Positions 1-64,000 of a stretch of DNA of 64,000 nt are shown piece after piece; positions within the stretch are counted from its first letter, which is position 1, and each line of letters opens with the position of its first letter. The position numbers were made by a program, and so were the translations under genes. Origin of the DNA: Hymenobacter sp. H14-R3 (GTDB taxonomy: Bacteria; Bacteroidota; Bacteroidia; Cytophagales; Hymenobacteraceae); NCBI RefSeq assembly GCF_030063445.1, contig NZ_JASITD010000005.1:186001-250000 (forward strand). The letters run 5' to 3'. Below the pieces are notes generated by a model. It was not told where the DNA came from and searched no databases. It saw nothing but the letters and a program-made list of their open reading frames with translations.

Positions 1-830
1 TCCACCAGCAGGAAGCCCGCCTCGCTCACCAGGTACTTGCCGGGCTCAAACCAGGCTTCGAGCGGCCGGCCGTATTCCTGCTCAAACTCCTGGAAAGCCA
101 TTGTCACCTGCTGGCCCAGGCTGGTCATGTCGGTTTCGTAGTCGCCGGACTTGTAGGGTACTTTGAAGCCCGAGCCCAGGTCCAGAAACTCCAGCTGCGG
201 GAAGCGCCGGGCGGCGTCGAACAGCACTTCGAGGGCCCGCAGGAACACCGCCACGTCCTTGATTTCGGAGCCCGTGTGCATGTGCAGGCCGCGCACGTGC
301 AGGCCGGTGCCCTTCACCACGCGCTCCAGGTGGCGCATTTGGTGAATGCTGATGCCGAACTTGCTGTCGATGTGGCCGGTCGATATCTTGTAGTTGCCGC
401 CCGCCTCAATGTGCGGGTTCAGGCGCACGCACACCGGGTAGCTGCCGCCGTAGGTGGCCCCAAACTGCTCCAGCAGTGATAGGTTGTCGATATTGAGGTT
501 CACGCCCAGCTCCTTGGCCTCTACCAACTCGCTGAATGCCACGCTGTTGGGCGTGAAGAGAATGTTTTCGGGCCGGAAGCCCACGTGCAGGCCCAGCTTT
601 ACTTCGTTGAGGCTCACGCAGTCGAGGCCCGCGCCCTCGGCTAGCATCACCTTCAGGATGGCCACGTTGGTTAGCGCTTTGCAGGCGTAGAAAAACCGCG
701 TGGGGTGGCCGCTAAAGGCGGTGGTAAGCTTCTGGTATTGAGCCCGAATAGTATCGGCTTGATACACATAGAGCGGGGTGCCAAACTGCGCGGCGGCGGC
801 CAGCAGGGCCGTAGTTGGAAGTGCAGACAT
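1..830 (-). CDS. lysA: Diaminopimelate decarboxylase, 5' part (runs off the window)
   Basis: This would catalyse PLP-dependent decarboxylation of meso-diaminopimelate to L-lysine, the last step of lysine synthesis, in the cytoplasm. The first 276 codons are present; the rest lies beyond position 1. Visible family features are the PLP-lysine segment FYACKALTN near residue 51, HMHTGSE, the glycine-rich GSGFKVPY phosphate-binding region, and WFEPGKYLVSEAG at the window edge. The start at 830 is the ATG that leaves a normal short N-terminus (MSALPTT) ahead of the barrel. Recognition is secure from the motif order; the C-terminal half, with the substrate-binding Cys and Tyr, cannot be checked here. 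Confidence 0.93.
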   Translation of the reverse strand, partial: MSALPTTALLAAAAQFGTPLYVYQADTIRAQYQKLTTAFSGHPTRFFYACKALTNVAILKVMLAEGAGLDCVSLNEVKLGLHVGFRPENILFTPNSVAFSELVEAKELGVNLNIDNLSLLEQFGATYGGSYPVCVRLNPHIEAGGNYKISTGHIDSKFGISIHQMRHLERVVKGTGLHVRGLHMHTGSEIKDVAVFLRALEVLFDAARRFPQLEFLDLGSGFKVPYKSGDYETDMTSLGQQVTMAFQEFEQEYGRPLEAWFEPGKYLVSEAGFLLV

Positions 831-1085
831 AAGTACCCGCAAAAATACGTTGGCCGGCCCTGGTAGTAGCGTGGCCCCCGAACTTTGTGCGCCACCCCAA
901 TTCGCGCCCGCTGGCGGGTACTCGTCCGGCCACATGCCCCGGTCCGTCGGCGAAGCCGGCCGGCCGGTTGCAGTATGCGCCGCCGGGCCCGTCGTGCAGT
1001 CCTGTTTCCCGCGTCATCCGGTTGGCTGGCGAAGCTAGCCGACCAGCGCACCTGCCTTGATTTACAAATTGCGTTAGCAATAACT

Positions 1086-1601
1086 ATGTCCCAGAACCTG
1101 CCCGAAGTCTGGCTGCGCGGCCCGCTGCCCGCGGTGCCGCCGCTGCTCCAGCCCGTAGCCCACGCCCTGCTGCAAGCCCGCGAGGAAGTGGCCAAAATCA
1201 TGGCCGATTTCCCGGCCGCACGCCTAGCCGAGCGCCCGTTGGGCCTGGCCTCGGTGGGCTTCCACCTGCGCCACCTGGCGGGCGTGCTCGACCGCACCTT
1301 CACCTACGCCCGCGGCGCGGCCCTCAGCGAAACCCAGCTGACCTACCTGGCTACCGAAGGCCAGCCGCCCACGCACCCCGGCGCCGCGCAAGAGTTGGTG
1401 CAACTGTTTAATGAGCAAGTAGATAAGGCCTTGGCGCAGCTAGAGGTTACTCCCGAAACCAGCCTGCCCGAGTGGCGCGGCGTGGGCCGGGCGCAGCTGC
1501 CGAGCACCGTTATCGGCCTGCTGGTACACGCCGCCGAGCATACCACGCGCCACGTAGGGCAATTGCTGGTAACGGTTAGGCTAGTTATGAATTATCAATA
1601 A
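1086..1601 (+). CDS. DinB-like four-helix protein
   Basis: A 171-residue all-helical protein of the DinB/YfiT superfamily. These bind a divalent metal with three histidines, and some are thiol-dependent transferases. Candidate ligands are in VGFHLRHLAG (about residues 58-64) and in HAAEHTTRHVGQL near the C-terminus, the usual spacing for the family. The frame is open further upstream to 885, but that extension is Arg/Pro-rich and out of character, and the ATG at 1086 begins directly at the predicted first helix. The neighbours (lysA, old yellow enzyme) give no pathway clue. The substrate is unknown. Confidence 0.8.
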   Translation: MSQNLPEVWLRGPLPAVPPLLQPVAHALLQAREEVAKIMADFPAARLAERPLGLASVGFHLRHLAGVLDRTFTYARGAALSETQLTYLATEGQPPTHPGAAQELVQLFNEQVDKALAQLEVTPETSLPEWRGVGRAQLPSTVIGLLVHAAEHTTRHVGQLLVTVRLVMNYQ

Positions 1602-1642
1602 CTGCTGTTACGCAGGGCCTTAGTACCGGCTACGCCAGGGGT

Positions 1643-1727
1643 GTAGCGCGGACTTTGTAGTCCGCGTTGCCGCGCCATCAGGCAGGCTTTAACGGCGTGG
1701 CAACGCGGACTACAAAGTCCGCGCTAC
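1643..1727. repeat. Paired REP element (BIME), GTAG family A
   Basis: Two 28-bp arms, 1643-1670 and 1700-1727, are perfect inverted copies around a 29-bp spacer. Each arm starts outwardly with GTAG, followed by a small palindrome (GCGGACT...AGTCCGC). This is the layout of REP sequences mobilised by Y1 (RAYT) transposases. Similar pairs are at 6862-6939, 48398-48476 and 56411-56484. It lies between the DinB-like gene and the convergent old yellow enzyme gene, and could also act as a terminator hairpin. Confidence 0.8.
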
Positions 1728-1832
1728 ATCCTGCTGCATAACATCAGTTAAGACTCACGCAGAAAATGCTTTTTTAGCCCTACCGGGTACGACCCCGCTG
1801 GGGCTAAGAATGTCCTCCACGCGAGCCGTTAC

Positions 1833-2909
1833 TTACTTGCGCGGCTTGGCGCGCTCGTATTGCACGGGCCAGGCTACCTCGGCCCCTAACTCGTGGGCGG
1901 CGTGCAGCGGGAAATAGGGGTCGCGCAACTCTTCGCGGGCCAGCAGTACGAGGTCGGCCTGGCCGCTGGCCACAATTTGCTCAGCCTCGGCGGGCGTGGT
2001 GATGAGGCCCACGGCCCCGGTGGGCACGCCGGCTTCGCGCTTGATGCGCTCGGCAAATTCGACCTGGTAGCCGGGGCCGACCGGAATTTTGGCGTCGGCC
2101 ACGTTGCCGCCCGTCGAGCAGTCGATGAGGTCCACGCCGCGGTCGCGCAGCCCGGTGCTGAGCTGCACCGACTCGTCGGCCGACCAGCCGCCCTCGGTCC
2201 AGTCGGTGGCCGAAATGCGCACCAGCAGCGGCAGGTTGTCGGGCAGTACCTGGCGCACGGTGGCCACTACTTCCAGCAGCAGCCGGATGCGGTTTTCGAA
2301 CGAGCCGCCGTAGGTATCGGTGCGCTGGTTGCTGAGCGGCGACAGAAACTCGTGCAGCAGGTAGCCGTGGGCCGCGTGAATCTCAATTACCTTAAAGCCA
2401 GCCGCTAACGACCGCTCGGTGGCGCTCCGGAAATCGGCAATTACCTTCTTGATGCCGGCCGCGTCGAGCGCCACCGGCTGGGGATAATCGGCCGAAAACG
2501 GGATAGCACTGGGCGCCACTACCTGCCAGCCGCCCTCGGCCTCGGGTATGGCGCCGTGGCCTTTGCCCAGCCAGCTGGTGTAGGTGCTGGCTTTGCGGCC
2601 GGCGTGGGCCAGCTGCACGCCCGGCACGCTGCCCTGGGCTTCGATAAACTGGTTGATACGGCGCTGAAAATCAATGTGCTCATCCTTCCAAATGCCGAGG
2701 TCTTCGGGCGTGATGCGGCCCTCGGGCGACACCGCCGTGGCTTCCTGAATGAGCAAAGCGGCCCCGCCCACGGCGCGGCTGCCCAGGTGCACCAGGTGCC
2801 AGTCGTTGGCAAAGCCATCGACGGCGCTGTACTGGCACATGGGCGAAACGACAAGGCGATTTTTGAGCGTGAGGCCGCGTAGGGTAAGCGGCTCGAAAAG
2901 TGCGGACAT
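1833..2909 (-). CDS. NADH:flavin oxidoreductase, old yellow enzyme (YqjM/NamA type)
   Basis: A 358-residue FMN-dependent ene-reductase of the thermophilic-like OYE class, which reduces activated C=C bonds with NAD(P)H. The length matches YqjM-type enzymes. Visible motifs are SPMCQYS with the class-specific cysteine at residue 25, the His pair in EIHAAHGYLLHEFLSP, and the NQRTDTYGGSFENR signature. Start ATG at 2909 gives the usual MSALFEPLTLRGLTLKNR beginning. It is divergent from the oxidoreductase at 3124, with a 214-bp gap. The natural substrate cannot be told from sequence. Confidence 0.9.
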   Translation of the reverse strand: MSALFEPLTLRGLTLKNRLVVSPMCQYSAVDGFANDWHLVHLGSRAVGGAALLIQEATAVSPEGRITPEDLGIWKDEHIDFQRRINQFIEAQGSVPGVQLAHAGRKASTYTSWLGKGHGAIPEAEGGWQVVAPSAIPFSADYPQPVALDAAGIKKVIADFRSATERSLAAGFKVIEIHAAHGYLLHEFLSPLSNQRTDTYGGSFENRIRLLLEVVATVRQVLPDNLPLLVRISATDWTEGGWSADESVQLSTGLRDRGVDLIDCSTGGNVADAKIPVGPGYQVEFAERIKREAGVPTGAVGLITTPAEAEQIVASGQADLVLLAREELRDPYFPLHAAHELGAEVAWPVQYERAKPRK

Positions 2910-3054
2910 GCGAAAGGAAATAAGCGTCGGGAAAGTAAAAATTGCCTTGCTACTGCTTGCTTATCAAGTAGTTAGTGAGGAAGATAAGCGGCTGATAGCC
3001 AGCGATTGACTTGTGCTAAACCAGGTTATGCAGTAGAGGTTATCACCGCCGAGC

Positions 3055-3097
3055 TTACGTGCCACGGGGGCAACGCTAGGCCCCTGGTGGCACGTAA
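3055..3097. repeat. Hairpin in the divergent gap upstream of 3124
   Basis: TTACGTGCCAC at 3055 is matched by GTGGCACGTAA ending at 3097, with further GC pairing towards a short loop. It ends 26 bases before the ATG at 3124, so it would lie in the 5' leader of that gene. It could be an operator or an mRNA hairpin; no homologous copy is seen in the window. Confidence 0.5.
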
Positions 3098-3123
3098 AGC
3101 CAGCTTTCTATCCCCGCACTACT

Positions 3124-4473
3124 ATGTTCCACGAGATTTCCACTGCCGAAACCCTCGACCGGGTTGCGGTCGATACGGCCACCAGCGCCTCGCGCCGCCA
3201 GTTTATCAACCACGCCGGGCGCGGCCTGCTGGCTGCCGGCCTGGCCACCGCCCTGCCGCTGGCCGCCGCCGAAGCCGCCGACCTCGGCGGCTTCGATACG
3301 CCGCCCATCACGGGCCCGCTCGATATCAAGCTGCCGCCCCTCGAAGCGCCCACCGACCCCCAGGCCGGCCCGCTGCCCAACCCCGACGCCCCCGACCGGC
3401 GCGTGGGCTACGCGCTGGTGGGCCTCGGCCACCTCACGCTGGCCGAAATCCTGCCCGCCTTCGGCCAGTGCAAGCACGCCAAGCCGGTAGCTTTGGTGAG
3501 CGGCGACGCCGAGAAAATGGCCAAAGTGGCCAAGCAGTACGGCATCAAAGCCAGCAGCTGCTACTCGTACCAAACCTACGATAAGCTCAAGGATAACCCC
3601 GAAGTAGAGGTGATTTACATTGTGTTGCCTAATTCGCAGCACCACGAGTTCACGCTGCGGGGCGCGCAGGCTGGCAAGCACATTCTCTGCGAAAAGCCGA
3701 TGGCCAACACCGTGAAGGAGTGCGAGGAAATGATTGCCGCCTGCAACAAAGCCGGCAAGAAACTCATGATTGCGTACCGCATTCAGTACGAGCCGCTGAA
3801 CCGCGCCGCCATGAAGCTGGTGCGCGCTAAAACCTACGGCGCGCCCAAGCTCATCCAGATGATGAACTGCCAGAACCAGGCCCACGACCAGCAGTGGCGC
3901 CACAAAAAAGCCCTGGCCGGCGGCGGCTCGCTGCCCGACGTGGGCCTGTACTGCCTCAACACCACGCGCTTTCTGCTGGGGGAGGAGCCGACTGAGGTTT
4001 CGGCCCAAATCTATAGCACGCCCGGCGACGACCGCTTCCGGGAAATCGAAGAGAATGTGAGCTTTACGCTGCGTTTCCCGAGCGGCGTTATCTCGCAGTG
4101 CATGACGGGCTACGGCTCGTTCAACGCTAAGAGCTACGCCGTACATTCCGAAACCGGCACCATCAAAATGGACCCCGCTTTCCCCTACAAAGGCCTCAAG
4201 CAGGAGCTGGTGCACGCCCCCAACGGCAAGCAGGTAACCGAAATCCCGAGTAACCCCGCCAAGCAGCATTTCGCCCTCGAAATGGACCACATGGCCGAGT
4301 GCGTGCGCGGCAACAAAACGCCCTACACGCCCGGCGAAGAGGGCTTGCAGGACCAGCGCATTATGGAGGCTATCTATCAGTCGGCCAAGGAGAACCGGCC
4401 CGTGAAGCTAACCGCCGGCGTGGGTAAAATAGACGCCTTCCGCGGCACGCCGCCCACCGAGGAAGAGGCGTAA
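3124..4473 (+). CDS. Exported Gfo/Idh/MocA family oxidoreductase
   Basis: A 449-residue NAD(P)-dependent sugar or inositol dehydrogenase-like protein. The N-terminus carries a Tat-type signal: SRRQFINHAGRGLLAAGLA near residues 23-41, followed by an Ala-rich stretch. The Rossmann fold begins near residue 95 (YALVGLGHLTLAEI), and the family motif CEKPMANT is present. Periplasmic glucose-fructose oxidoreductases share Tat export with a tightly bound cofactor, so a similar role is possible but not shown. A secreted glycosidase follows downstream on the same strand, consistent with extracytoplasmic carbohydrate use. Confidence 0.85.
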   Translation: MFHEISTAETLDRVAVDTATSASRRQFINHAGRGLLAAGLATALPLAAAEAADLGGFDTPPITGPLDIKLPPLEAPTDPQAGPLPNPDAPDRRVGYALVGLGHLTLAEILPAFGQCKHAKPVALVSGDAEKMAKVAKQYGIKASSCYSYQTYDKLKDNPEVEVIYIVLPNSQHHEFTLRGAQAGKHILCEKPMANTVKECEEMIAACNKAGKKLMIAYRIQYEPLNRAAMKLVRAKTYGAPKLIQMMNCQNQAHDQQWRHKKALAGGGSLPDVGLYCLNTTRFLLGEEPTEVSAQIYSTPGDDRFREIEENVSFTLRFPSGVISQCMTGYGSFNAKSYAVHSETGTIKMDPAFPYKGLKQELVHAPNGKQVTEIPSNPAKQHFALEMDHMAECVRGNKTPYTPGEEGLQDQRIMEAIYQSAKENRPVKLTAGVGKIDAFRGTPPTEEEA

Positions 4474-4643
4474 GGCACCTCACCCGCGGCCCCTTCTCCC
4501 CAAAAGAAGGGAAGCCGGATGATTTCTTGAAAATTCGCAAGGATAGAAAGCACTTTTAGCATTTGCTGAGGGTGCTTTCTGCTTCTCAAAAAGGTGGTCA
4601 GGCTCCCCCTCTTCTGGGGAGAGGAGGCCGGGGGTGAGGTGCC
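4474..4643. repeat. Long inverted repeat, C-rich type, with an inner hairpin
   Basis: The outer arms run from GGCACCTCACCC at 4474 to GGGTGAGGTGCC ending at 4643, and continue inward through CCCCTTCTCCCC and its complement. A separate inner hairpin pairs AGAAAGCAC with GTGCTTTCT around 4553-4580. A related C-rich inverted repeat is at about 11490-11636. It fills most of the gap between two same-strand genes. Confidence 0.7.
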
Positions 4644-4653
4644 CGCGCACGGT

Positions 4654-4661
4654 TATTTTTG
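4654..4661 (+). promoter_or_regulatory. Bacteroidota -7 element for the glycosidase gene
   Basis: TATTTTTG is a perfect match to TAnnTTTG, 24 bases before the chosen ATG at 4686 and just outside the preceding inverted repeat. A -33 TTTG is not obvious. Confidence 0.5.
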
Positions 4662-4685
4662 CCAAATTCTACCGCTTCCCACCCC

Positions 4686-5981
4686 ATGAAAAACCGCTTC
4701 TCACCCTATGTCCTGACGCTGGCCCTGGCCGCGCTCACCAGCGTGCCAGCCCTGGCCGGCCCACCCGCCGGCCCCATTAAAGTAGCTGTGCGCCAGGCCA
4801 ATGGCCGCTACGAGCTGCTGCGCGCCGGCCAACCCTACTTCGTGAAAGGCGCGGGCGGCGGCCAGTACCCCGAGCGCATTGCGGCCTACGGCGGCAACTC
4901 CGTCCGCACCTGGAGCACCGATGAGGCGCCCAAGGTATTGGCGGAGGCCAATAAGCACCACCTCACCGTGATGCTGGGCCTCGACGTGGCCCGCGAGCGC
5001 CACGGCTTCGACTACAACGACCCGGCCGCCGTGGCCGCGCAGCTGCAAAAAATCAAGCAAGAGGTACTTATGTACAAGGATGACCCGGCCGTGTTGTTCT
5101 GGGGCATCGGCAATGAGCTGAACCTCGACTACACCAACCCCAAGGTGTGGGACGCCGTGAACGACATCGCGAAGATGATTCACGAAACCGACCCCAACCA
5201 CCCTACCTCGACTGTGCTGGCCGGGGCCAATAAAAAGGAGGTCGAGTACGTGAAAACCCGCTGCCCGGCCGTGGACATCCTGAGTATCAACACCTACGCC
5301 GGGCTGGCCACCCTGCCCCAGCAGGTAGCCGACGCTGGCTGGACCGGCCCCTACCTCGTGGCCGAGTGGGGCCCCACCGGCCACTGGGAAGGCCCCCAAA
5401 CCGCCTGGAAAGCCTCGGTGGAGGAAACCAGTAGCCAAAAAGCGGCCGTGTATAAGAGCCGCTACGAGGCCTCTATCGAGAAAGACCGGGCGCACTGCCT
5501 GGGCAGCTACGTGTTTCTCTGGGGCCAGAAGCAGGAGCGCACGCCCACCTGGTACGGCATCTTCACCGAGAAGGGGGAAGAAACGGAGGTCGTGGACGTG
5601 ATTCAGTACCTCTGGACCGGCCACTATCCGAAGAATCGCGCCCCGCATATTAGCACGCTAACCCTTGATGGCAAGCCCGCTACGGCCAGCGTAACGCTGC
5701 GCCCCGGCCAGCCCTACCCCCTGGCCGCCGCCGTCACCGACCCCGAGCACGACGCGCTCACCTACCAGTGGGAGCTGCTACCCGAGAGCACCGACCTCAA
5801 GCAGGGCGGCGACCGCGAAAGCCGCCCCACGCCCGTGGCGGGCCGCGTACCGGCCGGCGCAACGGGCCAAACCACGCTTACCGCGCCCACCGCGCCGGGG
5901 GCCTACCGCCTGTTTGTGTACGCCCACGATGGCCACGGCAACGTAGCCACCGGCAACATACCGTTTCTGGTGCCGAACTGA
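4686..5981 (+). CDS. Secreted glycoside hydrolase, GH2-type TIM barrel with a C-terminal Ig-like domain
   Basis: A 431-residue exported protein with a typical Sec signal peptide (MKNRFSPYVLTLALAALTSV, then PALAG). The TIM barrel carries the clan GH-A pair: the acid/base Glu in WGIGNELN (about residue 144) and the nucleophile Glu in YLVAEWGPTG (about residue 227). From about residue 320 a beta-rich tail resembles an Ig/PKD-like module (VTDPEHDALTYQWELLPE...). The start at 4686 is preferred over an in-frame codon at 4659 because the signal peptide begins there and the earlier codon overlaps the promoter element. The sugar specificity is not readable. Confidence 0.82.
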   Translation: MKNRFSPYVLTLALAALTSVPALAGPPAGPIKVAVRQANGRYELLRAGQPYFVKGAGGGQYPERIAAYGGNSVRTWSTDEAPKVLAEANKHHLTVMLGLDVARERHGFDYNDPAAVAAQLQKIKQEVLMYKDDPAVLFWGIGNELNLDYTNPKVWDAVNDIAKMIHETDPNHPTSTVLAGANKKEVEYVKTRCPAVDILSINTYAGLATLPQQVADAGWTGPYLVAEWGPTGHWEGPQTAWKASVEETSSQKAAVYKSRYEASIEKDRAHCLGSYVFLWGQKQERTPTWYGIFTEKGEETEVVDVIQYLWTGHYPKNRAPHISTLTLDGKPATASVTLRPGQPYPLAAAVTDPEHDALTYQWELLPESTDLKQGGDRESRPTPVAGRVPAGATGQTTLTAPTAPGAYRLFVYAHDGHGNVATGNIPFLVPN

Positions 5982-6008
5982 AGGCGGGGCAGCGAGTTAA
6001 AGCACTCT

Positions 6009-6860
6009 ATGCGCACCGTCATTCAAAAGCACCGGGCCGTAAGCGCCCCCATTGCCGACCTCGTTACGTACCGGGCAATCCCCACGCAATCAGTCGAATA
6101 CATTGACCCGTTTTTGTTTCTGAACCACCACGGGCCGCAAGTGTACCGGGCTAATAACCGGGGCCTACCCTTCGGCCCGCATCCGCACCGGGGTTTCGAA
6201 ACGGTCACGTTTATTCTGGAAGGCGATATTCTGCACAAGGACAGCAGCGGCCACGAGAGCGTGATAAAAGCCGGCGGCATTCAGTGGATGACGGCCGGCG
6301 CGGGCCTCATCCACGCCGAAGTGTCGTCCGATGAGTTCAAGAAAACGGGTGGGCCACTCGAAATCTTGCAGCTTTGGGTGAACCTGCCGGCGAAGTTCAA
6401 GCTGATTGAGCCGCGCTACATTGGCCTGCAAGCCAACGAGATACCCGTAACGGAGCTGGCTGCCGGCGTAACCGCGCACGCGGTATCGGGCAATTGGTCG
6501 GGCACCGCCGGGGCCGTGCAGCCGCTGGCCGACGTGGCTTTGGCCTGGCTCGACCTGGCGGCGGGCGCGGCGGTGACGCTGCCCATTGCGGCCAGCCGCA
6601 GTGTATTCTTCTACGTGGTAAGCGGTAGCGTGCGCGTAAACGGCACCGAAGCGTTTGCCCGCGAGCTGGTCGAGTTTACTTATGATGGCGACGAGCTGGT
6701 AATTAAAGCATTGGCTACCAGCGTGTTGCTACTAGGCCACGCCGAGCCGTTTGGTGAGCCGGTGGTGTCGGGCGGGCCGTTTGTGATGAATACGGAGGCC
6801 GAAATCGAGCAGGCGTACACCGATTATCAGCAGGGGAAATTTGGCACCTGGAACGGGTGA
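6009..6860 (+). CDS. Pirin family protein (bicupin, quercetin dioxygenase-like)
   Basis: A 283-residue bicupin. The N-terminal cupin holds the full metal site of pirins: His58 and His60 in PHPHRGFETVTF, and His102 and Glu104 in AGLIHAE. Some bacterial pirins oxidise quercetin; others bind regulators or enzymes, so the role is open. It is separated from the glycosidase by 27 bases and could be co-transcribed. It is followed one base after its stop codon by a GTAG-type repeat pair. Confidence 0.9.
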   Translation: MRTVIQKHRAVSAPIADLVTYRAIPTQSVEYIDPFLFLNHHGPQVYRANNRGLPFGPHPHRGFETVTFILEGDILHKDSSGHESVIKAGGIQWMTAGAGLIHAEVSSDEFKKTGGPLEILQLWVNLPAKFKLIEPRYIGLQANEIPVTELAAGVTAHAVSGNWSGTAGAVQPLADVALAWLDLAAGAAVTLPIAASRSVFFYVVSGSVRVNGTEAFARELVEFTYDGDELVIKALATSVLLLGHAEPFGEPVVSGGPFVMNTEAEIEQAYTDYQQGKFGTWNG

Positions 6861-6861
6861 G

Positions 6862-6939
6862 GTAGCGTGGACTCTGCGAGTCCGCGCGTGGGGTCATTGA
6901 CCAACGTTACCACGCGCGGACTCGCAGAGTCCACGCTAC
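6862..6939. repeat. Paired REP element (BIME), GTAG family A
   Basis: GTAGCGTGGACTC at 6862 is inverted at the other end (GAGTCCACGCTAC ending at 6939). The 30-bp arms each contain a palindrome (GGACTCtgcGAGTCC). It lies one base after the pirin stop codon and would terminate or insulate that gene from the aromatic operon. Confidence 0.8.
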
Positions 6940-6944
6940 GGCGC

Positions 6945-6974
6945 TTGGAGATTTAGAATTCCTGCCTACCTTGC
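6945..6974 (+). promoter_or_regulatory. Probable promoter of the aromatic amino acid operon
   Basis: TTGG at 6945-6948, an 18-base gap and TACCTTGC at 6967-6974 resemble the -33/-7 pair of Bacteroidota, with the -7 one base short of TAnnTTTG. It sits 20 bases before the leader peptide ATG. A similar TATCTTGC occurs before fadE. Confidence 0.45.
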
Positions 6975-6994
6975 CACCCAGTTCGACAGATATC

Positions 6995-7048
6995 ATGTTC
7001 ACCGCCCGCTACTTTTTTGGCTTCTATTATTTTACGCCTCCCGCGTAG
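6995..7048 (+). CDS. Phe/Tyr-rich leader peptide of the pheA operon attenuator
   Basis: A 17-codon reading frame, MFTARYFFGFYYFTPPA, in which eight residues are Phe or Tyr (seven of them between residues 6 and 13), ending in TAG. It resembles the E. coli pheL leader in style. It is followed by mutually exclusive hairpins and then pheA. The mixture of Phe and Tyr codons fits an operon whose products feed both amino acids. The stop codon overlaps the 5' arm of the antiterminator (7047-7055), so a ribosome that finishes the peptide would cover that arm and allow termination. Inference from sequence alone, but every expected part is in the right order. Confidence 0.8.
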   Translation: MFTARYFFGFYYFTPPA

Positions 7049-7100
7049 AACGAGTCGCCATGTAGCTAAGCCACTGAGATTTAGCAGCGCCACTCGTTCT
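7047..7100 (+). promoter_or_regulatory. Antiterminator hairpin of the pheA attenuator
   Basis: AGAACGAGT at 7047-7055 pairs perfectly over nine bases with ACTCGTTCT at 7092-7100, and two further pairs follow a mismatch. The 3' arm is also the left arm and loop of the terminator at 7086-7112, so only one of the two can form. The 5' arm starts in the leader stop codon. Confidence 0.72.
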
Positions 7101-7118
7101 TCGGGTGGCGCTTTTTTT
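7086..7118 (+). terminator. Attenuator terminator before pheA
   Basis: AGCGCCACTCG (7086-7096) pairs with CGGGTGGCGCT (7102-7112) apart from one G-T wobble. The hairpin ends in seven T. It lies 38 bases after the leader peptide stop and 45 bases before the pheA start. Confidence 0.82.
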
Positions 7119-7162
7119 ATGCGTTTCAGCTTTGTAGCCAGCTACTTCAAGCACCAAGCACT

Positions 7163-8080
7163 ATGTATCAAGCACCAGCAAGCGTTGCCATTCAGGGTTT
7201 CCAAGGCAGCTTCCACGAAGTAGCGGCCCGCCAGTATTTCGGGGCGGCCCCGGCGCTGAATTTCTGCGCCACCTTTGGCGAAGTGGTGGCCCAGGTAGCC
7301 GACGGCCGCGCCGAGGCGGCGCTCATGGCCATGGAAAACTCGCTGGCGGGCAGCATCTTACCTAATTATCTGCTGCTGGAGCGCGCCCACCTCACCATCA
7401 CGGGCGAGGTGTACCTGCCCATCCACCAGCACCTGCTGGTGCTGCCCGGCACCACGCTGGCCAACATCCGGGCCGTGCACTCGCACCCCATGGCCCTGCG
7501 CCAGTGCGGCGACTTCCTGAGCCAACACCCCCACTGGCAACTAGTTGAAACCGAAGACACTGGCCTCAGCGCCCAGTTGCTGGCCCAGCGCCGCCCGGCG
7601 GGCGTGGCCGTAGTAGCCGGCGCGCAGGCCGCCGAGGCCTTCGGCCTGGAAATTCTGGCTCCCGCCATCAACGACGACCCCAGTAACTACACCCGCTTCC
7701 TGGTGTTGGAGTGCGCCGCCGAGGCCCAGCCGGTGGCCCAGCCCGATAAGGCATCGCTGTATTTCTACACTTCGCACGCGCCGGGCATGCTGGCGCGGGT
7801 GCTCACGCTGGTAGCCAGCCACGGCCTGAATTTGAGCAAGTTGCAGTCGTGCCCGCGCCCCAGCCAGCCCTGGCACTACGGCTTCCACGCCGACGTGGAG
7901 TTTGGCGCGCCCGCCCAGCTGGCGGCCCTGCTGGCCGAGCTGCCCGCCGTGACGGAGGAGCTGCGGGTGCTGGGCGCCTACGAGCGCGGCAGCATGGATT
8001 TCAGGCAGGAGTTTTCCGCGCCAGTTGTCATTGCGGGCGCAGCGAAGCAATCGCATCAGCACGACCCGATAGAACGATAA
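7163..8080 (+). CDS. pheA: Prephenate dehydratase with ACT domain
   Basis: This converts prephenate to phenylpyruvate, the Phe branch-point reaction. Length is 305 residues. The catalytic half shows ENSLAGSI and the TRF catalytic motif in NYTRFLVLE (about residues 176-182). The ACT domain follows from about residue 197 (LYFYTSHAPGMLARVL) with an ESRP-like loop (SCPRP), the usual site for feedback inhibition by Phe. It is the first structural gene after the attenuator. The last 19 codons (VVIAGAAKQSHQHDPIER and the preceding residue) are read from the left arm and spacer of an inverted repeat, so the natural C-terminus was probably nearer QEFSAP. Confidence 0.93.
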   Translation: MYQAPASVAIQGFQGSFHEVAARQYFGAAPALNFCATFGEVVAQVADGRAEAALMAMENSLAGSILPNYLLLERAHLTITGEVYLPIHQHLLVLPGTTLANIRAVHSHPMALRQCGDFLSQHPHWQLVETEDTGLSAQLLAQRRPAGVAVVAGAQAAEAFGLEILAPAINDDPSNYTRFLVLECAAEAQPVAQPDKASLYFYTSHAPGMLARVLTLVASHGLNLSKLQSCPRPSQPWHYGFHADVEFGAPAQLAALLAELPAVTEELRVLGAYERGSMDFRQEFSAPVVIAGAAKQSHQHDPIER

Positions 8081-8132
8081 GAATTCAACGATTTCGTGCT
8101 GATGCGATTGCTTCGCTGCGCGCGCAATGACA
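8026..8132. repeat. Inverted repeat overlapping the 3' end of pheA
   Basis: 39-bp arms at 8026-8064 and 8094-8132 are inverted copies with one mismatch; the outer ends read TGTCATTGCG. The left arm is translated as the pheA C-terminus. The element fills nearly the whole gap to the aminotransferase gene. Confidence 0.85.
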
Positions 8133-8157
8133 GCCGATTATCTAAGTAGCTAGAAAA

Positions 8158-9363
8158 ATGCAAGTTTCCACCGCCAGCCGCCTGGCCCACACCGGCGAAT
8201 ACTACTTCTCGCGCAAGCTGCGCGAGCTGGCCGCCCTCAACGCGGCCGGGGCCAATATCATCAGCCTGGGCATCGGCAGCCCCGATTTGCCGCCGCACCC
8301 GCGCGTGGTGGCGGCGCTGGCGGCCACCGCCGCCCAGCCCAACGCCCACGGCTACCAGAGCTACCAGGGCACGCCCGCGCTGCGCCAGGCCATGGCCGGC
8401 TTCTACCAAAAAAGCTACGGCGTGGCCCTCGACCCCGCCACCGAAGTGCTGCCCCTGGCTGGCTCCAAAGAGGGCCTGATGCACATTGGCATGACCTTTC
8501 TGGAGGCCGGCGACGCGGTGCTCATCCCCAACCCCGGCTACCCCACCTACCGCGCGGTGGCCGAAATCTGCGGGGCCGAGGTGCGCGACTACGACCTGAC
8601 CGCCGCCACCGGCTGGCTGCCCGACCTGGAAGCCCTGGCCCAGAGCGACTTGCGCCGCGTGAAGCTGATGCTCGTCAACTACCCGCACATGCCCACCGGC
8701 ACGCCGGCCAGCCCCGAGTTTCTGACCAAGCTGGTTGAGTTTGCCACGGAGCACGGCATTATGCTGGTGCACGACAACCCCTACGGCTTCGTGCTGAACG
8801 AAACGCCGCCCACCAGTCTGCTCAGTATTCCGGGCGCCAGGGAAGTGGCGTTGGAGCTTAACTCGCTGAGCAAGAGCCATAACCTGGCCGGCTGGCGCGT
8901 GGGCATGCTGGTGGGCCGCGCCGATTGGCTCACCGAGGTGCTGCGCTTCAAGAGCAACATGGATTCGGGCGTGTTCCTGGGTATTCAACAGGCGGCGATA
9001 GCGGCGCTGGCGCTGGGTGAGGAGTGGTTTGCAGAATTGAACGCCACCTACCGCGCCCGGCGCGAGCTGGTGCGCGAACTGCTGGCGGCGCTGGGCTGCG
9101 AGGCCGCGCCGGGCCAAACGGGCCTGTTCGTTTGGGCCGCCGTGCCGCCGCAGTACGCCGATGGCTACGCCCTGAGCGACGCCGTGCTGGCCGAGGCGCG
9201 GGTTTTTCTGACGCCCGGCGGCATCTTCGGCAGCAACGGCAACGGCTACATCCGGGCCAGCCTGTGCCAGCCCGAAAGCGTGCTGCGCGAGGCGCTGGAA
9301 CGGGTTGAAAGTATGAAAGTAACTCATGCAGACCGCCGGGTAGCAGCTCGCAAGCAGCAGTAA
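8158..9363 (+). CDS. Class I/II aminotransferase, probably aromatic
   Basis: A 401-residue fold-type I PLP aminotransferase. The PLP Lys is in NSLSKSHNLAGWRVG (Lys239), followed by the conserved Arg247. NYPHMPTG stands where NPxNPTG is usual, and HDNPYG carries the PLP-pyridine Asp (about residue 206). Sequence style is that of the LL-DAP/aspartate branch, but its place between pheA and tyrA argues for transamination of phenylpyruvate and hydroxyphenylpyruvate. The substrate assignment is inferred from context. Confidence 0.85.
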   Translation: MQVSTASRLAHTGEYYFSRKLRELAALNAAGANIISLGIGSPDLPPHPRVVAALAATAAQPNAHGYQSYQGTPALRQAMAGFYQKSYGVALDPATEVLPLAGSKEGLMHIGMTFLEAGDAVLIPNPGYPTYRAVAEICGAEVRDYDLTAATGWLPDLEALAQSDLRRVKLMLVNYPHMPTGTPASPEFLTKLVEFATEHGIMLVHDNPYGFVLNETPPTSLLSIPGAREVALELNSLSKSHNLAGWRVGMLVGRADWLTEVLRFKSNMDSGVFLGIQQAAIAALALGEEWFAELNATYRARRELVRELLAALGCEAAPGQTGLFVWAAVPPQYADGYALSDAVLAEARVFLTPGGIFGSNGNGYIRASLCQPESVLREALERVESMKVTHADRRVAARKQQ

Positions 9364-9438
9364 ATCAATCGTCAGCAACGAGGTGAGCGAGGTGCTTCCC
9401 TTCGGTCTGCACGACGTGCAGGTAATAAGTGTATTAGT

Positions 9439-10287
9439 ATGACTATCACCATAATCGGCCTGGGCCTCATCGGCGGCTCGCTGGCGCTCAGCCTGCGCCA
9501 GCACGGGCTAGCCACGCGGCTCATCGGCGTGGAGGCCAACCCCGCTTACGCCCGCCGGGCGCTGGAGCTGGGCCTGGTCGATGAAATCGGCCCCGACCTG
9601 GCGGCGGCGGTGGCCCCGGCAGCCCTCGTTATTGTGGCCGTGCCCATGGATGCCATGCTGACGGTATTACCGCAAGTGCTTGATTTAGTAACTGATAAGC
9701 AGCTGGTTATCGACGTTGGCTCGACCAAGGGCAACCTGCTGGCGGCCGTGGCCGGGCACCCGCGCCGGGGCCGCTTCGTGGCCGTGCACCCCATGGCCGG
9801 CACCGAATACTCGGGCCCCGATGCGGCGGTGAGTGGCTTATTCGAAGGCAAAACGCTGGTAGTCTGCGATGCTGCCGCCAGCGACCCCGACGCCGTGGCC
9901 ACGGTGGAGGCCCTGTTTCGGGCCGTGCCCATGCGGGTGCTGCACCTCGGCGCGGCCGACCACGACCTGCACACGGCCTACGTGTCGCACATCTCGCACC
10001 TCACCTCGTTTGCGCTGGCCCTCACGGTGTTGGAGAAGGAGCAGCGCGGCGAGCAGCGCATTTTTGACCTAGCCGGCGGCGGCTTTGCCTCCACCGTGCG
10101 GCTGGCCAAGAGTGCGCCGGCTACCTGGGTGCCCATCTTCCGCCAAAACCGGGAAAACGTGCTCGATGTGCTCGATGAGCACCTGGTGCAGCTGCATAAG
10201 CTGCGCGAACTGCTGGCCACCGAGGATTACGTCGGGCTGACGCAGCAGCTGGAACACGCCAACGAGATAAAGAAAATAATTCCCTGA
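9439..10287 (+). CDS. tyrA: Prephenate dehydrogenase
   Basis: NAD(P)-dependent oxidative decarboxylation of prephenate to 4-hydroxyphenylpyruvate, the Tyr branch. The 282-residue protein begins with the dinucleotide motif IIGLGLIGGSLA (residues 4-15). The HPMAGTEYSGP segment carries the conserved His and the Gly-rich substrate loop; the rest is the helical dimerisation domain. No ACT domain is present. It is third in the aromatic operon, 75 bases after the aminotransferase. Confidence 0.93.
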   Translation: MTITIIGLGLIGGSLALSLRQHGLATRLIGVEANPAYARRALELGLVDEIGPDLAAAVAPAALVIVAVPMDAMLTVLPQVLDLVTDKQLVIDVGSTKGNLLAAVAGHPRRGRFVAVHPMAGTEYSGPDAAVSGLFEGKTLVVCDAAASDPDAVATVEALFRAVPMRVLHLGAADHDLHTAYVSHISHLTSFALALTVLEKEQRGEQRIFDLAGGGFASTVRLAKSAPATWVPIFRQNRENVLDVLDEHLVQLHKLRELLATEDYVGLTQQLEHANEIKKIIP

Positions 10288-10290
10288 AAT

Positions 10291-10373
10291 GTAAAACGGA
10301 GTGCCACTCCGTTTCCGCTCGGCCAGCTTGTGCGGCCCGTGCTTACGCCAAACGGAGTGTCACTCCGTTTTAC
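10291..10373. repeat. Inverted repeat with palindromic arms between tyrA and aroF-like gene
   Basis: The unit AAACGGAGTGcCACTCCGTTT occurs at about 10294-10314 and again at 10350-10370 (with T for the central c). Each is a nearly perfect palindrome, and the whole is bounded by GTAAAA and TTTTAC. The hairpins could end or slow transcription between tyrA and the last gene of the operon. Confidence 0.75.
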
Positions 10374-10401
10374 TTCGCTTTCACAACCAACTCATACCCC
10401 C

Positions 10402-11472
10402 ATGTTCAACGACCTCTTCAACCGCAAACCCGAGGATAAGCCCTTCCTCATCTCTGGCCCGTGCTCGGCCGAAACCGAGGAGCAGGTGCTCGAAACCTGC
10501 CAGCGCCTGGCCGCCACCGGTAAGGTGCAGGCCCTGCGCGCCGGTATCTGGAAGCCCCGCACCAAGCCCGGCGGCTTCGAAGGGGTGGGGGCCAAGGGCC
10601 TGCCGTGGCTCAAAAAAGCCAGCGAGCTCACCGGCCTGCCGGTGGCCGTGGAAGTAGCCACCGCCAAGCACGTGGAGGACTGCCTGGCCTTTGGTGTGGA
10701 CCTGGTGTGGGTGGGCGCGCGCACCACGGGCAACCCGTTTTCGGTGCAGGAAATCGCCAATGCCCTGCGCGGCGTCGATATTCCGGTGCTGGTCAAAAAC
10801 CCCATTCACCCCGAGCTGGAGCTGTGGGTGGGGGCCATCGAGCGCCTGCAAAAAGCTGGTTTGAAGCAGGTTGGCATGATTCACCGGGGCTTTTCGAGCT
10901 ACGGCAACACCGACTTCCGCAATGCGCCGATGTGGCACCTGCCCATCGAGATGAAGCGCCGGATGCCCGAGCTGCCCATCCTCAACGACCCCAGCCACAT
11001 CTGCGGCCGGCGCGATACGTTGTTTGCCGTGGCGCAGCAGGCGCTCGACCTCGACTTCGACGGCACCATGATTGAGAGCCACATCGACCCCGACAACGCC
11101 TGGAGCGATGCCAAGCAGCAAATCACGCCCGAGGTGCTGGGCCAACTCATCACCAACCTGGTGTGGCGCCACGAGACCACCGACAAGGCCGAGTACCTGA
11201 CTGCCCTGGCCGGCCTGCGCGAGCAAATCAACAACCTCGACGCCGAGGTGATGCAGCTGCTGGGCCGCCGCATGGCCGTGGCCGAAAAAATCGGGCAGTA
11301 CAAGAAAGACAACGACATTACCATCCTGCAAACCGCCCGCCTCAACGAGATTCTGGAGCGCAGCAAGCGCCAGGGTGCCCAGGTGGGCCTCACGGAAGAT
11401 TTCGTGGAGCGCTACCTGGAAGCCGTTCACCTGGAGTCGGTTATGCGCCAGGAGCGGGTAATGAACGGGTAG
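10402..11472 (+). CDS. Bifunctional DAHP synthase / chorismate mutase
   Basis: A 356-residue fusion. The N-terminal part is a type I-beta (KDOPS-like) DAHP synthase, with ISGPCSAETEEQ near residue 17 and KPGGFEGVG. The C-terminal part from about residue 265 is an AroQ-type chorismate mutase (LREQINNLDAEVMQLLGRR ... IGQYKKDN). Such fusions make both the first shikimate-pathway reaction and the entry to Phe/Tyr, and the mutase domain usually acts as the allosteric sensor. ATG 10402 is chosen because the upstream in-frame codons from 10330 fall in the repeat. It ends the aromatic operon. Confidence 0.93.
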   Translation: MFNDLFNRKPEDKPFLISGPCSAETEEQVLETCQRLAATGKVQALRAGIWKPRTKPGGFEGVGAKGLPWLKKASELTGLPVAVEVATAKHVEDCLAFGVDLVWVGARTTGNPFSVQEIANALRGVDIPVLVKNPIHPELELWVGAIERLQKAGLKQVGMIHRGFSSYGNTDFRNAPMWHLPIEMKRRMPELPILNDPSHICGRRDTLFAVAQQALDLDFDGTMIESHIDPDNAWSDAKQQITPEVLGQLITNLVWRHETTDKAEYLTALAGLREQINNLDAEVMQLLGRRMAVAEKIGQYKKDNDITILQTARLNEILERSKRQGAQVGLTEDFVERYLEAVHLESVMRQERVMNG

Positions 11473-11489
11473 GCGAAGTAGCTCCACGC

Positions 11490-11636
11490 CCGGCCCCTCC
11501 CCTGCGGGGGTGGGGAGCCAGACGAATTTGCCGATGCGTTACTGTAGCTTTCATCCCCCAGGTAAGAGGGGTTTTGGCAGACGAACGATTGCGTTGCCCC
11601 GGCTCCCCTCCCCCGCAGGGGAGGGGCCGGGGGGGT
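11490..11636. repeat. C-rich inverted repeat
   Basis: GGCCCCTCCCCTGCGGGGG near 11492 is inverted as CCCCCGCAGGGGAGGGGCC near 11631, with additional pairing of GGGGAGCC and GGCTCCCC. It resembles the repeat at 4474-4643. It lies between the aromatic operon and the next gene and would form a strong hairpin. Confidence 0.7.
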
Positions 11637-11661
11637 GCCGTTCGTGCCGTACTTTCCAGCA

Positions 11662-12693
11662 ATGAAAAAAAATACCCGATTCCTCCTGCTAGCCGCCGCG
11701 CTGCTGGCTGGCTGCCAGGCCCAGGCGCAACGCCTGCCCAAAGCCCAGCACGAGCTGCTGGCCACCCCCACCACCGTGGCCTGGGGCTACTACTCAGCCG
11801 ATGCGCCGCCGGTGATGCGCATCAAATCGGGCGAGACGGTGCAGGTGCACACGCTCCTTACCTCCAGCCCCACGCGGCTCGAAGGGGCGGGCGTGGCCCC
11901 GGCGCAGGTAGAGCAGTCGCTGCGCGATATCTATGAGAAAGTGACCAACAAGGGGCCGGGCGGGCATATCCTCACCGGGCCCATTTTTGTGGAAGGGGCC
12001 GAGCCGGGCGACGTGCTGGAGGTGCGCATCAAGGCCATTGAGCTGGCTATTCCGTACGCCTACAACGGGTTTGGGCCGAAGAGCGGGTTTATTCCCGAAG
12101 ACTTTGGCTACGCCAAGATGAAGATTATTCCGCTCGATAAGAAGCGGATGGTGGCCGACTTTGCGCCCGGCATTGAGCTGCCGCTGCACCCGTTTTTTGG
12201 GAGCATGGGCGTGGCCCCGCCGCCCGCGATGGGCCGGGTAAACAGCGCGCCACCCGGCATATTCGGCGGCAACCTCGACAACAAAGACCTGGTGGTGGGC
12301 ACCACGCTCTACCTGCCGGTGCACGTGCCGGGCGCACTATTCTTTGTGGGCGACGGCCATGCTGGCCAGGGTAACGGTGAGGTCGATATCACCGCCCTCG
12401 AAACTTCCCTGACCGGCAACCTGGAGTTTATCGTGCACAAAGACACGCACTTAGCCCTGCCCCGTGCCGAAACGCCGACCCACTACATCAGCATGGGCCT
12501 GGATGAGGATTTGACCCTAGCCGGCAAGCAGGCCGTGCGCGAAATGATAGCTTTCCTGATGAAAACCAAGGGCATGACCAAGGACGATGCCTACATGCTG
12601 TGCAGCGTGGCCGGCGACCTCAACGTGACGCAAGTGGTAGACGGCACCCGCGGCGCGCACATGCTGCTACCCAAAAGCATTTTCAAAAAGTAG
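11662..12693 (+). CDS. Acetamidase/formamidase family protein, probable lipoprotein
   Basis: A 343-residue member of the FmdA/AmdA amidase family, which hydrolyses short amides to carboxylate and ammonia. The signal sequence ends in LLAGC (Cys18), so lipid anchoring is likely. Family segments include GGHILTGPIFVEGAEPGD, the loop around PLHPFFGSMGVAP, and the metal-site region FVGDGHAGQGNGE. ATG 11662 begins the signal peptide; an in-frame codon at 11635 would add nine residues from the repeat. The TAG stop codon lies inside the GTAG end of the following repeat pair. Confidence 0.87.
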   Translation: MKKNTRFLLLAAALLAGCQAQAQRLPKAQHELLATPTTVAWGYYSADAPPVMRIKSGETVQVHTLLTSSPTRLEGAGVAPAQVEQSLRDIYEKVTNKGPGGHILTGPIFVEGAEPGDVLEVRIKAIELAIPYAYNGFGPKSGFIPEDFGYAKMKIIPLDKKRMVADFAPGIELPLHPFFGSMGVAPPPAMGRVNSAPPGIFGGNLDNKDLVVGTTLYLPVHVPGALFFVGDGHAGQGNGEVDITALETSLTGNLEFIVHKDTHLALPRAETPTHYISMGLDEDLTLAGKQAVREMIAFLMKTKGMTKDDAYMLCSVAGDLNVTQVVDGTRGAHMLLPKSIFKK

Positions 12694-12795
12694 CGTAAGC
12701 TTTAGCTTGCGAGTGAGCGTAGCGAGCAGGCGGCTCCGCGCGGCGCGAACGACCATACTCCCTGGCGCTCGCTCGCAAGCTAGAGCTTACGCTAC
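12690..12795. repeat. Paired REP element (BIME), GTAG family B, 106 bp
   Basis: The outer ends read GTAGCGTAAGCTTTAGCTTG and its complement (AAGCTTACGCTAC at 12783-12795), with further inner pairing GCGAGTGAGCG / CGCTCGCTCGC. The core reads AGGCGGCTCCGCGCGGCGCG. TAG of the left GTAG stops the amidase gene and TAG of the right one stops the convergent hydrolase gene. Nearly the same element is at 13898-14004 in the same orientation, and at 14568-14674 inverted. Confidence 0.85.
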
Positions 12796-13877
12796 TTTAG
12801 AAACTTCCCAATGTTTTCGTTCAGAAACTTGGCGTCGGCGGGGTTGCTGGCCGCGCCGGCGGTGTGGCCCCACAGCGACGGAATGGGCAGCAGCTGCACG
12901 CCCGCAATGAACGCCGCCTCATAGCGCGCGTCGCCCACCGGGAAGTATAAATCCGTTTCGGAAGGCATGTATAAAATGGGCACCTTGATGCTGCGCAAGA
13001 CTTTTTCGACGTCGCCGCCCATGCCGGGCGTGGTGCCCACGTTGTGGTACTCCCAGGTGCGCATCTGGGCGATGAGGTCGTTGGCGTCGGCCCCCGGAAT
13101 GAAGTGCGTGCGGTAGTTATTCAGCACTTGCTCGAAGGTGGTGCCGGGCTTCTCCTCGTTGCGCCACAGCTCTTTGCGCCACCACTCCTGCGAGAAAAGC
13201 CAGCCCGTCCAGACGGTGGCGAAGGCTTCGATGCCTTTAGTGGGCGGCGCGGTGTAGTCGCCGTTCCGGAAAGCCTCATCGGCGGTAAGGGCCGCTATCT
13301 GGCCTTCGAGGCGTACTACGCCATGGGGGTAGTTCTTGGCCGTGCCCGAGGTAGCCACGATGCGGTCGGCGAAGGTGGGGTAGCTCACGGCCCACTGAAA
13401 GGCCTGCTGCGCGCCCATCGAAAAGCCAATGATGGCGCGCAAATGCGTTATTTTTAAGTCTTTAGCCAGTAGCTCGTGCACGGCCTGCACGTTGTCGCGG
13501 ATGGTCATCACCGGGAAGCGCGGGCCGTGAAACGGCTCGGGCGTGTTGCTGGGCGAGGAGGAATGGCCGTTGCCAAACAGCTCGGTAGTAACCAGAAACA
13601 ACTTGGTGGTATCGAGGCACTTGCCGGGGCCGATGAGCCACTCATAGCCCCGGTGGTCGGCCATGTAATGCGAGGGCAGCAGCACGGCATTGTCGCGCTT
13701 GGCGTTGAGGTGGCCGTAGGTGCCGTAGCCCACCCGCGCCTGGGGCAGCACCGCGCCGCCCTCGGTTTTAAAGTTGGGGAGGGTGAAAAAGTGGTGCGGC
13801 ACTTTAGCAGCCGGCTTGGTTTGGGCCTGGGCGACGAAGGCGGTGAGTAGGAAAAGCAGGGGTAGGAACTGGCGCAT
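12792..13877 (-). CDS. Exported alpha/beta hydrolase, MetX-like
   Basis: A 361-residue alpha/beta-fold protein with a signal peptide (MRQFLPLLFLLTAFVAQAQ). The nucleophile elbow is IIGFSMGAQQAFQWA; the acid is probably the Asp in SETDLYFPVGDARY and the His is in SLWGHTAGA. It resembles homoserine O-acetyltransferase, but export makes an amino acid role unlikely; an esterase-like function fits better. It is bracketed by two near-identical 106-107 bp repeats (12690-12795 and 13898-14004). Its stop codon is supplied by the first one. Confidence 0.82.
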   Translation of the reverse strand: MRQFLPLLFLLTAFVAQAQTKPAAKVPHHFFTLPNFKTEGGAVLPQARVGYGTYGHLNAKRDNAVLLPSHYMADHRGYEWLIGPGKCLDTTKLFLVTTELFGNGHSSSPSNTPEPFHGPRFPVMTIRDNVQAVHELLAKDLKITHLRAIIGFSMGAQQAFQWAVSYPTFADRIVATSGTAKNYPHGVVRLEGQIAALTADEAFRNGDYTAPPTKGIEAFATVWTGWLFSQEWWRKELWRNEEKPGTTFEQVLNNYRTHFIPGADANDLIAQMRTWEYHNVGTTPGMGGDVEKVLRSIKVPILYMPSETDLYFPVGDARYEAAFIAGVQLLPIPSLWGHTAGAASNPADAKFLNENIGKFLK

Positions 13878-13897
13878 AACGAAGAGTAAGTAAAAGT

Positions 13898-14004
13898 GTA
13901 GCGTAAGCTTTAGCTTGCGGGTGAGCGCCAGCGAGCAGGCGGCCCCGCCCGGCGCGAACGACCCTGCTCGCTGGCGCTCGCTCGCAAGCTAAAGCTTACG
14001 CTAC
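13898..14004. repeat. Paired REP element (BIME), GTAG family B, 107 bp
   Basis: The same architecture and orientation as 12690-12795, with few differences: GTAGCGTAAGCTTTAGCTTG at the left, complementary end at 14004, and core AGGCGGCCCCGCCCGGCGCG. It lies 21 bases upstream of the hydrolase start, so it could influence that promoter. Confidence 0.85.
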
Positions 14005-14074
14005 AGGGCTGGCAGCTGCTTACTTTGATGCAATTTTTTACAAGTGTTTAATTCAAAGTTAGTTACGAAATATG

Positions 14075-14518
14075 CTACGCAACGGCCTGTCTCACCTGCT
14101 CATAGGTTTTGGTGGGAAACTTCAGTTGCCAGGCTTTTTTGACTTCGGCGAGGAGCGATAGCAAGTGCGCTGTATCCTGGCTAGCCAGCTGGCTTTTCAG
14201 GGCCAGCTTCGCCGGGGCTGTTAGTGTTTGGTTATCAATAATTTGTGCCAATTGCCAATCAGAAAGGTGCTGATAATCTTGGCGGAACGCAGTGAATTTC
14301 GCCAAGATTATCAGTGCTTCTCTGGCAAAGCCCAGGCCAGTGGCGCTTTCGTGGGTGGCCATTAAAACCAGGTTCTCCAAGCGGCTGGCGTACGCATTTT
14401 GCTCGGCAAATGCGTCGCCGGCAAACTGCTGGTACAGCTCGGTATATTCGTGGCTCAGCGCCTGCAGCTGCGCTTCCAGCTGGCTTAGCTTAACCAAAAA
14501 GGAATCCAGATTGGGCAT
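14075..14518 (-). CDS. Hypothetical helical protein
   Basis: 147 residues, not recognised. It has no signal peptide. The N-terminal 40 residues form a heptad-like amphipathic stretch (FLVKLSQLEAQLQALSHEYTELYQQF) compatible with a coiled coil; the rest is predicted helical, ending in KTYEQVRQAVA. Base composition is noticeably less GC-rich than its neighbours. It is isolated between two GTAG repeat pairs on the minus strand, which hints at an accessory segment. Existence as a gene is supported by length and normal residue composition only. Confidence 0.6.
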   Translation of the reverse strand: MPNLDSFLVKLSQLEAQLQALSHEYTELYQQFAGDAFAEQNAYASRLENLVLMATHESATGLGFAREALIILAKFTAFRQDYQHLSDWQLAQIIDNQTLTAPAKLALKSQLASQDTAHLLSLLAEVKKAWQLKFPTKTYEQVRQAVA

Positions 14519-14567
14519 TGAGGACTGGTTTGATGGGTAATAGCCACATCGGCGTCGAGGGCGATGA

Positions 14568-14674
14568 GTAGCGCGAAGTTTCCACTTCGTGCGTGAGCGC
14601 AGCGAGCATGGTCGTTTGAGCCGCGCGGTACCGCCTGCTCGCTGCGCTCGCTCGCAAGCTGAAGCTTACGTTAC
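14568..14674. repeat. Paired REP element (BIME), GTAG family B, inverted copy
   Basis: The left arm is GTAGCGCGAAGTTTCCACTTCG; the right arm is the family B form AGCTTACGTTAC with GTAA in place of GTAG. The core GGTCGTTTGAGCCGCGCGG is the reverse complement of the cores at 12690 and 13898. The TAA stop of the DUF1028 gene (14671-14673) lies inside the altered tetranucleotide. Confidence 0.78.
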
Positions 14675-15666
14675 AGGGCCAGAATCTGCTTCAACTCAGC
14701 CGGCGACACGGTGAGCAGGCCCACTTTAGGCAGGCGCTCAGTTAATACCCGCCAGTTGGGCTCCTGCTTGAAAATGGGTTTCAGCAGGGCCATTGCGGCG
14801 GGCACCTGCTGCTTGTTGGCCAGCGTGATGGCGTGCCAGTACTTCATTTCCAGGTTATTAGGAAGCATCTTTTCGGCGGCCTGGTACTCGGCAATGGCCC
14901 CTGGCATGTCGTTTTTTTCCACGGCCAGGTCGCCGGCGTTCATGTGGTCGTAGGCGCGGTGCAACTTCAGCAGGCGGCGCAGCTCGGGCAGGGGCGCGGC
15001 GCTGTCATCCACGCGCAGGTCCACGAGGCGGTCGGCCCAGGGGCCTTCGGTGGTGGTGCCGCGCACCACCAGCAGCGCCGCCGACTGGCGGCCCCGGATG
15101 TCGCCGCCGGCGGCCTGGGCCGCGTCGAGGGCGGCGAGCACGCGCTCGGCCAGGGGCAGGGCGGCGCTGGCTTCGTAGGCCTTGGCCATGGCCCCCCACA
15201 CGGTGGCGTTGAGCATCATATTGGCCTGCACCGAGAACTGCGCGCCTTGCTGGTGGCCGGCCATATCCACGCATTTTTTGCCGGTGTGGGTGGCCACGCG
15301 GCCCTGGTTATCCAGGATGGCCACCTGGCGCACCTCGCGGGCCTCGTCGGCGGCCAGCAGCTCGTCGAGCGCCTGCTGGGCGGTTTTGCCGCTCTTTAGC
15401 AACGCCAGACCGCGCAGGCCAAACGACTTATTGGTAAACGATTGCGTGGCTACTACGCCCACGCCGGCCTCGGCCCAGCTCACGCTGGTGCCCACCGAAA
15501 ACCAGTGGCTTTGCACAGCCACGGCCATTTCGCCGGTCTTGGGGTCGCGGGCCACGATGCTGAAGGTGTGGGCCAGCGGGTCGGTGGCCGAGTAGATGGA
15601 CTGCGCAGCGGCTGGGCGCGCCAGCAGCAGCAGCGCCGCGAAAAAGGGTAGGAGTTTGCGAAGCAT
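14671..15666 (-). CDS. Exported DUF1028 (Ntn-hydrolase-like) protein
   Basis: 331 residues with a signal peptide (MLRKLLPFFAALLLLARPAAAQ). The DUF1028 core spans about residues 25-225, with HTFSIVARDPKTGEMAVAVQS, GVGVVATQSFTN and KTAQQALDELLAADEAREVRQV. The family is related to Ntn-type hydrolases; its substrate is not established. The C-terminal 100 residues are helical and TPR-like (NDMPGAIAEYQAAEKMLPNN), an addition that may bind a partner. It is isolated on the minus strand between repeat-rich gaps. Confidence 0.85.
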   Translation of the reverse strand: MLRKLLPFFAALLLLARPAAAQSIYSATDPLAHTFSIVARDPKTGEMAVAVQSHWFSVGTSVSWAEAGVGVVATQSFTNKSFGLRGLALLKSGKTAQQALDELLAADEAREVRQVAILDNQGRVATHTGKKCVDMAGHQQGAQFSVQANMMLNATVWGAMAKAYEASAALPLAERVLAALDAAQAAGGDIRGRQSAALLVVRGTTTEGPWADRLVDLRVDDSAAPLPELRRLLKLHRAYDHMNAGDLAVEKNDMPGAIAEYQAAEKMLPNNLEMKYWHAITLANKQQVPAAMALLKPIFKQEPNWRVLTERLPKVGLLTVSPAELKQILAL

Positions 15667-15828
15667 AAGTTGGAAGAAAAGCGAAAGTAGCTACCCGCCG
15701 GCCGAACCCCGCCCAGGCGCTAGCCCCCAACGCCAACGACCTCCCGGCAAAAATGCCAGTAGGCTGCGTAGTAAGTAGTTATGCAAAAGACAAGTTTGGC
15801 GCTAAGGCCCTTACTCTACCGTTAAGTG

Positions 15829-16125
15829 CTAGCTGAGGGCACCGGCGCTGATTTGCCGACGCATGGTGTAGAGGCCGCGGGCCACGCCGGGCAGCGCCAG
15901 CGCGCGGCTGGCTTCGGTAGAGGGGGCAGGGTATTGCTGCAACACGCTTTGGCCCAGTGCATTGAGTAGCGATACGCCGATGCCCTGCTGGCCCAGGCTG
16001 GCTGGCAAGCTCAGCGACACGCACCCGCCCGCCGCGGGGTTGGGGTGGAGAAACACGCCCGCCGCCGCGACCGCCGTGGCCCTGGTGCCCAGCAGGGTGC
16101 CCTGCACATAGCCGCGCAGCCACAC
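15829..16125 (-). pseudogene. Remnant of a type IX secretion C-terminal sorting domain
   Basis: The frame reads like a type A T9SS sorting domain: VFLHPNPAAGG (the PNP start), SLPASLGQQGIGVSLLNALG, QSVLQQ, then LALPGVARGLYTMR. In intact cargo such a domain follows a large secreted protein, but here it has only a short unrelated N-terminal piece and no signal peptide, and it ends early after GLYTMRRQISAG. This is best read as the 3' relic of a decayed cargo gene. A chance similarity is unlikely given five motif blocks in order. The N-terminal coding part is not recognisable upstream. Confidence 0.55.
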
Positions 16126-16149
16126 CAGCGCCGCGCGCGCTGTTTGTCA

Positions 16150-16701
16150 TCGTTCACCAGAGGCGCGCCCTGGGCGGTGCGCCAGTGGCGTAGCCGCACT
16201 GTACCCGCCCACCTAGCCATATCAGTAATAAATTTTTAACCCATTGAAAATGAGAAAGATGAAAAATTGAGTGCATTGCGCGGCCCCTGGTACCCGTGTT
16301 TATCCCTGCGCGCCCAGGCCGCCGCTTCCTACTGAAGCCGCCTTTTTAAGCCGTTTCGTGGCTCTGCCGCCAGCCGAGCGTAGCAGTCGGTAGAAGAGTA
16401 TTTGCTGCGCGACGAGCCCTGGCCCACATGCTGCCCCTGCTGGCGCAAGTGGCGCTTCTTGCCGGGGCGCGCCTGGTAGTGGGTCTGCATGGAGCCGGGC
16501 CAGGCCACCTGCCAGTTGGTCGATACCGTGGCTTGGCTGGCCGGGCCGACCAACACAAAAAACGGGTACCAGCTAACGCCGATACCCGTGAGTCAGTGGG
16601 CCAACGCGGCTTTTGCGTGAGTCCTATCAAGTTGCAGGCTAGCGCGCCGCCGCGCCGGTTCGCCGGCGCAAGCCGGCCGGCCGGCGCGGCCTGCACTTAT
16701 T
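16150..16701. other. Gap without a recognisable gene
   Basis: About 550 bases between the sorting-domain relic and the M13 peptidase gene. A minus-strand frame at about 16329-16600 (including TNWQVAWPGSMQTHYQARP) has the flavour of a secreted-protein fragment but cannot be identified; it may belong to the same decayed cargo gene. The stretch 16205-16270 is AT-rich. GC-rich palindromes (GCCGGCCGGCCGGCGC) occur near 16675. Confidence 0.4.
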
Positions 16702-18795
16702 TTACCAGATAACTGCCCGGTCGGCGGCCGTACGCGTCATCTTATCGCCTTCCTTGCAGCCAAAGGCCGCCTGAAACTGCGGCATATTCATAACTGGCCC
16801 GATGGTGCGGTACTGGCCCGGCGAGTGCGGGTCGGTCTGAATTTGTTGGCGCAGGGCTTCGGGCCGGATGTTGGTGCGGCGCAGCTGGGCCCAGCTCAGG
16901 AAGAAGCGCTGCTCGGGCGAAAAGCCGTCGTACTGCGGGCGCGGGCCGTTGCCGTAGCGCTGCGCCAGCTGCTTTTCGAGGGCACCGTGCACGATGGTGA
17001 GGCCGGCGAAGTCGGCCAGGTTTTCGCCCATCGTGAGCTTGCCGTTCACGTGCACCGAGTCGAGGGGCGAAAAGGCGTCGTACTGGCGGCCCACCACGGC
17101 GGCGCGCTTCGTAAACTCGGCCGCGTCCTGGGGCGTCCACCAGTCGCGCAGGTTGCCCTGGCTGTCGTACTGCCGGCCCTGGTCGTCGAAGCCGTGGGTC
17201 ATTTCGTGGCCCATCACGCCGCCAATGGCGCCGTAGTTCACGGCGTCATCGGCCTTGGGGTCGAAAAAGGGCGGCTGCAGGTAGCCGGCCGGAAAGACAA
17301 TCTCGTTGAGCGGCGGGTTGTAGTAGGCGTTGATGGTGGGCGGGGTCATACCCCATTCGGTGTGGTCCACGGGGCCGCCAAAGCGGGCGGCCTCGCGCCG
17401 GCTTTCCCAGCGGCGGGCGTTGAGGATGTTGGTGGCGTAGCTGGCCCGCGTGATGGGCAGGGCCGAATAGTCCTTCCACTTATCGGGGTAGCCGATTTTT
17501 ACGCGCAGGGCGTTCAGCTTTTTCAGGGCCTCGGCCTTGGTGGGCGCGCTCATCCAGGTGTTGGTTTGGATGTGCTCGGCCAGGCTAGCCTTGATGTTGG
17601 CCACCATGTCGAGAGCCTTCTGCTTGGCCTCCGGCGAGAACGCCTTGTCCACGTACAACTGCCCAAACGCCTCGCCAATGGTGGCGTCGGTTGAAGCCTG
17701 CACGCGCTTCCAGCGCACGGTTTGCACCTTGGCCCCGGTGAGGGCCTGGTTGTAGCGAAAGCTGGCCTCCACGTAGGCGGCCGGCAGCGTGGCGGCCACC
17801 GAGCGCACCAAGTGCCAGCGCAGATAGGTCTGAATAGCAGCCAGCGGCTCGGTTTTGAGCAAGCTGTTCAGCTCATCAAAAAATGTGGGCTGGCCCACAA
17901 TAACCTCTTGCGCCTTAGCTAGCTGCATACTGGCCAGCAGCTGCGGCAGCTGCACGGCCGGGTAGCGCTTGGCGGCGGCGGCCAGGGGCATCTGGTTGTA
18001 GTTGGCCTGCGGGTCGCGCAGCTCCACGCGGCTGCGCGAGGCGGTGGCCAGGCGCTTTTCGAGGCGCTCGACGGTGGCGGCGTTGCGCTGGGCCAGGGCC
18101 GCGTTATCGCCCAGCAAACCAAATACTTGCTGCATGTAGGCCTGGTACGCGGCCCTGATTTTGAGGGTGCGCGCGTCGTCCTTCAGGTAGTAGTCGCGGT
18201 CGCCCATCGTCAGCCCGCCCTGGTCGAGGCCAATGACGTAGCGGGTCGTGTTCTTCTCATCGACCTGCACGCCGCCCCGGAAAAACGCGCCGGTGCCCAA
18301 ATCCTGCTCGTGGGCGAGGAGTGCGGGCAGCCCGGCGCGGGTTTTGAGGGCCGCAATGCGGGCCAGCTCGGGCTTGAGCGGCGCAATGCCGGCTTGCTCA
18401 ATGGCCGCCGTGTCCATGGCCGCGCCGTAGAAATCGCCCACTTTCTGGGCGTTGGAACCGGGCGCGGCGCTACGGTTGGCCGCGGCTTCCTCCAGAATTT
18501 GCTTGAGCGTGGCCTGGGTGCGCAGGCCCAGCAGGTTGCGCGGCCCCCAGCTGGTAGCGTAGCTCGGAATCGGGTTGGATTTCAGCCAGTTGCCACCCGA
18601 AAACTCGAAGAAATCCTGGCACGGCGACACCGTGCGGTCGAGGTCGGCCACGTCGAGGCCCACGCCGGCCGGGGCGGGCGCAGCGGCCGGCGTGGCCGGC
18701 GTGGGGGTGGTAGCTACGGGCGTGGCTGGGCCGCTGCTGGCGCAGCCAGCCAGGCCAAGCAGGGCGGCACCGTGCCAAAAGAAACGTTTAGCCAT
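16702..18795 (-). CDS. M13 family zinc metallopeptidase (neprilysin/PepO-like), lipoprotein
   Basis: 697 residues from the chosen ATG at 18795, the family's usual length. The signal peptide ends with LLGLAGC, so it is a probable lipoprotein acting outside the inner membrane. The zinc site is HEMTH (about 530-534) with the third ligand Glu in GENLADFAG (about 591), and NAYYNPPLNEIVFPAG is the substrate-binding motif. An in-frame start at 18909 would prepend 38 residues read from the upstream repeat and is rejected. M13 enzymes cleave short peptides on the amino side of hydrophobic residues. Confidence 0.93.
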   Translation of the reverse strand: MAKRFFWHGAALLGLAGCASSGPATPVATTPTPATPAAAPAPAGVGLDVADLDRTVSPCQDFFEFSGGNWLKSNPIPSYATSWGPRNLLGLRTQATLKQILEEAAANRSAAPGSNAQKVGDFYGAAMDTAAIEQAGIAPLKPELARIAALKTRAGLPALLAHEQDLGTGAFFRGGVQVDEKNTTRYVIGLDQGGLTMGDRDYYLKDDARTLKIRAAYQAYMQQVFGLLGDNAALAQRNAATVERLEKRLATASRSRVELRDPQANYNQMPLAAAAKRYPAVQLPQLLASMQLAKAQEVIVGQPTFFDELNSLLKTEPLAAIQTYLRWHLVRSVAATLPAAYVEASFRYNQALTGAKVQTVRWKRVQASTDATIGEAFGQLYVDKAFSPEAKQKALDMVANIKASLAEHIQTNTWMSAPTKAEALKKLNALRVKIGYPDKWKDYSALPITRASYATNILNARRWESRREAARFGGPVDHTEWGMTPPTINAYYNPPLNEIVFPAGYLQPPFFDPKADDAVNYGAIGGVMGHEMTHGFDDQGRQYDSQGNLRDWWTPQDAAEFTKRAAVVGRQYDAFSPLDSVHVNGKLTMGENLADFAGLTIVHGALEKQLAQRYGNGPRPQYDGFSPEQRFFLSWAQLRRTNIRPEALRQQIQTDPHSPGQYRTIGPVMNMPQFQAAFGCKEGDKMTRTAADRAVIW

Positions 18796-18830
18796 GGGGG
18801 AAGGGGAGGGGAAGAGTGAATTACTGCAAG

Positions 18831-18934
18831 GTAGGGTAAGCTTTAGCTTGCCAGTCGTTGTTATAAAATAGTGTATATCAGATAAATAGTAGTAATAAGG
18901 TTCTGGCATCTGGTAAGCTAAAGCTTACCCTGCA
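18831..18934. repeat. Paired REP element, GTAG family B, short form
   Basis: GTAGGGTAAGCTTTAGCTTG at the left is inverted at the right (GCTAAAGCTTACCC, then TGCA), so the right tetranucleotide has decayed to GCAG. The spacer is AT-rich and lacks the core of the 107-bp form. It is upstream of the M13 peptidase gene. A similar short form is at 52515-52598. Confidence 0.72.
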
Positions 18935-19005
18935 CCGCGACTGCGCAAGCCATGCGCTACGGTAAATAAACCAACTGCCGCGTCCATGCAAGGCCCGCCC
19001 ACGCC

Positions 19006-19037
19006 AAAAAAAAGGCCCGTTGCTGCTGCAACGGGCC
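19006..19037 (-). terminator. Terminator of tamL
   Basis: On the minus strand GGCCCGTTGCagcaGCAACGGGCC is followed by eight T. It lies 32 bases after the tamL stop codon. Confidence 0.85.
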
Positions 19038-19068
19038 CTCCAATAGCCAGCCTTCGCGCCCAAAAAAG

Positions 19069-21420
19069 CTAGAAAGGGTACCCAATAGCCAGGTTCAGGC
19101 GGCCGGTTTTATCGTCGGGCGTGCCGTAGTTGGCGCGCAGCGGAATGGCGTAGTCGAAACGAATGACGAAGAACTGCACGTCGATGCGCAGGCCCAGGCC
19201 CGCGCCCACGGCCAGCTGCTGCATAAACGTGCTGGGGCTGAACTTGCCGCCGGGGCGCGAAGGGTCGTCGTTGACCAGCCACACGTTGCCGGCATCCACG
19301 AAGGCCGCGCCCTTCACGTAGGGAAACAGGTCTTGGCGGTACTCCAGGTTGCCTTCCATACGAATGTCGCCGGTCTGGTCGTAGTAGTTATTGATAAAAT
19401 CGGTGGCCACTGGGTGGTACGAGCCGGGGCCAATCTGCCGCGCCGCAAAGGCCCGGATGGAGTTGGGCCCCCCAATGCCGTACTGCCGCACGTAGGGCAG
19501 CGACAGGCCGCCCGAGTTGCCGTAGGGCAGGCCCACGCCCAGCTGGAGCCGGCCCACCAGGCGGTTGCCCGACGTGGGCTTGGGGCTGATGCGGTAATAC
19601 TCGCGCAACTCCAAATCGACTTTGGCAAACTGGGCAAACGGTTGGCCGGCTAGGGTATAGCGCTCAGTGGGCGTTTTGGTGCCCACGGCGGCGCGGGCAA
19701 ACAGGTTGGCGAAGTTGCCCGCCAATTCGCCCTGGCCCTGGAAGAAAATCTGCTGGCGGCGGTTTTCCAGCACCTGCTGGTTATAGGTATAGCGGTAGCT
19801 GCTGGCTAGGATAAACTGTGAGGTGTAGGCCTGCTTGAGAAACGGCCGCGCCACGAGCACCCGGTCAAAGGCTGGGTCGGTGCTCACGGCGTTGTACGAC
19901 ACATCAACCAGCTTCAGCTCCTGCTCATTGGTAATCTTGGTTTTCCACGAGTAGCCGTAGTTGGCCGAGTAGGTGGTGGTGCTGAAGTAGCCGGTGCGCG
20001 TCACATACCGGATGCCGGCCCCGAAGTTGGTGCGCGGCTGAAAGTCGGAATTTACCAGCCGGGGGTTCAGAAAAGGCAGGTTGGGTGCCAACAGCCGGGG
20101 CAAAATCAGCTTGGCATCGAGCCCAAATTCGGTCGAGATGAGGCCCGAGTTGTTACGACTCTCGGCGTTGGAGGGGGCCTTGGTTTGCACCTCATACGAG
20201 GCCACGGCGTTGATGAGCAGCTGCTCGGCCCCGCGCAACGCCGAGCGGTTGCGGAACTGCGCCGTGAGGCCCGGCCCCGTGAAGCCGCTGCTTTTGCTCA
20301 CCAGCTGCAACTCGGCCCGCAGGCTCTTCTTCTTGAGCTGCGTCATCAGAATGTCGCTATCCAAAAAGGCGCGGCCGGCCGAGTCGGGGGCTGCCGAGAG
20401 GTCAAACTTGGTTTCGACGTAGCGGAAAGTGCCCAGGCTCATGAGGCGCGAGAGGGTCTGGTCGCGCCGCTTCTGCCGAAACAGGCTGTCGGGGTACAGA
20501 AACACGGCCCGCGTAATGGCCTTGGCCTTAAACATCGACTCGTCGGGGTAGTACAGGTACTTGTTGTAGCGAAATGGCTCGCGGGCTACCGTGTCGGTGA
20601 GCTGAAAGTCGGTGTTCAGGCTCACCTTTTTCAGCCAGTAGGGCCGCAGTCCCTTCAGCGGCGCGTCGGGCTTCACGCGGTAGTGCACGCCCACCTGCCC
20701 GCGCCCGGCCAGTGTGCTATCTACCTGAAATAATAAGTAGCTGGAATTGAAGTAGTAATAGCCCTGGTTTTTGAGGGCGTAGTCGATGCGCACCCGCTCG
20801 TTGGTGAGCACATCCAGGTCGTAGGGGTCGCCCACTTTGAGCAGGGTTTCGGCCTGCAGGCCCCGAATGGCCTGGTCGATGAGCGTGTCGCGCTCCGGCC
20901 AGAGAATTTCCTTGATGAGGTACTGCGTGCCCGGCCGGGCGGTGTAGGCAATCTGGGCGGTTTTTTCCTGGCTCTTCACCTCGCTGCTAGCCGTGGCGTG
21001 GAAGTAGCCCCGGTTCTGCATGCGGTTGGCCATCAGCTTTTGGGTGGCGCTTGGCTGGGCTTGGCTCAACAGCACTGGGGCCTCGCCCAGCTTGCCGGCC
21101 AAAAAGTGCCCCAGGCCTTTTTGCTTGCCCACGCCCAGGTGCCAGAAGTATAGCTTGGGCCGCAGCCCCAGAAAAGACGCATTGGGCGCGGGCCGCACCA
21201 CGGCTTCCAGCTCGGTTTGCAGCACATCCTGGTTGCGCAGCTTCTCGGGGGCCTCAATCGTGACCGTGCTGCCCGTGTAGAGCTTCTGCCCGTCGGGAAT
21301 GTATTTCAGCCCCGAGCACGAGGCCAGCAGTAGCGCGGGTAGTAGCAGCCAGGCGGCGCGGCGCGGTGCCGCCACCGGTTGCACCTTGTCAGATAAACAG
21401 GTATTAATCAGCTTCCTCAT
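19069..21420 (-). CDS. tamL: TamL-type outer membrane assembly factor (BamA/TamA superfamily lipoprotein)
   Basis: 783 residues. The N-terminus has a lipobox (LLLASC, Cys35), as in the Bacteroidota TamA counterpart called TamL. POTRA-like repeats occupy about residues 40-330, and the last 400 residues form the Omp85 beta-barrel, ending in LNLAIGYPF with a terminal aromatic. It would act with TamB in moving proteins or phospholipids to the outer membrane. The start codon overlaps the tamB stop by one base (TAATG), indicating translational coupling. The ATG at 21420 leaves a long n-region before the lipobox. Confidence 0.88.
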   Translation of the reverse strand: MRKLINTCLSDKVQPVAAPRRAAWLLLPALLLASCSGLKYIPDGQKLYTGSTVTIEAPEKLRNQDVLQTELEAVVRPAPNASFLGLRPKLYFWHLGVGKQKGLGHFLAGKLGEAPVLLSQAQPSATQKLMANRMQNRGYFHATASSEVKSQEKTAQIAYTARPGTQYLIKEILWPERDTLIDQAIRGLQAETLLKVGDPYDLDVLTNERVRIDYALKNQGYYYFNSSYLLFQVDSTLAGRGQVGVHYRVKPDAPLKGLRPYWLKKVSLNTDFQLTDTVAREPFRYNKYLYYPDESMFKAKAITRAVFLYPDSLFRQKRRDQTLSRLMSLGTFRYVETKFDLSAAPDSAGRAFLDSDILMTQLKKKSLRAELQLVSKSSGFTGPGLTAQFRNRSALRGAEQLLINAVASYEVQTKAPSNAESRNNSGLISTEFGLDAKLILPRLLAPNLPFLNPRLVNSDFQPRTNFGAGIRYVTRTGYFSTTTYSANYGYSWKTKITNEQELKLVDVSYNAVSTDPAFDRVLVARPFLKQAYTSQFILASSYRYTYNQQVLENRRQQIFFQGQGELAGNFANLFARAAVGTKTPTERYTLAGQPFAQFAKVDLELREYYRISPKPTSGNRLVGRLQLGVGLPYGNSGGLSLPYVRQYGIGGPNSIRAFAARQIGPGSYHPVATDFINNYYDQTGDIRMEGNLEYRQDLFPYVKGAAFVDAGNVWLVNDDPSRPGGKFSPSTFMQQLAVGAGLGLRIDVQFFVIRFDYAIPLRANYGTPDDKTGRLNLAIGYPF

Positions 21421-24400
21421 TACTTCGTGGTATCGGGGCGGGTGGCGGCGCGGGCACCGCGGGCGGCGGCCGTCGAGTCGGCCATGCGTTGCTCGCGCTC
21501 CTTCATTTCCTCCTTGTCTTTTTTGGTTTGCTCGCGGGCATCGCGCATCTGTTCCTTCTGGGCCGGGGCCAGCTTCGCAAACAGGTCCTTGAAACTGTCG
21601 TAGTCGCGCTGGAAAACCAGGGCTGCGCCCGTGCGCACAATGGGCCCGTCGATATCCTCGTACGAGTTTTGCCGGAAGGCCCGCAGCCGCAACCGGCCAT
21701 CGCGCAAGATGGTGTATTCCAGGCTTACATCACCGGCAAAGCTACTAGCCGAGTTTTTACCCGAGGTGGCATTGTTGCCCTGCCCGCTCAGCGGCACGTC
21801 GGTGCCCAGCCGCACGGTGAGGCGGTTATTAAACAGCTGCCGGCGCACGGCCACGTTCAGGTCGGTGCGGCTCTGGGCCGAGCCGCTGCTGTAGTCGGCC
21901 TGGTTGGTCACGCCCAGGTCGAGGCCCAGGCCGGCCAGGTACTTGCCAGTCAGGTTCTGAAGCTGGTCGGTGAGCACCTGGCTCACCGAGCCGCGCAGCT
22001 GGCTGGCCAGGATGCCCTCGCCGGCCGTCGTCTCAAACGGGTTTTGCTGAATGAAGCGGCCCAGCACCAGCAGCGAAAACACCTGCTTGCTTTGCTCCGA
22101 AGTCTGGTCGGGTTGGCGCAGGCGGGCCAGCGCCGCATCTACCTCGCCACCCACGGCACTGCTCTTATCGGCCTGCGGCAGCGTAATATCAAAGCCGATA
22201 ATGGGCTTGCTCAGCGGCCCCGTGGCCTTAATAGCCACGTTAAAATTCAGCGTATTGCGCGCCATGTTAGTGGCGTAGCCGCTGCTGGTGCCCTGCGAGG
22301 CCAGCAGCTCGGCCGGGGCCGCCTTCACCTTATACACCGCCGTAATGTTGAGGTCGGCGTTGTAGGGGTCGCCCGTCCAGATAATGGTGGAGCCGCGCGT
22401 GATGATGAATTCGCGGCTGGCCAGCCCGTACAGCGACAGCCGGTACTGCCCGCGCCGCACGTCGAGCCGCCCGCTCAGCCCAATGTTGCCGCCCGCGTCG
22501 ATGGTGGTTGTGAGCGTGCCCGCCGCCCGAATGCGCAGGTTGTCGCCGCTCACCGGGTCCACGATGAACGTGAACGGCGTGGCGTCGGTGATGGTAATCG
22601 CGGCCCTTATTTCGTAGCCCACCACGCCCGAGTTAGCCGTGTCGGCCTTCAGGCTGCGCAATGAGTCGGGCAGGCTGAAGTCTACAAACTCCACAATGCC
22701 CTCCCGCGCTACTACCGAGGGGTCTATGGCCGGGTTTTCCACCGTCAGGTCCGAGCCCTTCACCACCGTAGCCTTGGTGTCGATTTTAATGAGTGAGAGC
22801 GGCCCCGTCAGGCGCGTGTCCGAGTCTACCACCAGCCGGCCGTAGTAGAGGGTATTGTCTTTGCTGCGCTTGCTGCGCACGGCCAGGAAATTATCGGTTG
22901 TGGCCCGCAGGTCCAGGGAATAGGCCTTTGGGTCGGCCAGGTTCTTGGTGCGCAAGTACCCGTTGGCCACCGCTTTATTACCAGCCGAGTCCAGCACCGT
23001 AAAATCCCGGAACCGAATGCCTTCTGCATCAAAGCCCACTTCCTGGTTGGCAATGCGGAACGGCGAGCCGAGCTGCGGCACCACAAAGCTGGCATCGGTT
23101 GAGGTAGTGAGCTGCCCGCGCACCTCGGGGGCGCTGGGGGTGCCCGCCACATCGAGCTTGCCACGCAGGTAGCCAGTGCTCTGGCTCAGCTGCCCGGCCG
23201 AGAACGGCTCGGCCGTCTTCAGGTTCAGCCGGGCCACGTTGGCCACGAAGTTGAGCGGGTTCTGGGCGCCCGTGGCCGTAGAGTAGTACCCACTCAGGGT
23301 CACATCGTTGCCGCCGCCGCCCGTAAGGCGGGCGTTTACGTCGTAGCGGTCGGGGGTAGGGTTGCGGGCTTGCAGCGCCACATCGCCCAGCACCGTTTTG
23401 CTGTACAGCAAGTCCTTGATGGTGAGGTCGGCCGTAAATGCCTGCTTTTTGGTGCCCAGGTTGCGGGCCACGGCCTGCCCGTTGAGGGTGCCGCCCAGCG
23501 TCGAGTCGGCTTGCCCAATGGCCTTGCTGATGATGCCCAGGTTGAACTGCTCGAAGCGCACGGCCAGCGGCGAGGTGTTCACGGCCGGGTTCTCGCTCTG
23601 CACCACCAGCGCTGAGGTGCCGTTGCTGAGGCGCAGATTGTTAGCCACAACAGTGCCGTCGGCGTTGTAGCGCACGTAGTTGCCGGCGCCCGCCGTCCAG
23701 GTATCGTAGTTGATTATCTGGTCGTTGGCGAAGGCAAACTGGTAGCCGTCGCCGCGCCGGCCCTGGGGCACTACGGCCAGCGCGCCGGCCAGCACCAGCC
23801 GCTCGCGGTTGCTGCTGTCGCCGAGTATGGCGGCCCGCACGTTCACCTTGTTATCGGCCACGGTACCCGTGATGCTGGGCCGCCGCAGGTTCAGGCTGGT
23901 ATCTTGCTTGGCGCTGGCCAGGCGCAGCGCGTAGTCGAGCTTCTGCGGGTTCGAGCCTACATCCAGCCGCACCGAGTCGAGGCGGTAGGTGCTGTAGCGC
24001 ACCACCGAAATGCGCGTATCGGCTGTGAGCCTGGCCTGGGCCCGGCTGTACTCGCCGGCCAGCGTGAAGGGCGATATTTCCTTCAAATCCTTCACCAGCT
24101 TGGTCAGCAGCTGCGTGCGCTTCACTTGCAGTGAATAGGTAAAGCGCTGGTCGCCACTAGTATTGGTAAATGGCTGCACGCCCGGCAGCTTGAAATAGCG
24201 GCTGATGTGCCGCTGCAATTCGGTAGCCAGCTCGCCCAGCCGCACGTTGCCATCCAGCCGCACGTTGGCTAGGTCCGAGTTGATTTTAACCGCCGTGCGC
24301 GTGGCGTTCTGCACAATGCTGCCTTGCAGCGAGTCCAGCGCAATGGGCTGCCCATCAGTAGTAATCACCACCTTGCGCCCGCTAAACGTGCCGTTAATCG

Positions 24401-26651
24401 TGTTCAAATCCGAGCCGCGGATACTGGCCGTCAGGTCGCCCTGAATGCGCAGGTCGCCGCCGGTGTAAAAGCCTAGTTTTGTGAGGTTTACGCCCCGCAG
24501 GTTCAGCGAGGTGACTTCGTAGGTGGGGTTTTTGGCGTCGCGCAGGTTCACTACCGCGTTCAGGTCGAGGTCGAGGTTAGGGTCGGAATGGCTGCTGGCC
24601 GCAATAGTGTACTTGCCGCGGTCAATAGCTACCGTGGTAGCCACACCGTGGTAGTTGTAGCCGTTGTAGCGGGCGCTCTGAATATTGGCCGTAAGCTTGC
24701 CCACCAACGTGTTGGGGTCCTGCAAGTTGCCAGTGGCGTTGATGCGCCCCGTGCCCGTAATCGTGCCAATAGTAGGGTCTTTCAGCAGCTTACCCGCGTC
24801 GAAGCTTTGCAGCGCAAACGTGCCCACCAGCGGCTGCTGCCCATTGGCCTGCGCCGCCCCCAGCTTGCCGTTGAACGCCACATTACCATACGTCGAGCGC
24901 AACTTCAAATTGGTGTCAAACGCCAGCGTAGTGGGCCGCCCCTTAAAGGTGCCGCTCAGCGAAACAGTCGGCGGAATGCTGATGTTGTCGGGTACCGTGC
25001 CCTTGGGCAGCACGCTCAGCAGGTCGGCCCGCGTGCTGCTAAACTTCTGAATATCAAGGTCTACGTACAGCCGGCCATCCACATTGGGCAGGCCCACGAT
25101 ATGCGCCCGGCGCGCCTGCATGGTAGTGTTGCGCAGCCCCACAAAGTCGAAGTTGCGAATCAGCAAATCGCCCAGCCGGCCACTCACCAGCCCGCTCAGT
25201 AGCACGCTTTGGTTGGGGCCGGTGGTGAAGGGCGGCGTGTTGGCCAGGCTCGGCACCAGGTACAGCACGTCGCGGAAGCCGAGGCGCGTGTTGCGCAGGT
25301 CGCCGCTCAGGCCCAGGTTGGGCAGGTCGTCGGCAATGGCGCTCAGGCTCTTAAAGTGCATGCCCAGGCTGCGCTTGAGGCGCGTGTGCGGCGTCACGAG
25401 GTCGAGGCTGTCGAGCCGGATTTCCACCGAGTCGTACACCACATTAGCCCGCGCCGAGCTGATGGCGAAGCCGCTCTGGTCCTTGCCCGCCAGGTTGTCA
25501 ATCTTCACCGTGGTCAGGTTCTCGGTGAAGGACAGTTCCCGCGTATTCAGCACTAAATCAGTGAAGTGCAGGTGGCTATAGTCGAGTGCCGGGTAGCGGC
25601 TTTTCAGCTTGGGGTCGTTGAAGTTATCGAAGTTTACTGTCACCTGGCTGATATCGGATTCGCCCAGCGTTACGCGCCATTTCAGGGGCGTGGCGCTGGC
25701 CTTGTCGGCGGCCTCGTCCACTTTGCGCACCGCTTCGGCAGGGTTGATGGCCCGCTGCTCCACCGGCACGTCCTTGTTCTGCGAGTAAGCAAACGTGGTG
25801 TTTTTCAGCGTGAGCTTGCTAAGGTCGATTCGCTCCTTGGCCAAGTCAATGTTCTTGGCCGTGATGTCGGCCAACCCGATTTTTGTGTTGATATACTGCG
25901 CCGACGGCGCGTTCTTATACACGAAGCCCACGTCTTCCAGCGTGGCTTTGTTCAGGCCAAACGTCAGGTCCAGCGGCTTCTCAGGCTTCTTGTCATCCAG
26001 CTCGGGCGCAGTTTTGGTTTGCTCCATGCGAATGAAGGCGTGGCGCAACGCTGCGTTATCCACCTTATACACAGCGTTATCCACATCTACCTCGTCCATG
26101 TTCACCAGTAGGTCGCCGAGTTTGGCGCGTAGGTCGGAACCTGCTACCTGGTCATTCTGGGTAAACAGAATATTGCTCAGGTGCACCCTGCCAACGTTGT
26201 ATTTCAGCCCCGCGCTGGTGGTGTCAACCGGCGCTGTGGGGTCGGTAAAGGCCTTGATAATGAAGTCGTAGTTATTGATGCTGTCGGGCTCGGTGCGGGT
26301 CAGGCGCACGCGGCCGTTTTCCATCTCCACGTCCTTGATGTTGACCTGTTTTTTTAACAGCGCGAAAATATCAACGCTTACTCCTAAGTGGCCCACGCTC
26401 AGCAGGGTATCGCGCTGCTGGTCGGCCAGGTACACGTTATCGAAGTTGATGGCGTGCCGAAAATCAGTGCGAAACGTCCCCAGGCGCACTTCCGTTTTGA
26501 GCTTGTCGCGCAGGTAGCCCTCTGCCCGCCGCGCCACAAAATCCTGCCCTGCCGGAAACTGTAAAAACGCAATTACTCCCACCACCAGCACGAGTACCAG
26601 CGCGATTAATCCAAGGATAACGTACAGCAGGCGTCGTAGATAGATGGTCAC
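21420..26651 (-). CDS. tamB: TamB (translocation and assembly module, inner membrane)
   Basis: 1743 residues, among the largest genes here. One N-terminal membrane helix (about residues 8-31) is followed by a very long beta-helical, repetitive AsmA/TamB body that would span the periplasm as a hydrophobic groove. The conserved TamB (DUF490) domain lies near the C-terminus. The last 55 residues are a charged helix rich in Lys, Glu and Arg (EQTKKDKEEMKEREQRM), longer than in many homologues. Start GTG at 26651 precedes the membrane helix. It is first in a two-gene operon with tamL. Confidence 0.9.
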   Translation of the reverse strand: MTIYLRRLLYVILGLIALVLVLVVGVIAFLQFPAGQDFVARRAEGYLRDKLKTEVRLGTFRTDFRHAINFDNVYLADQQRDTLLSVGHLGVSVDIFALLKKQVNIKDVEMENGRVRLTRTEPDSINNYDFIIKAFTDPTAPVDTTSAGLKYNVGRVHLSNILFTQNDQVAGSDLRAKLGDLLVNMDEVDVDNAVYKVDNAALRHAFIRMEQTKTAPELDDKKPEKPLDLTFGLNKATLEDVGFVYKNAPSAQYINTKIGLADITAKNIDLAKERIDLSKLTLKNTTFAYSQNKDVPVEQRAINPAEAVRKVDEAADKASATPLKWRVTLGESDISQVTVNFDNFNDPKLKSRYPALDYSHLHFTDLVLNTRELSFTENLTTVKIDNLAGKDQSGFAISSARANVVYDSVEIRLDSLDLVTPHTRLKRSLGMHFKSLSAIADDLPNLGLSGDLRNTRLGFRDVLYLVPSLANTPPFTTGPNQSVLLSGLVSGRLGDLLIRNFDFVGLRNTTMQARRAHIVGLPNVDGRLYVDLDIQKFSSTRADLLSVLPKGTVPDNISIPPTVSLSGTFKGRPTTLAFDTNLKLRSTYGNVAFNGKLGAAQANGQQPLVGTFALQSFDAGKLLKDPTIGTITGTGRINATGNLQDPNTLVGKLTANIQSARYNGYNYHGVATTVAIDRGKYTIAASSHSDPNLDLDLNAVVNLRDAKNPTYEVTSLNLRGVNLTKLGFYTGGDLRIQGDLTASIRGSDLNTINGTFSGRKVVITTDGQPIALDSLQGSIVQNATRTAVKINSDLANVRLDGNVRLGELATELQRHISRYFKLPGVQPFTNTSGDQRFTYSLQVKRTQLLTKLVKDLKEISPFTLAGEYSRAQARLTADTRISVVRYSTYRLDSVRLDVGSNPQKLDYALRLASAKQDTSLNLRRPSITGTVADNKVNVRAAILGDSSNRERLVLAGALAVVPQGRRGDGYQFAFANDQIINYDTWTAGAGNYVRYNADGTVVANNLRLSNGTSALVVQSENPAVNTSPLAVRFEQFNLGIISKAIGQADSTLGGTLNGQAVARNLGTKKQAFTADLTIKDLLYSKTVLGDVALQARNPTPDRYDVNARLTGGGGNDVTLSGYYSTATGAQNPLNFVANVARLNLKTAEPFSAGQLSQSTGYLRGKLDVAGTPSAPEVRGQLTTSTDASFVVPQLGSPFRIANQEVGFDAEGIRFRDFTVLDSAGNKAVANGYLRTKNLADPKAYSLDLRATTDNFLAVRSKRSKDNTLYYGRLVVDSDTRLTGPLSLIKIDTKATVVKGSDLTVENPAIDPSVVAREGIVEFVDFSLPDSLRSLKADTANSGVVGYEIRAAITITDATPFTFIVDPVSGDNLRIRAAGTLTTTIDAGGNIGLSGRLDVRRGQYRLSLYGLASREFIITRGSTIIWTGDPYNADLNITAVYKVKAAPAELLASQGTSSGYATNMARNTLNFNVAIKATGPLSKPIIGFDITLPQADKSSAVGGEVDAALARLRQPDQTSEQSKQVFSLLVLGRFIQQNPFETTAGEGILASQLRGSVSQVLTDQLQNLTGKYLAGLGLDLGVTNQADYSSGSAQSRTDLNVAVRRQLFNNRLTVRLGTDVPLSGQGNNATSGKNSASSFAGDVSLEYTILRDGRLRLRAFRQNSYEDIDGPIVRTGAALVFQRDYDSFKDLFAKLAPAQKEQMRDAREQTKKDKEEMKEREQRMADSTAAARGARAATRPDTTK

Positions 26652-26751
26652 AAGCAGATAAAAAGGGGGCGAAGCGGGTACAGCCCGGTAGTTAAACCGA
26701 GCTAAGTCTTCCCAAACGGGAAACTATTGGACGGGGTTGGGCGAATACCGG

Positions 26752-26759
26752 CAAAAATA
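26752..26759 (-). promoter_or_regulatory. -7 element for tamB-tamL
   Basis: TATTTTTG on the minus strand matches TAnnTTTG exactly, about 100 bases before the tamB GTG. It is in the divergent gap shared with the MoxR gene. Confidence 0.45.
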
Positions 26760-26862
26760 GCGTTGGTTGAGGCAGCACAACCGTAGCGCTAACGCCGTGA
26801 AGGAGGCTTTTTGGTATGCTTCCCCAGCCGGGCAAAGCCGCGGCCGGCCGTTACTTTGCCCC

Positions 26863-27837
26863 ATGCAGCCTACTTCCGCCCCCGATTACCGCCCCCTCAT
26901 TCGCCAGGCTTTCGCCGAAATGGAAAAAGTGGTGGTGGGCCAGCACGCGCTGGTCAGCCGCTTGCTCATTGGCGTGTTTACGGGCGGTCATATTCTGTTA
27001 GAAGGCGTACCTGGATTAGCTAAAACACTTACAGTAAGTACTTTAGCTAAAGTATTGCATTTGCATTTCCAGCGCGTGCAGTTTACGCCCGACCTGTTGC
27101 CCTCCGACCTGGTGGGCACCATGATTTACAACCAGAACCAGTCGGTTTTCGAAGTCAAGAAAGGCCCCATCTTCGCCAACCTCGTGCTGGCCGACGAAAT
27201 CAACCGCTCGCCCGCCAAGGTGCAGAGCGCCCTGCTCGAAGCCATGCAGGAAAACCAGGTCACCATTGGCGACCAAACCTACCTGCTCGACCGACCTTTC
27301 CTGGTGCTGGCCACCCAAAACCCTGTGGAACAAGAGGGTACCTACCCGCTGCCCGAGGCTCAGGTAGACCGCTTCATGCTGAAAGTGCACGTCGATTACC
27401 TCAAAAAAGCCGACGAGCTGGAGGTGATGCGCCGCATGGCCAACATGGGTTTCCAGGGCGATGTGCAGCCCGTGCTCACCAAGGAAGATATTTTTGGCAT
27501 CCGCGACCAGATAAACCAGGTGCAGATTTCGGATACGCTGGAGAAATACCTCATCGAATTGGTATTCGCCACGCGCCGCCCCGCTGACTACGACCTGCCC
27601 GAGTTTGCGCAGGCCGTGCAGTTTGGCGCCAGCCCGCGCGCCAGTATTGCCCTGCACCGCGCTGCCCGCGCCGTGGCCTACCTCGACGGCCGCGACTATG
27701 TGCTGCCCGAAGACATCAAAGACGTAGCCCAGGATGTGCTAAATCACCGAATACTAATGACTTATGAAGCGGAGGCCGACGGCATCCGCACTCACGACCT
27801 GATTGAGGCTATTCTACGGAAAGTGCCGATTTCGTAA
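26863..27837 (+). CDS. MoxR family AAA+ ATPase
   Basis: 324 residues. Walker A is GVPGLAKT, Walker B is LADEINRSP, and the sensor region is TQNPVEQEGTYPLPEAQ followed by the arginine-rich DRFM segment. MoxR proteins are chaperone-like ATPases that usually work with VWA-domain proteins on envelope or metal-enzyme maturation. Here no DUF58 or VWA gene follows, so it stands alone. ATG 26863 is chosen; TTACTTTGCC, a near match to the -7 consensus, lies only a few bases before it, which would leave a very short or absent leader. Confidence 0.9.
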   Translation: MQPTSAPDYRPLIRQAFAEMEKVVVGQHALVSRLLIGVFTGGHILLEGVPGLAKTLTVSTLAKVLHLHFQRVQFTPDLLPSDLVGTMIYNQNQSVFEVKKGPIFANLVLADEINRSPAKVQSALLEAMQENQVTIGDQTYLLDRPFLVLATQNPVEQEGTYPLPEAQVDRFMLKVHVDYLKKADELEVMRRMANMGFQGDVQPVLTKEDIFGIRDQINQVQISDTLEKYLIELVFATRRPADYDLPEFAQAVQFGASPRASIALHRAARAVAYLDGRDYVLPEDIKDVAQDVLNHRILMTYEAEADGIRTHDLIEAILRKVPIS

Positions 27838-28015
27838 GGTTTACCGCACTTCGAGTGGTACTTATTTCCCCTTTTACTGAAGGGAGATAGAAGCTATTCA
27901 TTCAATCAAGCACAACCCTATCGGCTAAGGCTGCGTTAGAGGCACCGCGGATATCCGCACCAGCTGGCAAGCTGCCGGCTATACTCTACTTCTTCCAACG
28001 AAAACACGTTTTCTT

Positions 28016-28303
28016 ATGAAAAAGCTGCTCATCCTCGCCGCCATGTTGACCGCCGGTGCTTACTCGGCCAATGCCCAAACCGGCACCACGACGACGACGA
28101 CCCGCGAGACCACGACTACGCCGGCCACCACGAGCCCCGACCAGACGGCAACGCCGCCTTCGTCGACCACTGTGGAGTCGACTACCACTACGGACAACCC
28201 CGCTACCATGTCGGCTGATACCAAAAACGAGGGTAAAACCGTAATTCAGCCCGCACCCGGCACGAAAGTGAAGGGCAACGGCAAGCGCATCAAAATCAAG
28301 TAA
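28016..28303 (+). CDS. Small exported Thr-rich protein
   Basis: 95 residues with a clear Sec signal (MKKLLILAAMLTAGAYSANAQ). The mature part from residue 22 to about 65 is low-complexity Thr/Ser/Pro, encoded by runs of ACG and ACC codons. The C-terminus is basic (KVKGNGKRIKIK). No family is recognised. The composition suggests a surface or periplasmic linker-like protein. It is followed by a strong hairpin terminator and stands alone between a MoxR ATPase and a convergent glycosyltransferase gene. Confidence 0.7.
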   Translation: MKKLLILAAMLTAGAYSANAQTGTTTTTTRETTTTPATTSPDQTATPPSSTTVESTTTTDNPATMSADTKNEGKTVIQPAPGTKVKGNGKRIKIK

Positions 28304-28323
28304 GCTTAGCCAAGCTACAAGTG

Positions 28324-28363
28324 AAATAAGCCCGGTCGCACGCGTTGCGACCGGGCTTATTTT
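28324..28363. terminator. Bidirectional terminator
   Basis: AAATAAGCCCGGTCGCA pairs with TTGCGACCGGGCTTATTT around a CGCG loop, with T runs on both strands. It serves the gene at 28016 (+) and the glycosyltransferase gene (-), whose stop codon it overlaps. Confidence 0.85.
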
Positions 28364-29571
28364 TTGTGCGAGCGTGCCGCTTCTTCCAAAATAGCACGCA
28401 TTTGCTCAGCCAACAGTCTTCTATCAAACGCGCGCTGCGCGAGCGCTTGCCCGCGCTTACCGGCCTCAGCCGCGGCCACCGGGTCGGCCAGCACCGCGCG
28501 CAGCCGCGCGGCCAACGCAGCCGCGTCGCCGGCTGGGGTGTACCAACCGCAGCCATGCTGCTCCACCAGCGCCTTGGTCCAACCCTGGTTAGTAACTATC
28601 ACCGGCGTGCCCACGGCCAGCGCATCGTAAAGCTTGGCCGGCGAGTTGGTGTCCAGCACCGGCATATCCAGAAACGAAACCACGGCTACATCGGCCAGCG
28701 CAAACCAGCTAAACACCGCGTGGCGCGGCTGCCCGCCCACCAGCCGGATGCGCCCCGGCCAGCGCGCCGCCGCCACCGCCACCAACGGCTCAAAAAAACC
28801 GTGTCCCAGAAACAGGAACGTCACGGCCGGGTCGGCTGCTACCAGCGCTTCGGCGGCGGCTACCACCGTAGGCATATCATTAGCTCGTCCAAAGGTACCC
28901 GCGTAAAGTACTGTCTTGCTATTCGTTATGCTTTGCTCGTCGCGTAGCCTGGCCACTGCTTTGGGCGTAGCGCGAGCGGCCAGGTCGAGGTCGGTGCCGT
29001 TGAGCAGGGTCGTTATCTTAGCAGCCGGAACACCCAGTTGCGCCACGTACTGGCTCATATCGGGCGAAAGGGGCACCACATGCGCAGCGCTGTGGTACAG
29101 CCGCTTCTCCAGCGCAAATAGCTGCTGCCGGGCCAGCGCCGTGGGCACCGCGCCCATCGCCACCGGAAACGAAGGCCACAAATCCTGCACCTCAAATACC
29201 CACGGCACCCCCCAGTGCCGCGCACACCGCGCTGCTGCCCAGGCCGCCGTCAGCGGCGTGCTGATGCCCCATACCACATCGGGCCGGGCCAGGCGGCGGC
29301 CCGCCCGCACGGCCCAGGCCGCATACTGCGCAAAGGCCAGCGCCCGCCGCGCCGGCCCCATCGTATTTTCATACGGAATATCAGCCTCCAGCAACTCCAC
29401 GCCCGGCGGCACCCAGGGCCACTCGTGCGTCAGTTGCTGGGGCCGCCAGGCGGGCGTAGTCAGCAGCGTAACCCGGTGGTGCTTTGTGAGTTCAGTCAGC
29501 AGCGTATAGTGCCGGCTGGTGGCCGGGCAGTCGGGGCTGGTGTGGTACTGGCTGAAAACGGCAACGTGCAT
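28357..29571 (-). CDS. Group 1 (GT4-like) glycosyltransferase
   Basis: 404 residues, GT-B fold. The N-terminal acceptor domain starts MHVAVFSQYHTSP; the C-terminal Glycos_transf_1 domain includes VLYAGTFGRANDM, FLFLGHG and the donor-binding region SPAKLYDALAVGTPVIVT. The closest style is that of WbuB/capsule-type transferases. It would add a sugar to a polysaccharide or lipid-linked glycan. It follows gldB on the same strand across a 73-bp gap that holds an inverted repeat. Confidence 0.88.
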   Translation of the reverse strand: MHVAVFSQYHTSPDCPATSRHYTLLTELTKHHRVTLLTTPAWRPQQLTHEWPWVPPGVELLEADIPYENTMGPARRALAFAQYAAWAVRAGRRLARPDVVWGISTPLTAAWAAARCARHWGVPWVFEVQDLWPSFPVAMGAVPTALARQQLFALEKRLYHSAAHVVPLSPDMSQYVAQLGVPAAKITTLLNGTDLDLAARATPKAVARLRDEQSITNSKTVLYAGTFGRANDMPTVVAAAEALVAADPAVTFLFLGHGFFEPLVAVAAARWPGRIRLVGGQPRHAVFSWFALADVAVVSFLDMPVLDTNSPAKLYDALAVGTPVIVTNQGWTKALVEQHGCGWYTPAGDAAALAARLRAVLADPVAAAEAGKRGQALAQRAFDRRLLAEQMRAILEEAARSHKK

Positions 29572-29574
29572 AGG

Positions 29575-29651
29575 GTAGCTGAGTAGCTAGGTAGCTGGGT
29601 AAATGCGCCAACAGAAAACTTCACGTACTTACCCAGCTACTTAGTTACTTT
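29575..29651. repeat. Inverted repeat with tandem-repeat arms, between gldB and the glycosyltransferase
   Basis: The left arm contains three degenerate copies of GTAGCTGg (from about 29575), ending GTAGCTGGGTAA; the right arm begins TTACCCAGCTAC and continues TTAGTTAC. The 12-bp inner arms are perfect. The right arm enters the gldB stop region. Confidence 0.7.
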
Positions 29652-30658
29652 TTGGGTCGGTAGTGCGAGTCGTTAAGTAGCTTCTGCGCGTCTTTCATCG
29701 CCATGAGCTGGGCCAGCGTCACGTCGGAGTGCTCGGCCATGTACTTGCGCACGAGCTGCAGGCCCACCCACTGGCCCACCCGGCCGGGGCAGGTGCGGTC
29801 AATCTCGGGCACAGCCGGCCGCTCGCCCACGTACTTCTGAATCACAAATGGCGTAGTGCTGAACAGCAGGTTGTTCTCCAAAAAATGCCCCCAGATGCGC
29901 GCTTCGTTGAATTGCACATTCTTAAGCTCCTTGCCCGAGTAACCAAGCAGCAGCGAATCGGGGGTGCAGGGCAGCACCGCGCCCGCAAAGTAGAGGCGCT
30001 TGCCCTGGTCCACCATCTGGTCGAGCATGGAGTTGGCCGTGAGCTGGTGCTTGTTGTACTTATCGGCTACGGACGTGGCCAGGGCGGGCAGCAGGTCGGC
30101 CGGCCGGTAGCGCCGCAGCATGTACTGCGGCATGTCGGGCCGGTAGCTGGCCTTGGGGCCGGCGTACCAATCTAAGTTGAGCACCAGTAAGTTATCATTC
30201 ACAAAGATGCCCTTACCCAGCAGTCCGCTCACATTGGTAACGGCTACGGGAGGCGTCTTGAAATCGGGAAAATAGTAGTGCACCCGCCCAAACAGCCCGC
30301 CCAAATCCTGCCGTAGCGCGGCCGTATCCGGGAAGGCGGCCGTAGTTTCGCGGCCTAGTTTTTGTAAGCCCGCGTTGCTCGCTAGCTGCGCCAGCGTACG
30401 CGCCACCGTATCGGCCGGCACCTGGCCCGATAACAAGAAAGATTGAGCAAAAACCGGATTGGCCCGCATGAACTGCAACCCTTCGGCCGGATTCTTAATC
30501 TGAAAAAAAGCCTGTTCTAAGTGCTTGAGGTGCACGGGTGCGGCCGGTGCATCGGCGGCGGGGTCGGGGCGGCAGCTACCGTTCTGGCCTTGGCGACAGC
30601 TGCTCACGAGGCCCGTAGTGGCCAGCAGCAGCACTGATATAATAGGAGAGAGTTTCAA
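29645..30658 (-). CDS. gldB: Gliding motility lipoprotein GldB
   Basis: 337 residues from a TTG start at 30658, which gives a textbook lipoprotein signal (MKLSPIISVLLLATTGLVSS before Cys21). Alternative in-frame starts at 30703 and 30721 only add basic residues and crowd the divergent promoter. GldB family segments are present: YMLRRY, KRLYFAGAVLPCTPDSLLLGY, NEARIWGHFLENNLLFST and CPGRVGQWVGLQLVRKYM. GldB is needed for gliding in Flavobacterium johnsoniae. In that species gldC follows gldB, but here a glycosyltransferase follows. Confidence 0.88.
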   Translation of the reverse strand: MKLSPIISVLLLATTGLVSSCRQGQNGSCRPDPAADAPAAPVHLKHLEQAFFQIKNPAEGLQFMRANPVFAQSFLLSGQVPADTVARTLAQLASNAGLQKLGRETTAAFPDTAALRQDLGGLFGRVHYYFPDFKTPPVAVTNVSGLLGKGIFVNDNLLVLNLDWYAGPKASYRPDMPQYMLRRYRPADLLPALATSVADKYNKHQLTANSMLDQMVDQGKRLYFAGAVLPCTPDSLLLGYSGKELKNVQFNEARIWGHFLENNLLFSTTPFVIQKYVGERPAVPEIDRTCPGRVGQWVGLQLVRKYMAEHSDVTLAQLMAMKDAQKLLNDSHYRPKK

Positions 30659-30739
30659 ACGCAGAGTATTTTTGCATAAAATTACACGTTTCCAACGCCG
30701 CATTCCGTTGCGTAGTGCCAAGCGTATTTTCTACTACAT

Positions 30740-31420
30740 ATGAAAAAAATCATTCTCACTCTGGCGGCGCTCGCCGTAGCTCCCGCTGCCTTCGCGCAAG
30801 TTGAAATTGGCCTTAAGGTTTCTCCCTCTATTAGTTACCTGCGCACCGATTCGCCTTCGAATACGTCGTTTCAGAGCGAAAAAAGTAAGTTTAGCTTTGG
30901 CGGTGGCATTTTTATGGACTACTTCTTCGGCGAGAATTACGCCTTCAATACCGGGCTTTTTCTGACGGGTAAGGGGGGTACTATTTCCTATCAGGAGCCG
31001 ATTATCGGTGCGGCGGTGCCGCGTACCACGCAAAAGATAGCGATGCAGTACCTGGAAATACCAGCTACTATTAAGCTGTTCACCAATGAGATAGCTCCCG
31101 GCACGCGCGTTTATTTCCAGGTGGGCGGCTCGGTGGCTTTCCCGGTCAGCACGCGCATCAACGGCGACAAATTCTACACCGACGCTTACAACAGCAATAC
31201 CCAAACCGACGCTTCCAAGCACGTTTTCGCCGTCGATGCCAACCTCATTGGCGGCCTCGGCGTCGAGTACCAATTAGGAAAAAGTACCAAAGTCCTCACC
31301 GGCATCAGCTACCACCACGGCCTGATTGACCTCGACCGCTACTTCGAAAAGAACCGCGGCTTCAGCGATGTCAATATCAAAAACAGCGTCTTCGCCCTCG
31401 ACCTAGGCCTCAAATTCTAA
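30740..31420 (+). CDS. Outer membrane beta-barrel protein (porin family)
   Basis: 226 residues with a signal peptide (MKKIILTLAALAVAPAAFAQ). The mature chain has the alternating pattern of a small beta-barrel: VEIGLKVSPSISYL, FSFGGGIFMDYFF, AFNTGLFLTGKGG, and the last strand FALDLGLKF with terminal Phe. It belongs to the outer-membrane-protein beta-barrel group common in Bacteroidota. Function is not predictable. It is divergent from gldB with about 80 bases between starts. Confidence 0.85.
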   Translation: MKKIILTLAALAVAPAAFAQVEIGLKVSPSISYLRTDSPSNTSFQSEKSKFSFGGGIFMDYFFGENYAFNTGLFLTGKGGTISYQEPIIGAAVPRTTQKIAMQYLEIPATIKLFTNEIAPGTRVYFQVGGSVAFPVSTRINGDKFYTDAYNSNTQTDASKHVFAVDANLIGGLGVEYQLGKSTKVLTGISYHHGLIDLDRYFEKNRGFSDVNIKNSVFALDLGLKF

Positions 31421-31423
31421 GCG

Positions 31424-31607
31424 CAGATTTAGACTGATTGCGCTGATTTCGCTGATCAGAACGACCCCGATCAGCCTCAGATAGCTCGGCTCTGAAGCAC
31501 AAACGCCACTCCGAGAGGAGTGGCGTTTGTGTTTTGATAGTTTCCTTCAGAAGTCGTCTGAATCAGCGAAATCTGTCTAAATCTGCGATTTAGTCTAAAT
31601 CTGCGAC
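31424..31607. repeat. Inverted repeat with tandem-repeat arms, between the porin and rng genes
   Basis: The left arm (about 31424-31459) carries GCAGATTTAGAC and repeated GCTGATTT units; the right arm (about 31559-31607) carries AATCAGCGAAATC and two copies of TCTAAATCTGCGA. The right arm encodes the last residues of RNase G (VADLD) and its stop codon. A terminator sits in the spacer. Confidence 0.75.
31500..31529. terminator. Hairpin terminator between convergent genes
   Basis: CAAACGCCACTCC pairs perfectly with GGAGTGGCGTTTG around GAGA, and TGTTTTG follows on the plus strand. It lies 79 bases after the porin stop. Confidence 0.75.
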
Positions 31608-33200
31608 TACTTCGCGGTCTTGGGCGCGGGCCATGGCGCCAGCGGCCGAGTGCAGCTCAATTTGCTCGCCGTGCTCGTCCTCGATGCGGAAATCGGTGAG
31701 GCCGAGGGCGGTGTCTTTCATCACCTTCACCCACTTGTAGTACTTGAGGTACCACTTCATCTGCTTGCTTACCAGGCCTTTAGTATAGTAAGCGTGCAAG
31801 AAGGGATGTACGTACAGCGTGAGGCCATTCTGGTTCTGGTTCACCAGCAGGTCGTCGATGCTATTGTCAATCTCGTCCGTCACCTGGATGGAGGCCGAAA
31901 TCTTGCCGGTACCGCCGCAAGTGGGGCACACCTCGCCGGTAATAATGGTTTCGGCCGGGCGCACCCGCTGCCGGGTTATCTGCATCAGGCCAAACTTGGT
32001 GAGCGGCAGGATGGTAAACTTAGCCTTATCCTGCTTCATGATGTTGTACACCGCGTCCTCCACCTTCTTGCGGCTCTCGGCGGCGCGCATGTCGATGAAG
32101 TCAATCACGATGATGCCGCCCATGTCGCGCAGGCGCAGCTGGCGCGCTACTTCCTTGGCGGCCAGTAGGTTAATCATGAGGGCCGTGGCCTCCTGGTCGT
32201 TTTCCTGGTTGCTCTTCGAGCCCGAGTTCACGTCAATCACGTGCAGCGCCTCGGTGTGTTCTATCACGAGGTAGCCGCCGCCCGGCACACTCACCGTTTT
32301 GCCAAAAAGGGTCTTAAGCTGCTTCTCAATGCCCAGGTGCTCAAATACTTTGGCCTTATTACTGTGCAGCTTCACCAGTCCGAGCTTATCGGGAGCAATT
32401 TTCTGCACGTACTCCTTCATTTCCTCAAACCGACCCGGCGTATCTACCACAATCGAGTCAAACGACTCGTTGAGCATATCGCGTAGCATGGAGGAAGTGC
32501 GGCCCAGCTCGCCCAGAAGCTTGTCGCGGGGCTGGCCTTTGCGCAGGTTGGTGTAAAGCGTTTCCCAGTTTTCGACCATGCTCTGCATGTCGCGGTCCAG
32601 CTCGGCCACTTCGTGGCCTTCGGCCACGGTGCGAATAATCACGCCAAAGCCCTCGGGCTTAATGCTGGCAATGAGGCGCTTAAGGCGGTCGCGCTCCGTT
32701 TTGCTCACAATCTTTTTCGATACCGAGATGGTATTCGTAAAGGGCATCAGCACCAGGTAGCGGCCAGCCATCGAAATATCAGTGCTCACGCGCGGCCCCT
32801 TGGTCGAAATCGGCTCTTTTACCACCTGCACGAGCAGGCTCTGGCCTTTTTTGAACACACTATCGGCCTTGCCAACTTTTTCGAGGGGCGCTTCCAGCTT
32901 GAAATTTTCTAGTCCCGCGGCCGGGGCTTGGTGCTTCAGCACGCTGCCCACCCACTTGTTGAGGGACGGATATTGCTCGCCCAGGTCGCCGTAGTGCAGA
33001 AAGGCATCCTTTTCGGAACCAATATCTACAAAGGCCGCATTGAGGCCCGGCATCACTTTGCGCACCGTACCCAGGAAGATGTCACCCACTGCGTAGTTGG
33101 TGTCATTGCGGTCGAAGTGATACTCAATCAGCCGCTTATCCTGGAGCAAAGCAATCCGTTCCCCTTCAGGGGTGGAGTTGATTATTAATTCATTGCTCAA
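31590..33200 (-). CDS. rng: Ribonuclease E/G
   Basis: 536 residues. An S1-like domain lies at the N-terminus (YHFDRNDTNYAVGDIFLGTV). The two catalytic-metal Asp residues are in VIDVNSGSKS and VIDFIDM, and the zinc-link cysteines are in CPTCGGTGK. It cleaves single-stranded RNA in rRNA maturation and mRNA decay. The start is TTG at 33200 (MSNELIINSTPEGERIALLQ), which matches the family N-terminus; the frame stays open to 33437, but those residues do not resemble the family. The last gene of the HU-TPR-small peptide-rng group. The C-terminus is read from a repeat arm. Confidence 0.93.
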   Translation of the reverse strand: MSNELIINSTPEGERIALLQDKRLIEYHFDRNDTNYAVGDIFLGTVRKVMPGLNAAFVDIGSEKDAFLHYGDLGEQYPSLNKWVGSVLKHQAPAAGLENFKLEAPLEKVGKADSVFKKGQSLLVQVVKEPISTKGPRVSTDISMAGRYLVLMPFTNTISVSKKIVSKTERDRLKRLIASIKPEGFGVIIRTVAEGHEVAELDRDMQSMVENWETLYTNLRKGQPRDKLLGELGRTSSMLRDMLNESFDSIVVDTPGRFEEMKEYVQKIAPDKLGLVKLHSNKAKVFEHLGIEKQLKTLFGKTVSVPGGGYLVIEHTEALHVIDVNSGSKSNQENDQEATALMINLLAAKEVARQLRLRDMGGIIVIDFIDMRAAESRKKVEDAVYNIMKQDKAKFTILPLTKFGLMQITRQRVRPAETIITGEVCPTCGGTGKISASIQVTDEIDNSIDDLLVNQNQNGLTLYVHPFLHAYYTKGLVSKQMKWYLKYYKWVKVMKDTALGLTDFRIEDEHGEQIELHSAAGAMARAQDREVVADLD

Positions 33201-33449
33201 CGTAGTAGGTTTAGTTAAAGTAGCCCGCCTGGCCCCGAACACGGGTTGGAATGCCCCGAAACCAGCAAAAGGGAAGCCAGGACTAGAGTGTCCCAGCTTC
33301 CCCTCGCGAGCCACGGCTTCTGCCCTACGTGGGCAGTCCGGCAACACCACGTTAGTCGTCCGCGTGGCGGAGGCTACGTGAGAGATAGGTGAGCAGCCCC
33401 CGCTTGCGCGGCGCACTGCCCACCCCTTACTCCGCACTAAGTCAGAATA
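33201..33449 (-). other. Structured leader region before rng
   Basis: About 250 non-coding bases between the 29-residue peptide gene and the rng TTG. Clear hairpins on the minus strand are GGGAAGCtgGGAC...GTCCtgGCTTCCC (33271-33302), followed by CCCTTTTG, and CTGCCCacgtaGGGCAG (about 33320-33336). RNase E in E. coli controls its own mRNA through a structured leader; a like role here is inference. Confidence 0.4.
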
Positions 33450-33539
33450 TTACTTCTTCTTGTGACGGTTCTTGCGCAGGCGCTTCTTACGCTTGTGGGT
33501 GGCAATCTTATGACGTTTACGTTTCTTACCGCAGGGCAT
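33450..33539 (-). CDS. 29-residue basic protein, AURKAIP1/COX24-type ribosomal protein
   Basis: A tiny reading frame beginning MPCGKKRKRHKIATHKRKKR and ending in KKK; about two thirds of the residues are Lys, Arg or His. The same peptide, usually written MPSGKKRKRHKMATHKRKKR, is found throughout Bacteroidota and is annotated as an AURKAIP1/COX24-domain protein, related to mitochondrial small-subunit protein mS38. It probably binds the small ribosomal subunit. It is too short for many gene finders. Its position between the TPR gene and rng, an RNA-processing gene, fits a translation role. Confidence 0.85.
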   Translation of the reverse strand: MPCGKKRKRHKIATHKRKKRLRKNRHKKK

Positions 33540-33643
33540 TGTCGTGGTGAGTTAAAGGGTAGATAGGAAGTATTCCTGTTTTTTGTACTTGGTTTGGGGG
33601 TGTAAAAGTAACGCCCCGGCGGCCAGTTGCTTGAAAGCAGGGA

Positions 33644-34603
33644 TTAATTTCTGATTTTAGCCAACTCCTCATCAACTGATGCGGCCAGGGCCGGGTCGTT
33701 GCTGAGAGCTTTGGCCTTTTGAAAGGCAGCGCGGGCCGCGTCGCCTCGTTTGGTGCGCGCCAAAGACACGCCCAGGTAGAATTGACCTTCCACGTTTTTC
33801 GGGTTGACTTGCACCAACTGCGAAAAACGCTCAATAGCCTTGTCGTACTGGTTGCTCTGAATAGCCAGGATACCCAGGTTATAGAGCACTTTCTCGTTCT
33901 TGGGGTCCTGCTCCAGTACCTCGCGCAGTAGGCCAATCCCTTTTACGGGGTCGTCGCTGCTCATGTATGCCATCCCCAGGTTGGTTTTGGCATCCATGTT
34001 GTTCGGGTTGGCAGCCAGCACTTTATCATACAACTCCCGCGCTTGAGTGCCCAGCATCTTTTTGCGTTCGGCCGAAGCCGCGAAGCTATAGGCTTGGAAA
34101 TACGCATCGGCAGCCTGTTGCCAGGCCTTTTCGCTGGGCTGCACGGTGGCAATCGTAGTCAGGTAGTAGCCAGCGCTATCAAACCGCTGCACCGTGGCGT
34201 AGCGGGCGGCCAGCGTGGTGGCTACCTGGCGGCGGTTGGCCGTTGTACTGGTGTGGTACTGAGCCAGTAGGGTGTTCAGCTCCTGGCGCTGGGCGGTAGT
34301 AGCCTGCGTGTGAGGCGCATTTGCCTCGGGGCCATGCTCGTCACCGTCCTTGTGCACGTGTCCGTCGCCTACAGTACCGGTTTCGGCCGGCCGTGGGCCC
34401 GACGAGGCATCGGCCTTCGAGCCGTTGGTGGCGGCGCCACCTCCGTCGCGATTGGCCGTGCGCGCCACGTCCTGCGTGAGCTCCGCTTTGCCTTCCTTGG
34501 GCTTCACAATGCCCTTTGGCAGGGCGTAGAGCCCGCCCGCCAGTGCCAGGGCACCGGCTAGCAGCAACAGTTGATGCGTACTAGTAGGGGAGGTGGTAGC
34601 CAT
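33644..34603 (-). CDS. Membrane-anchored TPR protein
   Basis: 319 residues. One hydrophobic helix (about residues 11-30, HQLLLLAGALALAGGLYALP) suggests a membrane anchor. A linker rich in Asp, Gly and Lys follows, with a His-rich part (DGHVHKDGDEHGPEANAPH). From about residue 110 there are helical repeats, with at least three canonical TPR units near the C-terminus (VLYNLGILAIQSNQYDKAIE, VEGQFYLGVSLARTKRGDAA). TPR arrays mediate protein contacts. ATG 34603 is taken as the start. It lies between hup and the small ribosomal peptide on one strand. Confidence 0.85.
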   Translation of the reverse strand: MATTSPTSTHQLLLLAGALALAGGLYALPKGIVKPKEGKAELTQDVARTANRDGGGAATNGSKADASSGPRPAETGTVGDGHVHKDGDEHGPEANAPHTQATTAQRQELNTLLAQYHTSTTANRRQVATTLAARYATVQRFDSAGYYLTTIATVQPSEKAWQQAADAYFQAYSFAASAERKKMLGTQARELYDKVLAANPNNMDAKTNLGMAYMSSDDPVKGIGLLREVLEQDPKNEKVLYNLGILAIQSNQYDKAIERFSQLVQVNPKNVEGQFYLGVSLARTKRGDAARAAFQKAKALSNDPALAASVDEELAKIRN

Positions 34604-34624
34604 TGAAAAGTGAGTTAAGCCTTT

Positions 34625-34699
34625 AAGCAAGAGGGTGATAAGGGGAACGCGCAGCCGGCCTTACGGCTAGCCATGTCCGCCCTTATCACCCCCTTGCTT
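34625..34699. repeat. Long hairpin between hup and the TPR gene
   Basis: AAGCAAGAGGGTGATAAGGG at 34625 pairs with CCCTTATCACCC and CTTGCTT ending at 34699. A GC-rich inner palindrome is included. It probably works as a partial terminator, letting hup be expressed more strongly than the downstream genes. Confidence 0.6.
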
Positions 34700-34723
34700 T
34701 CACAAGCATGCGCTTGCTAACAA

Positions 34724-35071
34724 CTAAGCTTTTGCCTTTTTGGTGCCTTTGGCAGCCTTAGGGGCTTTGGCCGATACATCGCCCGTGATTTTTTTGCTGC
34801 CCTTAATTTTGGCAACAAAAGTCTTGCTTGGCTTAAAGCTCGGGATGTAGTGCTCATCAATGATGAGCGACGTGTTCTTCGAGATGTTACGGGCTACTTT
34901 ACGAGCCCGCTTTTTGTTCACGAACGAGCCGAAGCCACGCACGTAAATGTTATGACCTTCGGTCATCGAATCCTTCACTACTTTGAAGAAGGCTTCAACG
35001 GTCGTCAGAACGTCGGCTTTCTCAATGCCAGTTTTCTGCGAAATTTCGGAAATTACCTCAGCTTTGGTCAC
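34724..35071 (-). CDS. hup: HU/IHF family DNA-binding protein
   Basis: 115 residues. The HU fold covers residues 1-90: MTKAEVISEISQKTGIEKAD at the N-terminus and the beta-arm around RNISKNTSLIIDEHYIPSFKPSKTF. A Lys/Ala-rich tail (SAKAPKAAKGTKKAKA) extends the protein and should add non-specific DNA binding. The start is GTG at 35071. A good promoter lies upstream. It heads the group hup-TPR-small peptide-rng and is divergent from mutY. Confidence 0.93.
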   Translation of the reverse strand: MTKAEVISEISQKTGIEKADVLTTVEAFFKVVKDSMTEGHNIYVRGFGSFVNKKRARKVARNISKNTSLIIDEHYIPSFKPSKTFVAKIKGSKKITGDVSAKAPKAAKGTKKAKA

Positions 35072-35178
35072 GTTGGTAAGGGGGGTACTAAAAGTGAAAA
35101 AAAAATATCAGGCGGATAATCAACCGTTTCCGACGTAAATCCTTGCCCGGTAGGAAGTTCGCCATTCGAAACGGAGCG

Positions 35179-35209
35179 CAAAGGTACTACTTAATTCTTG
35201 TTCGGCCAA
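35179..35209 (-). promoter_or_regulatory. Promoter of hup
   Basis: On the minus strand TTGG (35206-35209), a 19-base gap and TACCTTTG (35179-35186), a perfect TAnnTTTG. The leader is about 100 bases. Confidence 0.65.
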
Positions 35210-35258
35210 TGGAAATCTCCAAGTTTCTCCATTAGCCAAAATATTCTGCCTCATTATT

Positions 35259-36365
35259 TTGCTCAAAAATCCCGCTGCTACGGCCCCATTTTCGGGCCGT
35301 TCGTTCCTAACGCAGGCTTTGTTGGCCTGGTATCCGCGCCACCGGCGCGACTTGCCCTGGCGCCACACCCAGGACCCCTACGCCATTTGGCTTTCTGAAG
35401 TTATTCTGCAGCAAACCCGGGTAGCGCAAGGTCTGCCGTATTACCTTGATTTTCTGGCTTCTTACCCCACTGTGCACGACCTGGCGGCCGCCCCCGAGCA
35501 GGAGGTGCTGCGCCATTGGCAGGGGCTGGGCTACTACTCCCGGGCCCGCAACATGCACCATACAGCCCAGCAGGTAGTGAGCGAGTTCGGTGGGCAGTTC
35601 CCAGCCACCTATGCTGGCCTGCGCCAGCTCAAAGGCGTGGGTCCCTACACGGCGGCAGCCATCGCATCTTTTGCCTTCGATGAGGCCGTGGCAGTGCTTG
35701 ATGGTAACGTTTTTCGGGTGTTGGCACGGGTTTTTGGCCTGTATTCCGACATCGCGGCGCCGAGTTCGCGTAAAGAATTCCAGGCGCTGGCCGACCAGCA
35801 CCTGCCGCCCGCCGAGGCCGCCGAGTTCAATCAGGCCATTATGGAGTTTGGGGCGCTGCAGTGCACCCCCGCCAAGCCCGACTGCTTGTTTTGCCCACTA
35901 CAAGGCTCCTGCTGGGCGTTTCAGCACGGGCAGGTGGCGCTGCTGCCCGTCAAGAGCAAGGCCAAGGCGGCGCGGGTGCGCTTCTTTCACTACCTGGTGC
36001 TGCGCCATGGCGAGCAGCTGTACCTGAAGGAGCGCCTGGCCGGCGACATCTGGCAGGGCCTCTACGACTTTGCCCTGGCCGAAACCGATAGCGCCGACCT
36101 GCCCGCCGCCGAAGTGCTGCGCCATGTGGCGGCCTTCGGTGGCCAGCCCGATACCAGCCGCGTAGCCGAGGACCGCCCCGCCCCCGCCCTGCGCCACGTA
36201 CTGAGCCACCAGAAGCTGGAGGCCTGCTTCCACGCCGTGGAGCTGGCCGCGCCGCTACCCGAAACCGCCATGCGCGATACTGGCCTGCGCGCCTACTCGC
36301 CAGCCGAAATTGAGGAGCTGCCCAAGCCCGTACTAATCAGCAACTACCTGGCTAAAGTGAGCTAA
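35259..36365 (+). CDS. mutY: A/G-specific adenine glycosylase
   Basis: 368 residues. It removes adenine mispaired with 8-oxoguanine or guanine. The helix-hairpin-helix is LKGVGPYTAAAIASFAF, the catalytic Asp follows in AVLDGNVFRVL, and the iron-sulfur cysteines are C-x6-C-x2-C-x5-C in CTPAKPDCLFCPLQGSC. The C-terminal third is the NUDIX-like 8-oxoG recognition domain. No ATG is in frame near the expected N-terminus, so TTG 35259 is the likely start. The order mutY-ssb-gldD is a known Bacteroidota arrangement. Confidence 0.93.
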   Translation: MLKNPAATAPFSGRSFLTQALLAWYPRHRRDLPWRHTQDPYAIWLSEVILQQTRVAQGLPYYLDFLASYPTVHDLAAAPEQEVLRHWQGLGYYSRARNMHHTAQQVVSEFGGQFPATYAGLRQLKGVGPYTAAAIASFAFDEAVAVLDGNVFRVLARVFGLYSDIAAPSSRKEFQALADQHLPPAEAAEFNQAIMEFGALQCTPAKPDCLFCPLQGSCWAFQHGQVALLPVKSKAKAARVRFFHYLVLRHGEQLYLKERLAGDIWQGLYDFALAETDSADLPAAEVLRHVAAFGGQPDTSRVAEDRPAPALRHVLSHQKLEACFHAVELAAPLPETAMRDTGLRAYSPAEIEELPKPVLISNYLAKVS

Positions 36366-36483
36366 ATCATTGTTGAGCAATTGCTTGTGCGTTATTCGCG
36401 CGCAGCTTCCTTATTACTGATTTTGCACAGTCACTAGCTGATGAAGAATTACTAGTGAAAGTAGATTTAGTTTGCTAATAATA

Positions 36484-36515
36484 TTTGCAAAATAAAAAAT
36501 TATTTCGTACTTTTA
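36484..36515 (+). promoter_or_regulatory. Promoter of ssb
   Basis: TTTG (36484-36487), a 20-base AT-rich gap and TACTTTTA (36508-36515), one mismatch from TAnnTTTG. The whole 36430-36520 stretch is far more AT-rich than its surroundings. Confidence 0.55.
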
Positions 36516-36569
36516 ACCCGTCAATGACAGCTGTGGTTGGCTGTCGCATACGCTATAAAGTATAGGATT

Positions 36570-37001
36570 ATGGCCGGAGTAAACAAAGTGATTTTGGTAG
36601 GTAACCTGGGGAAAGACCCCGAGGTGCGCCACCTGGAGGGGGGCAACAGCGTGGCCCATTTTACCCTCGCTACCAACGAATATTACAAGGACAAGCAAGG
36701 CGCCCGCGTAGAGCGCACCGAGTGGCACAACATCTCAGCTTGGCGCGGCCTGGCCGAGCTGACCGAGAAATACCTGAAAAAGGGTAGCCAGGTATACATA
36801 GAAGGTAAGCTGCGCACCCGCCAGTACCAGGACAAGGACCAGCAGACGCGCTACATCACCGAGATTATCGCCGAGGAAATTTCGCTGCTGGGCGGCCGGC
36901 CCGGCGGGGCGGCCCCCGCCAACGGGGCCGCTGCCCAAAACAGCGCCGACGAAACTGTGAGCCTCCGCCAGGAGCCTGAACTCGACCAACTGCCTTTCTA
37001 A
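36570..37001 (+). CDS. ssb: Single-stranded DNA-binding protein
   Basis: 143 residues. The OB-fold starts [20 protein letters not shown] and includes the conserved [12 protein letters not shown]. After a Gly/Ala-rich linker comes the acidic partner-binding tip ending DQLPF, a form of the usual DxxPF. It coats single-stranded DNA in replication and repair. ATG 36570 is preferred over an in-frame codon at 36537 because MAGVNKV is the family beginning. It lies between mutY and gldD. Confidence 0.95.
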
Positions 37002-37037
37002 ACAAACCTAGCCAGCGGCAAAGTGCTGCTAAACTTA

Positions 37038-37065
37038 AAGCCTCGGCACCAAGCCGAGGCTTTTT
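37038..37065. terminator. Terminator after ssb
   Basis: AAGCCTCGGC pairs with GCCGAGGCTT around ACCAA and is followed by T. Its tail also gives a possible -33 for gldD. Confidence 0.85.
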
Positions 37066-37089
37066 GGCGTTAGGCCGCAAGGCACCTGC

Positions 37090-37097
37090 TAACTTTG
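37090..37097 (+). promoter_or_regulatory. -7 element for gldD
   Basis: TAACTTTG, a perfect TAnnTTTG, 24 bases before the gldD ATG. TTTG at 37063-37066 is a candidate -33 with a rather long gap of 23. Confidence 0.55.
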
Positions 37098-37121
37098 GGA
37101 TTCGCCTGGCTTTTGCATTCT

Positions 37122-37718
37122 ATGATTGTTGTTCGTTTTGGGAGGGTAGTGCTGCTGGCGCTGGGCGCGGCCGGGCTGTTGAGCGCCTGCTCGTCGGCCC
37201 CCGATTACACGCCCAAGCCCAAGGGCTACAACCGCATCGACCTGCCGCCGCACCTCTACCGGGCGCTGCCGGCGGGGCACCCCTATACGTTTGAATATTC
37301 GCGCCAGGCCAAAGTATTGCGCGACTCCTCGTACCTGGCGCAGCCCGACTGGCTGAATGTGTACTACCCGCAACTACATGCTAATGTGCAGATTACGTAC
37401 ACCGATGTGGTGCACAATCGCCAGCTCTACAACAAGATGATGGAGGATGCGCGCAAGCTCACCGGTAAGCACCAGATTAAGGCGACCTCCATTGAGGAGA
37501 AAATTCTGCGCACGCCCAACGGGATGCGCGCCTCCGTGTTTGAGCTGGAGGGCGAGGTACCGAGCCAGTTTCAGTTCTATACTACCGATAGCACCAAGCA
37601 CTTCTTTCGGGCGGCGCTGTACTTCCGCACTGCCACCGCCAACGACTCACTGGCCCCAGTGATTGAGTACGTAAAGTACGATATGATGCGGATGCTCAAT
37701 ACGTTGAAGTATAAGTAG
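37122..37718 (+). CDS. gldD: Gliding motility lipoprotein GldD
   Basis: 198 residues with a lipoprotein signal ending LLSAC (Cys20). The family hallmark directly after it is APDYTPKPKGYNRIDLPPH. Other conserved parts are YPQLHANVQITYTDV, MRASVFELEGEVPSQFQFY and HFFRAALYF. GldD is required for gliding and type IX secretion function in Flavobacterium. There, gldE lies between ssb and gldD; here it is missing from that place. Confidence 0.93.
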   Translation: MIVVRFGRVVLLALGAAGLLSACSSAPDYTPKPKGYNRIDLPPHLYRALPAGHPYTFEYSRQAKVLRDSSYLAQPDWLNVYYPQLHANVQITYTDVVHNRQLYNKMMEDARKLTGKHQIKATSIEEKILRTPNGMRASVFELEGEVPSQFQFYTTDSTKHFFRAALYFRTATANDSLAPVIEYVKYDMMRMLNTLKYK

Positions 37719-37735
37719 TATTAATAATTTTCTCC

Positions 37736-37841
37736 AAAAGAACGTCATGCTGAGCCTGCCGAAGCATCACGCTCGCATCGTTAGACTACTAGCTCAACGA
37801 TGCGAGCGCGATGCTTCGGCAGGCTCAGCATGACGTTCTTT
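37736..37841. repeat. 46-bp-arm inverted repeat after gldD
   Basis: The arms begin AAAGAACGTCATGCTGAGCC and include GCCGAAGCATC; the right arm ends at 37841 and runs into T residues (to about 37847). The inner ends are CGATGCGAGCG-type. It would make an extremely strong hairpin and act as the gldD terminator. One base is unpaired in one arm. Confidence 0.85.
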
Positions 37842-37876
37842 TTTTACCGTTATACTAGTCTCATTCTATTCCGGAA

Positions 37877-39973
37877 ATGAGTAATTTCTTTCAAACCAAG
37901 CTCGAATATTTGCGCGGCGTGGGCTTGCAGCGGGCGCAGCTGCTGGGCAAGGAGCTGGGCCTGTTTACCTACGGAGACCTCATCCAGCGCTACCCGTTTC
38001 GCTACCTCGACCGCACGCAGTTCTACAACGTTGTGGACCTGCACGATGACTTACCCTACGTGCAAGTAAAGGGCATTTTGCGCGGGCGCGAAGTGATAGG
38101 TGAGGGGCCCAAAAAGCGCATGGTGGCCAAGGTGGGCGACGCCAGTGGCGAGCTGGAATTGGTGTGGTTCAAGGGCGTGAACTACCTGGAAAAAGTCATC
38201 AAGAACCATCAGGAATACATCGTATTTGGCAAGCCTACTATGTTCAACGGCCGGCCCCAGATGGCCCACCCGGAGCTGGAAGAGGTGAGCGAGCAGAAGC
38301 CCGGCCAGAGCTTTTTGCAGCCCGTGTACAACACCAGCGAGAAGCTTAAAAATTACCATCGCGTTGATAGCAAGACTATTATGCGCATGGTGGGCGACCT
38401 GCTCAAAATTGCGTTGCCGCAGGTAACCGAAACGCTCTCGCCGGCGCTCATTCAAAACTATGCGCTGCTGGATAAGGCCACGGCCTTGCAGCAGATTCAC
38501 TTTCCCCAAACGCCCGAGCTGCTGGAAAAGGCGCGGTTTCGGCTCAAGTTTGAGGAGCTGTTTTATATCCAGCTCAAGCTGCTGCGCCAGAAAGACCAGC
38601 GCAAGGTGACGCTGGCCGGCCAGATTTTTAGTGAGGTGCCCACGCTGGTGCACTTCTACAAAAATATCATGCCCTTCGACCTCACCGGGGCGCAGAAGCG
38701 GGTTATCCACGAGATTTATAAGGACTTCTGTAACGGCCAGCAAATGAACCGCTTGCTGCAAGGTGACGTGGGCTCGGGCAAGACCATTGTGGCCTTCATT
38801 GCCATGCTCATGGCCGCCGACAACGGTGCGCAAAGCTGCCTCATGGCTCCCACCGAAATTCTGGCCGACCAGCATTACCAGGGCCTGAAAGTGTACGCCG
38901 ACCAACTGGGCATCAACTTGGGTAAGCTCACGGGCAGCACCCGCACGGCCCAGCGGCGCGTGCTGCACGAGCAACTGCGCGAGGGTACGATGCAAATGCT
39001 GGTGGGCACCCACGCGCTGCTCGAAGATGTGGTGCAATTTCGTAACCTGGGCCTGACCATCATGGACGAGCAGCACCGCTTCGGCGTGGCGCAGCGCTCG
39101 AAACTGTGGCAAAAAAACCCCTACGTGATTCCGCACGTGCTCGTGATGACGGCCACGCCCATTCCGCGCACGCTGGCCATGACGCTCTACGGCGACCTCG
39201 ACGTGAGCGTGATTGACGAGCTGCCCGCCGGCCGCAAACCCATCGTAACGGTGCACCGCTACGACGCTAACCGCCTGAAAGTGTTTCAGTTCATCCGCGA
39301 CCAGGTGGCGCTGGGCCGGCAGGTGTACATTGTGTACCCGCTCATTGAGGAAAGCGAAACCCTTGACTACAAAGACCTCACTGATGGCTACGAGAGCGTG
39401 AGCCGCGCCTTCCCCGACCTGCAAATCAGCATTGTGCACGGCCGCATGAAGGCCGAGGAAAAGGACTTCGAAATGGCCCGCTTCGTGAAGCAGGAAACCC
39501 AGATAATGGTGGCTACCACCGTTATCGAAGTAGGCGTGAACGTGCCCAATGCCTCCGTAATGGTGATTGAGAGCGCCGAGCGGTTTGGCCTCTCGCAGCT
39601 GCATCAGCTGCGGGGCCGCGTGGGCCGCGGGGCCGACCAAAGCTATTGCATCCTGATGACGAGCTACAAGCTGAGCAAAGACAGCCGCACCCGCCTCGAA
39701 ACGATGGTGCGTACCAACAACGGCTTCGAAATAGCCGATATTGACCTCAAATTACGCGGCCCCGGCGACCTCATGGGCACCCAGCAAAGCGGCGTATTAG
39801 ACTTGCTGATAGCCGACCTGGCCAAAGATGGCCGCATCATGAGCGAAAGCCGGGCTGCTGCCCAAACCATCCTGGCCGACGACCCCGAGCTGACCCGGCC
39901 CGAGCACGGCAACATTCGTCGCCACATCGAAAGCCTGCCGCCTACGGCCGTCAACTGGAGCCGAATTAGCTAA
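37877..39973 (+). CDS. recG: ATP-dependent DNA helicase RecG
   Basis: 698 residues, the normal length. The N-terminal wedge/OB domain is at about 60-160. Helicase motif I is GDVGSGKT (about 293-300), motif II is the unusual DEQHRFG typical of RecG, and motif III is TATPIPRT. Helicase C carries ATTVIEVGVNVPNA and QLRGRVGRG. RecG remodels stalled forks and Holliday junctions. ATG 37877 starts MSNFFQTKLEYLRGVG, which resembles other Bacteroidota RecG. It is separated from gldD by a hairpin repeat. Confidence 0.96.
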   Translation: MSNFFQTKLEYLRGVGLQRAQLLGKELGLFTYGDLIQRYPFRYLDRTQFYNVVDLHDDLPYVQVKGILRGREVIGEGPKKRMVAKVGDASGELELVWFKGVNYLEKVIKNHQEYIVFGKPTMFNGRPQMAHPELEEVSEQKPGQSFLQPVYNTSEKLKNYHRVDSKTIMRMVGDLLKIALPQVTETLSPALIQNYALLDKATALQQIHFPQTPELLEKARFRLKFEELFYIQLKLLRQKDQRKVTLAGQIFSEVPTLVHFYKNIMPFDLTGAQKRVIHEIYKDFCNGQQMNRLLQGDVGSGKTIVAFIAMLMAADNGAQSCLMAPTEILADQHYQGLKVYADQLGINLGKLTGSTRTAQRRVLHEQLREGTMQMLVGTHALLEDVVQFRNLGLTIMDEQHRFGVAQRSKLWQKNPYVIPHVLVMTATPIPRTLAMTLYGDLDVSVIDELPAGRKPIVTVHRYDANRLKVFQFIRDQVALGRQVYIVYPLIEESETLDYKDLTDGYESVSRAFPDLQISIVHGRMKAEEKDFEMARFVKQETQIMVATTVIEVGVNVPNASVMVIESAERFGLSQLHQLRGRVGRGADQSYCILMTSYKLSKDSRTRLETMVRTNNGFEIADIDLKLRGPGDLMGTQQSGVLDLLIADLAKDGRIMSESRAAAQTILADDPELTRPEHGNIRRHIESLPPTAVNWSRIS

Positions 39974-40026
39974 GGGCCGCCGGGTAGCGGAAGTTATTTG
40001 CTACCAAATACCACCCGGCCGGGCAT

Positions 40027-40056
40027 AAAAAAAGCGGCTTCTAAATGAAACCGCTT
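40027..40056 (-). terminator. Terminator of the small gene at 40062
   Basis: On the minus strand AAGCGGTTTC and GAAGCCGCTT pair imperfectly, followed by seven T. It lies directly after the stop codon at 40062. Confidence 0.7.
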
Positions 40057-40061
40057 AATCG

Positions 40062-40283
40062 TTAAAACCAGGTAACGGGAGCTTCCTCTCGCTGACTAAC
40101 GGGAGTGATAGTTGTGACCGGCTCCTGCGTGTAGCGCGTCAGCGTCATGGTAGTGGCTGTGCTGGGAGTGAATAGCAGCGGAGACTTGGCCAGGCCAGCT
40201 TCCGAAGCCGCTTCGGTCAGGTGCATGTAACGGCCAGCAATAATAAGGGCAAATAAGGAACCGAGTTTGAGCAAAGATTTCAT
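40062..40283 (-). CDS. Small hypothetical protein with a signal-like N-terminus
   Basis: 73 residues, not recognised. The N-terminus MKSLLKLGSLFALIIAGRYM is basic then hydrophobic, like a signal peptide or membrane anchor. The remainder is Thr-rich (TPSTATTMTLTRYTQEPVTT) and short. A terminator follows immediately, which supports a real transcript. It is divergent from the gene at 40629 across 345 bases. Confidence 0.55.
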   Translation of the reverse strand: MKSLLKLGSLFALIIAGRYMHLTEAASEAGLAKSPLLFTPSTATTMTLTRYTQEPVTTITPVSQREEAPVTWF

Positions 40284-40569
40284 AAGATAAGGGTAGGGGC
40301 ACGCGCTACCTCAAAACTAGTGCCAGGATGCATACTTTAGTTGAATAACAAGGAATTAGCGAGTGGGTGGGAAAAGAAAGAGAGTAGGGAGGAGCAGTCT
40401 CTCTAGCTAGAGTGCGCCCCTTGAACGAACGGCCGTGGTAATAGTTGTGCTTTAAATGTTAAAGTTAGGTTACCACCTGCTTGTGGGCAAAGTTACGGCT
40501 GCCGAACCGCTCGTTAGGGCTGGTGAGTGGAGCAAATTGCTTGGTTAGCTATGCTGGCTTGGTGAGTAC

Positions 40570-40592
40570 CCGGTACTTTTGGGGTACCGGGC
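40570..40592 (+). promoter_or_regulatory. Promoter within a palindrome, upstream of 40629
   Basis: CCCGGTAC and GTACCGGG form an 8-bp inverted repeat around TTTTGGG, and the sequence TACTTTTG (40574-40581) inside it is a perfect TAnnTTTG element. A repressor or hairpin at the palindrome would directly affect the promoter. The rest of the 345-base divergent gap shows no other feature. Confidence 0.5.
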
Positions 40593-40628
40593 GCTAGTGG
40601 AAGCCCTTTTTCTGACCCCTTATTTCTC

Positions 40629-42095
40629 ATGCGATTTCCCTTTGGTTTAGCTGCCCTGGCCCTAAGCGGCTTGCTGGCTACTACCCACCCGGCGCAAGCC
40701 CAAAAAACCAAGTCGGCCCCCTTTAGCTACCTGCCCGAGCAGGGTGAGGACCGCTACAATCAGCGCGTGCCCCAAAAAACGCTGGCCTTGGCCGATGGCA
40801 GCGGCTTTATCATTTTGGCCCACCAAAGCGGGAGCGCCTACGCCGTGGAACGCTACGATGCCGACCTCAAGAAGCAATGGAGTACCACCCTGCCCGTGGC
40901 CCCCGGCGAAACCGTGGAGGCTTTTGGCCACAGTGCCGACCAGGCCTGGGTAGTAGTGCACCACGCCGATGAAAATGAGCAAAACCTTACCGCCCAGTTG
41001 TTTGGCCTGAGTGGCGGCCAGAAGGGTGCCCCGGTGGTGCTGGTGTCGGCTCCGGCCCATGACCGCCGCCCCGGCGTGCGCCTCTCGCCCGATGGCAACC
41101 GCCTGCTGGCCTTCCGATACGTGGCGCGCGAGGCGCAGATACTACGCCTGGAAGGCACGCTCTACGACCAGAAGATGAGTAAGACGCTTGACCGTACCTA
41201 CGACTTCAAAGACCAGGGCGATTTCTTTTCGCCCAATATCCTGCTCGCTAATGATGGTACGCAGTACGTGACGCTACTCGGCGACGGTATGAAGAAGCTG
41301 ACCGTGCGCCGCTACCCCGCCACGCCCGACCGCGTGGGCGTAGCCACGGCCATTCCGGTGCTGGGCGTGCCGGTGGGCGGCACCTTTGGCGGCCAGCCCA
41401 TAACCATCCGCGATGCCAAGTTCAGCCTCCAGCCCGACGGCCAGCTCTACGCGGCCGCCCTGTGCGCCAACGACCGCACCGGCCAGCTTAGCGGCCTGAA
41501 AGTGGTGCGCTTTGATTTTGCCGAGAGCAAACTCAAGCTGGCCGAGGAGCTGCCCTTCGCGCCCGCCTTTCTGGCTGAAATCAGCAAGGTCACTGGCAAA
41601 GAAGTTAAAGGCTTGGCTGATATCTATTTAAGTGATATGCTGCTGACCGACAGCAAGAACCTGGTAATTATTGCTGAGCGCCACTTCGAAGAAGGCGGCC
41701 CCGAACTGCCCGTACACGCGCAAGAGCTGTACCTGTTTGGCTACAGCCCGTTCCTGACGCCCACCTGGCACACCATCGTAGCCAAGGACCAAGTGGCCCC
41801 GGCCATCGACAGCTACACGGGCATCGGCTACCGCGCCGCCGTTTTCGGCGAGGAAGTGCAGTTGATGACCCTGGAAACCATCAACGGCAAGTCGGACCTT
41901 TACCTGCGTAAAGTGCAGGCCGCCACCGGCGTCATCAGCGAGCCCCAGCGCCTCAAGCTCAACGTGGCCAATGACCAGCAACTAGCTTATGTGAAGGACT
42001 TTACCACCTGGCTCAATCCGAAAACCATCATCGGTATCAGCCGCCCCAGCAAAAAGTCGGCGGCCTTGCAGCTGAATACAGTTAAGCTTAAATAA
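40629..42095 (+). CDS. Exported protein with repetitive beta structure, function unknown
   Basis: 488 residues with a signal peptide (MRFPFGLAALALSGLLATTHPAQAQ). The mature chain has repeated strand-turn units such as LALADGSGFIILAHQSGSAY, VRLSPDGNRLLAFRY and FSLQPDGQLYAAALCAND, of the kind seen in beta-propellers. There is no catalytic motif or sorting domain that I can see. The family is not recognised; a periplasmic or surface binding role is possible. Confidence 0.72.
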   Translation: MRFPFGLAALALSGLLATTHPAQAQKTKSAPFSYLPEQGEDRYNQRVPQKTLALADGSGFIILAHQSGSAYAVERYDADLKKQWSTTLPVAPGETVEAFGHSADQAWVVVHHADENEQNLTAQLFGLSGGQKGAPVVLVSAPAHDRRPGVRLSPDGNRLLAFRYVAREAQILRLEGTLYDQKMSKTLDRTYDFKDQGDFFSPNILLANDGTQYVTLLGDGMKKLTVRRYPATPDRVGVATAIPVLGVPVGGTFGGQPITIRDAKFSLQPDGQLYAAALCANDRTGQLSGLKVVRFDFAESKLKLAEELPFAPAFLAEISKVTGKEVKGLADIYLSDMLLTDSKNLVIIAERHFEEGGPELPVHAQELYLFGYSPFLTPTWHTIVAKDQVAPAIDSYTGIGYRAAVFGEEVQLMTLETINGKSDLYLRKVQAATGVISEPQRLKLNVANDQQLAYVKDFTTWLNPKTIIGISRPSKKSAALQLNTVKLK

Positions 42096-42098
42096 ATC

Positions 42099-42269
42099 AC
42101 GGATTACGCGGATTTTAGCGGACTTCACGGATTTTGTGGACGGCGCGGTTTTCTTTATCTAACACTTGCGCTACGTGCCAAATCAAAAAAGGCCACCCAA
42201 TTGGGTGGCCTTTTTACGTGTAGCAAATCGTCTACAAAATCCGTGAAATCCGCGTAATCCGTGATTTTT
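42099..42269. repeat. Inverted repeat with tandem-repeat arms, plus inner terminator
   Basis: The left arm reads AATCACGGATTACGCGGATT then TTAGCGGACTTCACGGATTT, degenerate 9-10 base units; the right arm is its complement at 42231-42267. An inner hairpin, GGCCACCCAATTGGGTGGCC flanked by A and T runs (42185-42215), is a bidirectional terminator for the convergent genes. Confidence 0.8.
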
Positions 42270-44055
42270 AGTAACAGTACTCGTTCGCCTCAATGAGCTT
42301 GGCGGCCACGCGGCGGCGGGCGTCCTTCACGTTGAATAAGTCGGGCTTGGTGAAGCGCTTGAGGCCCATGCTGAGCAGTCGCTGCTCATCGCCTTCGGTC
42401 ATGCTAGCGATAGCTTCGCGGCCTGACTTCTCCACCAAGTCAATGGCGTCGGAGAGGTACACGCGGGCCATGTCGAGCTGCTGGGCCAGGGCTTCTTCGC
42501 CTTTGGCAGCGACTTCCTTTTCTACGCGCAGCAGCACGCTTTCGGCGGTGTAGGTCTTGATGGACATGTCGGCGATATTCATGAGCACTTCCTGCTCCTT
42601 GGCGAGCGAGTTCATGTACTTCTGCACGGCCACGCCGGCTACCATCAGGATAGCCTTTTTCATGTTGGCGATGGCTTTCTTCTCGGTAGCGAAGGCCGAG
42701 TCGTCGCTTTCGCCCATACTCGGGATGCTCAACAGCTCTTGCTGCACAGCCTGCGCCGGGCCCATGAGGTCGATTTCGCCCTTCATGCCCTTCTTCAGAA
42801 TCATATCGACGGCCAGCATCCGGTTGATTTCGTTGGTGCCCTCAAAAATCCGGTTAATGCGCGAGTCGCGGTAGTTGCGGTCCATCGGGTAGTCCGACGA
42901 GAAGCCGTAGCCGCCGTAAATCTGCACGCCCTCATCGGTCACGTAATCAAGTACTTCCGAGCCTTCTACTTTCAAAATAGCGCACTCTACGGCAAACTCG
43001 CGGGCCGCGCCCAGCAAGGCTTCGTTGGTGCCCAGGCCACTGGCCAGCAGCTCCTGCTCTTTGCGGTAGATGTCCTCGCCGGCGCGGTAAATGGCCGACT
43101 CTACGGCGTACATCCGGATGGCCTGCTGCGCCAGCTTGTAGCGAATAGCCCCAAACTTGCTGATGGGCAGCTTAAACTGCACGCGCTCGTTGGCATACTT
43201 CACGCTCTGCGTAGCCGTAGCCTTGGCCCCGCCCAGGCAGGCAGCGGCCAGCTTAATGCGGCCGATGTTCAGCACGTTGAAGGCAATGAGGTGGCCTTTG
43301 CCAATCTCGCCCAGCACGTTTTCCTTCGGCACCTGCGCATCGCTCAGGAACACCTGGCGCGTCGAAGAGCCGCGAATACCCATCTTGTGCTCCTCGTTGC
43401 CGAGGCTCAGGCCGGGGGTGTCCTTATCCACGATGAAGCCCGTGAACTGCTCGCCGTCAATCTTGGCAAACACGATAAACACATCGGCAAAGCCGGCGTT
43501 GGTAATCCACATTTTCTGGCCGTTGAGCACATAGTGCGTGCCTTCAGCGTTGAGCACAGCCTTGGTCTTCGCGCCCAGCGCGTCGGACCCCGAGCCGGGC
43601 TCGGTGAGGCAGTAAGCGCCCATCAGGGTGCCGTCGGTGAGGCCGGGGATGTATTTCTGCTTCTGCGCATCGGTGCCGAAGTATAGAATCGGCAGCAGGG
43701 CAATACCCGTGTGCGCCGCGAAAGCCACCGGAAACGAGTTGCCGCCGCCCACGCCTTCCGTCACGCGCAGGGCGGTTGGGAAGTCCATATCGAGGCCGCC
43801 AAACTGCTCCGGCACGCTCACCCCAAACAGGCCGAGTTGGCCTGCCTTTTCCATCAGGCCGCGCATGAGGCCCTCCTCGTGGTTGTCGAGGCGCTCCAGC
43901 AGCGGGTGTACCTCAGCGGCCAGGAAGTCCACGCAGGTCTGGTACATCATGTTCTGCTCCTCCGTGAAGTCGGCGGGCGTGAAAACGTCTTGAGCCTCAG
44001 TAGGCTTAATGATGAATTCGCCGCCCTTCACGACGGCTTTGTTCGATACTTCCAT
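42268..44055 (-). CDS. fadE: Acyl-CoA dehydrogenase, FadE type
   Basis: 595 residues, FAD-dependent first step of beta-oxidation. The acyl-CoA dehydrogenase core covers residues 1-430 (GAYCLTEPGSGSDALGAKTK, MWITNAGFADVF, YGGYGFSSDYPMDRNYRD, FEGTNEINRMLAVD), and a helical C-terminal extension of 160 residues follows. Length and architecture match the Bacillus FadE (about 594 residues), not the short-chain dehydrogenases. It is the last gene of the fad cluster, with two candidate MarR operators and its own promoter upstream. Confidence 0.93.
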   Translation of the reverse strand: MEVSNKAVVKGGEFIIKPTEAQDVFTPADFTEEQNMMYQTCVDFLAAEVHPLLERLDNHEEGLMRGLMEKAGQLGLFGVSVPEQFGGLDMDFPTALRVTEGVGGGNSFPVAFAAHTGIALLPILYFGTDAQKQKYIPGLTDGTLMGAYCLTEPGSGSDALGAKTKAVLNAEGTHYVLNGQKMWITNAGFADVFIVFAKIDGEQFTGFIVDKDTPGLSLGNEEHKMGIRGSSTRQVFLSDAQVPKENVLGEIGKGHLIAFNVLNIGRIKLAAACLGGAKATATQSVKYANERVQFKLPISKFGAIRYKLAQQAIRMYAVESAIYRAGEDIYRKEQELLASGLGTNEALLGAAREFAVECAILKVEGSEVLDYVTDEGVQIYGGYGFSSDYPMDRNYRDSRINRIFEGTNEINRMLAVDMILKKGMKGEIDLMGPAQAVQQELLSIPSMGESDDSAFATEKKAIANMKKAILMVAGVAVQKYMNSLAKEQEVLMNIADMSIKTYTAESVLLRVEKEVAAKGEEALAQQLDMARVYLSDAIDLVEKSGREAIASMTEGDEQRLLSMGLKRFTKPDLFNVKDARRRVAAKLIEANEYCY

Positions 44056-44088
44056 GATGGTAATTAGAATAAGGTGGGAGTGAAACTG

Positions 44089-44105
44089 TTAGGCTTGCCG
44101 CGTAA
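44089..44105 (-). promoter_or_regulatory. Candidate MarR operator 2 before fadE
   Basis: TTAGGCTTGCCGCGTAA on the plus strand. It shares TTAGGC, TGC and TA positions with the sites at 44156 and 48984. It lies between the putative transcription start and the fadE ATG, so a bound repressor would block elongation. Confidence 0.5.
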
Positions 44106-44136
44106 TTGGAAACACAGCGCCGCCCGAATTAGTGTT

Positions 44137-44172
44137 GCAAGATAGGTGAAAAATGTTAGGCGTGCCGACTAT
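44137..44172 (-). promoter_or_regulatory. fadE promoter with candidate MarR operator 1
   Basis: The operator-like TTAGGCGTGCCGACTAT (44156-44172, plus strand) lies 11 bases upstream of TATCTTGC (minus strand, 44137-44144), a near match to the -7 element. The marR promoter has the same order and the same 11-base spacing. Confidence 0.5.
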
Positions 44173-44223
44173 TTAATGAAAAGAAAACCCACCGAAGTGG
44201 GAATTCTAAGGAGTCATTTGGAG

Positions 44224-44442
44224 CTAAGCTACGGCAACTTCTAAAGTTGCCGATTCTGCACTAGGTTCGGGTATTGGCAGGCCTTCTAGCACTAAGCCTT
44301 CAATATGAAAGACAATGCCTTCACGTGCATTCTGCTCGGCTTCATCCCGGGTTTCGCCAAATGCAGCCAAGCCCGGTAAGTCGGGCACGTAAGCAGAGTA
44401 GCCTGTAGCGGTATGCTCGAAAATTACCAGATACTTTCTCAT
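44224..44442 (-). CDS. hicB: HicB family antitoxin, short form
   Basis: 72 residues. The partial RNase H-like fold of HicB is clear: YLVIFEHTATGYSAYVPDLPG and GETRDEAEQNAREGIVFHIEGL. No C-terminal DNA-binding (RHH or HTH) domain is present, so it may neutralise HicA without direct operator binding. It follows hicA by six bases. The pair is less GC-rich than the flanking fad genes, a sign of acquisition. Confidence 0.88.
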   Translation of the reverse strand: MRKYLVIFEHTATGYSAYVPDLPGLAAFGETRDEAEQNAREGIVFHIEGLVLEGLPIPEPSAESATLEVAVA

Positions 44443-44448
44443 GATAAG

Positions 44449-44637
44449 TTAACGTAAGCCAGCTTGCTTTAAAATACTGATAGCCGTGCCAACAGCTACG
44501 TCATCAGATGCTTTATGACCAGCTAATGTAACCAAGCCAGTTTTGATTGGGTGCTTGAACTGCATGTGGCTGCCCGATTGCCGAGCCAATATCCAGCCGT
44601 CATCTTCAATCAATTTTCTTAGCTCTTTAACTTTCAT
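44449..44637 (-). CDS. hicA: HicA family mRNA interferase toxin
   Basis: 62 residues with the double-stranded RNA-binding-like HicA fold. The catalytic His is His24 in the motif GSHMQFKHP. The first part, MKVKELRKLIEDDGWILARQ, is typical. It would cleave mRNA when free of HicB. It is on the same strand as the fad genes, 38 bases after fadA, so could be read through from the operon. Toxin precedes antitoxin, the usual hicAB order. Confidence 0.9.
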   Translation of the reverse strand: MKVKELRKLIEDDGWILARQSGSHMQFKHPIKTGLVTLAGHKASDDVAVGTAISILKQAGLR

Positions 44638-44674
44638 CGGGCAAACAAAGTGCGAATCAGCGAGCAGTCTAAAT

Positions 44675-45859
44675 CTACTTCAGCAGTTCATAAATGCCCG
44701 CCACGCCCTGGCCGCCGCCTACGCAGGCGGTAACGATGCCGTACTTCTGGCCCCGGTCGCGCAACTCGTCGAAAAGCTGGATGGAGAGCTTGGCGCCCGA
44801 GCAGCCGAGCGGGTGGCCCAGCGCGATGGCGCCGCCGTTCACGTTCAGCTTCTCGATATTGATGCCCAGCTCGCGCACCACGGCCAGCGACTGCGAAGCA
44901 AACGCCTCGTTTAGCTCGAGTAAGTCGATGTCTTCCAGCTTCATGCCGGCTTGGCGCAGAGCTTTCGGCACAGCGGCAATCGGCCCCATGCCCATGATGC
45001 GCGGGGCTACGCCCTCGGTGGCGTAGGTGACCATGCGGGCGATGGGCTCCAGGTTGAGCTCCTTCACCATGCGCTCGCTCATCACCAGCACGAAGGCCGC
45101 GCCATCGGAGGTTTGCGACGAGTTGCCGGCCGTCACGCTGCCGCCTTGGGCAAATACGGAGCGCAGCTTAGCCAGGGCTTCGATAGAGGTATCGGCGCGC
45201 GGGCCTTCGTCGGTATCGACCACGTAGGAACGGTTTTTCTTCTTGCCGGTGGCTTGGTCGAGGTAGGTTTCCTCCACCGTGATGGGCACGATGCTCTTGG
45301 CAAACTTGCCTTCCTTGATGGCCTTGATGGCCTTCTGGTGCGAGTTGTAGGAGAACTCGTCCTGGTCCTGACGGCTGATTTTGTAGTCGTTGGCCACGGC
45401 CTCGGCGGTGAGGCCCATGCCCATGTAGTAGTCAGGATGCTCGTTGGCGAGCTTGTAGTTGGGCACAGTTTTCCAGCCCACGGTGGGCACCATGCTCATG
45501 CTCTCGGTGCCGCCCGCGATAATGCACTCGGCCATGCCGGCCGTGATTTTACCCACTGCCATGGCGATTGTTTCCACGCCCGAGCCGCAGTAGCGGTTCA
45601 CGATGAGGCCCGGCACGTTGATGGGCAGCGCGAGCAGCGAGATGAGGCGGCCCATTTGTAGGCCCTGCTCGGCTTCAGGTACGGCGTTGCCCACAATCAC
45701 GTCATCGACGCGGCTGGGGTCCAGGGCCGGCACCGACTTCACGAGGTGCTTGATAACCTCGGCTGCGAGGTCGTCGGGGCGGGTGAAACGGAAGACGCCC
45801 CGGGGCGCTTTGCCAACGGCCGTGCGAAAGCCGGCCACGATATATGCGGTATTAGCCAT
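44675..45859 (-). CDS. fadA: Acetyl-CoA C-acyltransferase (3-ketoacyl-CoA thiolase)
   Basis: 394 residues, thiolytic last step of beta-oxidation. The acyl-accepting Cys91 is in NRYCGSGVETIAMAVG; the catalytic His is in NGGAIALGHPLGCSG, and the second Cys in TACVGGGQG. It follows fadN on the same strand across 123 bases that hold an inverted repeat. The protein would work with FadN on 3-ketoacyl-CoA. Confidence 0.95.
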   Translation of the reverse strand: MANTAYIVAGFRTAVGKAPRGVFRFTRPDDLAAEVIKHLVKSVPALDPSRVDDVIVGNAVPEAEQGLQMGRLISLLALPINVPGLIVNRYCGSGVETIAMAVGKITAGMAECIIAGGTESMSMVPTVGWKTVPNYKLANEHPDYYMGMGLTAEAVANDYKISRQDQDEFSYNSHQKAIKAIKEGKFAKSIVPITVEETYLDQATGKKKNRSYVVDTDEGPRADTSIEALAKLRSVFAQGGSVTAGNSSQTSDGAAFVLVMSERMVKELNLEPIARMVTYATEGVAPRIMGMGPIAAVPKALRQAGMKLEDIDLLELNEAFASQSLAVVRELGINIEKLNVNGGAIALGHPLGCSGAKLSIQLFDELRDRGQKYGIVTACVGGGQGVAGIYELLK

Positions 45860-45873
45860 GATATTTTTAAGTT

Positions 45874-45985
45874 TTTGAGCGCAAGGTTTCGCTAGATTGG
45901 GCGAGGTTTCGCAAGGTTAAAAGAGGTAGAATTTGTCAGCAGACTTTGCGAAACCTCTTTTAACCTTGCGAAACCTTGCGCTTTA
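45874..45985. repeat. Inverted repeat with tandem-repeat arms, between fadN and fadA
   Basis: The arms contain two units of GCAAGGTTTCGC-like sequence: left, GCGCAAGGTTTCGC...GGCGAGGTTTCGCAAGGTT from about 45880; right, AACCTTGCGAAACCTTGCGC ending at about 45981, preceded by GCGAAACCTC. The right end abuts the fadN stop codon. Confidence 0.75.
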
Positions 45986-48391
45986 ATTACGCAGCGGCTT
46001 GCCGGTAGTGAGAATCGACTGAATGCGCTCCAGCGTCTTGCGCTCGCCGCAGAGCGAGAGGAACGCCTCGCGCTCCAAATCCAGTAGGTACTGCTCGCTC
46101 ACCTCGGTAGGGGAGGAGAGGTCACCGCCGCACATCACGTAAGCCAACTTATTGGCAATCAGCTCATCGTGCTTTGAGATGTAGTTGCCCTGCTGCATGG
46201 CGTACACGCCGGTGCGGAACATGGCAATGGCGCCCTTGCCGTGCACCTTGATGTTGGTTTTCTGGTTGGGCTGCGAGTAGCCGGCGTCGGCCAGCTCAAT
46301 GGCCGCGGCCTTGGCCTGGGCAATTACGCGGTTGGGGTTCACCACAATCTCGTCGCCCCGGCGCAGGAAGCCCAGGTCGAATGCCTCCGCTGCCGAAGTC
46401 GAAACTTTGGCCGTGCTGATGGTCATGTAGGTGTTGCGCAGCAGGTTGAATTCCGGCTCGCCGTCCTCGTACTTGAGGGCGGTGCGCAGGGTCATCTCCT
46501 TGGTGCCGCCTCCGCCGGGTATCAGGCCCACGCCAAACTCGACGAGGCCGATGTACGACTCGGCCGAGGCTATTACCTTGTCGCAGTGCAGGTTAAGCTC
46601 GCAGCCGCCGCCCAGCGTGAGGCCGTGCGGGGTGCCCACCACCGGAATGCTGCTGTAGCGCATCCGCATCATGGCCTGCTGAAACTGCTGAATCATCATG
46701 TTCAGCTCGTCAAACTCCTGCTCCAGCGCCTGCATGTACACGAGGCCCAGGTTAGCCCCGGCCGAGAAGTTCGGCGCGTCGTTGCCCACCACAAGGCCGC
46801 GGTAGCCGGCTTCGGCCATCTCCACGCCCTTCAGCAAACCCTGGATAACGTCGGTGCCCAGCGAGTTCATCTTTGAGTGAAACTCCACGTTCAGAATCCC
46901 GTCGCCCAGGTCGATAACCGAGGCCCCGGCGTTTTTCCACAGCACCTTACCACTGGCGCGCAGGTTGTCGAGAATAATGAAATTCTCCACGCCCGCTACC
47001 GGCTGGTACTGCTTGCTTTCCTTGTCGTAGAACTCGCGCTTACCGGCGGCGCTCACCTTGTAAAAGGTCTGATTACCAGCGGCTAGCATTTCCTCTACCC
47101 ACGGTGCTACCGTGCGGCCAGCGGCCTTGGCCAGGTCGATGCCGGCCTGCACGCCCAGCGCGTCCCAGGTTTCAAACGGCCCTAGCTCCCAGCCGAAGCC
47201 AGCGCGCAGCGCGTCGTCAATCTTGTAAAGCTGGTCGGCGATTTCGGGGATGCGGTTGCTCACGTAGGCAAACAGGCTGCCGAAGCTGAGGCGGTAAAAC
47301 TCGCCCGCTTTGTCCTTGCCCGTTACCAACACTTTGAAGCGGTCGGCCAGCTTGTCGATGCTCTTGGTCAGCTCCAGCGTGGCAAACTTCACTTTCTGCG
47401 AAGGCTTGTATTCCAGCGTGTTGAGGTCCAGGGCATGAATTTCCGACTTGCCGTCCGCGCCCTTCACTTTCTTGTAGAAGCCCTGGCCGGTTTTGTCGCC
47501 CAGCCACTTGCTCTCGCCCATTTTCTTCACGAAATCGGGCAGTACGAACACGTCCTTAGCCTCGTCGTCGGGTAGGCCCTGGGCCAGGCCGTTCGCTACG
47601 TTAATGGTCGTATCGAGGCCCACCACGTCCGAGGTGCGCAGCGTGGCCGACTTGGCGTGGCCGATAACCGGGCCGGTAAGCTTGTCGGTTTCCTCCACCG
47701 TCAGGCCCAACTTCTGCATGGTCTGCATGGCGTCGAGCAGGGCGAATACGCCCACGCGGTTGGCGATGAAGCCAGGCGTGTCCTTAGCCAAAACTACCGT
47801 TTTGCCCAGGTACAGGTCGCCGTAATGCAGTAGAAAATCAACCACTTCCGGCTTGGTGTCGGGCGTCGGGATAATTTCCAGCAGCTTCAGGTAGCGCGGC
47901 GGATTGAAGAAATGCGTGCCCGCGAAGTTCTCCTTGAAATCCTGCGAGCGGCCCTCGGCCAGCAGGTGAATCGGAATGCCCGAGGTATTGCTGGTAATCA
48001 GCGTGCCCTTTTTGCGAAACTGCTCCACGCGCTCGTAGAGGCCCTTTTTGATGTCAAGCCGCTCCACAACCACCTCAATTACCCAATCGCAGGAAGCAAT
48101 TTCCTTGAGGTTGTCATCGAAGTTGCCGGTTTTGATGCGGCTCACCTCGCTCTTGCGGTACAGCGGCGAGGGATTGGCCACCACGGCGGCCTGCAACGCA
48201 CTGTTAACGATGCGGTTGCGCACGGCGGGCGCGTCTAGCTTCAGGCCCTTTTTCTCCTCGTCGGGCGTTAGCTCTTTGGGGGCGATGTCGAGCAGCAGCA
48301 CCGGCACGCCGATGTTGGCAAAGTGGCAGGCAATGCGCGAACCCATCACGCCCGAGCCCAGCACGGCAACTTTCTTGATTATGCGTTTCAT
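45983..48391 (-). CDS. fadN: 3-hydroxyacyl-CoA dehydrogenase / enoyl-CoA hydratase (FadN type)
   Basis: 802 residues. The NAD-binding dehydrogenase is at the N-terminus (KVAVLGSGVMGSRIA, then GTHFFNPPRYLKLLEIIP), and the crotonase-type hydratase is at the C-terminus (PHGLTLGGGCELNLHCDKV, from about residue 490). This order is that of Bacillus FadN and the reverse of E. coli FadB. It carries out hydration and oxidation of enoyl-CoA. The order fadN-fadA-fadE equals the Bacillus subtilis operon except for hicAB. A GTAG repeat pair lies just upstream. Confidence 0.94.
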   Translation of the reverse strand: MKRIIKKVAVLGSGVMGSRIACHFANIGVPVLLLDIAPKELTPDEEKKGLKLDAPAVRNRIVNSALQAAVVANPSPLYRKSEVSRIKTGNFDDNLKEIASCDWVIEVVVERLDIKKGLYERVEQFRKKGTLITSNTSGIPIHLLAEGRSQDFKENFAGTHFFNPPRYLKLLEIIPTPDTKPEVVDFLLHYGDLYLGKTVVLAKDTPGFIANRVGVFALLDAMQTMQKLGLTVEETDKLTGPVIGHAKSATLRTSDVVGLDTTINVANGLAQGLPDDEAKDVFVLPDFVKKMGESKWLGDKTGQGFYKKVKGADGKSEIHALDLNTLEYKPSQKVKFATLELTKSIDKLADRFKVLVTGKDKAGEFYRLSFGSLFAYVSNRIPEIADQLYKIDDALRAGFGWELGPFETWDALGVQAGIDLAKAAGRTVAPWVEEMLAAGNQTFYKVSAAGKREFYDKESKQYQPVAGVENFIILDNLRASGKVLWKNAGASVIDLGDGILNVEFHSKMNSLGTDVIQGLLKGVEMAEAGYRGLVVGNDAPNFSAGANLGLVYMQALEQEFDELNMMIQQFQQAMMRMRYSSIPVVGTPHGLTLGGGCELNLHCDKVIASAESYIGLVEFGVGLIPGGGGTKEMTLRTALKYEDGEPEFNLLRNTYMTISTAKVSTSAAEAFDLGFLRRGDEIVVNPNRVIAQAKAAAIELADAGYSQPNQKTNIKVHGKGAIAMFRTGVYAMQQGNYISKHDELIANKLAYVMCGGDLSSPTEVSEQYLLDLEREAFLSLCGERKTLERIQSILTTGKPLRN

Positions 48392-48397
48392 ATAAAG

Positions 48398-48476
48398 TAG
48401 CGCGGACTTTCAGTCCGCGTTGGGTGGGATATTCTATTGGTAAAGAAGCGTGACGCGGACTAAAAGTCCGCGCTAC
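48398..48476. repeat. Paired REP element (BIME), GTAG family A
   Basis: GTAGCGCGGACTTTCAGTCC at the left and GGACTAAAAGTCCGCGCTAC at the right. The right GTAG (complement of 48473-48476) supplies the TAG stop of marR, and the left end is seven bases upstream of the fadN ATG. The element thus fills the marR-fadN gap. Confidence 0.82.
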
Positions 48477-48946
48477 ACTACCTCCTTGCGCAACGGCTTC
48501 AATTCAAAATCATCGTAAAGCGTTTTGCCCTCAATCATGCCCGTAATCTGGCTGGCCACTTTGAAGAAAACGTCCAGCTGGCTCTGCGGTATTTTGTCGC
48601 GCACCTTCAAGTTGAAGTGCCGCACCGTTTGGCGCGAAACCTCCTTTTTCTCCAGCCCCAGCTCGGTAAGGAAAATGCGTACCGAGCGCTTGTCCTGGGT
48701 GTCGGCCTGTTTGTAGATGAGGCCTTTCTCCTCCATGCTACGCAAAATGCGCGTGAGCGAGCGGGTTTCGAGACCCAGCAGCGGCGCTATTTTGGTGGCC
48801 GGGGTGCCCAGCTCCTGGTCGATATTGAGCAGCACGAAGCCGATGCTCGTGGTGATATCGTAGCGGGTGGCCTGCGTGTTGTACATGCGCGAAATGGCAT
48901 GCCAGGCTACTTTAATGTTATAATCGACGGTTTCTTCAGGTTTCAT
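48473..48946 (-). CDS. MarR family transcriptional regulator
   Basis: 157 residues with a winged helix: TPATKIAPLLGLETRSLTRILRSMEEKGLIYKQ is the recognition part, followed by wing QDKRSVRIFLTELG. MarR proteins bind palindromes as dimers and are released by small ligands, often acyl- or aryl-CoA. Context (fadD upstream, fadN downstream) suggests it senses fatty acyl-CoA. ATG 48946 begins MKPEETVDYNIKVAWHAISR; earlier in-frame residues from 49045 fall in the regulatory region. Its stop codon is in the following GTAG repeat. Confidence 0.9.
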   Translation of the reverse strand: MKPEETVDYNIKVAWHAISRMYNTQATRYDITTSIGFVLLNIDQELGTPATKIAPLLGLETRSLTRILRSMEEKGLIYKQADTQDKRSVRIFLTELGLEKKEVSRQTVRHFNLKVRDKIPQSQLDVFFKVASQITGMIEGKTLYDDFELKPLRKEVV

Positions 48947-48964
48947 ATCGCAGCGAAAGTGCGG

Positions 48965-49000
48965 TAAACATACGAAGAATTTGTTAGGCTTGCATACTAA
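48965..49000 (-). promoter_or_regulatory. marR promoter with candidate MarR operator
   Basis: TATGTTTA (minus strand, 48965-48972) is one mismatch from TAnnTTTG. The plus-strand sequence TTAGGCTTGCATACTAA (48984-49000), with TTAG/CTAA ends inverted, lies 11 bases upstream and would overlap the -33 region. This fits autorepression. Confidence 0.55.
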
Positions 49001-49018
49001 ATGCGGCCTGAACGTCGC

Positions 49019-49098
49019 GAGTCCGAGCGTAGGCGTAGCGGGCATCCGGCGTCTGAACCGTCCGGTTCTGGATGCTCACTTCGCGCACGCTCGGACTC
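49019..49098. repeat. Inverted repeat between fadD and marR
   Basis: GAGTCCGAGCGT at 49019 and ACGCTCGGACTC ending at 49098 are the outer arms; GGCATCC and GGATGC pair inside, with mismatches. It follows the fadD stop by 20 bases and could terminate it. Confidence 0.7.
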
Positions 49099-49117
49099 AC
49101 AGCGCCCAAGCTACTTT

Positions 49118-50917
<1,800 letters not shown>

Positions 50918-51040
50918 AAAGGTGGGGCGAGGTGCGGTCGGCGTGGGAATGAGGAGCTAAAGAAACAGGATTTTTGGCGAAATCCGGCCTAAGCTTCCCA
51001 ATGCGTACGGCAGAACGACCAACCTGGACCGGACAAGGCG

Positions 51041-51048
51041 TAAATTTG
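51041..51048 (+). promoter_or_regulatory. -7 element upstream of the arginase-fold gene
   Basis: TAAATTTG, a perfect TAnnTTTG, 23 bases before the ATG at 51072. Confidence 0.5.
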
Positions 51049-51071
51049 ACCGCGCCCCGTCGCGCTTGCTG

Positions 51072-52250
51072 ATGAACCTGGCCCTCTTTTTTGACCCGCT
51101 ACCCGACGCGCTGACTGCCCCCGCCGCCGCGCCTACTACCGTGGCGGCCTACGTCACGCGGTTTGCTGAAACCTTCCCCGACTGGCGCTCGGCCGACCTC
51201 GCCCTCATTGGCCTCAATGAGTGGCGCGGCACGGCCGCCGGCGCGCCCAGCGCGCACGGGGCCAACGCCGTGCGCGAGCGCTTCTACCAGTTGCAGCGCG
51301 GCAATGGCCCCCTGCGCCTCGTGGACCTGGGCAACCTGCGCCCCGGCCTCAGTCTAGAAGATACTTACCAGCGCCTGCGCGAAATAGTAGCTGCCCTACT
51401 GGAAGCCAACACGATACCGCTGCTGTTGGGCGGCGGCCACGACCTCGACTACGGCCAGTTTCTGGCCTACGAGCCGCAGCACGACGCGGTGCCCGCCATC
51501 AACTTTGCCGTCATCGACTCGCGGCCCGACATGGCCATGCCCGGCCCCTACGCCGCGCCCGAAGACAGCCACCTGCGCCGCCTGCTGATGCACACGCCCA
51601 ACTTCGTGTTTAGTTGCGCACACCTGGCTCACCAGCAATATCTTACGCCACCCGATGTGCTCACGGCCTTCGAGAAGCTGCACTTCGAAACCATGAGCGT
51701 GGGCGAGTTGCGCACCGACCGCCGCCTGGCCGAGCCAGTGTTGCGCCAGGCCAACTTTTTGAGCGTGGACATTGCCGCCATCCGCTGGCAGGATGCACCC
51801 GGCTACTACCCGGCCAGCCCCTTCGGCCTGAGCAACGAAGATGCTGCCCAAATGTGCTGGTATGCGGGTCATAACGAGCAGCTTACCTCCATTGGCTTAT
51901 ATGGCTACCGGCCCGACCACGACCCCCACGGGCTGGCCGCTGGCACGCTGGCCACCATGCTCTGGTACTTTATTGAGGGCTACTACCACCGCCGCCCCGA
52001 AACGGGCTTCGGCACCTACCGCTTCCTCACCTACACGCTGGTGCTGCCCGGCAACGTCGGCAACTCGCCCAGCGAGCTGGTGTTCTACAAGTCGCGCCGC
52101 GCCGATACCGACAAGTGGTGGATGGAAGTTGAGAGCCTGGCCGACCAAGCCGTTAAGCGCATTGTGCCCTGCACGCACCAAGACTACCTGCACGCTGCCC
52201 AAGGCGACCTGCCCCAGCGCTGGATTCGTACGCAGGCGTTATTAGGTTAA
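51072..52250 (+). CDS. Arginase/formimidoylglutamase-fold protein with an altered metal site
   Basis: 392 residues of the ureohydrolase superfamily, usually labelled formimidoylglutamase in Bacteroidota. GGGHD (His123) is kept. The second motif, normally DAHxD, is DSRPD here (residues 149-153), and the third, normally SxDxDxxDP, is SVDIAAI. Two of the six manganese ligands are therefore absent, so a standard binuclear hydrolase is doubtful. No other hut genes are nearby. It precedes a cytochrome b5-like gene by 16 bases. Confidence 0.8.
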   Translation: MNLALFFDPLPDALTAPAAAPTTVAAYVTRFAETFPDWRSADLALIGLNEWRGTAAGAPSAHGANAVRERFYQLQRGNGPLRLVDLGNLRPGLSLEDTYQRLREIVAALLEANTIPLLLGGGHDLDYGQFLAYEPQHDAVPAINFAVIDSRPDMAMPGPYAAPEDSHLRRLLMHTPNFVFSCAHLAHQQYLTPPDVLTAFEKLHFETMSVGELRTDRRLAEPVLRQANFLSVDIAAIRWQDAPGYYPASPFGLSNEDAAQMCWYAGHNEQLTSIGLYGYRPDHDPHGLAAGTLATMLWYFIEGYYHRRPETGFGTYRFLTYTLVLPGNVGNSPSELVFYKSRRADTDKWWMEVESLADQAVKRIVPCTHQDYLHAAQGDLPQRWIRTQALLG

Positions 52251-52266
52251 AATTTAACTTGGTAAA

Positions 52267-52518
52267 ATGGCTGATAGCGAAGAGATTAAGATTTATACCA
52301 GAAGCCAGCTGGCCTTGCGCAACGGTCAGGACCGTGACGAAATCTGGGTGGCTTACCAGGGTAATATCTACGACGTAACGCGCTCGCGCCTCTGGCAGCG
52401 CGGCAACCATTACGAGCACTGGGCCGGCCAGGACCTCACCCGCGAGCTGGATGAAGACTCCCCGCACCTGGCCACGGTATTTGATAAGTTTCAGATAATC
52501 GGCCGGTTACCCTTGTAG
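52267..52518 (+). CDS. Cytochrome b5-like heme-binding domain protein
   Basis: 83 residues, a single b5 fold: IYTRSQLALRNGQDRDEIWV, then YQGNIYDVTRSRLW. Candidate axial histidines are in GNHYEHWAGQDLT and in DSPHLATVF, the spacing seen in short prokaryotic b5 domains. There is no signal peptide or anchor, so it is probably a soluble electron carrier or heme binder. The TAG stop codon is inside the GTAG end of the next repeat pair. Confidence 0.85.
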   Translation: MADSEEIKIYTRSQLALRNGQDRDEIWVAYQGNIYDVTRSRLWQRGNHYEHWAGQDLTRELDEDSPHLATVFDKFQIIGRLPL

Positions 52519-52598
52519 GGTAAGCTCCAGCTTGCCTTCGTCAAGGTGGTATTCTATTCTTTTTTATCTAGCAAGCGGCAAGCTAAAGCTTACCCTAC
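52515..52598. repeat. Paired REP element, GTAG family B, short form
   Basis: GTAGGGTAAGCTCCAGCTTG at the left and GGCAAGCTAAAGCTTACCCT then AC at the right. The left GTAG stops the cytochrome b5 gene. Five bases separate the right end from the murQ ATG, so murQ translation would begin directly after a hairpin. Confidence 0.8.
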
Positions 52599-52603
52599 AC
52601 TGC

Positions 52604-53428
52604 ATGACTACCGAAACGCCTTCCACCTTCCAAAATCTCGAAACCCTGCCCACGGCGGCCCTGCTAGCCGGCATGAACCAACTCGACCAAACCGTGCCGC
52701 TGGCCGTGCAAAACGCTCTGCCGCAGATTGAAGCGTTGGTCGAGGTCCTTGTGGCGCGCCTTGGGGCGGGCGGGCGGCTCTTCTACATTGGAGCGGGCAC
52801 CAGCGGCCGGCTGGGCGTGGTCGATGCCTCCGAGTGCCCGCCCACGTTTGGCGTGCCGGCGAGCATGGTAGTGGGCATTATCGCTGGTGGCGACGGGGCC
52901 ATTCGGCAGGCTGTGGAAGGGGCAGAGGACAACGCCACCCAGGCCTGGGCTGATTTACAGCAGTTTAACGTAGCGGCGCAGGATGTACTGGTGGGCATTG
53001 CGGCATCGGGTCGCACGCCTTATGTAATTGGCGGCCTGCAAGCGGCGCGGGCGGCCGGGCTGGCCACCGGCTGCGTGGTGTGCAACGCGGGCTCGGTAGT
53101 AGCGGCGGCCTGCGAGTTTCCGGTAGAGGTGGTAACGGGCCCCGAGTTTGTGACGGGCAGCACGCGCCTCAAGGCGGGTACGGCCCAGAAGCTGGTGCTC
53201 AATATGTTGACTACGGCCACCTTCATTCGCCTGGGCCGGGTGCGCGGCAACAAAATGGTCGATATGCAGCTCAGCAACGACAAGCTTGTGGAGCGCGGCC
53301 AGCGGATGCTGATGGACGAGCTGGGCATTGCCCAGCCCCAGGCTGCCGAGCTATTGCGCCAGCACGGTTCGGTGCGGGTCGCCCTGGCCGCCCACGCGCA
53401 GCAGGCGGGCCCCGCTATTGAGAATTAG
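52604..53428 (+). CDS. murQ: N-acetylmuramic acid 6-phosphate etherase
   Basis: 274 residues, SIS fold. It cleaves the lactyl ether of MurNAc-6-P in cell-wall recycling. Signature GAGTSGRLGVVDASECPPTF with catalytic Glu77, and a second conserved acidic segment EGAEDN. The protein is somewhat shorter than the usual 300 residues, lacking part of the C-terminal region. ATG 52604 is chosen because in-frame codons from 52532 are read from the repeat. No recycling transporter or kinase gene is nearby. Confidence 0.93.
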   Translation: MTTETPSTFQNLETLPTAALLAGMNQLDQTVPLAVQNALPQIEALVEVLVARLGAGGRLFYIGAGTSGRLGVVDASECPPTFGVPASMVVGIIAGGDGAIRQAVEGAEDNATQAWADLQQFNVAAQDVLVGIAASGRTPYVIGGLQAARAAGLATGCVVCNAGSVVAAACEFPVEVVTGPEFVTGSTRLKAGTAQKLVLNMLTTATFIRLGRVRGNKMVDMQLSNDKLVERGQRMLMDELGIAQPQAAELLRQHGSVRVALAAHAQQAGPAIEN

Positions 53429-53461
53429 CCTCCTGAAAATCAAGCGTTAACCAAAAGAAGG

Positions 53462-53500
53462 CGCCGCCGGCCCGAACGATTCGGGCAAGGCGGCGTTTTT
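53462..53500 (+). terminator. Terminator of murQ
   Basis: CGCCGCCGGCCCGAA pairs with TTCGGGCAAGGCGGCG around a short loop and ends in five T. Confidence 0.85.
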
Positions 53501-53532
53501 GCACTGGGCCTGCCCTAGCAGGCCCCGCTGCT

Positions 53533-54099
53533 ATGCATACCATTGAGCCTCACTACAGCTGGATTGACCAGTATTCCGCGGCCGACGACCCGCGCTCGCC
53601 ACTCTTCGGCGCTGAGTACAGCCTGGATACATTTTCCAATACTATTTATGGCTATTACATTCACCCCCAATGGGATAGCCTGGAATCGGATACCTTGTTT
53701 ATAAAAATTCTCTGGGCTGATTACGATGATGGTATCGCCATTTTGGAGTTTATCGGCGAGTGGAACGACGCTATTGAAAACGACATCATGAGCCTGAAAC
53801 GCAATATCCTGGATGTGCTGCTGCACGAAGGGGTAAAGCGGTTCATTCTCATTGGCGAAAACGTGTTCAACTTTCACGGCTCCGACGACAGCTATTACGA
53901 GGAGTGGTTTGAGGAAGTAGAGGATGGCTGGATTGCCGGCATCAATTTTCAGGACCACGTGCGCCGTGAAATGAGCCAGTATAACCTGGACAACTACATT
54001 AATTTCGGCGGCGAGCTCGACGACCTGCCCTGGCGCACTTATGAGCCGCGCCGACTTGTGGAGGAAGTAGGCGGGCTGTTGCAGCGCCGCCTGGGCTAA
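53533..54099 (+). CDS. Hypothetical cytoplasmic protein
   Basis: 188 residues, rich in Asp, Glu, Tyr and Trp (EYSLDTFSNTIYGYYIHPQW, DSYYEEWFEEVEDGWIAGIN). No signal peptide or membrane helix. A central LHEGVKRFILIGENVFNFHG segment looks like a beta-alpha unit. The family is not recognised. The gene is bounded by a terminator on each side, so it is its own transcript. Acidic composition suggests a soluble protein. Confidence 0.75.
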   Translation: MHTIEPHYSWIDQYSAADDPRSPLFGAEYSLDTFSNTIYGYYIHPQWDSLESDTLFIKILWADYDDGIAILEFIGEWNDAIENDIMSLKRNILDVLLHEGVKRFILIGENVFNFHGSDDSYYEEWFEEVEDGWIAGINFQDHVRREMSQYNLDNYINFGGELDDLPWRTYEPRRLVEEVGGLLQRRLG

Positions 54100-54113
54100 C
54101 GGGAACGCAACTG

Positions 54114-54157
54114 AACAAAAGAGGGAAGCCGGCCAAAGCCAGCTTCCCTCTTTTGTT
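54114..54157. terminator. Bidirectional terminator
   Basis: AACAAAAGAGGGAAGC pairs with GCTTCCCTCTTTTGTT, plus inner GGC pairing. It serves convergent genes ending at 54099 and 54180. Confidence 0.85.
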
Positions 54158-54179
54158 GAAAACAAAGTAAGTATACTAC

Positions 54180-54461
54180 TTAGTTTTTCTTGCTTTTACG
54201 CTCTTTTTTGGAAACGTCGCCGTCTTCCTTTTCTGCGCCAGCGGCATCGGTAACAATGCGACGCTGCTCAGCGACGCTGCCTTTGTAAACCTCGGGGCCG
54301 TTTTGCTTGCGCGCTTTTTTCATTTTCTTCATTTCCGACTTGCTCATCGGCTCCTGGGTAGGGGCCGTCTGGCTGATGGCTACCGGGGCAGCAACGGAAA
54401 CGGGGGCAGCCTGGGCGGCCGAAGCGCCAGCGAGCAGCGCAATAAAAAGGATGTTTTTCAT
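54180..54461 (-). CDS. Small exported Lys-rich protein
   Basis: 93 residues from ATG 54461, which begins a clean signal peptide (MKNILFIALLAGASAAQA). The mature part is Lys/Met-rich (SKSEMKKMKKARKQNG) with a basic end, KKERKSKKN. An in-frame codon at 54548 would add 29 residues that lack signal features and is rejected. No family is recognised. Confidence 0.65.
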   Translation of the reverse strand: MKNILFIALLAGASAAQAAPVSVAAPVAISQTAPTQEPMSKSEMKKMKKARKQNGPEVYKGSVAEQRRIVTDAAGAEKEDGDVSKKERKSKKN

Positions 54462-54643
54462 GGTGTTGAAAATGAGTGCGAAGAGTGAGAGACAATTTTC
54501 GGTCCTAATATCGTTAACCTCAGCCTTAAAGTTTTGCTTAGCGCTCATTTTTTTGCATTATGCACCTTTTAGAGCGCCCAGGGCCACATTATTATTTTGC
54601 TGCGTGCTCCTGAGAGCCCTACTTCTTAGGAAGTAGCGGGGCA

Positions 54644-54677
54644 CAAAAAAAGCTCTGCCCAATGGGCAGAGCTTTTA
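54644..54677. terminator. Terminator of the small lipoprotein gene
   Basis: AAAAGCTCTGCCC pairs with GGGCAGAGCTTTT around AAT, with A/T runs on both sides; on the minus strand it follows the stop at 54716. Confidence 0.85.
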
Positions 54678-54715
54678 GTATGAGCTACCCGCCTTGGCAG
54701 GTGGCCCAGTAGTAA

Positions 54716-54937
54716 TTACTTGGGGTCTTTTGCATCAGCAGCGTCGCCGATAGCTTCGCCTTTTTTGTCGGCTGAGTCACGAACGGCTTCAGCGTTGTTT
54801 TCCATAGCATCAGCTTTGGCTTCGCCAGCTTCTTTCACGGCAGTGCCTTGAGCTTCAGCAGCGTCCTCTTTCTTGCTGTCGCACGAAGCGAGCGAGAGGG
54901 ACATAGCAGCTACGGCGAGGAACAATACTTTTTTCAT
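54716..54937 (-). CDS. Small Ala/Asp/Lys-rich lipoprotein
   Basis: 73 residues. The lipobox is LSLASC (Cys19). The mature 54 residues are helical and highly charged (EAGEAKADAMENNAEAVRDS), reminiscent of Lpp-like or stress-induced periplasmic coil proteins but without a recognisable family. A terminator follows the gene. Confidence 0.75.
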   Translation of the reverse strand: MKKVLFLAVAAMSLSLASCDSKKEDAAEAQGTAVKEAGEAKADAMENNAEAVRDSADKKGEAIGDAADAKDPK

Positions 54938-55017
54938 GGTGAAGGGGAAATGGTTTTTTAGAGTTTCCGGTGTTAATACCTCCCAAGGTGGGAGGTAACC
55001 CGCTATTCATCAAAAAT

Positions 55018-56337
55018 TTATTTTTTTCGGAATGCCAAGCCAATAGGCACGCCTTTGAAGTCGAAATGCTCGCGCATGCGGTTTTCCAGGTAGCGGGCGT
55101 ACGACTCGGGGATGTACTGCGGCAGGTTGCAGAAGAACGCAAACACGGGGTTGTGCGTGGGTAGCTGCGTGGCATACTTGATGCGCACCATCTTACCCTT
55201 CTGGATGGGCGGCGGGTACTTCTCAATCTCCTTAAGCATCACGTCGTTGAGCTGCGAAGTCGGGATTTTCTTCCGCTTGTTGCCGTACACTTCCATGATG
55301 ACTTCCAGGGCCTTATGCACGCGCTGCTTGTTCAGCACCGAGATGAAAAGCACCGGCGGATAAGCAATCGGTGCGATTTTTTCCATGATTTTGGCCTCAA
55401 AATCGCGGGCGGTATTCGTCTCTTTGCCCTCGATTAAGTCCCACTTATTCACCAAGATAACGATGCCCTTGCGGTTGCGGTCAGCCAGGCCGATAATGCT
55501 CACATCCTGAGCTTCGATGCTGCGGCTGGCGTCGAGGATAATCACGCACACGTCGGCGGCCTCCATGGCGCGCAGGGTGCGCATGTTGGAGTAAAACTCC
55601 ACGTCCTCGTTCACGCGCGCTTTGCGGCGCAGGCCGGCGGTGTCCACCAGCATAAACTCGTGGCCGAAGGCGCTGTACTTGGCTTCGATAGAGTCGCGGG
55701 TGGTGCCGGCGATGTCGGTGACGATGGTGCGCTCTTCGCCCAGCAACAGGTTGACAAACGACGACTTACCTACGTTGGGGCGGCCCAGGATGGCGATGCG
55801 CGGCAGGCCGGCATTGGGCTCCTCTTCGCCTACTTCGTCGAAGTGGCTCACCACGGCATCCAGCAATTCGCCGGTGCCCGAGCCATTGGCCGAGCTGATA
55901 GCGAATACTTCGGTGTCGCCAAGGCCGAGGGCGTAAAACTCGCCCGAGCCTTGGGCGCGCAGGTTGGTATCGGCCTTATTAGCAACCAGGTAGATGGGCT
56001 TTTTGCCGATGTAGCGGCGCAGTACCTCGGCAAATTCTTCGTCGAGGCCTTGCAGGCCCGAGTCGGCATCCACCATAAAGAGGATAACGTCGGACTCGTC
56101 GATGGCCAGCTTCACTTGGCGGTTGATTTCGCTCTCGAAAATATCCTCCGAGTTGTGCACGTAGCCACCCGTATCAATCACGGTGAAGTTGTGCCCAATC
56201 CAGTCGCCGTAGCCGTAGTGGCGGTCGCGGGTTACCCCGCTTTGGTTGTCCATGATGGCTTGGCGGCGGCCCACCAAGCGGTTGAACAGGGTGGACTTAC
56301 CCACGTTGGGGCGGCCCACTATTGCAATGGTATTCAT
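55018..56337 (-). CDS. der: Ribosome biogenesis GTPase Der (EngA)
   Basis: 439 residues with two tandem G domains: GRPNVGKSTLFN at the start and GRPNVGKSSFVN near residue 180, each with DTAG/DTGG and NKxD motifs (DTGGYVHNSE, NKADTN; DTAGLRRKARV, NKWDLIEG). The C-terminal KH-like domain closes the protein, ending with FKGVPIGLAFRKK. It is essential for 50S assembly. ATG 56337 starts MNTIAIVGRPN; codons further upstream are not family-like. It follows era on the same strand. Confidence 0.96.
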   Translation of the reverse strand: MNTIAIVGRPNVGKSTLFNRLVGRRQAIMDNQSGVTRDRHYGYGDWIGHNFTVIDTGGYVHNSEDIFESEINRQVKLAIDESDVILFMVDADSGLQGLDEEFAEVLRRYIGKKPIYLVANKADTNLRAQGSGEFYALGLGDTEVFAISSANGSGTGELLDAVVSHFDEVGEEEPNAGLPRIAILGRPNVGKSSFVNLLLGEERTIVTDIAGTTRDSIEAKYSAFGHEFMLVDTAGLRRKARVNEDVEFYSNMRTLRAMEAADVCVIILDASRSIEAQDVSIIGLADRNRKGIVILVNKWDLIEGKETNTARDFEAKIMEKIAPIAYPPVLFISVLNKQRVHKALEVIMEVYGNKRKKIPTSQLNDVMLKEIEKYPPPIQKGKMVRIKYATQLPTHNPVFAFFCNLPQYIPESYARYLENRMREHFDFKGVPIGLAFRKK

Positions 56338-56410
56338 GTAGTTGGCTCCAGCCACCGGCCCGACCTTGGCGCAGCAGTACCCGGAGTAGTTAGGGTTTAA
56401 AATGGTCGAT

Positions 56411-56484
56411 GTAGCGTGGACTCTGTGAGTCCGTGCGTGGGTTGTATCAGCGTGCTACGCGCGGACTCACAGAGTCCACGCTAC
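56411..56484. repeat. Paired REP element (BIME), GTAG family A
   Basis: GTAGCGTGGACTCTGTGAGT at the left, with the complementary arm ending GAGTCCACGCTAC at 56484. Each arm has the GGACTC...GAGTCC palindrome. It lies between era and der, one base from the era stop codon. Confidence 0.8.
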
Positions 56485-56485
56485 C

Positions 56486-57382
56486 TTATTGGTAGCCGAA
56501 GCGGCTCAGGGCCTTGCTGTCGGTGCGCCAGTTCTCGTTCACTTTCACGAACAATTCCAGAAACACTTTTTTCTGGAAAAACTTTTCCATTTCCTCCCGT
56601 GCCCAGGTGCCTACTTTCTTCAGCGCCTCGCCCTTGGCCCCGATGATGATGCCCTTCTGGCTGTTGCGCTCCACGTAGATGACGGCCCGGATGCGGATGA
56701 TGTCGTCGTCTTCCTTGAACTCCTCAATCTCGACTTCGGAGCTGTAGGGCACCTCTTTTTTGTAGAGCTTGAAGATCTTTTCGCGCACCATTTCGGCGGC
56801 GAAAAAGCGCTCGGGTTTGTCGGTGAGCTCGTCTTTAGGGTAGTAGGGCGGGTGAATGGGCAGGCTGTCGAGGGCCAGCTGCAACACCTTTTCGGTGCCA
56901 AACGCATTGAGCGCCGAGATGGGCAGCACGTCGGTGGCGTTGGGCAGCTGCTCCTTCCAGTAAGCGAGCTTGGCTTCGACCTCGGCCTGGTCGGCCTGGT
57001 CTATCTTGTTGACTAAGATGTAGATGGGCGTGCCTTCGGTTTTGCGCAGGCGCTCTACCACGGGCTCTTCGTCGTGCTTCTCGTAGATGTCGGTGACGAA
57101 TAGAATCACGTCGGCATCTTCCAGCGACGAGTACACGAAGGCCATCATGGCGTTGTGCAGCTCGTATTTGGGCTGAATGATGCCGGGCGTATCGGAGTAG
57201 ACGAGCTGGAAATCTTCGCCGTTGAGGATACCCAGAATGCGGTGGCGCGTGGTCTGGGCCTTGCTCGTGACGATGCTCAGGCGCTCGCCCACTAAGGCGT
57301 TCATCAGCGTGGACTTGCCGACGTTGGGCTTGCCGATGATGCTGACAAAGCCGGCACGGTGGGGCTTAGGTTCGGGGTTCAC
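56486..57382 (-). CDS. era: GTPase Era
   Basis: 298 residues from GTG 57382. The G domain has GKPNVGKSTLMN, DTPGIIQPKYELHN and NKIDQADQ; the KH domain has IIGAKGEALKKVGTWAREEM. Era binds the 3' end of 16S rRNA during 30S maturation. The frame is open to 57424, but the first codon there lies inside the promoter element, so the GTG giving MNPEPKPHRAGFVSIIG is preferred. It forms a ribosome-maturation pair with der. Confidence 0.94.
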   Translation of the reverse strand: MNPEPKPHRAGFVSIIGKPNVGKSTLMNALVGERLSIVTSKAQTTRHRILGILNGEDFQLVYSDTPGIIQPKYELHNAMMAFVYSSLEDADVILFVTDIYEKHDEEPVVERLRKTEGTPIYILVNKIDQADQAEVEAKLAYWKEQLPNATDVLPISALNAFGTEKVLQLALDSLPIHPPYYPKDELTDKPERFFAAEMVREKIFKLYKKEVPYSSEVEIEEFKEDDDIIRIRAVIYVERNSQKGIIIGAKGEALKKVGTWAREEMEKFFQKKVFLELFVKVNENWRTDSKALSRFGYQ

Positions 57383-57421
57383 AGGAGATAATTTTAAAGG
57401 ATAGTTTTGAAAATCAGCCTG

Positions 57422-57429
57422 CAAAGGTA
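57422..57429 (-). promoter_or_regulatory. -7 element of era
   Basis: TACCTTTG on the minus strand, a perfect TAnnTTTG, 39 bases before the GTG at 57382. It supports the shorter start. Confidence 0.6.
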
Positions 57430-57435
57430 CGCCGT

Positions 57436-57607
57436 CTTTTAGCTGTTAGCCTCTAGCTGTTAGCTATTAGCTTTTTTTGCCGTTGATTCTGAGCCGAAGT
57501 CCTGCGTTTTTGGTTAAAGTGGGAGTCACTACAAAACCGGCCGCCGGCCGCTGGCTGCGGGCTTTCCAAAAAGCTAACAGCTAGCCGCTAAAAGCCAACA
57601 GCTATAA
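57436..57607. repeat. Inverted repeat with tandem-repeat arms, between era and hemH
   Basis: The left arm reads TTTTAGCTGTTAGCCTCTAG then CTGTTAGCTATTAGC, tandem TAGCTGT-like units; the right arm (about 57570-57605) reads AAAAAGCTAACAGCTAGCCG then CTAAAAGCCAACAGCTA. It lies in a divergent gap, outside the era promoter, and reaches to within a few bases of the hemH ATG. Confidence 0.72.
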
Positions 57608-57611
57608 AAAA

Positions 57612-58649
57612 ATGCCTACCCCCACCCGCCGCATTGGCCTGCTCCTGGTCAACCTGGGCACGCCCGATTCGCCCCAGACCAGCGACGTGCGCCGCTACCT
57701 CAACGAATTTTTGACCGATGGCCGCGTGGTAGACATGCCGGCCGCCGTGCGCTACCCGCTGTTTCGGGGGCTGGTGGTGCCGTTGCGGGCGCCCAAGTCG
57801 GCCAAAATCTACCAGGAACTGTGGGATGCCGAGCGTGGCTCGCCGCTGCTCTTTCACGGCCTCGACCTGAAGGCGGCGGTGCAGCAAGAGCTGGGCGACG
57901 AGTACGTGGTAGCCTTTGGCATGCGCTACCAGAAGCCCAGCATCGAAACGGCGCTGGCCGAGCTGCGCGACGCAGCCGTGGACCGTATTATTGTGCTGCC
58001 GCTGTTTCCGCAGTATGCGTCAGCCAGCACAGGCTCGGTGCAGGAGAAGGTGATGGACATCGTAAAAGACTGGTGGATAGTGCCTAGCATTAGCTTCATC
58101 AGCCAGTTTGCCACCGAGCCGGGCTTCATTGCCAGCATTGTGGCGCGGGGCAAAGCCGCTATGGCCGAGCGCTCGTTCGACCACGTGGTGCTGAGCTACC
58201 ACGGCATACCAGAGCGGCACGTGAAGAAGGGCGACCCCACCAACTATTGCCAATTTGGGGCGTGCTGCGACTCGCTAACGCCGGCCAACCAGTATTGCTA
58301 CCGGGCGCAGTGCTTTGCCACCTCCCGGCTGATAGCGGCCGGCCTGGGCCTGCGCGACGACCAGTACACCATGACCTTCCAGAGCCGCTTGCAAAGCCGC
58401 CTGCGTGACCCCTGGCTGAAACCTTACACCGACGAGGTGCTCAAGGAATTTCCGGCCAAAGGAATCAAGAGCGTACTGGCTTTTTCGCCGGCCTTCGTGG
58501 CCGACTGCCTTGAAACCACTATCGAAGTAGGCATGGAGTTTCGGGAGCTATTTGAGGAGAATGGCGGCGACCACTGGCAACTGGTACCCTCGCTCAACGC
58601 GGAGCCGCACTGGGTAACGGCCGTGGCAGAGATGGTAAGAGCTCGTTAG
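57612..58649 (+). CDS. hemH: Ferrochelatase
   Basis: 345 residues. It inserts ferrous iron into protoporphyrin IX, the final step of heme synthesis. Motifs are LLVNLGTPDSPQTSDVRRYL at the start, the catalytic His in SYHGIPERHVKKGDP, and the Glu in FSPAFVADCLETTIEVG. Cysteines cluster in CQFGACC and YCYRAQC in the middle; whether they bind a cluster is unclear. It is the only heme gene in the window. The start ATG 57612 directly follows the repeat arm. Confidence 0.95.
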   Translation: MPTPTRRIGLLLVNLGTPDSPQTSDVRRYLNEFLTDGRVVDMPAAVRYPLFRGLVVPLRAPKSAKIYQELWDAERGSPLLFHGLDLKAAVQQELGDEYVVAFGMRYQKPSIETALAELRDAAVDRIIVLPLFPQYASASTGSVQEKVMDIVKDWWIVPSISFISQFATEPGFIASIVARGKAAMAERSFDHVVLSYHGIPERHVKKGDPTNYCQFGACCDSLTPANQYCYRAQCFATSRLIAAGLGLRDDQYTMTFQSRLQSRLRDPWLKPYTDEVLKEFPAKGIKSVLAFSPAFVADCLETTIEVGMEFRELFEENGGDHWQLVPSLNAEPHWVTAVAEMVRAR

Positions 58650-58655
58650 CGTGGT

Positions 58656-58823
58656 CGTTCCGGTCCGACGCCGAAGGCGTCTGACCAGTTGACGGGGGCG
58701 CCGCCTGCGGTAGTCATGCGGGCGTCGTTCTATGGCAACCAGTCGGACGGGGGCGCCTGCGGTAGTCAGGCGGGTATCATTCTACGACAACTGGTCGGAC
58801 GCCTTCGGCGTCGGACCGGAGCG
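58656..58823. repeat. Inverted repeat enclosing a tandem duplication
   Basis: The outer arms of 36 bp (58656-58691 and 58788-58823) share CGGTCCGACGCC and GAAGGCGTC-type sequence with few mismatches. Between them are two tandem copies of a unit of about 53 bp starting GACGGGGGCGCC (from 58691 and 58746), each ending in CAACCAGTCG or CAACTGGTCG. A bidirectional terminator follows at 58852-58900. The gap between hemH and the convergent PRC gene is otherwise empty. Confidence 0.75.
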
Positions 58824-58851
58824 GGCATCGTTTTGTGACAACTGCTTTGAA

Positions 58852-58900
58852 AAGAAGCCGGCCCCGCCCCTAAGGTAGTGGTGGGGCCGGCTTGCTTCTT
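58852..58900. terminator. Bidirectional terminator
   Basis: AAGAAGCCGGCCCC pairs with GGGGCCGGCTTGCTTCTT with one unpaired stretch. It separates convergent hemH and the PRC-barrel gene. Confidence 0.75.
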
Positions 58901-58916
58901 TAGCTGAGTGAAGCGG

Positions 58917-59306
58917 TTAGCTCAGGCCCAGCTTTTCGCGCATTATTTCCTCAAAATCGACCGGCAGGATGAAATCCACGAAGAGGGGATATCTGCTGAT
59001 GTTGTCGTGGTTGAGCGAGGTGACGAACACGCTGCTGCCTTCCGGGTCGAGGTTGACGGCGGCCAGGGGCAGCAGAATGCGCTGGTCGGTGTGGGGGGCG
59101 GGGGCGGGTACGCCGGGCAGGCCGGTAGCCAGCACCACATCGAGGTACAGCACGCGCTGGCCCACGGGGTCAACGAGCAGCTCGTGCACCGTGCCGAAGG
59201 GCTTGCCATCGCTGCCGCGCACGGCCCAGCCGCGCGGGTCGGGGTCGCCGGTGGCCATTTCAAAAGTGGGCAGGTCGCGGAGGCGGCGCAACAGAGGGGA
59301 ATCCAT
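58917..59306 (-). CDS. PRC-barrel domain protein
   Basis: 129 residues. A PRC-barrel fold is indicated by GWAVRGSDGKPFGTVHELLVD and QRVLYLDVVLATG followed by ILLPLAAVNLDPEGSSVFV. PRC-barrels occur in photosynthetic reaction centre H subunits and RimM and in many stress proteins of unknown role. It has no signal peptide. It precedes PDPRGWAV with a Pro-rich N-terminal region. Downstream of the single-TM protein gene on the same strand, 12 bases away, so likely co-transcribed. Confidence 0.8.
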   Translation of the reverse strand: MDSPLLRRLRDLPTFEMATGDPDPRGWAVRGSDGKPFGTVHELLVDPVGQRVLYLDVVLATGLPGVPAPAPHTDQRILLPLAAVNLDPEGSSVFVTSLNHDNISRYPLFVDFILPVDFEEIMREKLGLS

Positions 59307-59317
59307 AACGGGTTGAT

Positions 59318-59950
59318 TTATAAGACGTCGGCGGCCGGGTAGCTCATGGTGTTGAGCAGCTGGGTCAGCTGGTGCAGGTAGGCTTGGTTGCGGGCTTGCT
59401 CGGCGGGGGTAGTATCGCGCCCCGAAAGCTGGCTGGCTTGCAGGGTGAGCGCGTTGGCTTCGGTGCTGAGGTTGGGGTAGCCTTTTTGCTGCACGGCCAG
59501 CAGCAGGTTGGCGGCGGCCAGCAGGCCAGGGCGCAGGCTGGCCTGCGGGTCGCCGTCGGTGAGGCGGGAAGTGGCGCTGGTGAGGTTGTCGCGCTGCTCG
59601 CGAACGGTGGCATCGTCGCGCAGGTCGGCCCGGTCCACGAGTTGCGTGAGGGTGGGCAGGAGCCCTAGCAAAGCTGCGCGAGCGGGGCTGGCCGCGGCTG
59701 TTGATTCGACCGCGACGGAATCGGGCGCGGCAAGCGGGGGCGGGGTAGCGCTGGCGCCGGAGCTATCCCGCGCCAGGCTATCGGCCGGCACGGGGGGCTG
59801 GCTCAATTCCGTTTGGTGCGCGGCCGGCTCGTCGGCGGGGTCGGAACGCAGGAAGAAATAGGCAGCGGCGGCCAGCACCAGCACGGCCAGGGCCACCAGC
59901 AGCCACGGGCTGGGGGCCGATTTTTTGGGTTGAATGCGAAGCTCGGCCAT
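59318..59950 (-). CDS. Hypothetical single-pass membrane protein
   Basis: 210 residues. A short cytoplasmic start (MAELRIQPKKSAPSPW) is followed by one membrane helix (about residues 16-34). A Pro/Ala/Ser-rich linker covers residues 35-95, and the C-terminal 110 residues are a helical domain (LLGLLPTLTQLVDRADLRDD). ATG 59950 is chosen; extra residues from 60010 precede a normal start. Not a recognised family. It pairs with the PRC-barrel gene and is divergent from the DUF2157 genes. Confidence 0.72.
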   Translation of the reverse strand: MAELRIQPKKSAPSPWLLVALAVLVLAAAAYFFLRSDPADEPAAHQTELSQPPVPADSLARDSSGASATPPPLAAPDSVAVESTAAASPARAALLGLLPTLTQLVDRADLRDDATVREQRDNLTSATSRLTDGDPQASLRPGLLAAANLLLAVQQKGYPNLSTEANALTLQASQLSGRDTTPAEQARNQAYLHQLTQLLNTMSYPAADVL

Positions 59951-60075
59951 TGGGGCAGGTAAGTTGGTAGCCCCAGTACGGGGAGTGAACGTTAGCAGTT
60001 GAGCACGCAATGTCGGCCGCCTTTGGGAATAAGCCTATGTTTACGGCTGGTTCACCCCGGTTTCATCCCGCTATC

Positions 60076-61083
60076 ATGGCTTCTACCACTACCCGCTTGC
60101 TGGCCGACCTCACCGCCGAGGGCCTGCTGCCGCCCGCCCAGGCCGCCGCCATTGCCGAGGACGAGCGCACCCGGCCCTTCTCGCTGCACCACGAGCTACG
60201 GGCACTGCTGTACCTGGGCAGCGTGCTGCTGGCGGGCGGGCTGGGCGTGCTCATTTACGAAAACCGCGACAGCCTGGGGCAGGAAATTATCACGGCGTTT
60301 ATTGCGCTGGCGATGGCCGCGGCGTTTGGCTACGCGGCGCGGCACCGGCCGGCCTTCACGTGGCAAGAGGCACCGCGCACCCGCATTGCGGCCGATTACC
60401 TGCTGGTGCTCAGCTGCTTACTATTCCTGGTGCTGGAGGGCTACGTGCAGGTGGCATACGGGGTGTTTGGCACGCGCTACGGGCTGGTGACGCTGCTGCC
60501 AGCCGTGCTGTTTTTAGGGCTGGCCTACCGGTTCGACCACCGGGGCGTGCTGGCCATGGGCCTTACGGCGCTGGCGGCCTGGGTGGGGGTGAAGGTGGCC
60601 CCGCTGGCCCTGTTTACGGGCCAGGGCTTTCCTGCGCACGAGCTGAGCGGGCCGGGGCTACTGCTGGGCCTGGGGCTGCTGGCCGTGGGGCTGGCATCGG
60701 AGCGGCTGGGCCGCAAGGCGCATTTTGCCTATACCTACCTGCTGCTGGGTAGCAACGTGGCGCTGGTGGCAGCCCTGACGCGGCTGTTTGAGGTGATTGG
60801 TGACGCGGGCGTGCTACGGCTACAGGCGCTGCTGATAACGCTGCTGGTGCTGGGCATTTGCACACTGCTGGGCTGGTATGCGCGCCGTACGCAGTCGTAT
60901 CTGTTTCTACTGCTGGCAGTTGGCTACGGCTACGTGGCCATTACGAGCCTGGTAGTATTGCTGGCGCAGCTTGGCGGCCTCGAAGGTGTTTTGTGGCCGC
61001 TGGCTTTTCTGTACTTTCCGCTCACGCTGCTGGGCATTATTCTCTTTTTCATCAACATCAAGAAAATTCTTCGCATCGCATGA
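60076..61083 (+). CDS. DUF2157 integral membrane protein
   Basis: 335 residues. The N-terminal soluble part has the DUF2157 pattern: TTRLLADLTAEGLLPPAQAA and LHHELRALLYLGSVLLAGGL leading into the first helix. About ten membrane helices follow, with very Leu/Ala-rich composition. The function of the family is unknown. The stop codon overlaps the next start (ATGA), so the two membrane proteins are co-translated and may form a complex. ATG 60076 is preferred over an in-frame codon at 60010. Confidence 0.82.
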   Translation: MASTTTRLLADLTAEGLLPPAQAAAIAEDERTRPFSLHHELRALLYLGSVLLAGGLGVLIYENRDSLGQEIITAFIALAMAAAFGYAARHRPAFTWQEAPRTRIAADYLLVLSCLLFLVLEGYVQVAYGVFGTRYGLVTLLPAVLFLGLAYRFDHRGVLAMGLTALAAWVGVKVAPLALFTGQGFPAHELSGPGLLLGLGLLAVGLASERLGRKAHFAYTYLLLGSNVALVAALTRLFEVIGDAGVLRLQALLITLLVLGICTLLGWYARRTQSYLFLLLAVGYGYVAITSLVVLLAQLGGLEGVLWPLAFLYFPLTLLGIILFFINIKKILRIA

Positions 61084-62276
61084 GCTGGAAAGCCTACCCT
61101 ACCGCCTGGGCCCGCCACGATGCGCGCCGCGCCGCGGCCCGCCGCTGGCAGCAGCGCGGCCTGCTCACGCCCGCCCAGCTGGCCGCCATCGAGGCCGCCT
61201 CGCCCGTAGCGTACTACCGGCCGGTGCTGTTTGTGCGCATCGGGTTGTTTGTGGCTACGCTACTGGGCGTGGCTAGTTTTGTACTTCTGCTGGTCATTAC
61301 CATCAATAATGGCTTTAGTGAGGGAGGCATCATTGCCTTCAGTTTAGTGGTGGCAGCCGCGGCGACAGTGGTGCTGGAACTAGTCATCAGAAGTTCTGAG
61401 CACTACCGCTCGGGAGTTGATAACGCCTTGCTATACAGTGCGTTGCTGGCCTGGGCAGTAGCCGTAGGTATCATGGTTAGTAAGCTCATTCCCAACCATT
61501 ACCACGACACAGCACTCATGGGGCCCTGGCTCTGGCTGTGGCTGGTGCCGGGCCTGCTGACGCTGCTGCTGGCCCTGGTGCGCTATGCCGACCCAGTGGT
61601 GGCCCTGCTCACCTTTGGGGCGGGCTTGGCGCTGCTGGGCCACGTGCTGCTGCAAGTACCCATTGGCTTGCTGCTGCTGCCTTTTGTGGTAATGCTGGCC
61701 GCAGCCGGCCTGCACGCCTGGCTGCGCACGCTGGCGGCGCGGGCCGATTATCCCTATTACCGTAGTAGCCTGCTGGTGCTGCGCACGCTGGCGCTGGCGG
61801 CTATTTACTTGGCTGGCAACTACTTCGTGATGCGGGAGGGCAACGCGGCTCTGCACGGCGGCAATGGCCCCTCGGAGCAGATACCGCTCGCGCCGCTGTT
61901 CTACGTGCTCACGGCCGTGGTTCCGGTTGCTTACATCGTGCTGGGCCTGCGCCGCCACGACCGGCTGCTGCTGCTGCTGGGCTTGCTGGCGGTGGCCTTC
62001 TCGCTGTTTACGCTGCGCTACTACCACTCGGTGCTGCCGCCTGCGGTGGCCGCCACGGCGGGCGGGGCCGTGCTGCTGGCCCTGGCGCTGGGGGCCCTGC
62101 GCTACCTGCGCACGCCGCGCCACGGCTTCGCCGCCGCCGATGAAACGGAGCCGCCGCACTTCAATCTCGAAAGCTTTATCGTGGCCCAAACAGCGCACGT
62201 GCCGGCAGCCGTTGAGCCCGGGTTTGAGTTTGGCGGCGGCCACTCGGGCGGGGGTGGGGCCGAGGGGCAGTTTTGA
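61080..62276 (+). CDS. Integral membrane protein, DUF2157-like paralogue
   Basis: 398 residues. The N-terminus repeats the pattern of its neighbour (RWQQRGLLTPAQLAAIEAAS, then a Pro-Val-Ala-Tyr-Tyr stretch before the first helix), followed by about ten helices. The C-terminus ends in a soluble tail with a Gly-rich end (FEFGGGHSGGGG). Start at 61080 overlaps the previous stop by four bases. Function unknown; the pair probably arose by duplication. Confidence 0.78.
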   Translation: MSWKAYPTAWARHDARRAAARRWQQRGLLTPAQLAAIEAASPVAYYRPVLFVRIGLFVATLLGVASFVLLLVITINNGFSEGGIIAFSLVVAAAATVVLELVIRSSEHYRSGVDNALLYSALLAWAVAVGIMVSKLIPNHYHDTALMGPWLWLWLVPGLLTLLLALVRYADPVVALLTFGAGLALLGHVLLQVPIGLLLLPFVVMLAAAGLHAWLRTLAARADYPYYRSSLLVLRTLALAAIYLAGNYFVMREGNAALHGGNGPSEQIPLAPLFYVLTAVVPVAYIVLGLRRHDRLLLLLGLLAVAFSLFTLRYYHSVLPPAVAATAGGAVLLALALGALRYLRTPRHGFAAADETEPPHFNLESFIVAQTAHVPAAVEPGFEFGGGHSGGGGAEGQF

Positions 62277-62418
62277 GGGCGGGCTATTGTGCAGCGGGAT
62301 ACAGCACCACTTATAGAGTTTGCGCTACATTTCTGGCGACACTGGCCCGAAGTAACCTCGGGCCAGGTAGTGGAGAAGTACTTGTTAAAACAGCGGTGCT
62401 ACATCTTCTGCCAGTCAA

Positions 62419-63393
62419 TTAACCAAACGCGAGGGCGGGCTCAACTGCATGCTTCGATTTCGGCAGCAGCTTCAGTAAATGCAGGGCATTGGCCACGCAA
62501 TCGCGGGCGCTGTAATGCGTATCCAGAAAAATGGTTTCCCCCTGATACGATAACTGCTGTGAGCTACGCTCTTTGCCCGAGGGATACCAGCTCAGCAGCA
62601 CCGTTTTCTTGCCGGCTTTGTCTGGCAGCGGAATAGGCAGCTTGTCTTGTCCATGTAAAACCAGCTCAGCCGCTTTTAGCAGAATATCCTTCCACGTTTT
62701 GAGCGCATGCTCCTGGCCGTCTGGCAAGCGCAGCCATAGTGGTTTGCCCAGTTGCTTGGCAGGGTCGGTCAGGTCAGTGGACAGGGGATAGTATTTTTTG
62801 GTCGCTATGGGCACTGAGGCACTGTTGGCTTGGCGCAACCGGGCCTTAGCAACGGGCGAAACAACAGCGGCATTTGGTTCTGCAGCAGGAGTCGTGCCAA
62901 GGCCGTGCCCGCTGTGGGCCGCATCCAATAGCTGAAGCAATTGTATGGCCGCCGGAAGTAGCCCGTCGGCACGCAGCTCAATGGTAGAAGTAGGCTCGTA
63001 GTGCGAGTGGCCGGGCGCATAGCAGTGCCAGTTCAGCCCATCGGTAATGAAAAACGAAACTGGCTTGAGCGAAAAAGCATAGCCAATCAGCGCGCCCACG
63101 TGGCCGAGTTTATCGAGGCTTTCGCCCAACTTCTTCGCCTCTACTACCGACTGAATGGTGCCGGCCGGACCCTTCAGCACGTAATCCAGAGATTGCTTGT
63201 TTTCAATGGTACGCTCGGGCTCTACCATGCGCACATCGGCCGTGTTCCAGCCCAGCGCTCGTAGTACGGGGTCAATGAGCGCGGCGCGGGTAGCCGCTTC
63301 ATTCTTACTGAGCAGTGGGTAGTTCTGCTCGGCCTGGCGCCAAACTTCGCTGAGGGTGGCTACCAGCGTGGCTAGCGGGCTAATGATGGGCAT
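62419..63393 (-). CDS. Orphan protein with type I restriction HsdR N-terminal nuclease-like domain
   Basis: 324 residues. The N-terminal 110 residues match the HsdR-N fold: LSKNEAATRAALIDPVLRAL, GWN, then the PD-(D/E)xK nuclease triad (Asp70 in SLDYVL, Glu85 and Lys87 in VVEAKKLG). The helicase part of HsdR is absent, as are HsdM and HsdS genes. The C-terminal 130 residues are an unrecognised domain (KKYYPLSTDLTDPAKQLGKP, then TWKDILLKAAELVLHG). ATG 63393 begins just before the domain. GC content is below that of neighbours, suggesting acquisition; a stand-alone nuclease or defence role is possible. Confidence 0.75.
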   Translation of the reverse strand: MPIISPLATLVATLSEVWRQAEQNYPLLSKNEAATRAALIDPVLRALGWNTADVRMVEPERTIENKQSLDYVLKGPAGTIQSVVEAKKLGESLDKLGHVGALIGYAFSLKPVSFFITDGLNWHCYAPGHSHYEPTSTIELRADGLLPAAIQLLQLLDAAHSGHGLGTTPAAEPNAAVVSPVAKARLRQANSASVPIATKKYYPLSTDLTDPAKQLGKPLWLRLPDGQEHALKTWKDILLKAAELVLHGQDKLPIPLPDKAGKKTVLLSWYPSGKERSSQQLSYQGETIFLDTHYSARDCVANALHLLKLLPKSKHAVEPALAFG

Positions 63394-63476
63394 ACACAAA
63401 GGAAGCGTTACTAAAGCACAACGATAAAGAACTGGCATCCTGGCCGCAACTGGGAGCAGTGCTTGATGCTAAGCGG

Positions 63477-63890
63477 CTAGCGGCGGCTTGCCCGCAGCCA
63501 GCTTTCGGCCGCCGCCTGGTCGGTGAATAACTCGACCTCGAACTGATTGCCAATCAGCTTGCGCAGCCCGTTGGCCGACTCTACCGACATGGCGTCGGGG
63601 TTGTCAAGGTGCGCCCAGTGGCGCAGGCCGCAGGCGGCGGCGTGGGGCAGCCACACGCGTTGCAGCCAGTCGAGCGAGCTGTCCCAGCGGCCCACTAGGT
63701 GGCGGTTGTCGTTGAGTACGCTGGTCAGTTTTTCCTGCTTCATGCGGTCGAGGTAGGCCAGGGCCCCGGCCGACACGTTGGCGGCGGTGGGGTAGCCCGT
63801 CCAGTCAGCATAAAGCCAGAGGTCGCGGTCGGGCCGGTGAATAGAGAGGTAGGTCTTGCCAGTGGGGGAGCGCAGTTCTTCGAGCAGCAT
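63477..63890 (-). CDS. STAS/SpoIIAA-like protein
   Basis: 137 residues. The pattern LSIHRPDRDLWLYADWTGYP, then VSAGALAYLDRMKQEKLTSV and LNDNRHLVGRWDSS resembles STAS-type or SpoIIAA-like proteins found widely in Bacteroidota. No membrane segment or signal peptide. It is separate from the nuclease-like gene by 83 bases on the same strand. Regulatory role is likely but no partner kinase is visible. The last 110 bases of the window beyond the start show a possible -7 element (TATTTTCG, minus strand) and nothing else. Confidence 0.6.
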   Translation of the reverse strand: MLLEELRSPTGKTYLSIHRPDRDLWLYADWTGYPTAANVSAGALAYLDRMKQEKLTSVLNDNRHLVGRWDSSLDWLQRVWLPHAAACGLRHWAHLDNPDAMSVESANGLRKLIGNQFEVELFTDQAAAESWLRASRR

Positions 63891-64000
63891 GGGGCGAAAA
63901 TACGGGTAGGAAACGCAAGTAGTCGGGCGCGCAAGCTACTTTAACTAAGGCAACGGGAGGTTTGTATTTACCAGTCAACCAGCTAGCCGCCTCGTAATCG

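Follow-up and report, generated by a model that had tools for sequence, protein, structure and literature searches.

The locus and its leader region

The window, by which we mean the whole 64-kb stretch of Hymenobacter sp. H14-R3 DNA analysed here, carries an operon for aromatic amino acids that starts with pheA and is preceded by a short leader region. All four genes of the operon have family-model matches, and among them only the prephenate dehydrogenase clears a curated NCBIfam cut-off:

7163-8080, + strand: pheA, prephenate dehydratase, the first gene of the operon (NCBIfam below cut-off; Pfam PF00800 above cut-off)
8158-9363, + strand: class-I aminotransferase (NCBIfam below cut-offs)
9439-10287, + strand: tyrA, prephenate dehydrogenase (NCBIfam above cut-off)
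10405-11472, + strand: DAHP synthase/chorismate mutase (NCBIfam below cut-off; start codon picked by us)

Directly upstream of the leader region lies a pirin gene (6009-6860, + strand; Pfam Pirin). The interval between this gene and the leader promoter contains a perfect 30-nt inverted repeat with 18 nt between its arms (6862-6939), of which the window holds a near-identical second copy at 56412-56483; it is perhaps a repeated palindromic element. Sub-threshold Rfam matches to mir-H4 and HCV (6857-6944) coincide with this perfect palindrome and were rejected. The leader region itself (6945-7118) is made up of the following features:

6945-6974, + strand: predicted promoter (TTG at 6945-6947, 19 nt, then TACCTTGC at 6967-6974)
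6995-7048, + strand: leader peptide ORF of 17 codons, MFTARYFFGFYYFTPPA followed by a stop, with five Phe and three Tyr codons
7022-7033, + strand: probable control codons F10, Y11, Y12, and F13
7031-7049, + strand: hairpin 1:2, pairing 7031-7037 with 7043-7049 (predicted fold of -7.1 kcal/mol; covariation in relatives)
7047-7055, + strand: segment 2, the antiterminator 5' arm, AGAACGAGT (covaries with segment 3)
7065-7085, + strand: inner hairpin GCTAA/TTAGC, which lengthens the antiterminator (predicted fold of 7046-7101, -18.9 kcal/mol)
7092-7100, + strand: segment 3, the antiterminator 3' arm and at the same time the terminator 5' arm and loop, ACTCGTTCT (covaries with both partners)
7086-7118, + strand: intrinsic terminator 3:4, AGCGCCACTCGTTCTTCGGGTGGCGCT followed by T's (-20.9 kcal/mol)

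Judging by the promoter-like sequence, transcription would start at about 6979. The TTG at 6945-6947 and its spacing are what we take to be a -33 element of the Bacteroidota type, and a sigma-70 promoter scan of the region gave no match. The box TACCTTGC (6967-6974) matches TAnnTTGY and nearly TAnnTTTG at -12 to -5, the motifs and the position given for the -7 box in the available part of PMC9723704. For Flavobacterium psychrophilum, the same part of that paper (PMC9723704) calls TAnnTTGY motif SM5 and distinguishes it from the sigma-A box TAnnTTTG; the box found here is of the SM5 type, and the operon may use this promoter class.

Phe or Tyr is specified by 8 of the 17 leader codons. Among the 1023 small ORFs of the window (distinct stops, 8-40 aa, both strands), the leader ORF is the sole case with at least six F/Y per ten residues, of which it has seven. 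Upstream of it, a Shine-Dalgarno-like sequence was looked for and none was seen. The control codons were placed at 7022-7033 by means of a ribosome footprint length that we assumed.

Hairpin 1:2 can be extended by a terminal U-A pair (7030/7050). The stop codon of the leader (7046-7048) overlaps segment 2, which pairs perfectly with segment 3 over 9 bp (7047-7055 with 7092-7100), and the terminator hairpin spans 7086-7112, with its U tract running to 7118. Antiterminator and terminator are mutually exclusive, since the terminator 5' arm is common to both, and a repeat finder reports the two alternatives (7044-7058/7089-7103, 87%; 7086-7096/7102-7112, 91%). When the stretch 6961-7130 was folded, 4 of 200 shuffles were at least equal to it (z -2.48), and the 2:3 duplex was equalled by 1 of 100 shuffles. 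The terminator by itself proves little, as five terminators were found in 6850-11700 where shuffles lead one to expect 4.7.

Much of this anatomy had been given in a preliminary description. Direct reading and a script return the same 17-codon frame, the script and the repeat finder recover both the perfect 9-bp antiterminator and the terminator that shares its 3' arm, and the overlap of the stop with the antiterminator 5' arm as well as the position before pheA, aminotransferase, tyrA, and DAHP synthase/chorismate mutase stand as described. Absent from it were the 1:2 hairpin, the promoter, and the tandem leaders of relatives.

Conservation and covariation among relatives

A search for pheA in 120 Hymenobacter genomes matched 107, and in a family sample of 150 genomes it matched 118, of which 61 lie outside the genus. 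Upstream DNA was examined for all 107 genus loci and for 38 of the 61 others, and an F/Y leader lies at most 450 nt upstream of pheA in all of these 145 family loci (null: Markov shuffles, 19/1450; antisense, 0/145). The loci together hold 234 leaders, each of which has its own terminator (a hairpin with a T tract, located ahead of the following leader or of pheA), the weakest at -11.0 kcal/mol; this family-wide count has no shuffled null beside it.

More distant loci (n = 80) were fetched as well, namely 26 of 80 from other families of the order, 27 of 35 from other orders of the class (omitting two of family f24, with a distant pheA, and six others), and 27 of 127 from other classes of the phylum. 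Leaders occur in 35 of the 80 (order 4/26, class 27/27, phylum 4/27), against 19/800 in shuffles and 2/80 in antisense, and all 36 leaders of these wider loci have their own terminator. Since 22 of the 26 order-level loci and 23 of the 27 from other classes have no leader at threshold, we do not claim it for the phylum as a whole. In pheA leaders of other families, Trp codons stand in or beside the Phe/Tyr run (L147, L149, L181, L182, L184, and others), as if these leaders read all three aromatic amino acids. Outside the operon, 16 of the listed matches of our own covariance model were read, and these contain terminators but no F/Y leader of the pheA type; the downstream gene was identified for two of the 16 and is asnA.

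Within the window's own clade (18 sequences), conservation spans the block between promoter and U tract, both included, while the DNA on both sides varies, and the leader peptides show F/Y swaps. To follow the helices over a wider range, we aligned 56 leader-1 blocks out of 99 distinct ones with MAFFT. Changes on both sides occur in 5 of 11 pairs of helix 3:4 (reached by 0/500 shuffles), 4 of 8 pairs of helix 1:2 (0/500), and 7 of 11 pairs of helix 2:3 (39/500), where the shuffle nulls keep the effect of relatedness among the sequences. The share of paired cells is 94.6% for 3:4, 79.2% for 1:2, and 81.0% for 2:3, the last two being understated in some rows because the alignment leaves segment 2 out of register between clades and sets the window-clade rows one column off for 1:2. 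For each of the three helices, the covariation score was reached by 0/500 shuffles, and slid versions score worse than the actual structure. Further pair types were reached by shuffles 164 times out of 500 for 3:4, 318 times for 2:3, and once for 1:2. As read from this alignment, helices 1:2 and 3:4 are clearly supported by covariation, and 2:3 less.

An exchange of arms between loci served as a second test of 2:3. Segments 2 and 3 of leader 1 pair at -14.9 kcal/mol with their own partners and at -11.2 kcal/mol with exchanged ones (0/5000; 28 representatives of 101), and with only six representatives the figure is 16/5000. Leader 2 gave 0/5000 with 44 representatives and no significant result at the strictest thinning (335/5000; 6 of 83), nor was the exchange significant for g3/g4/g6 (838/5000; 14 representatives of 34), where the arms vary little. 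Taken leader by leader, only 145 of the 234 family leaders have a 2:3 pairing that at most 5 of 100 shuffles equal.

How the structures are kept can be seen at single positions. One base of segment 3 is an A in the window's clade, where it pairs with U in both partners, and a G in a sister clade, where its partner in segment 2 is a C. The peptide tail of the window's clade differs from that of the tandem clade (YFYATA versus YFTPPA), while the 1:2 stem is maintained through small compensating shifts. The preliminary description had pointed to the pheA upstream regions of relatives as the place to look for a conserved aromatic run and for compensatory changes: the run is there, with a terminator, in 107 genus and 38 further family genomes, and such changes are seen in the alternating hairpins, the 2:3 arms of leader 1 co-evolving.

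Gene loss and the proposed attenuation mechanism

Gene loss provides a natural test of what the leader senses. PF00800 is missing from 13 genus genomes (three genus controls and 14 reference genomes have it), of which four kept tyrA and nine lack it. The leader model, which was built from members of the searched set of genomes, has a strong match (E <=5.4e-12) in 111 of the 120 genomes, namely in every pheA-bearing genome (107) and in the four tyrA-only ones. Of the nine genomes lacking both pheA and tyrA, six have no leader match and three only weak ones, of which those in G001 and G006 were read and are no such leaders, the third being in G088 (E 0.007).

In the four tyrA-only genomes, the two leaders, each with its terminator, immediately precede aminotransferase, tyrA, and DAHP synthase. 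Summed over both leaders, these genomes have 3, 3, 3, and 4 Phe codons, compared with 6-13 (mean 8.6) in the tandem loci of g1 and g5 that have pheA (n = 83); their Tyr codons number 8, 9, 8, and 10, compared with 6-11 (mean 8.1) in the same set. Relaxed selection alone would not account for the persistence of the Tyr codons. The losses of pheA are few in number: three of the four genomes group in a single clade, and G021, on a long branch with unsure placement, is remote from them, so there were probably two separate cases. In G021 the Phe codons were lost mainly in leader 2, and leader 1 kept three. With genomes that have lost pheA, codon-specific sensing can be tested by evolutionary comparison and without experiments, an approach that could be extended to other attenuators.

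As a side observation, nine genus genomes have no match to a prephenate dehydratase or a tyrA-type prephenate dehydrogenase (G001, G003, G006, G022, G060, G088, G117, G097, and G098), suggesting that they may be auxotrophic for Phe and Tyr; seven of them are at least 99% complete and two are 81% complete.

We consider it very likely that the locus is a ribosome-mediated transcription attenuator of the trp/pheA type, which senses charged tRNA-Phe and tRNA-Tyr. A Phe/Tyr attenuator had already been proposed in the preliminary description, and the conservation, the covariation, and the drop in Phe codons on pheA loss all support it. Four other explanations can be set against this reading. The one that survives best, though we think it rather unlikely, keeps the identical anatomy and has mainly Phe sensed, the Tyr codons being tolerated look-alikes. 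It agrees with the excess of F over Y in window-type leaders (means 4.94 and 2.94, n = 18), but after pheA loss it is the Phe codons that fall, whereas the Tyr codons remain at 4-5 per leader and the leaders themselves persist before tyrA. Far less probable is a functional hydrophobic microprotein encoded by the ORF, with operon control as a secondary matter: the peptide's sequence and length are conserved within clades, yet its tail differs between clades while the RNA stem persists, F and Y interchange, and F codons drop once pheA is lost. We give still less credence to a terminator that merely ends the upstream pirin gene, next to an incidental F/Y ORF. That gene does lie directly upstream on the same strand, but the upstream DNA varies inside the clade where the block of promoter, leader, and terminator is constant, leader and terminator accompany pheA in 145 of 145 family loci, and the F/Y density of the ORF has no equal in the window. 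A metabolite-binding riboswitch or T-box governing the terminator would likewise account for a structured 5' region with a terminator, but it can practically be dismissed, as the window has no Rfam match at gathering score, the short region is filled by the ORF and the alternative arms, and the codon content tracks the gene content.

For the attenuator, anatomy, conservation, and covariation are read from sequence, and we infer that ribosomes pause, that Phe and Tyr levels are answered, and that transcripts terminate in the cell. RNA polymerase would begin near 6979, with a ribosome trailing it on the 17-codon leader. When Phe or Tyr is scarce, this ribosome would pause in the F/Y run, most likely at codons 10-13, where it would mask segment 1 (7031-7037) and leave segment 2 exposed; 2:3 would then pair before segment 4 exists, allowing read-through into pheA, aminotransferase, tyrA, and DAHP synthase. 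When both amino acids are abundant, the ribosome would arrive at the stop (7046) and mask segment 2, upon which 3:4 would form and the transcript would end at 7112-7118.

Equilibrium folding backs this switch only partly. For the full-length leader, the terminator is the predicted fold when the ribosome sits at Phe13, Tyr11, or the stop, and only a ribosome at Tyr6, where termination had been expected, yields 2:3; the equilibrium fold does not support F10-F13 as the control codons. We also folded the growing RNA, lengthened by two bases per step. With a ribosome over 7016-7046, 2:3 is complete (9/9 pairs) at RNA ends 7100-7110, and with one over 7031-7061 there are zero 2:3 pairs. The ribosome-free RNA passes through 2:3 as well (8-9 of 9 pairs at 7100-7110), so that the 1:2 hairpin is not clearly protective. 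In all three cases the terminator is complete from RNA end 7112; it prevails even when segment 1 is masked, which calls for a kinetic switch. The models support the idea that a ribosome at the stop would exclude 2:3 and that the outcome would be a race between structures. A race of this sort is described for known attenuators in the part of PMC1183508 available to us.

Tandem leaders and known systems

Most relatives in the genus have more than the single leader found at the window locus, where the tandem form does not occur. A strict filter finds two complete F/Y leaders, each with its own terminator, in 79 of the 107 genus loci, in all four loci of g5, and in 6 of the 17 of g3; one class-level locus (L177) also has two. 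Three further genus loci probably have two leaders: in L060 and L072 the second ORF is slightly under the strict filter, and in L044 the sequence and terminator of the second leader are present with no counted ORF.

The 25 genus loci with a single leader belong to two clades, 18 of them to the window's and seven to another. The aminotransferase tree (46 rows; three short rows excluded) includes 14 window-clade members, which group together with support 99/94. Since the tandem form is found in g5 and in the outlying L045, the simplest reading for the window's clade is that it lost the second leader. In the second clade (L055, L058, L061, L062, L066, L073, and L107), the peptide resembles leader 1 fused to a new tail (e.g., LPGSRAAVL), and this clade is perhaps an independent reduction of the tandem.

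Our overall reading, in which we have fair confidence, is that the genus norm is a double attenuator, i.e., two separately terminated switches in series for the same two amino acids. Read-through would then need two consecutive pauses, giving a steeper response; the window's clade would have been cut to one switch; and after pheA loss Phe codons would have been lost and Tyr codons kept, the codon content evolving with the operon product. The tandem form raises a testable question, namely what effect two same-signal attenuators in series have compared with one.

The pheA attenuator of E. coli and Salmonella (Rfam Phe_leader, RF01859) has, as the window does, a leader peptide before pheA, alternative hairpins, and an intrinsic terminator. 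RF01859 aligns over its full length (1-125) to window positions 6994-7118, and its score of 21.4 bits in the window (E 0.29) is below the gathering score of 55, so that despite the full-length match the locus is not a member. The window differs from the E. coli attenuator, furthermore, in its mixed Phe/Tyr codons and in preceding pheA, aminotransferase, tyrA, and DAHP synthase. pheA attenuation in E. coli and Salmonella is covered in the available part of PMC1183508. The window locus is a further case of this established mechanism, and we claim no novelty of mechanism.

Nor is the phylum without precedent. The preliminary description knew of no described case in the lineage, and this has to be corrected: in the part of PMC9723704 available to us, F. 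psychrophilum has a structured 5' element before pheA that is conserved in other Flavobacteriaceae genera and has no Rfam match, and 'strong clues' of leader-peptide attenuation are reported upstream of amino-acid operons. This element has the phylum, the place before pheA, and the lack of an Rfam family in common with the window; its description in that part of the paper (PMC9723704) mentions neither leader codons for pheA nor a double attenuator. The Bacteroid-trp motif (RF01692) is a candidate cis-regulatory RNA in Bacteroidetes according to the available part of PMC2864571. Its name points to trp genes, and it has no match at gathering score in the window. Work such as that of Vitreschak (2004) and Lopatovskaya (2010) reportedly predicts attenuators in Bacteroidetes/Chlorobi. 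Classical ribosome-mediated attenuation of aromatic synthesis is now indicated across a class of Bacteroidota, for which we found little in print, and a family of leaders is on hand for studying attenuation in this phylum.

For the tandem form, the closest parallel is Salmonella mgtCBR, whose tandem attenuators answer to different signals (ATP and proline) and which its authors call a 'singular example' in the available part of PMC3641672. Like most of the genus relatives, mgtCBR as described there has two short leader ORFs serially before one operon; in the genus, by contrast, both leaders are F/Y leaders and each has its own terminator, whereas the window itself has one leader. Among open-licence PMC papers, we found no report of two same-signal amino-acid attenuators in series, and the form seen in the relatives is probably new.

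Leader-like ORFs occur elsewhere in the window's own genome: MPFSATVSQSWWHSTFPKG, with Trp-Trp, before a chorismate-binding (trpE-type) gene (L263); MAAARRAPSPLGAAPQHHHHHL, with five His, before hisG (L261); and MPLLPVISVVIIPTLAG, with Ile/Val/Leu, before ilvD (L267). A terminator is visible for two of these three. No Thr/Ile leader was seen before homoserine dehydrogenase, where the flank of the 887-aa form may stop short of the gene start. Attenuation may be a habit of the genus. Finally, an Asn-rich leader ORF, MSFFSNNFFLNNSNNNNLFRDRKAIVQK, with eight Asn (seven in a relative), immediately precedes asnA, an aspartate-ammonia ligase gene (PF03590 above cut-off), with a hairpin and T tract in between; the two loci are L314 (minus strand, from 1015, in reverse coordinates) and L315 (1019-1165). 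By its sequence, this leader is likely an Asn attenuator.
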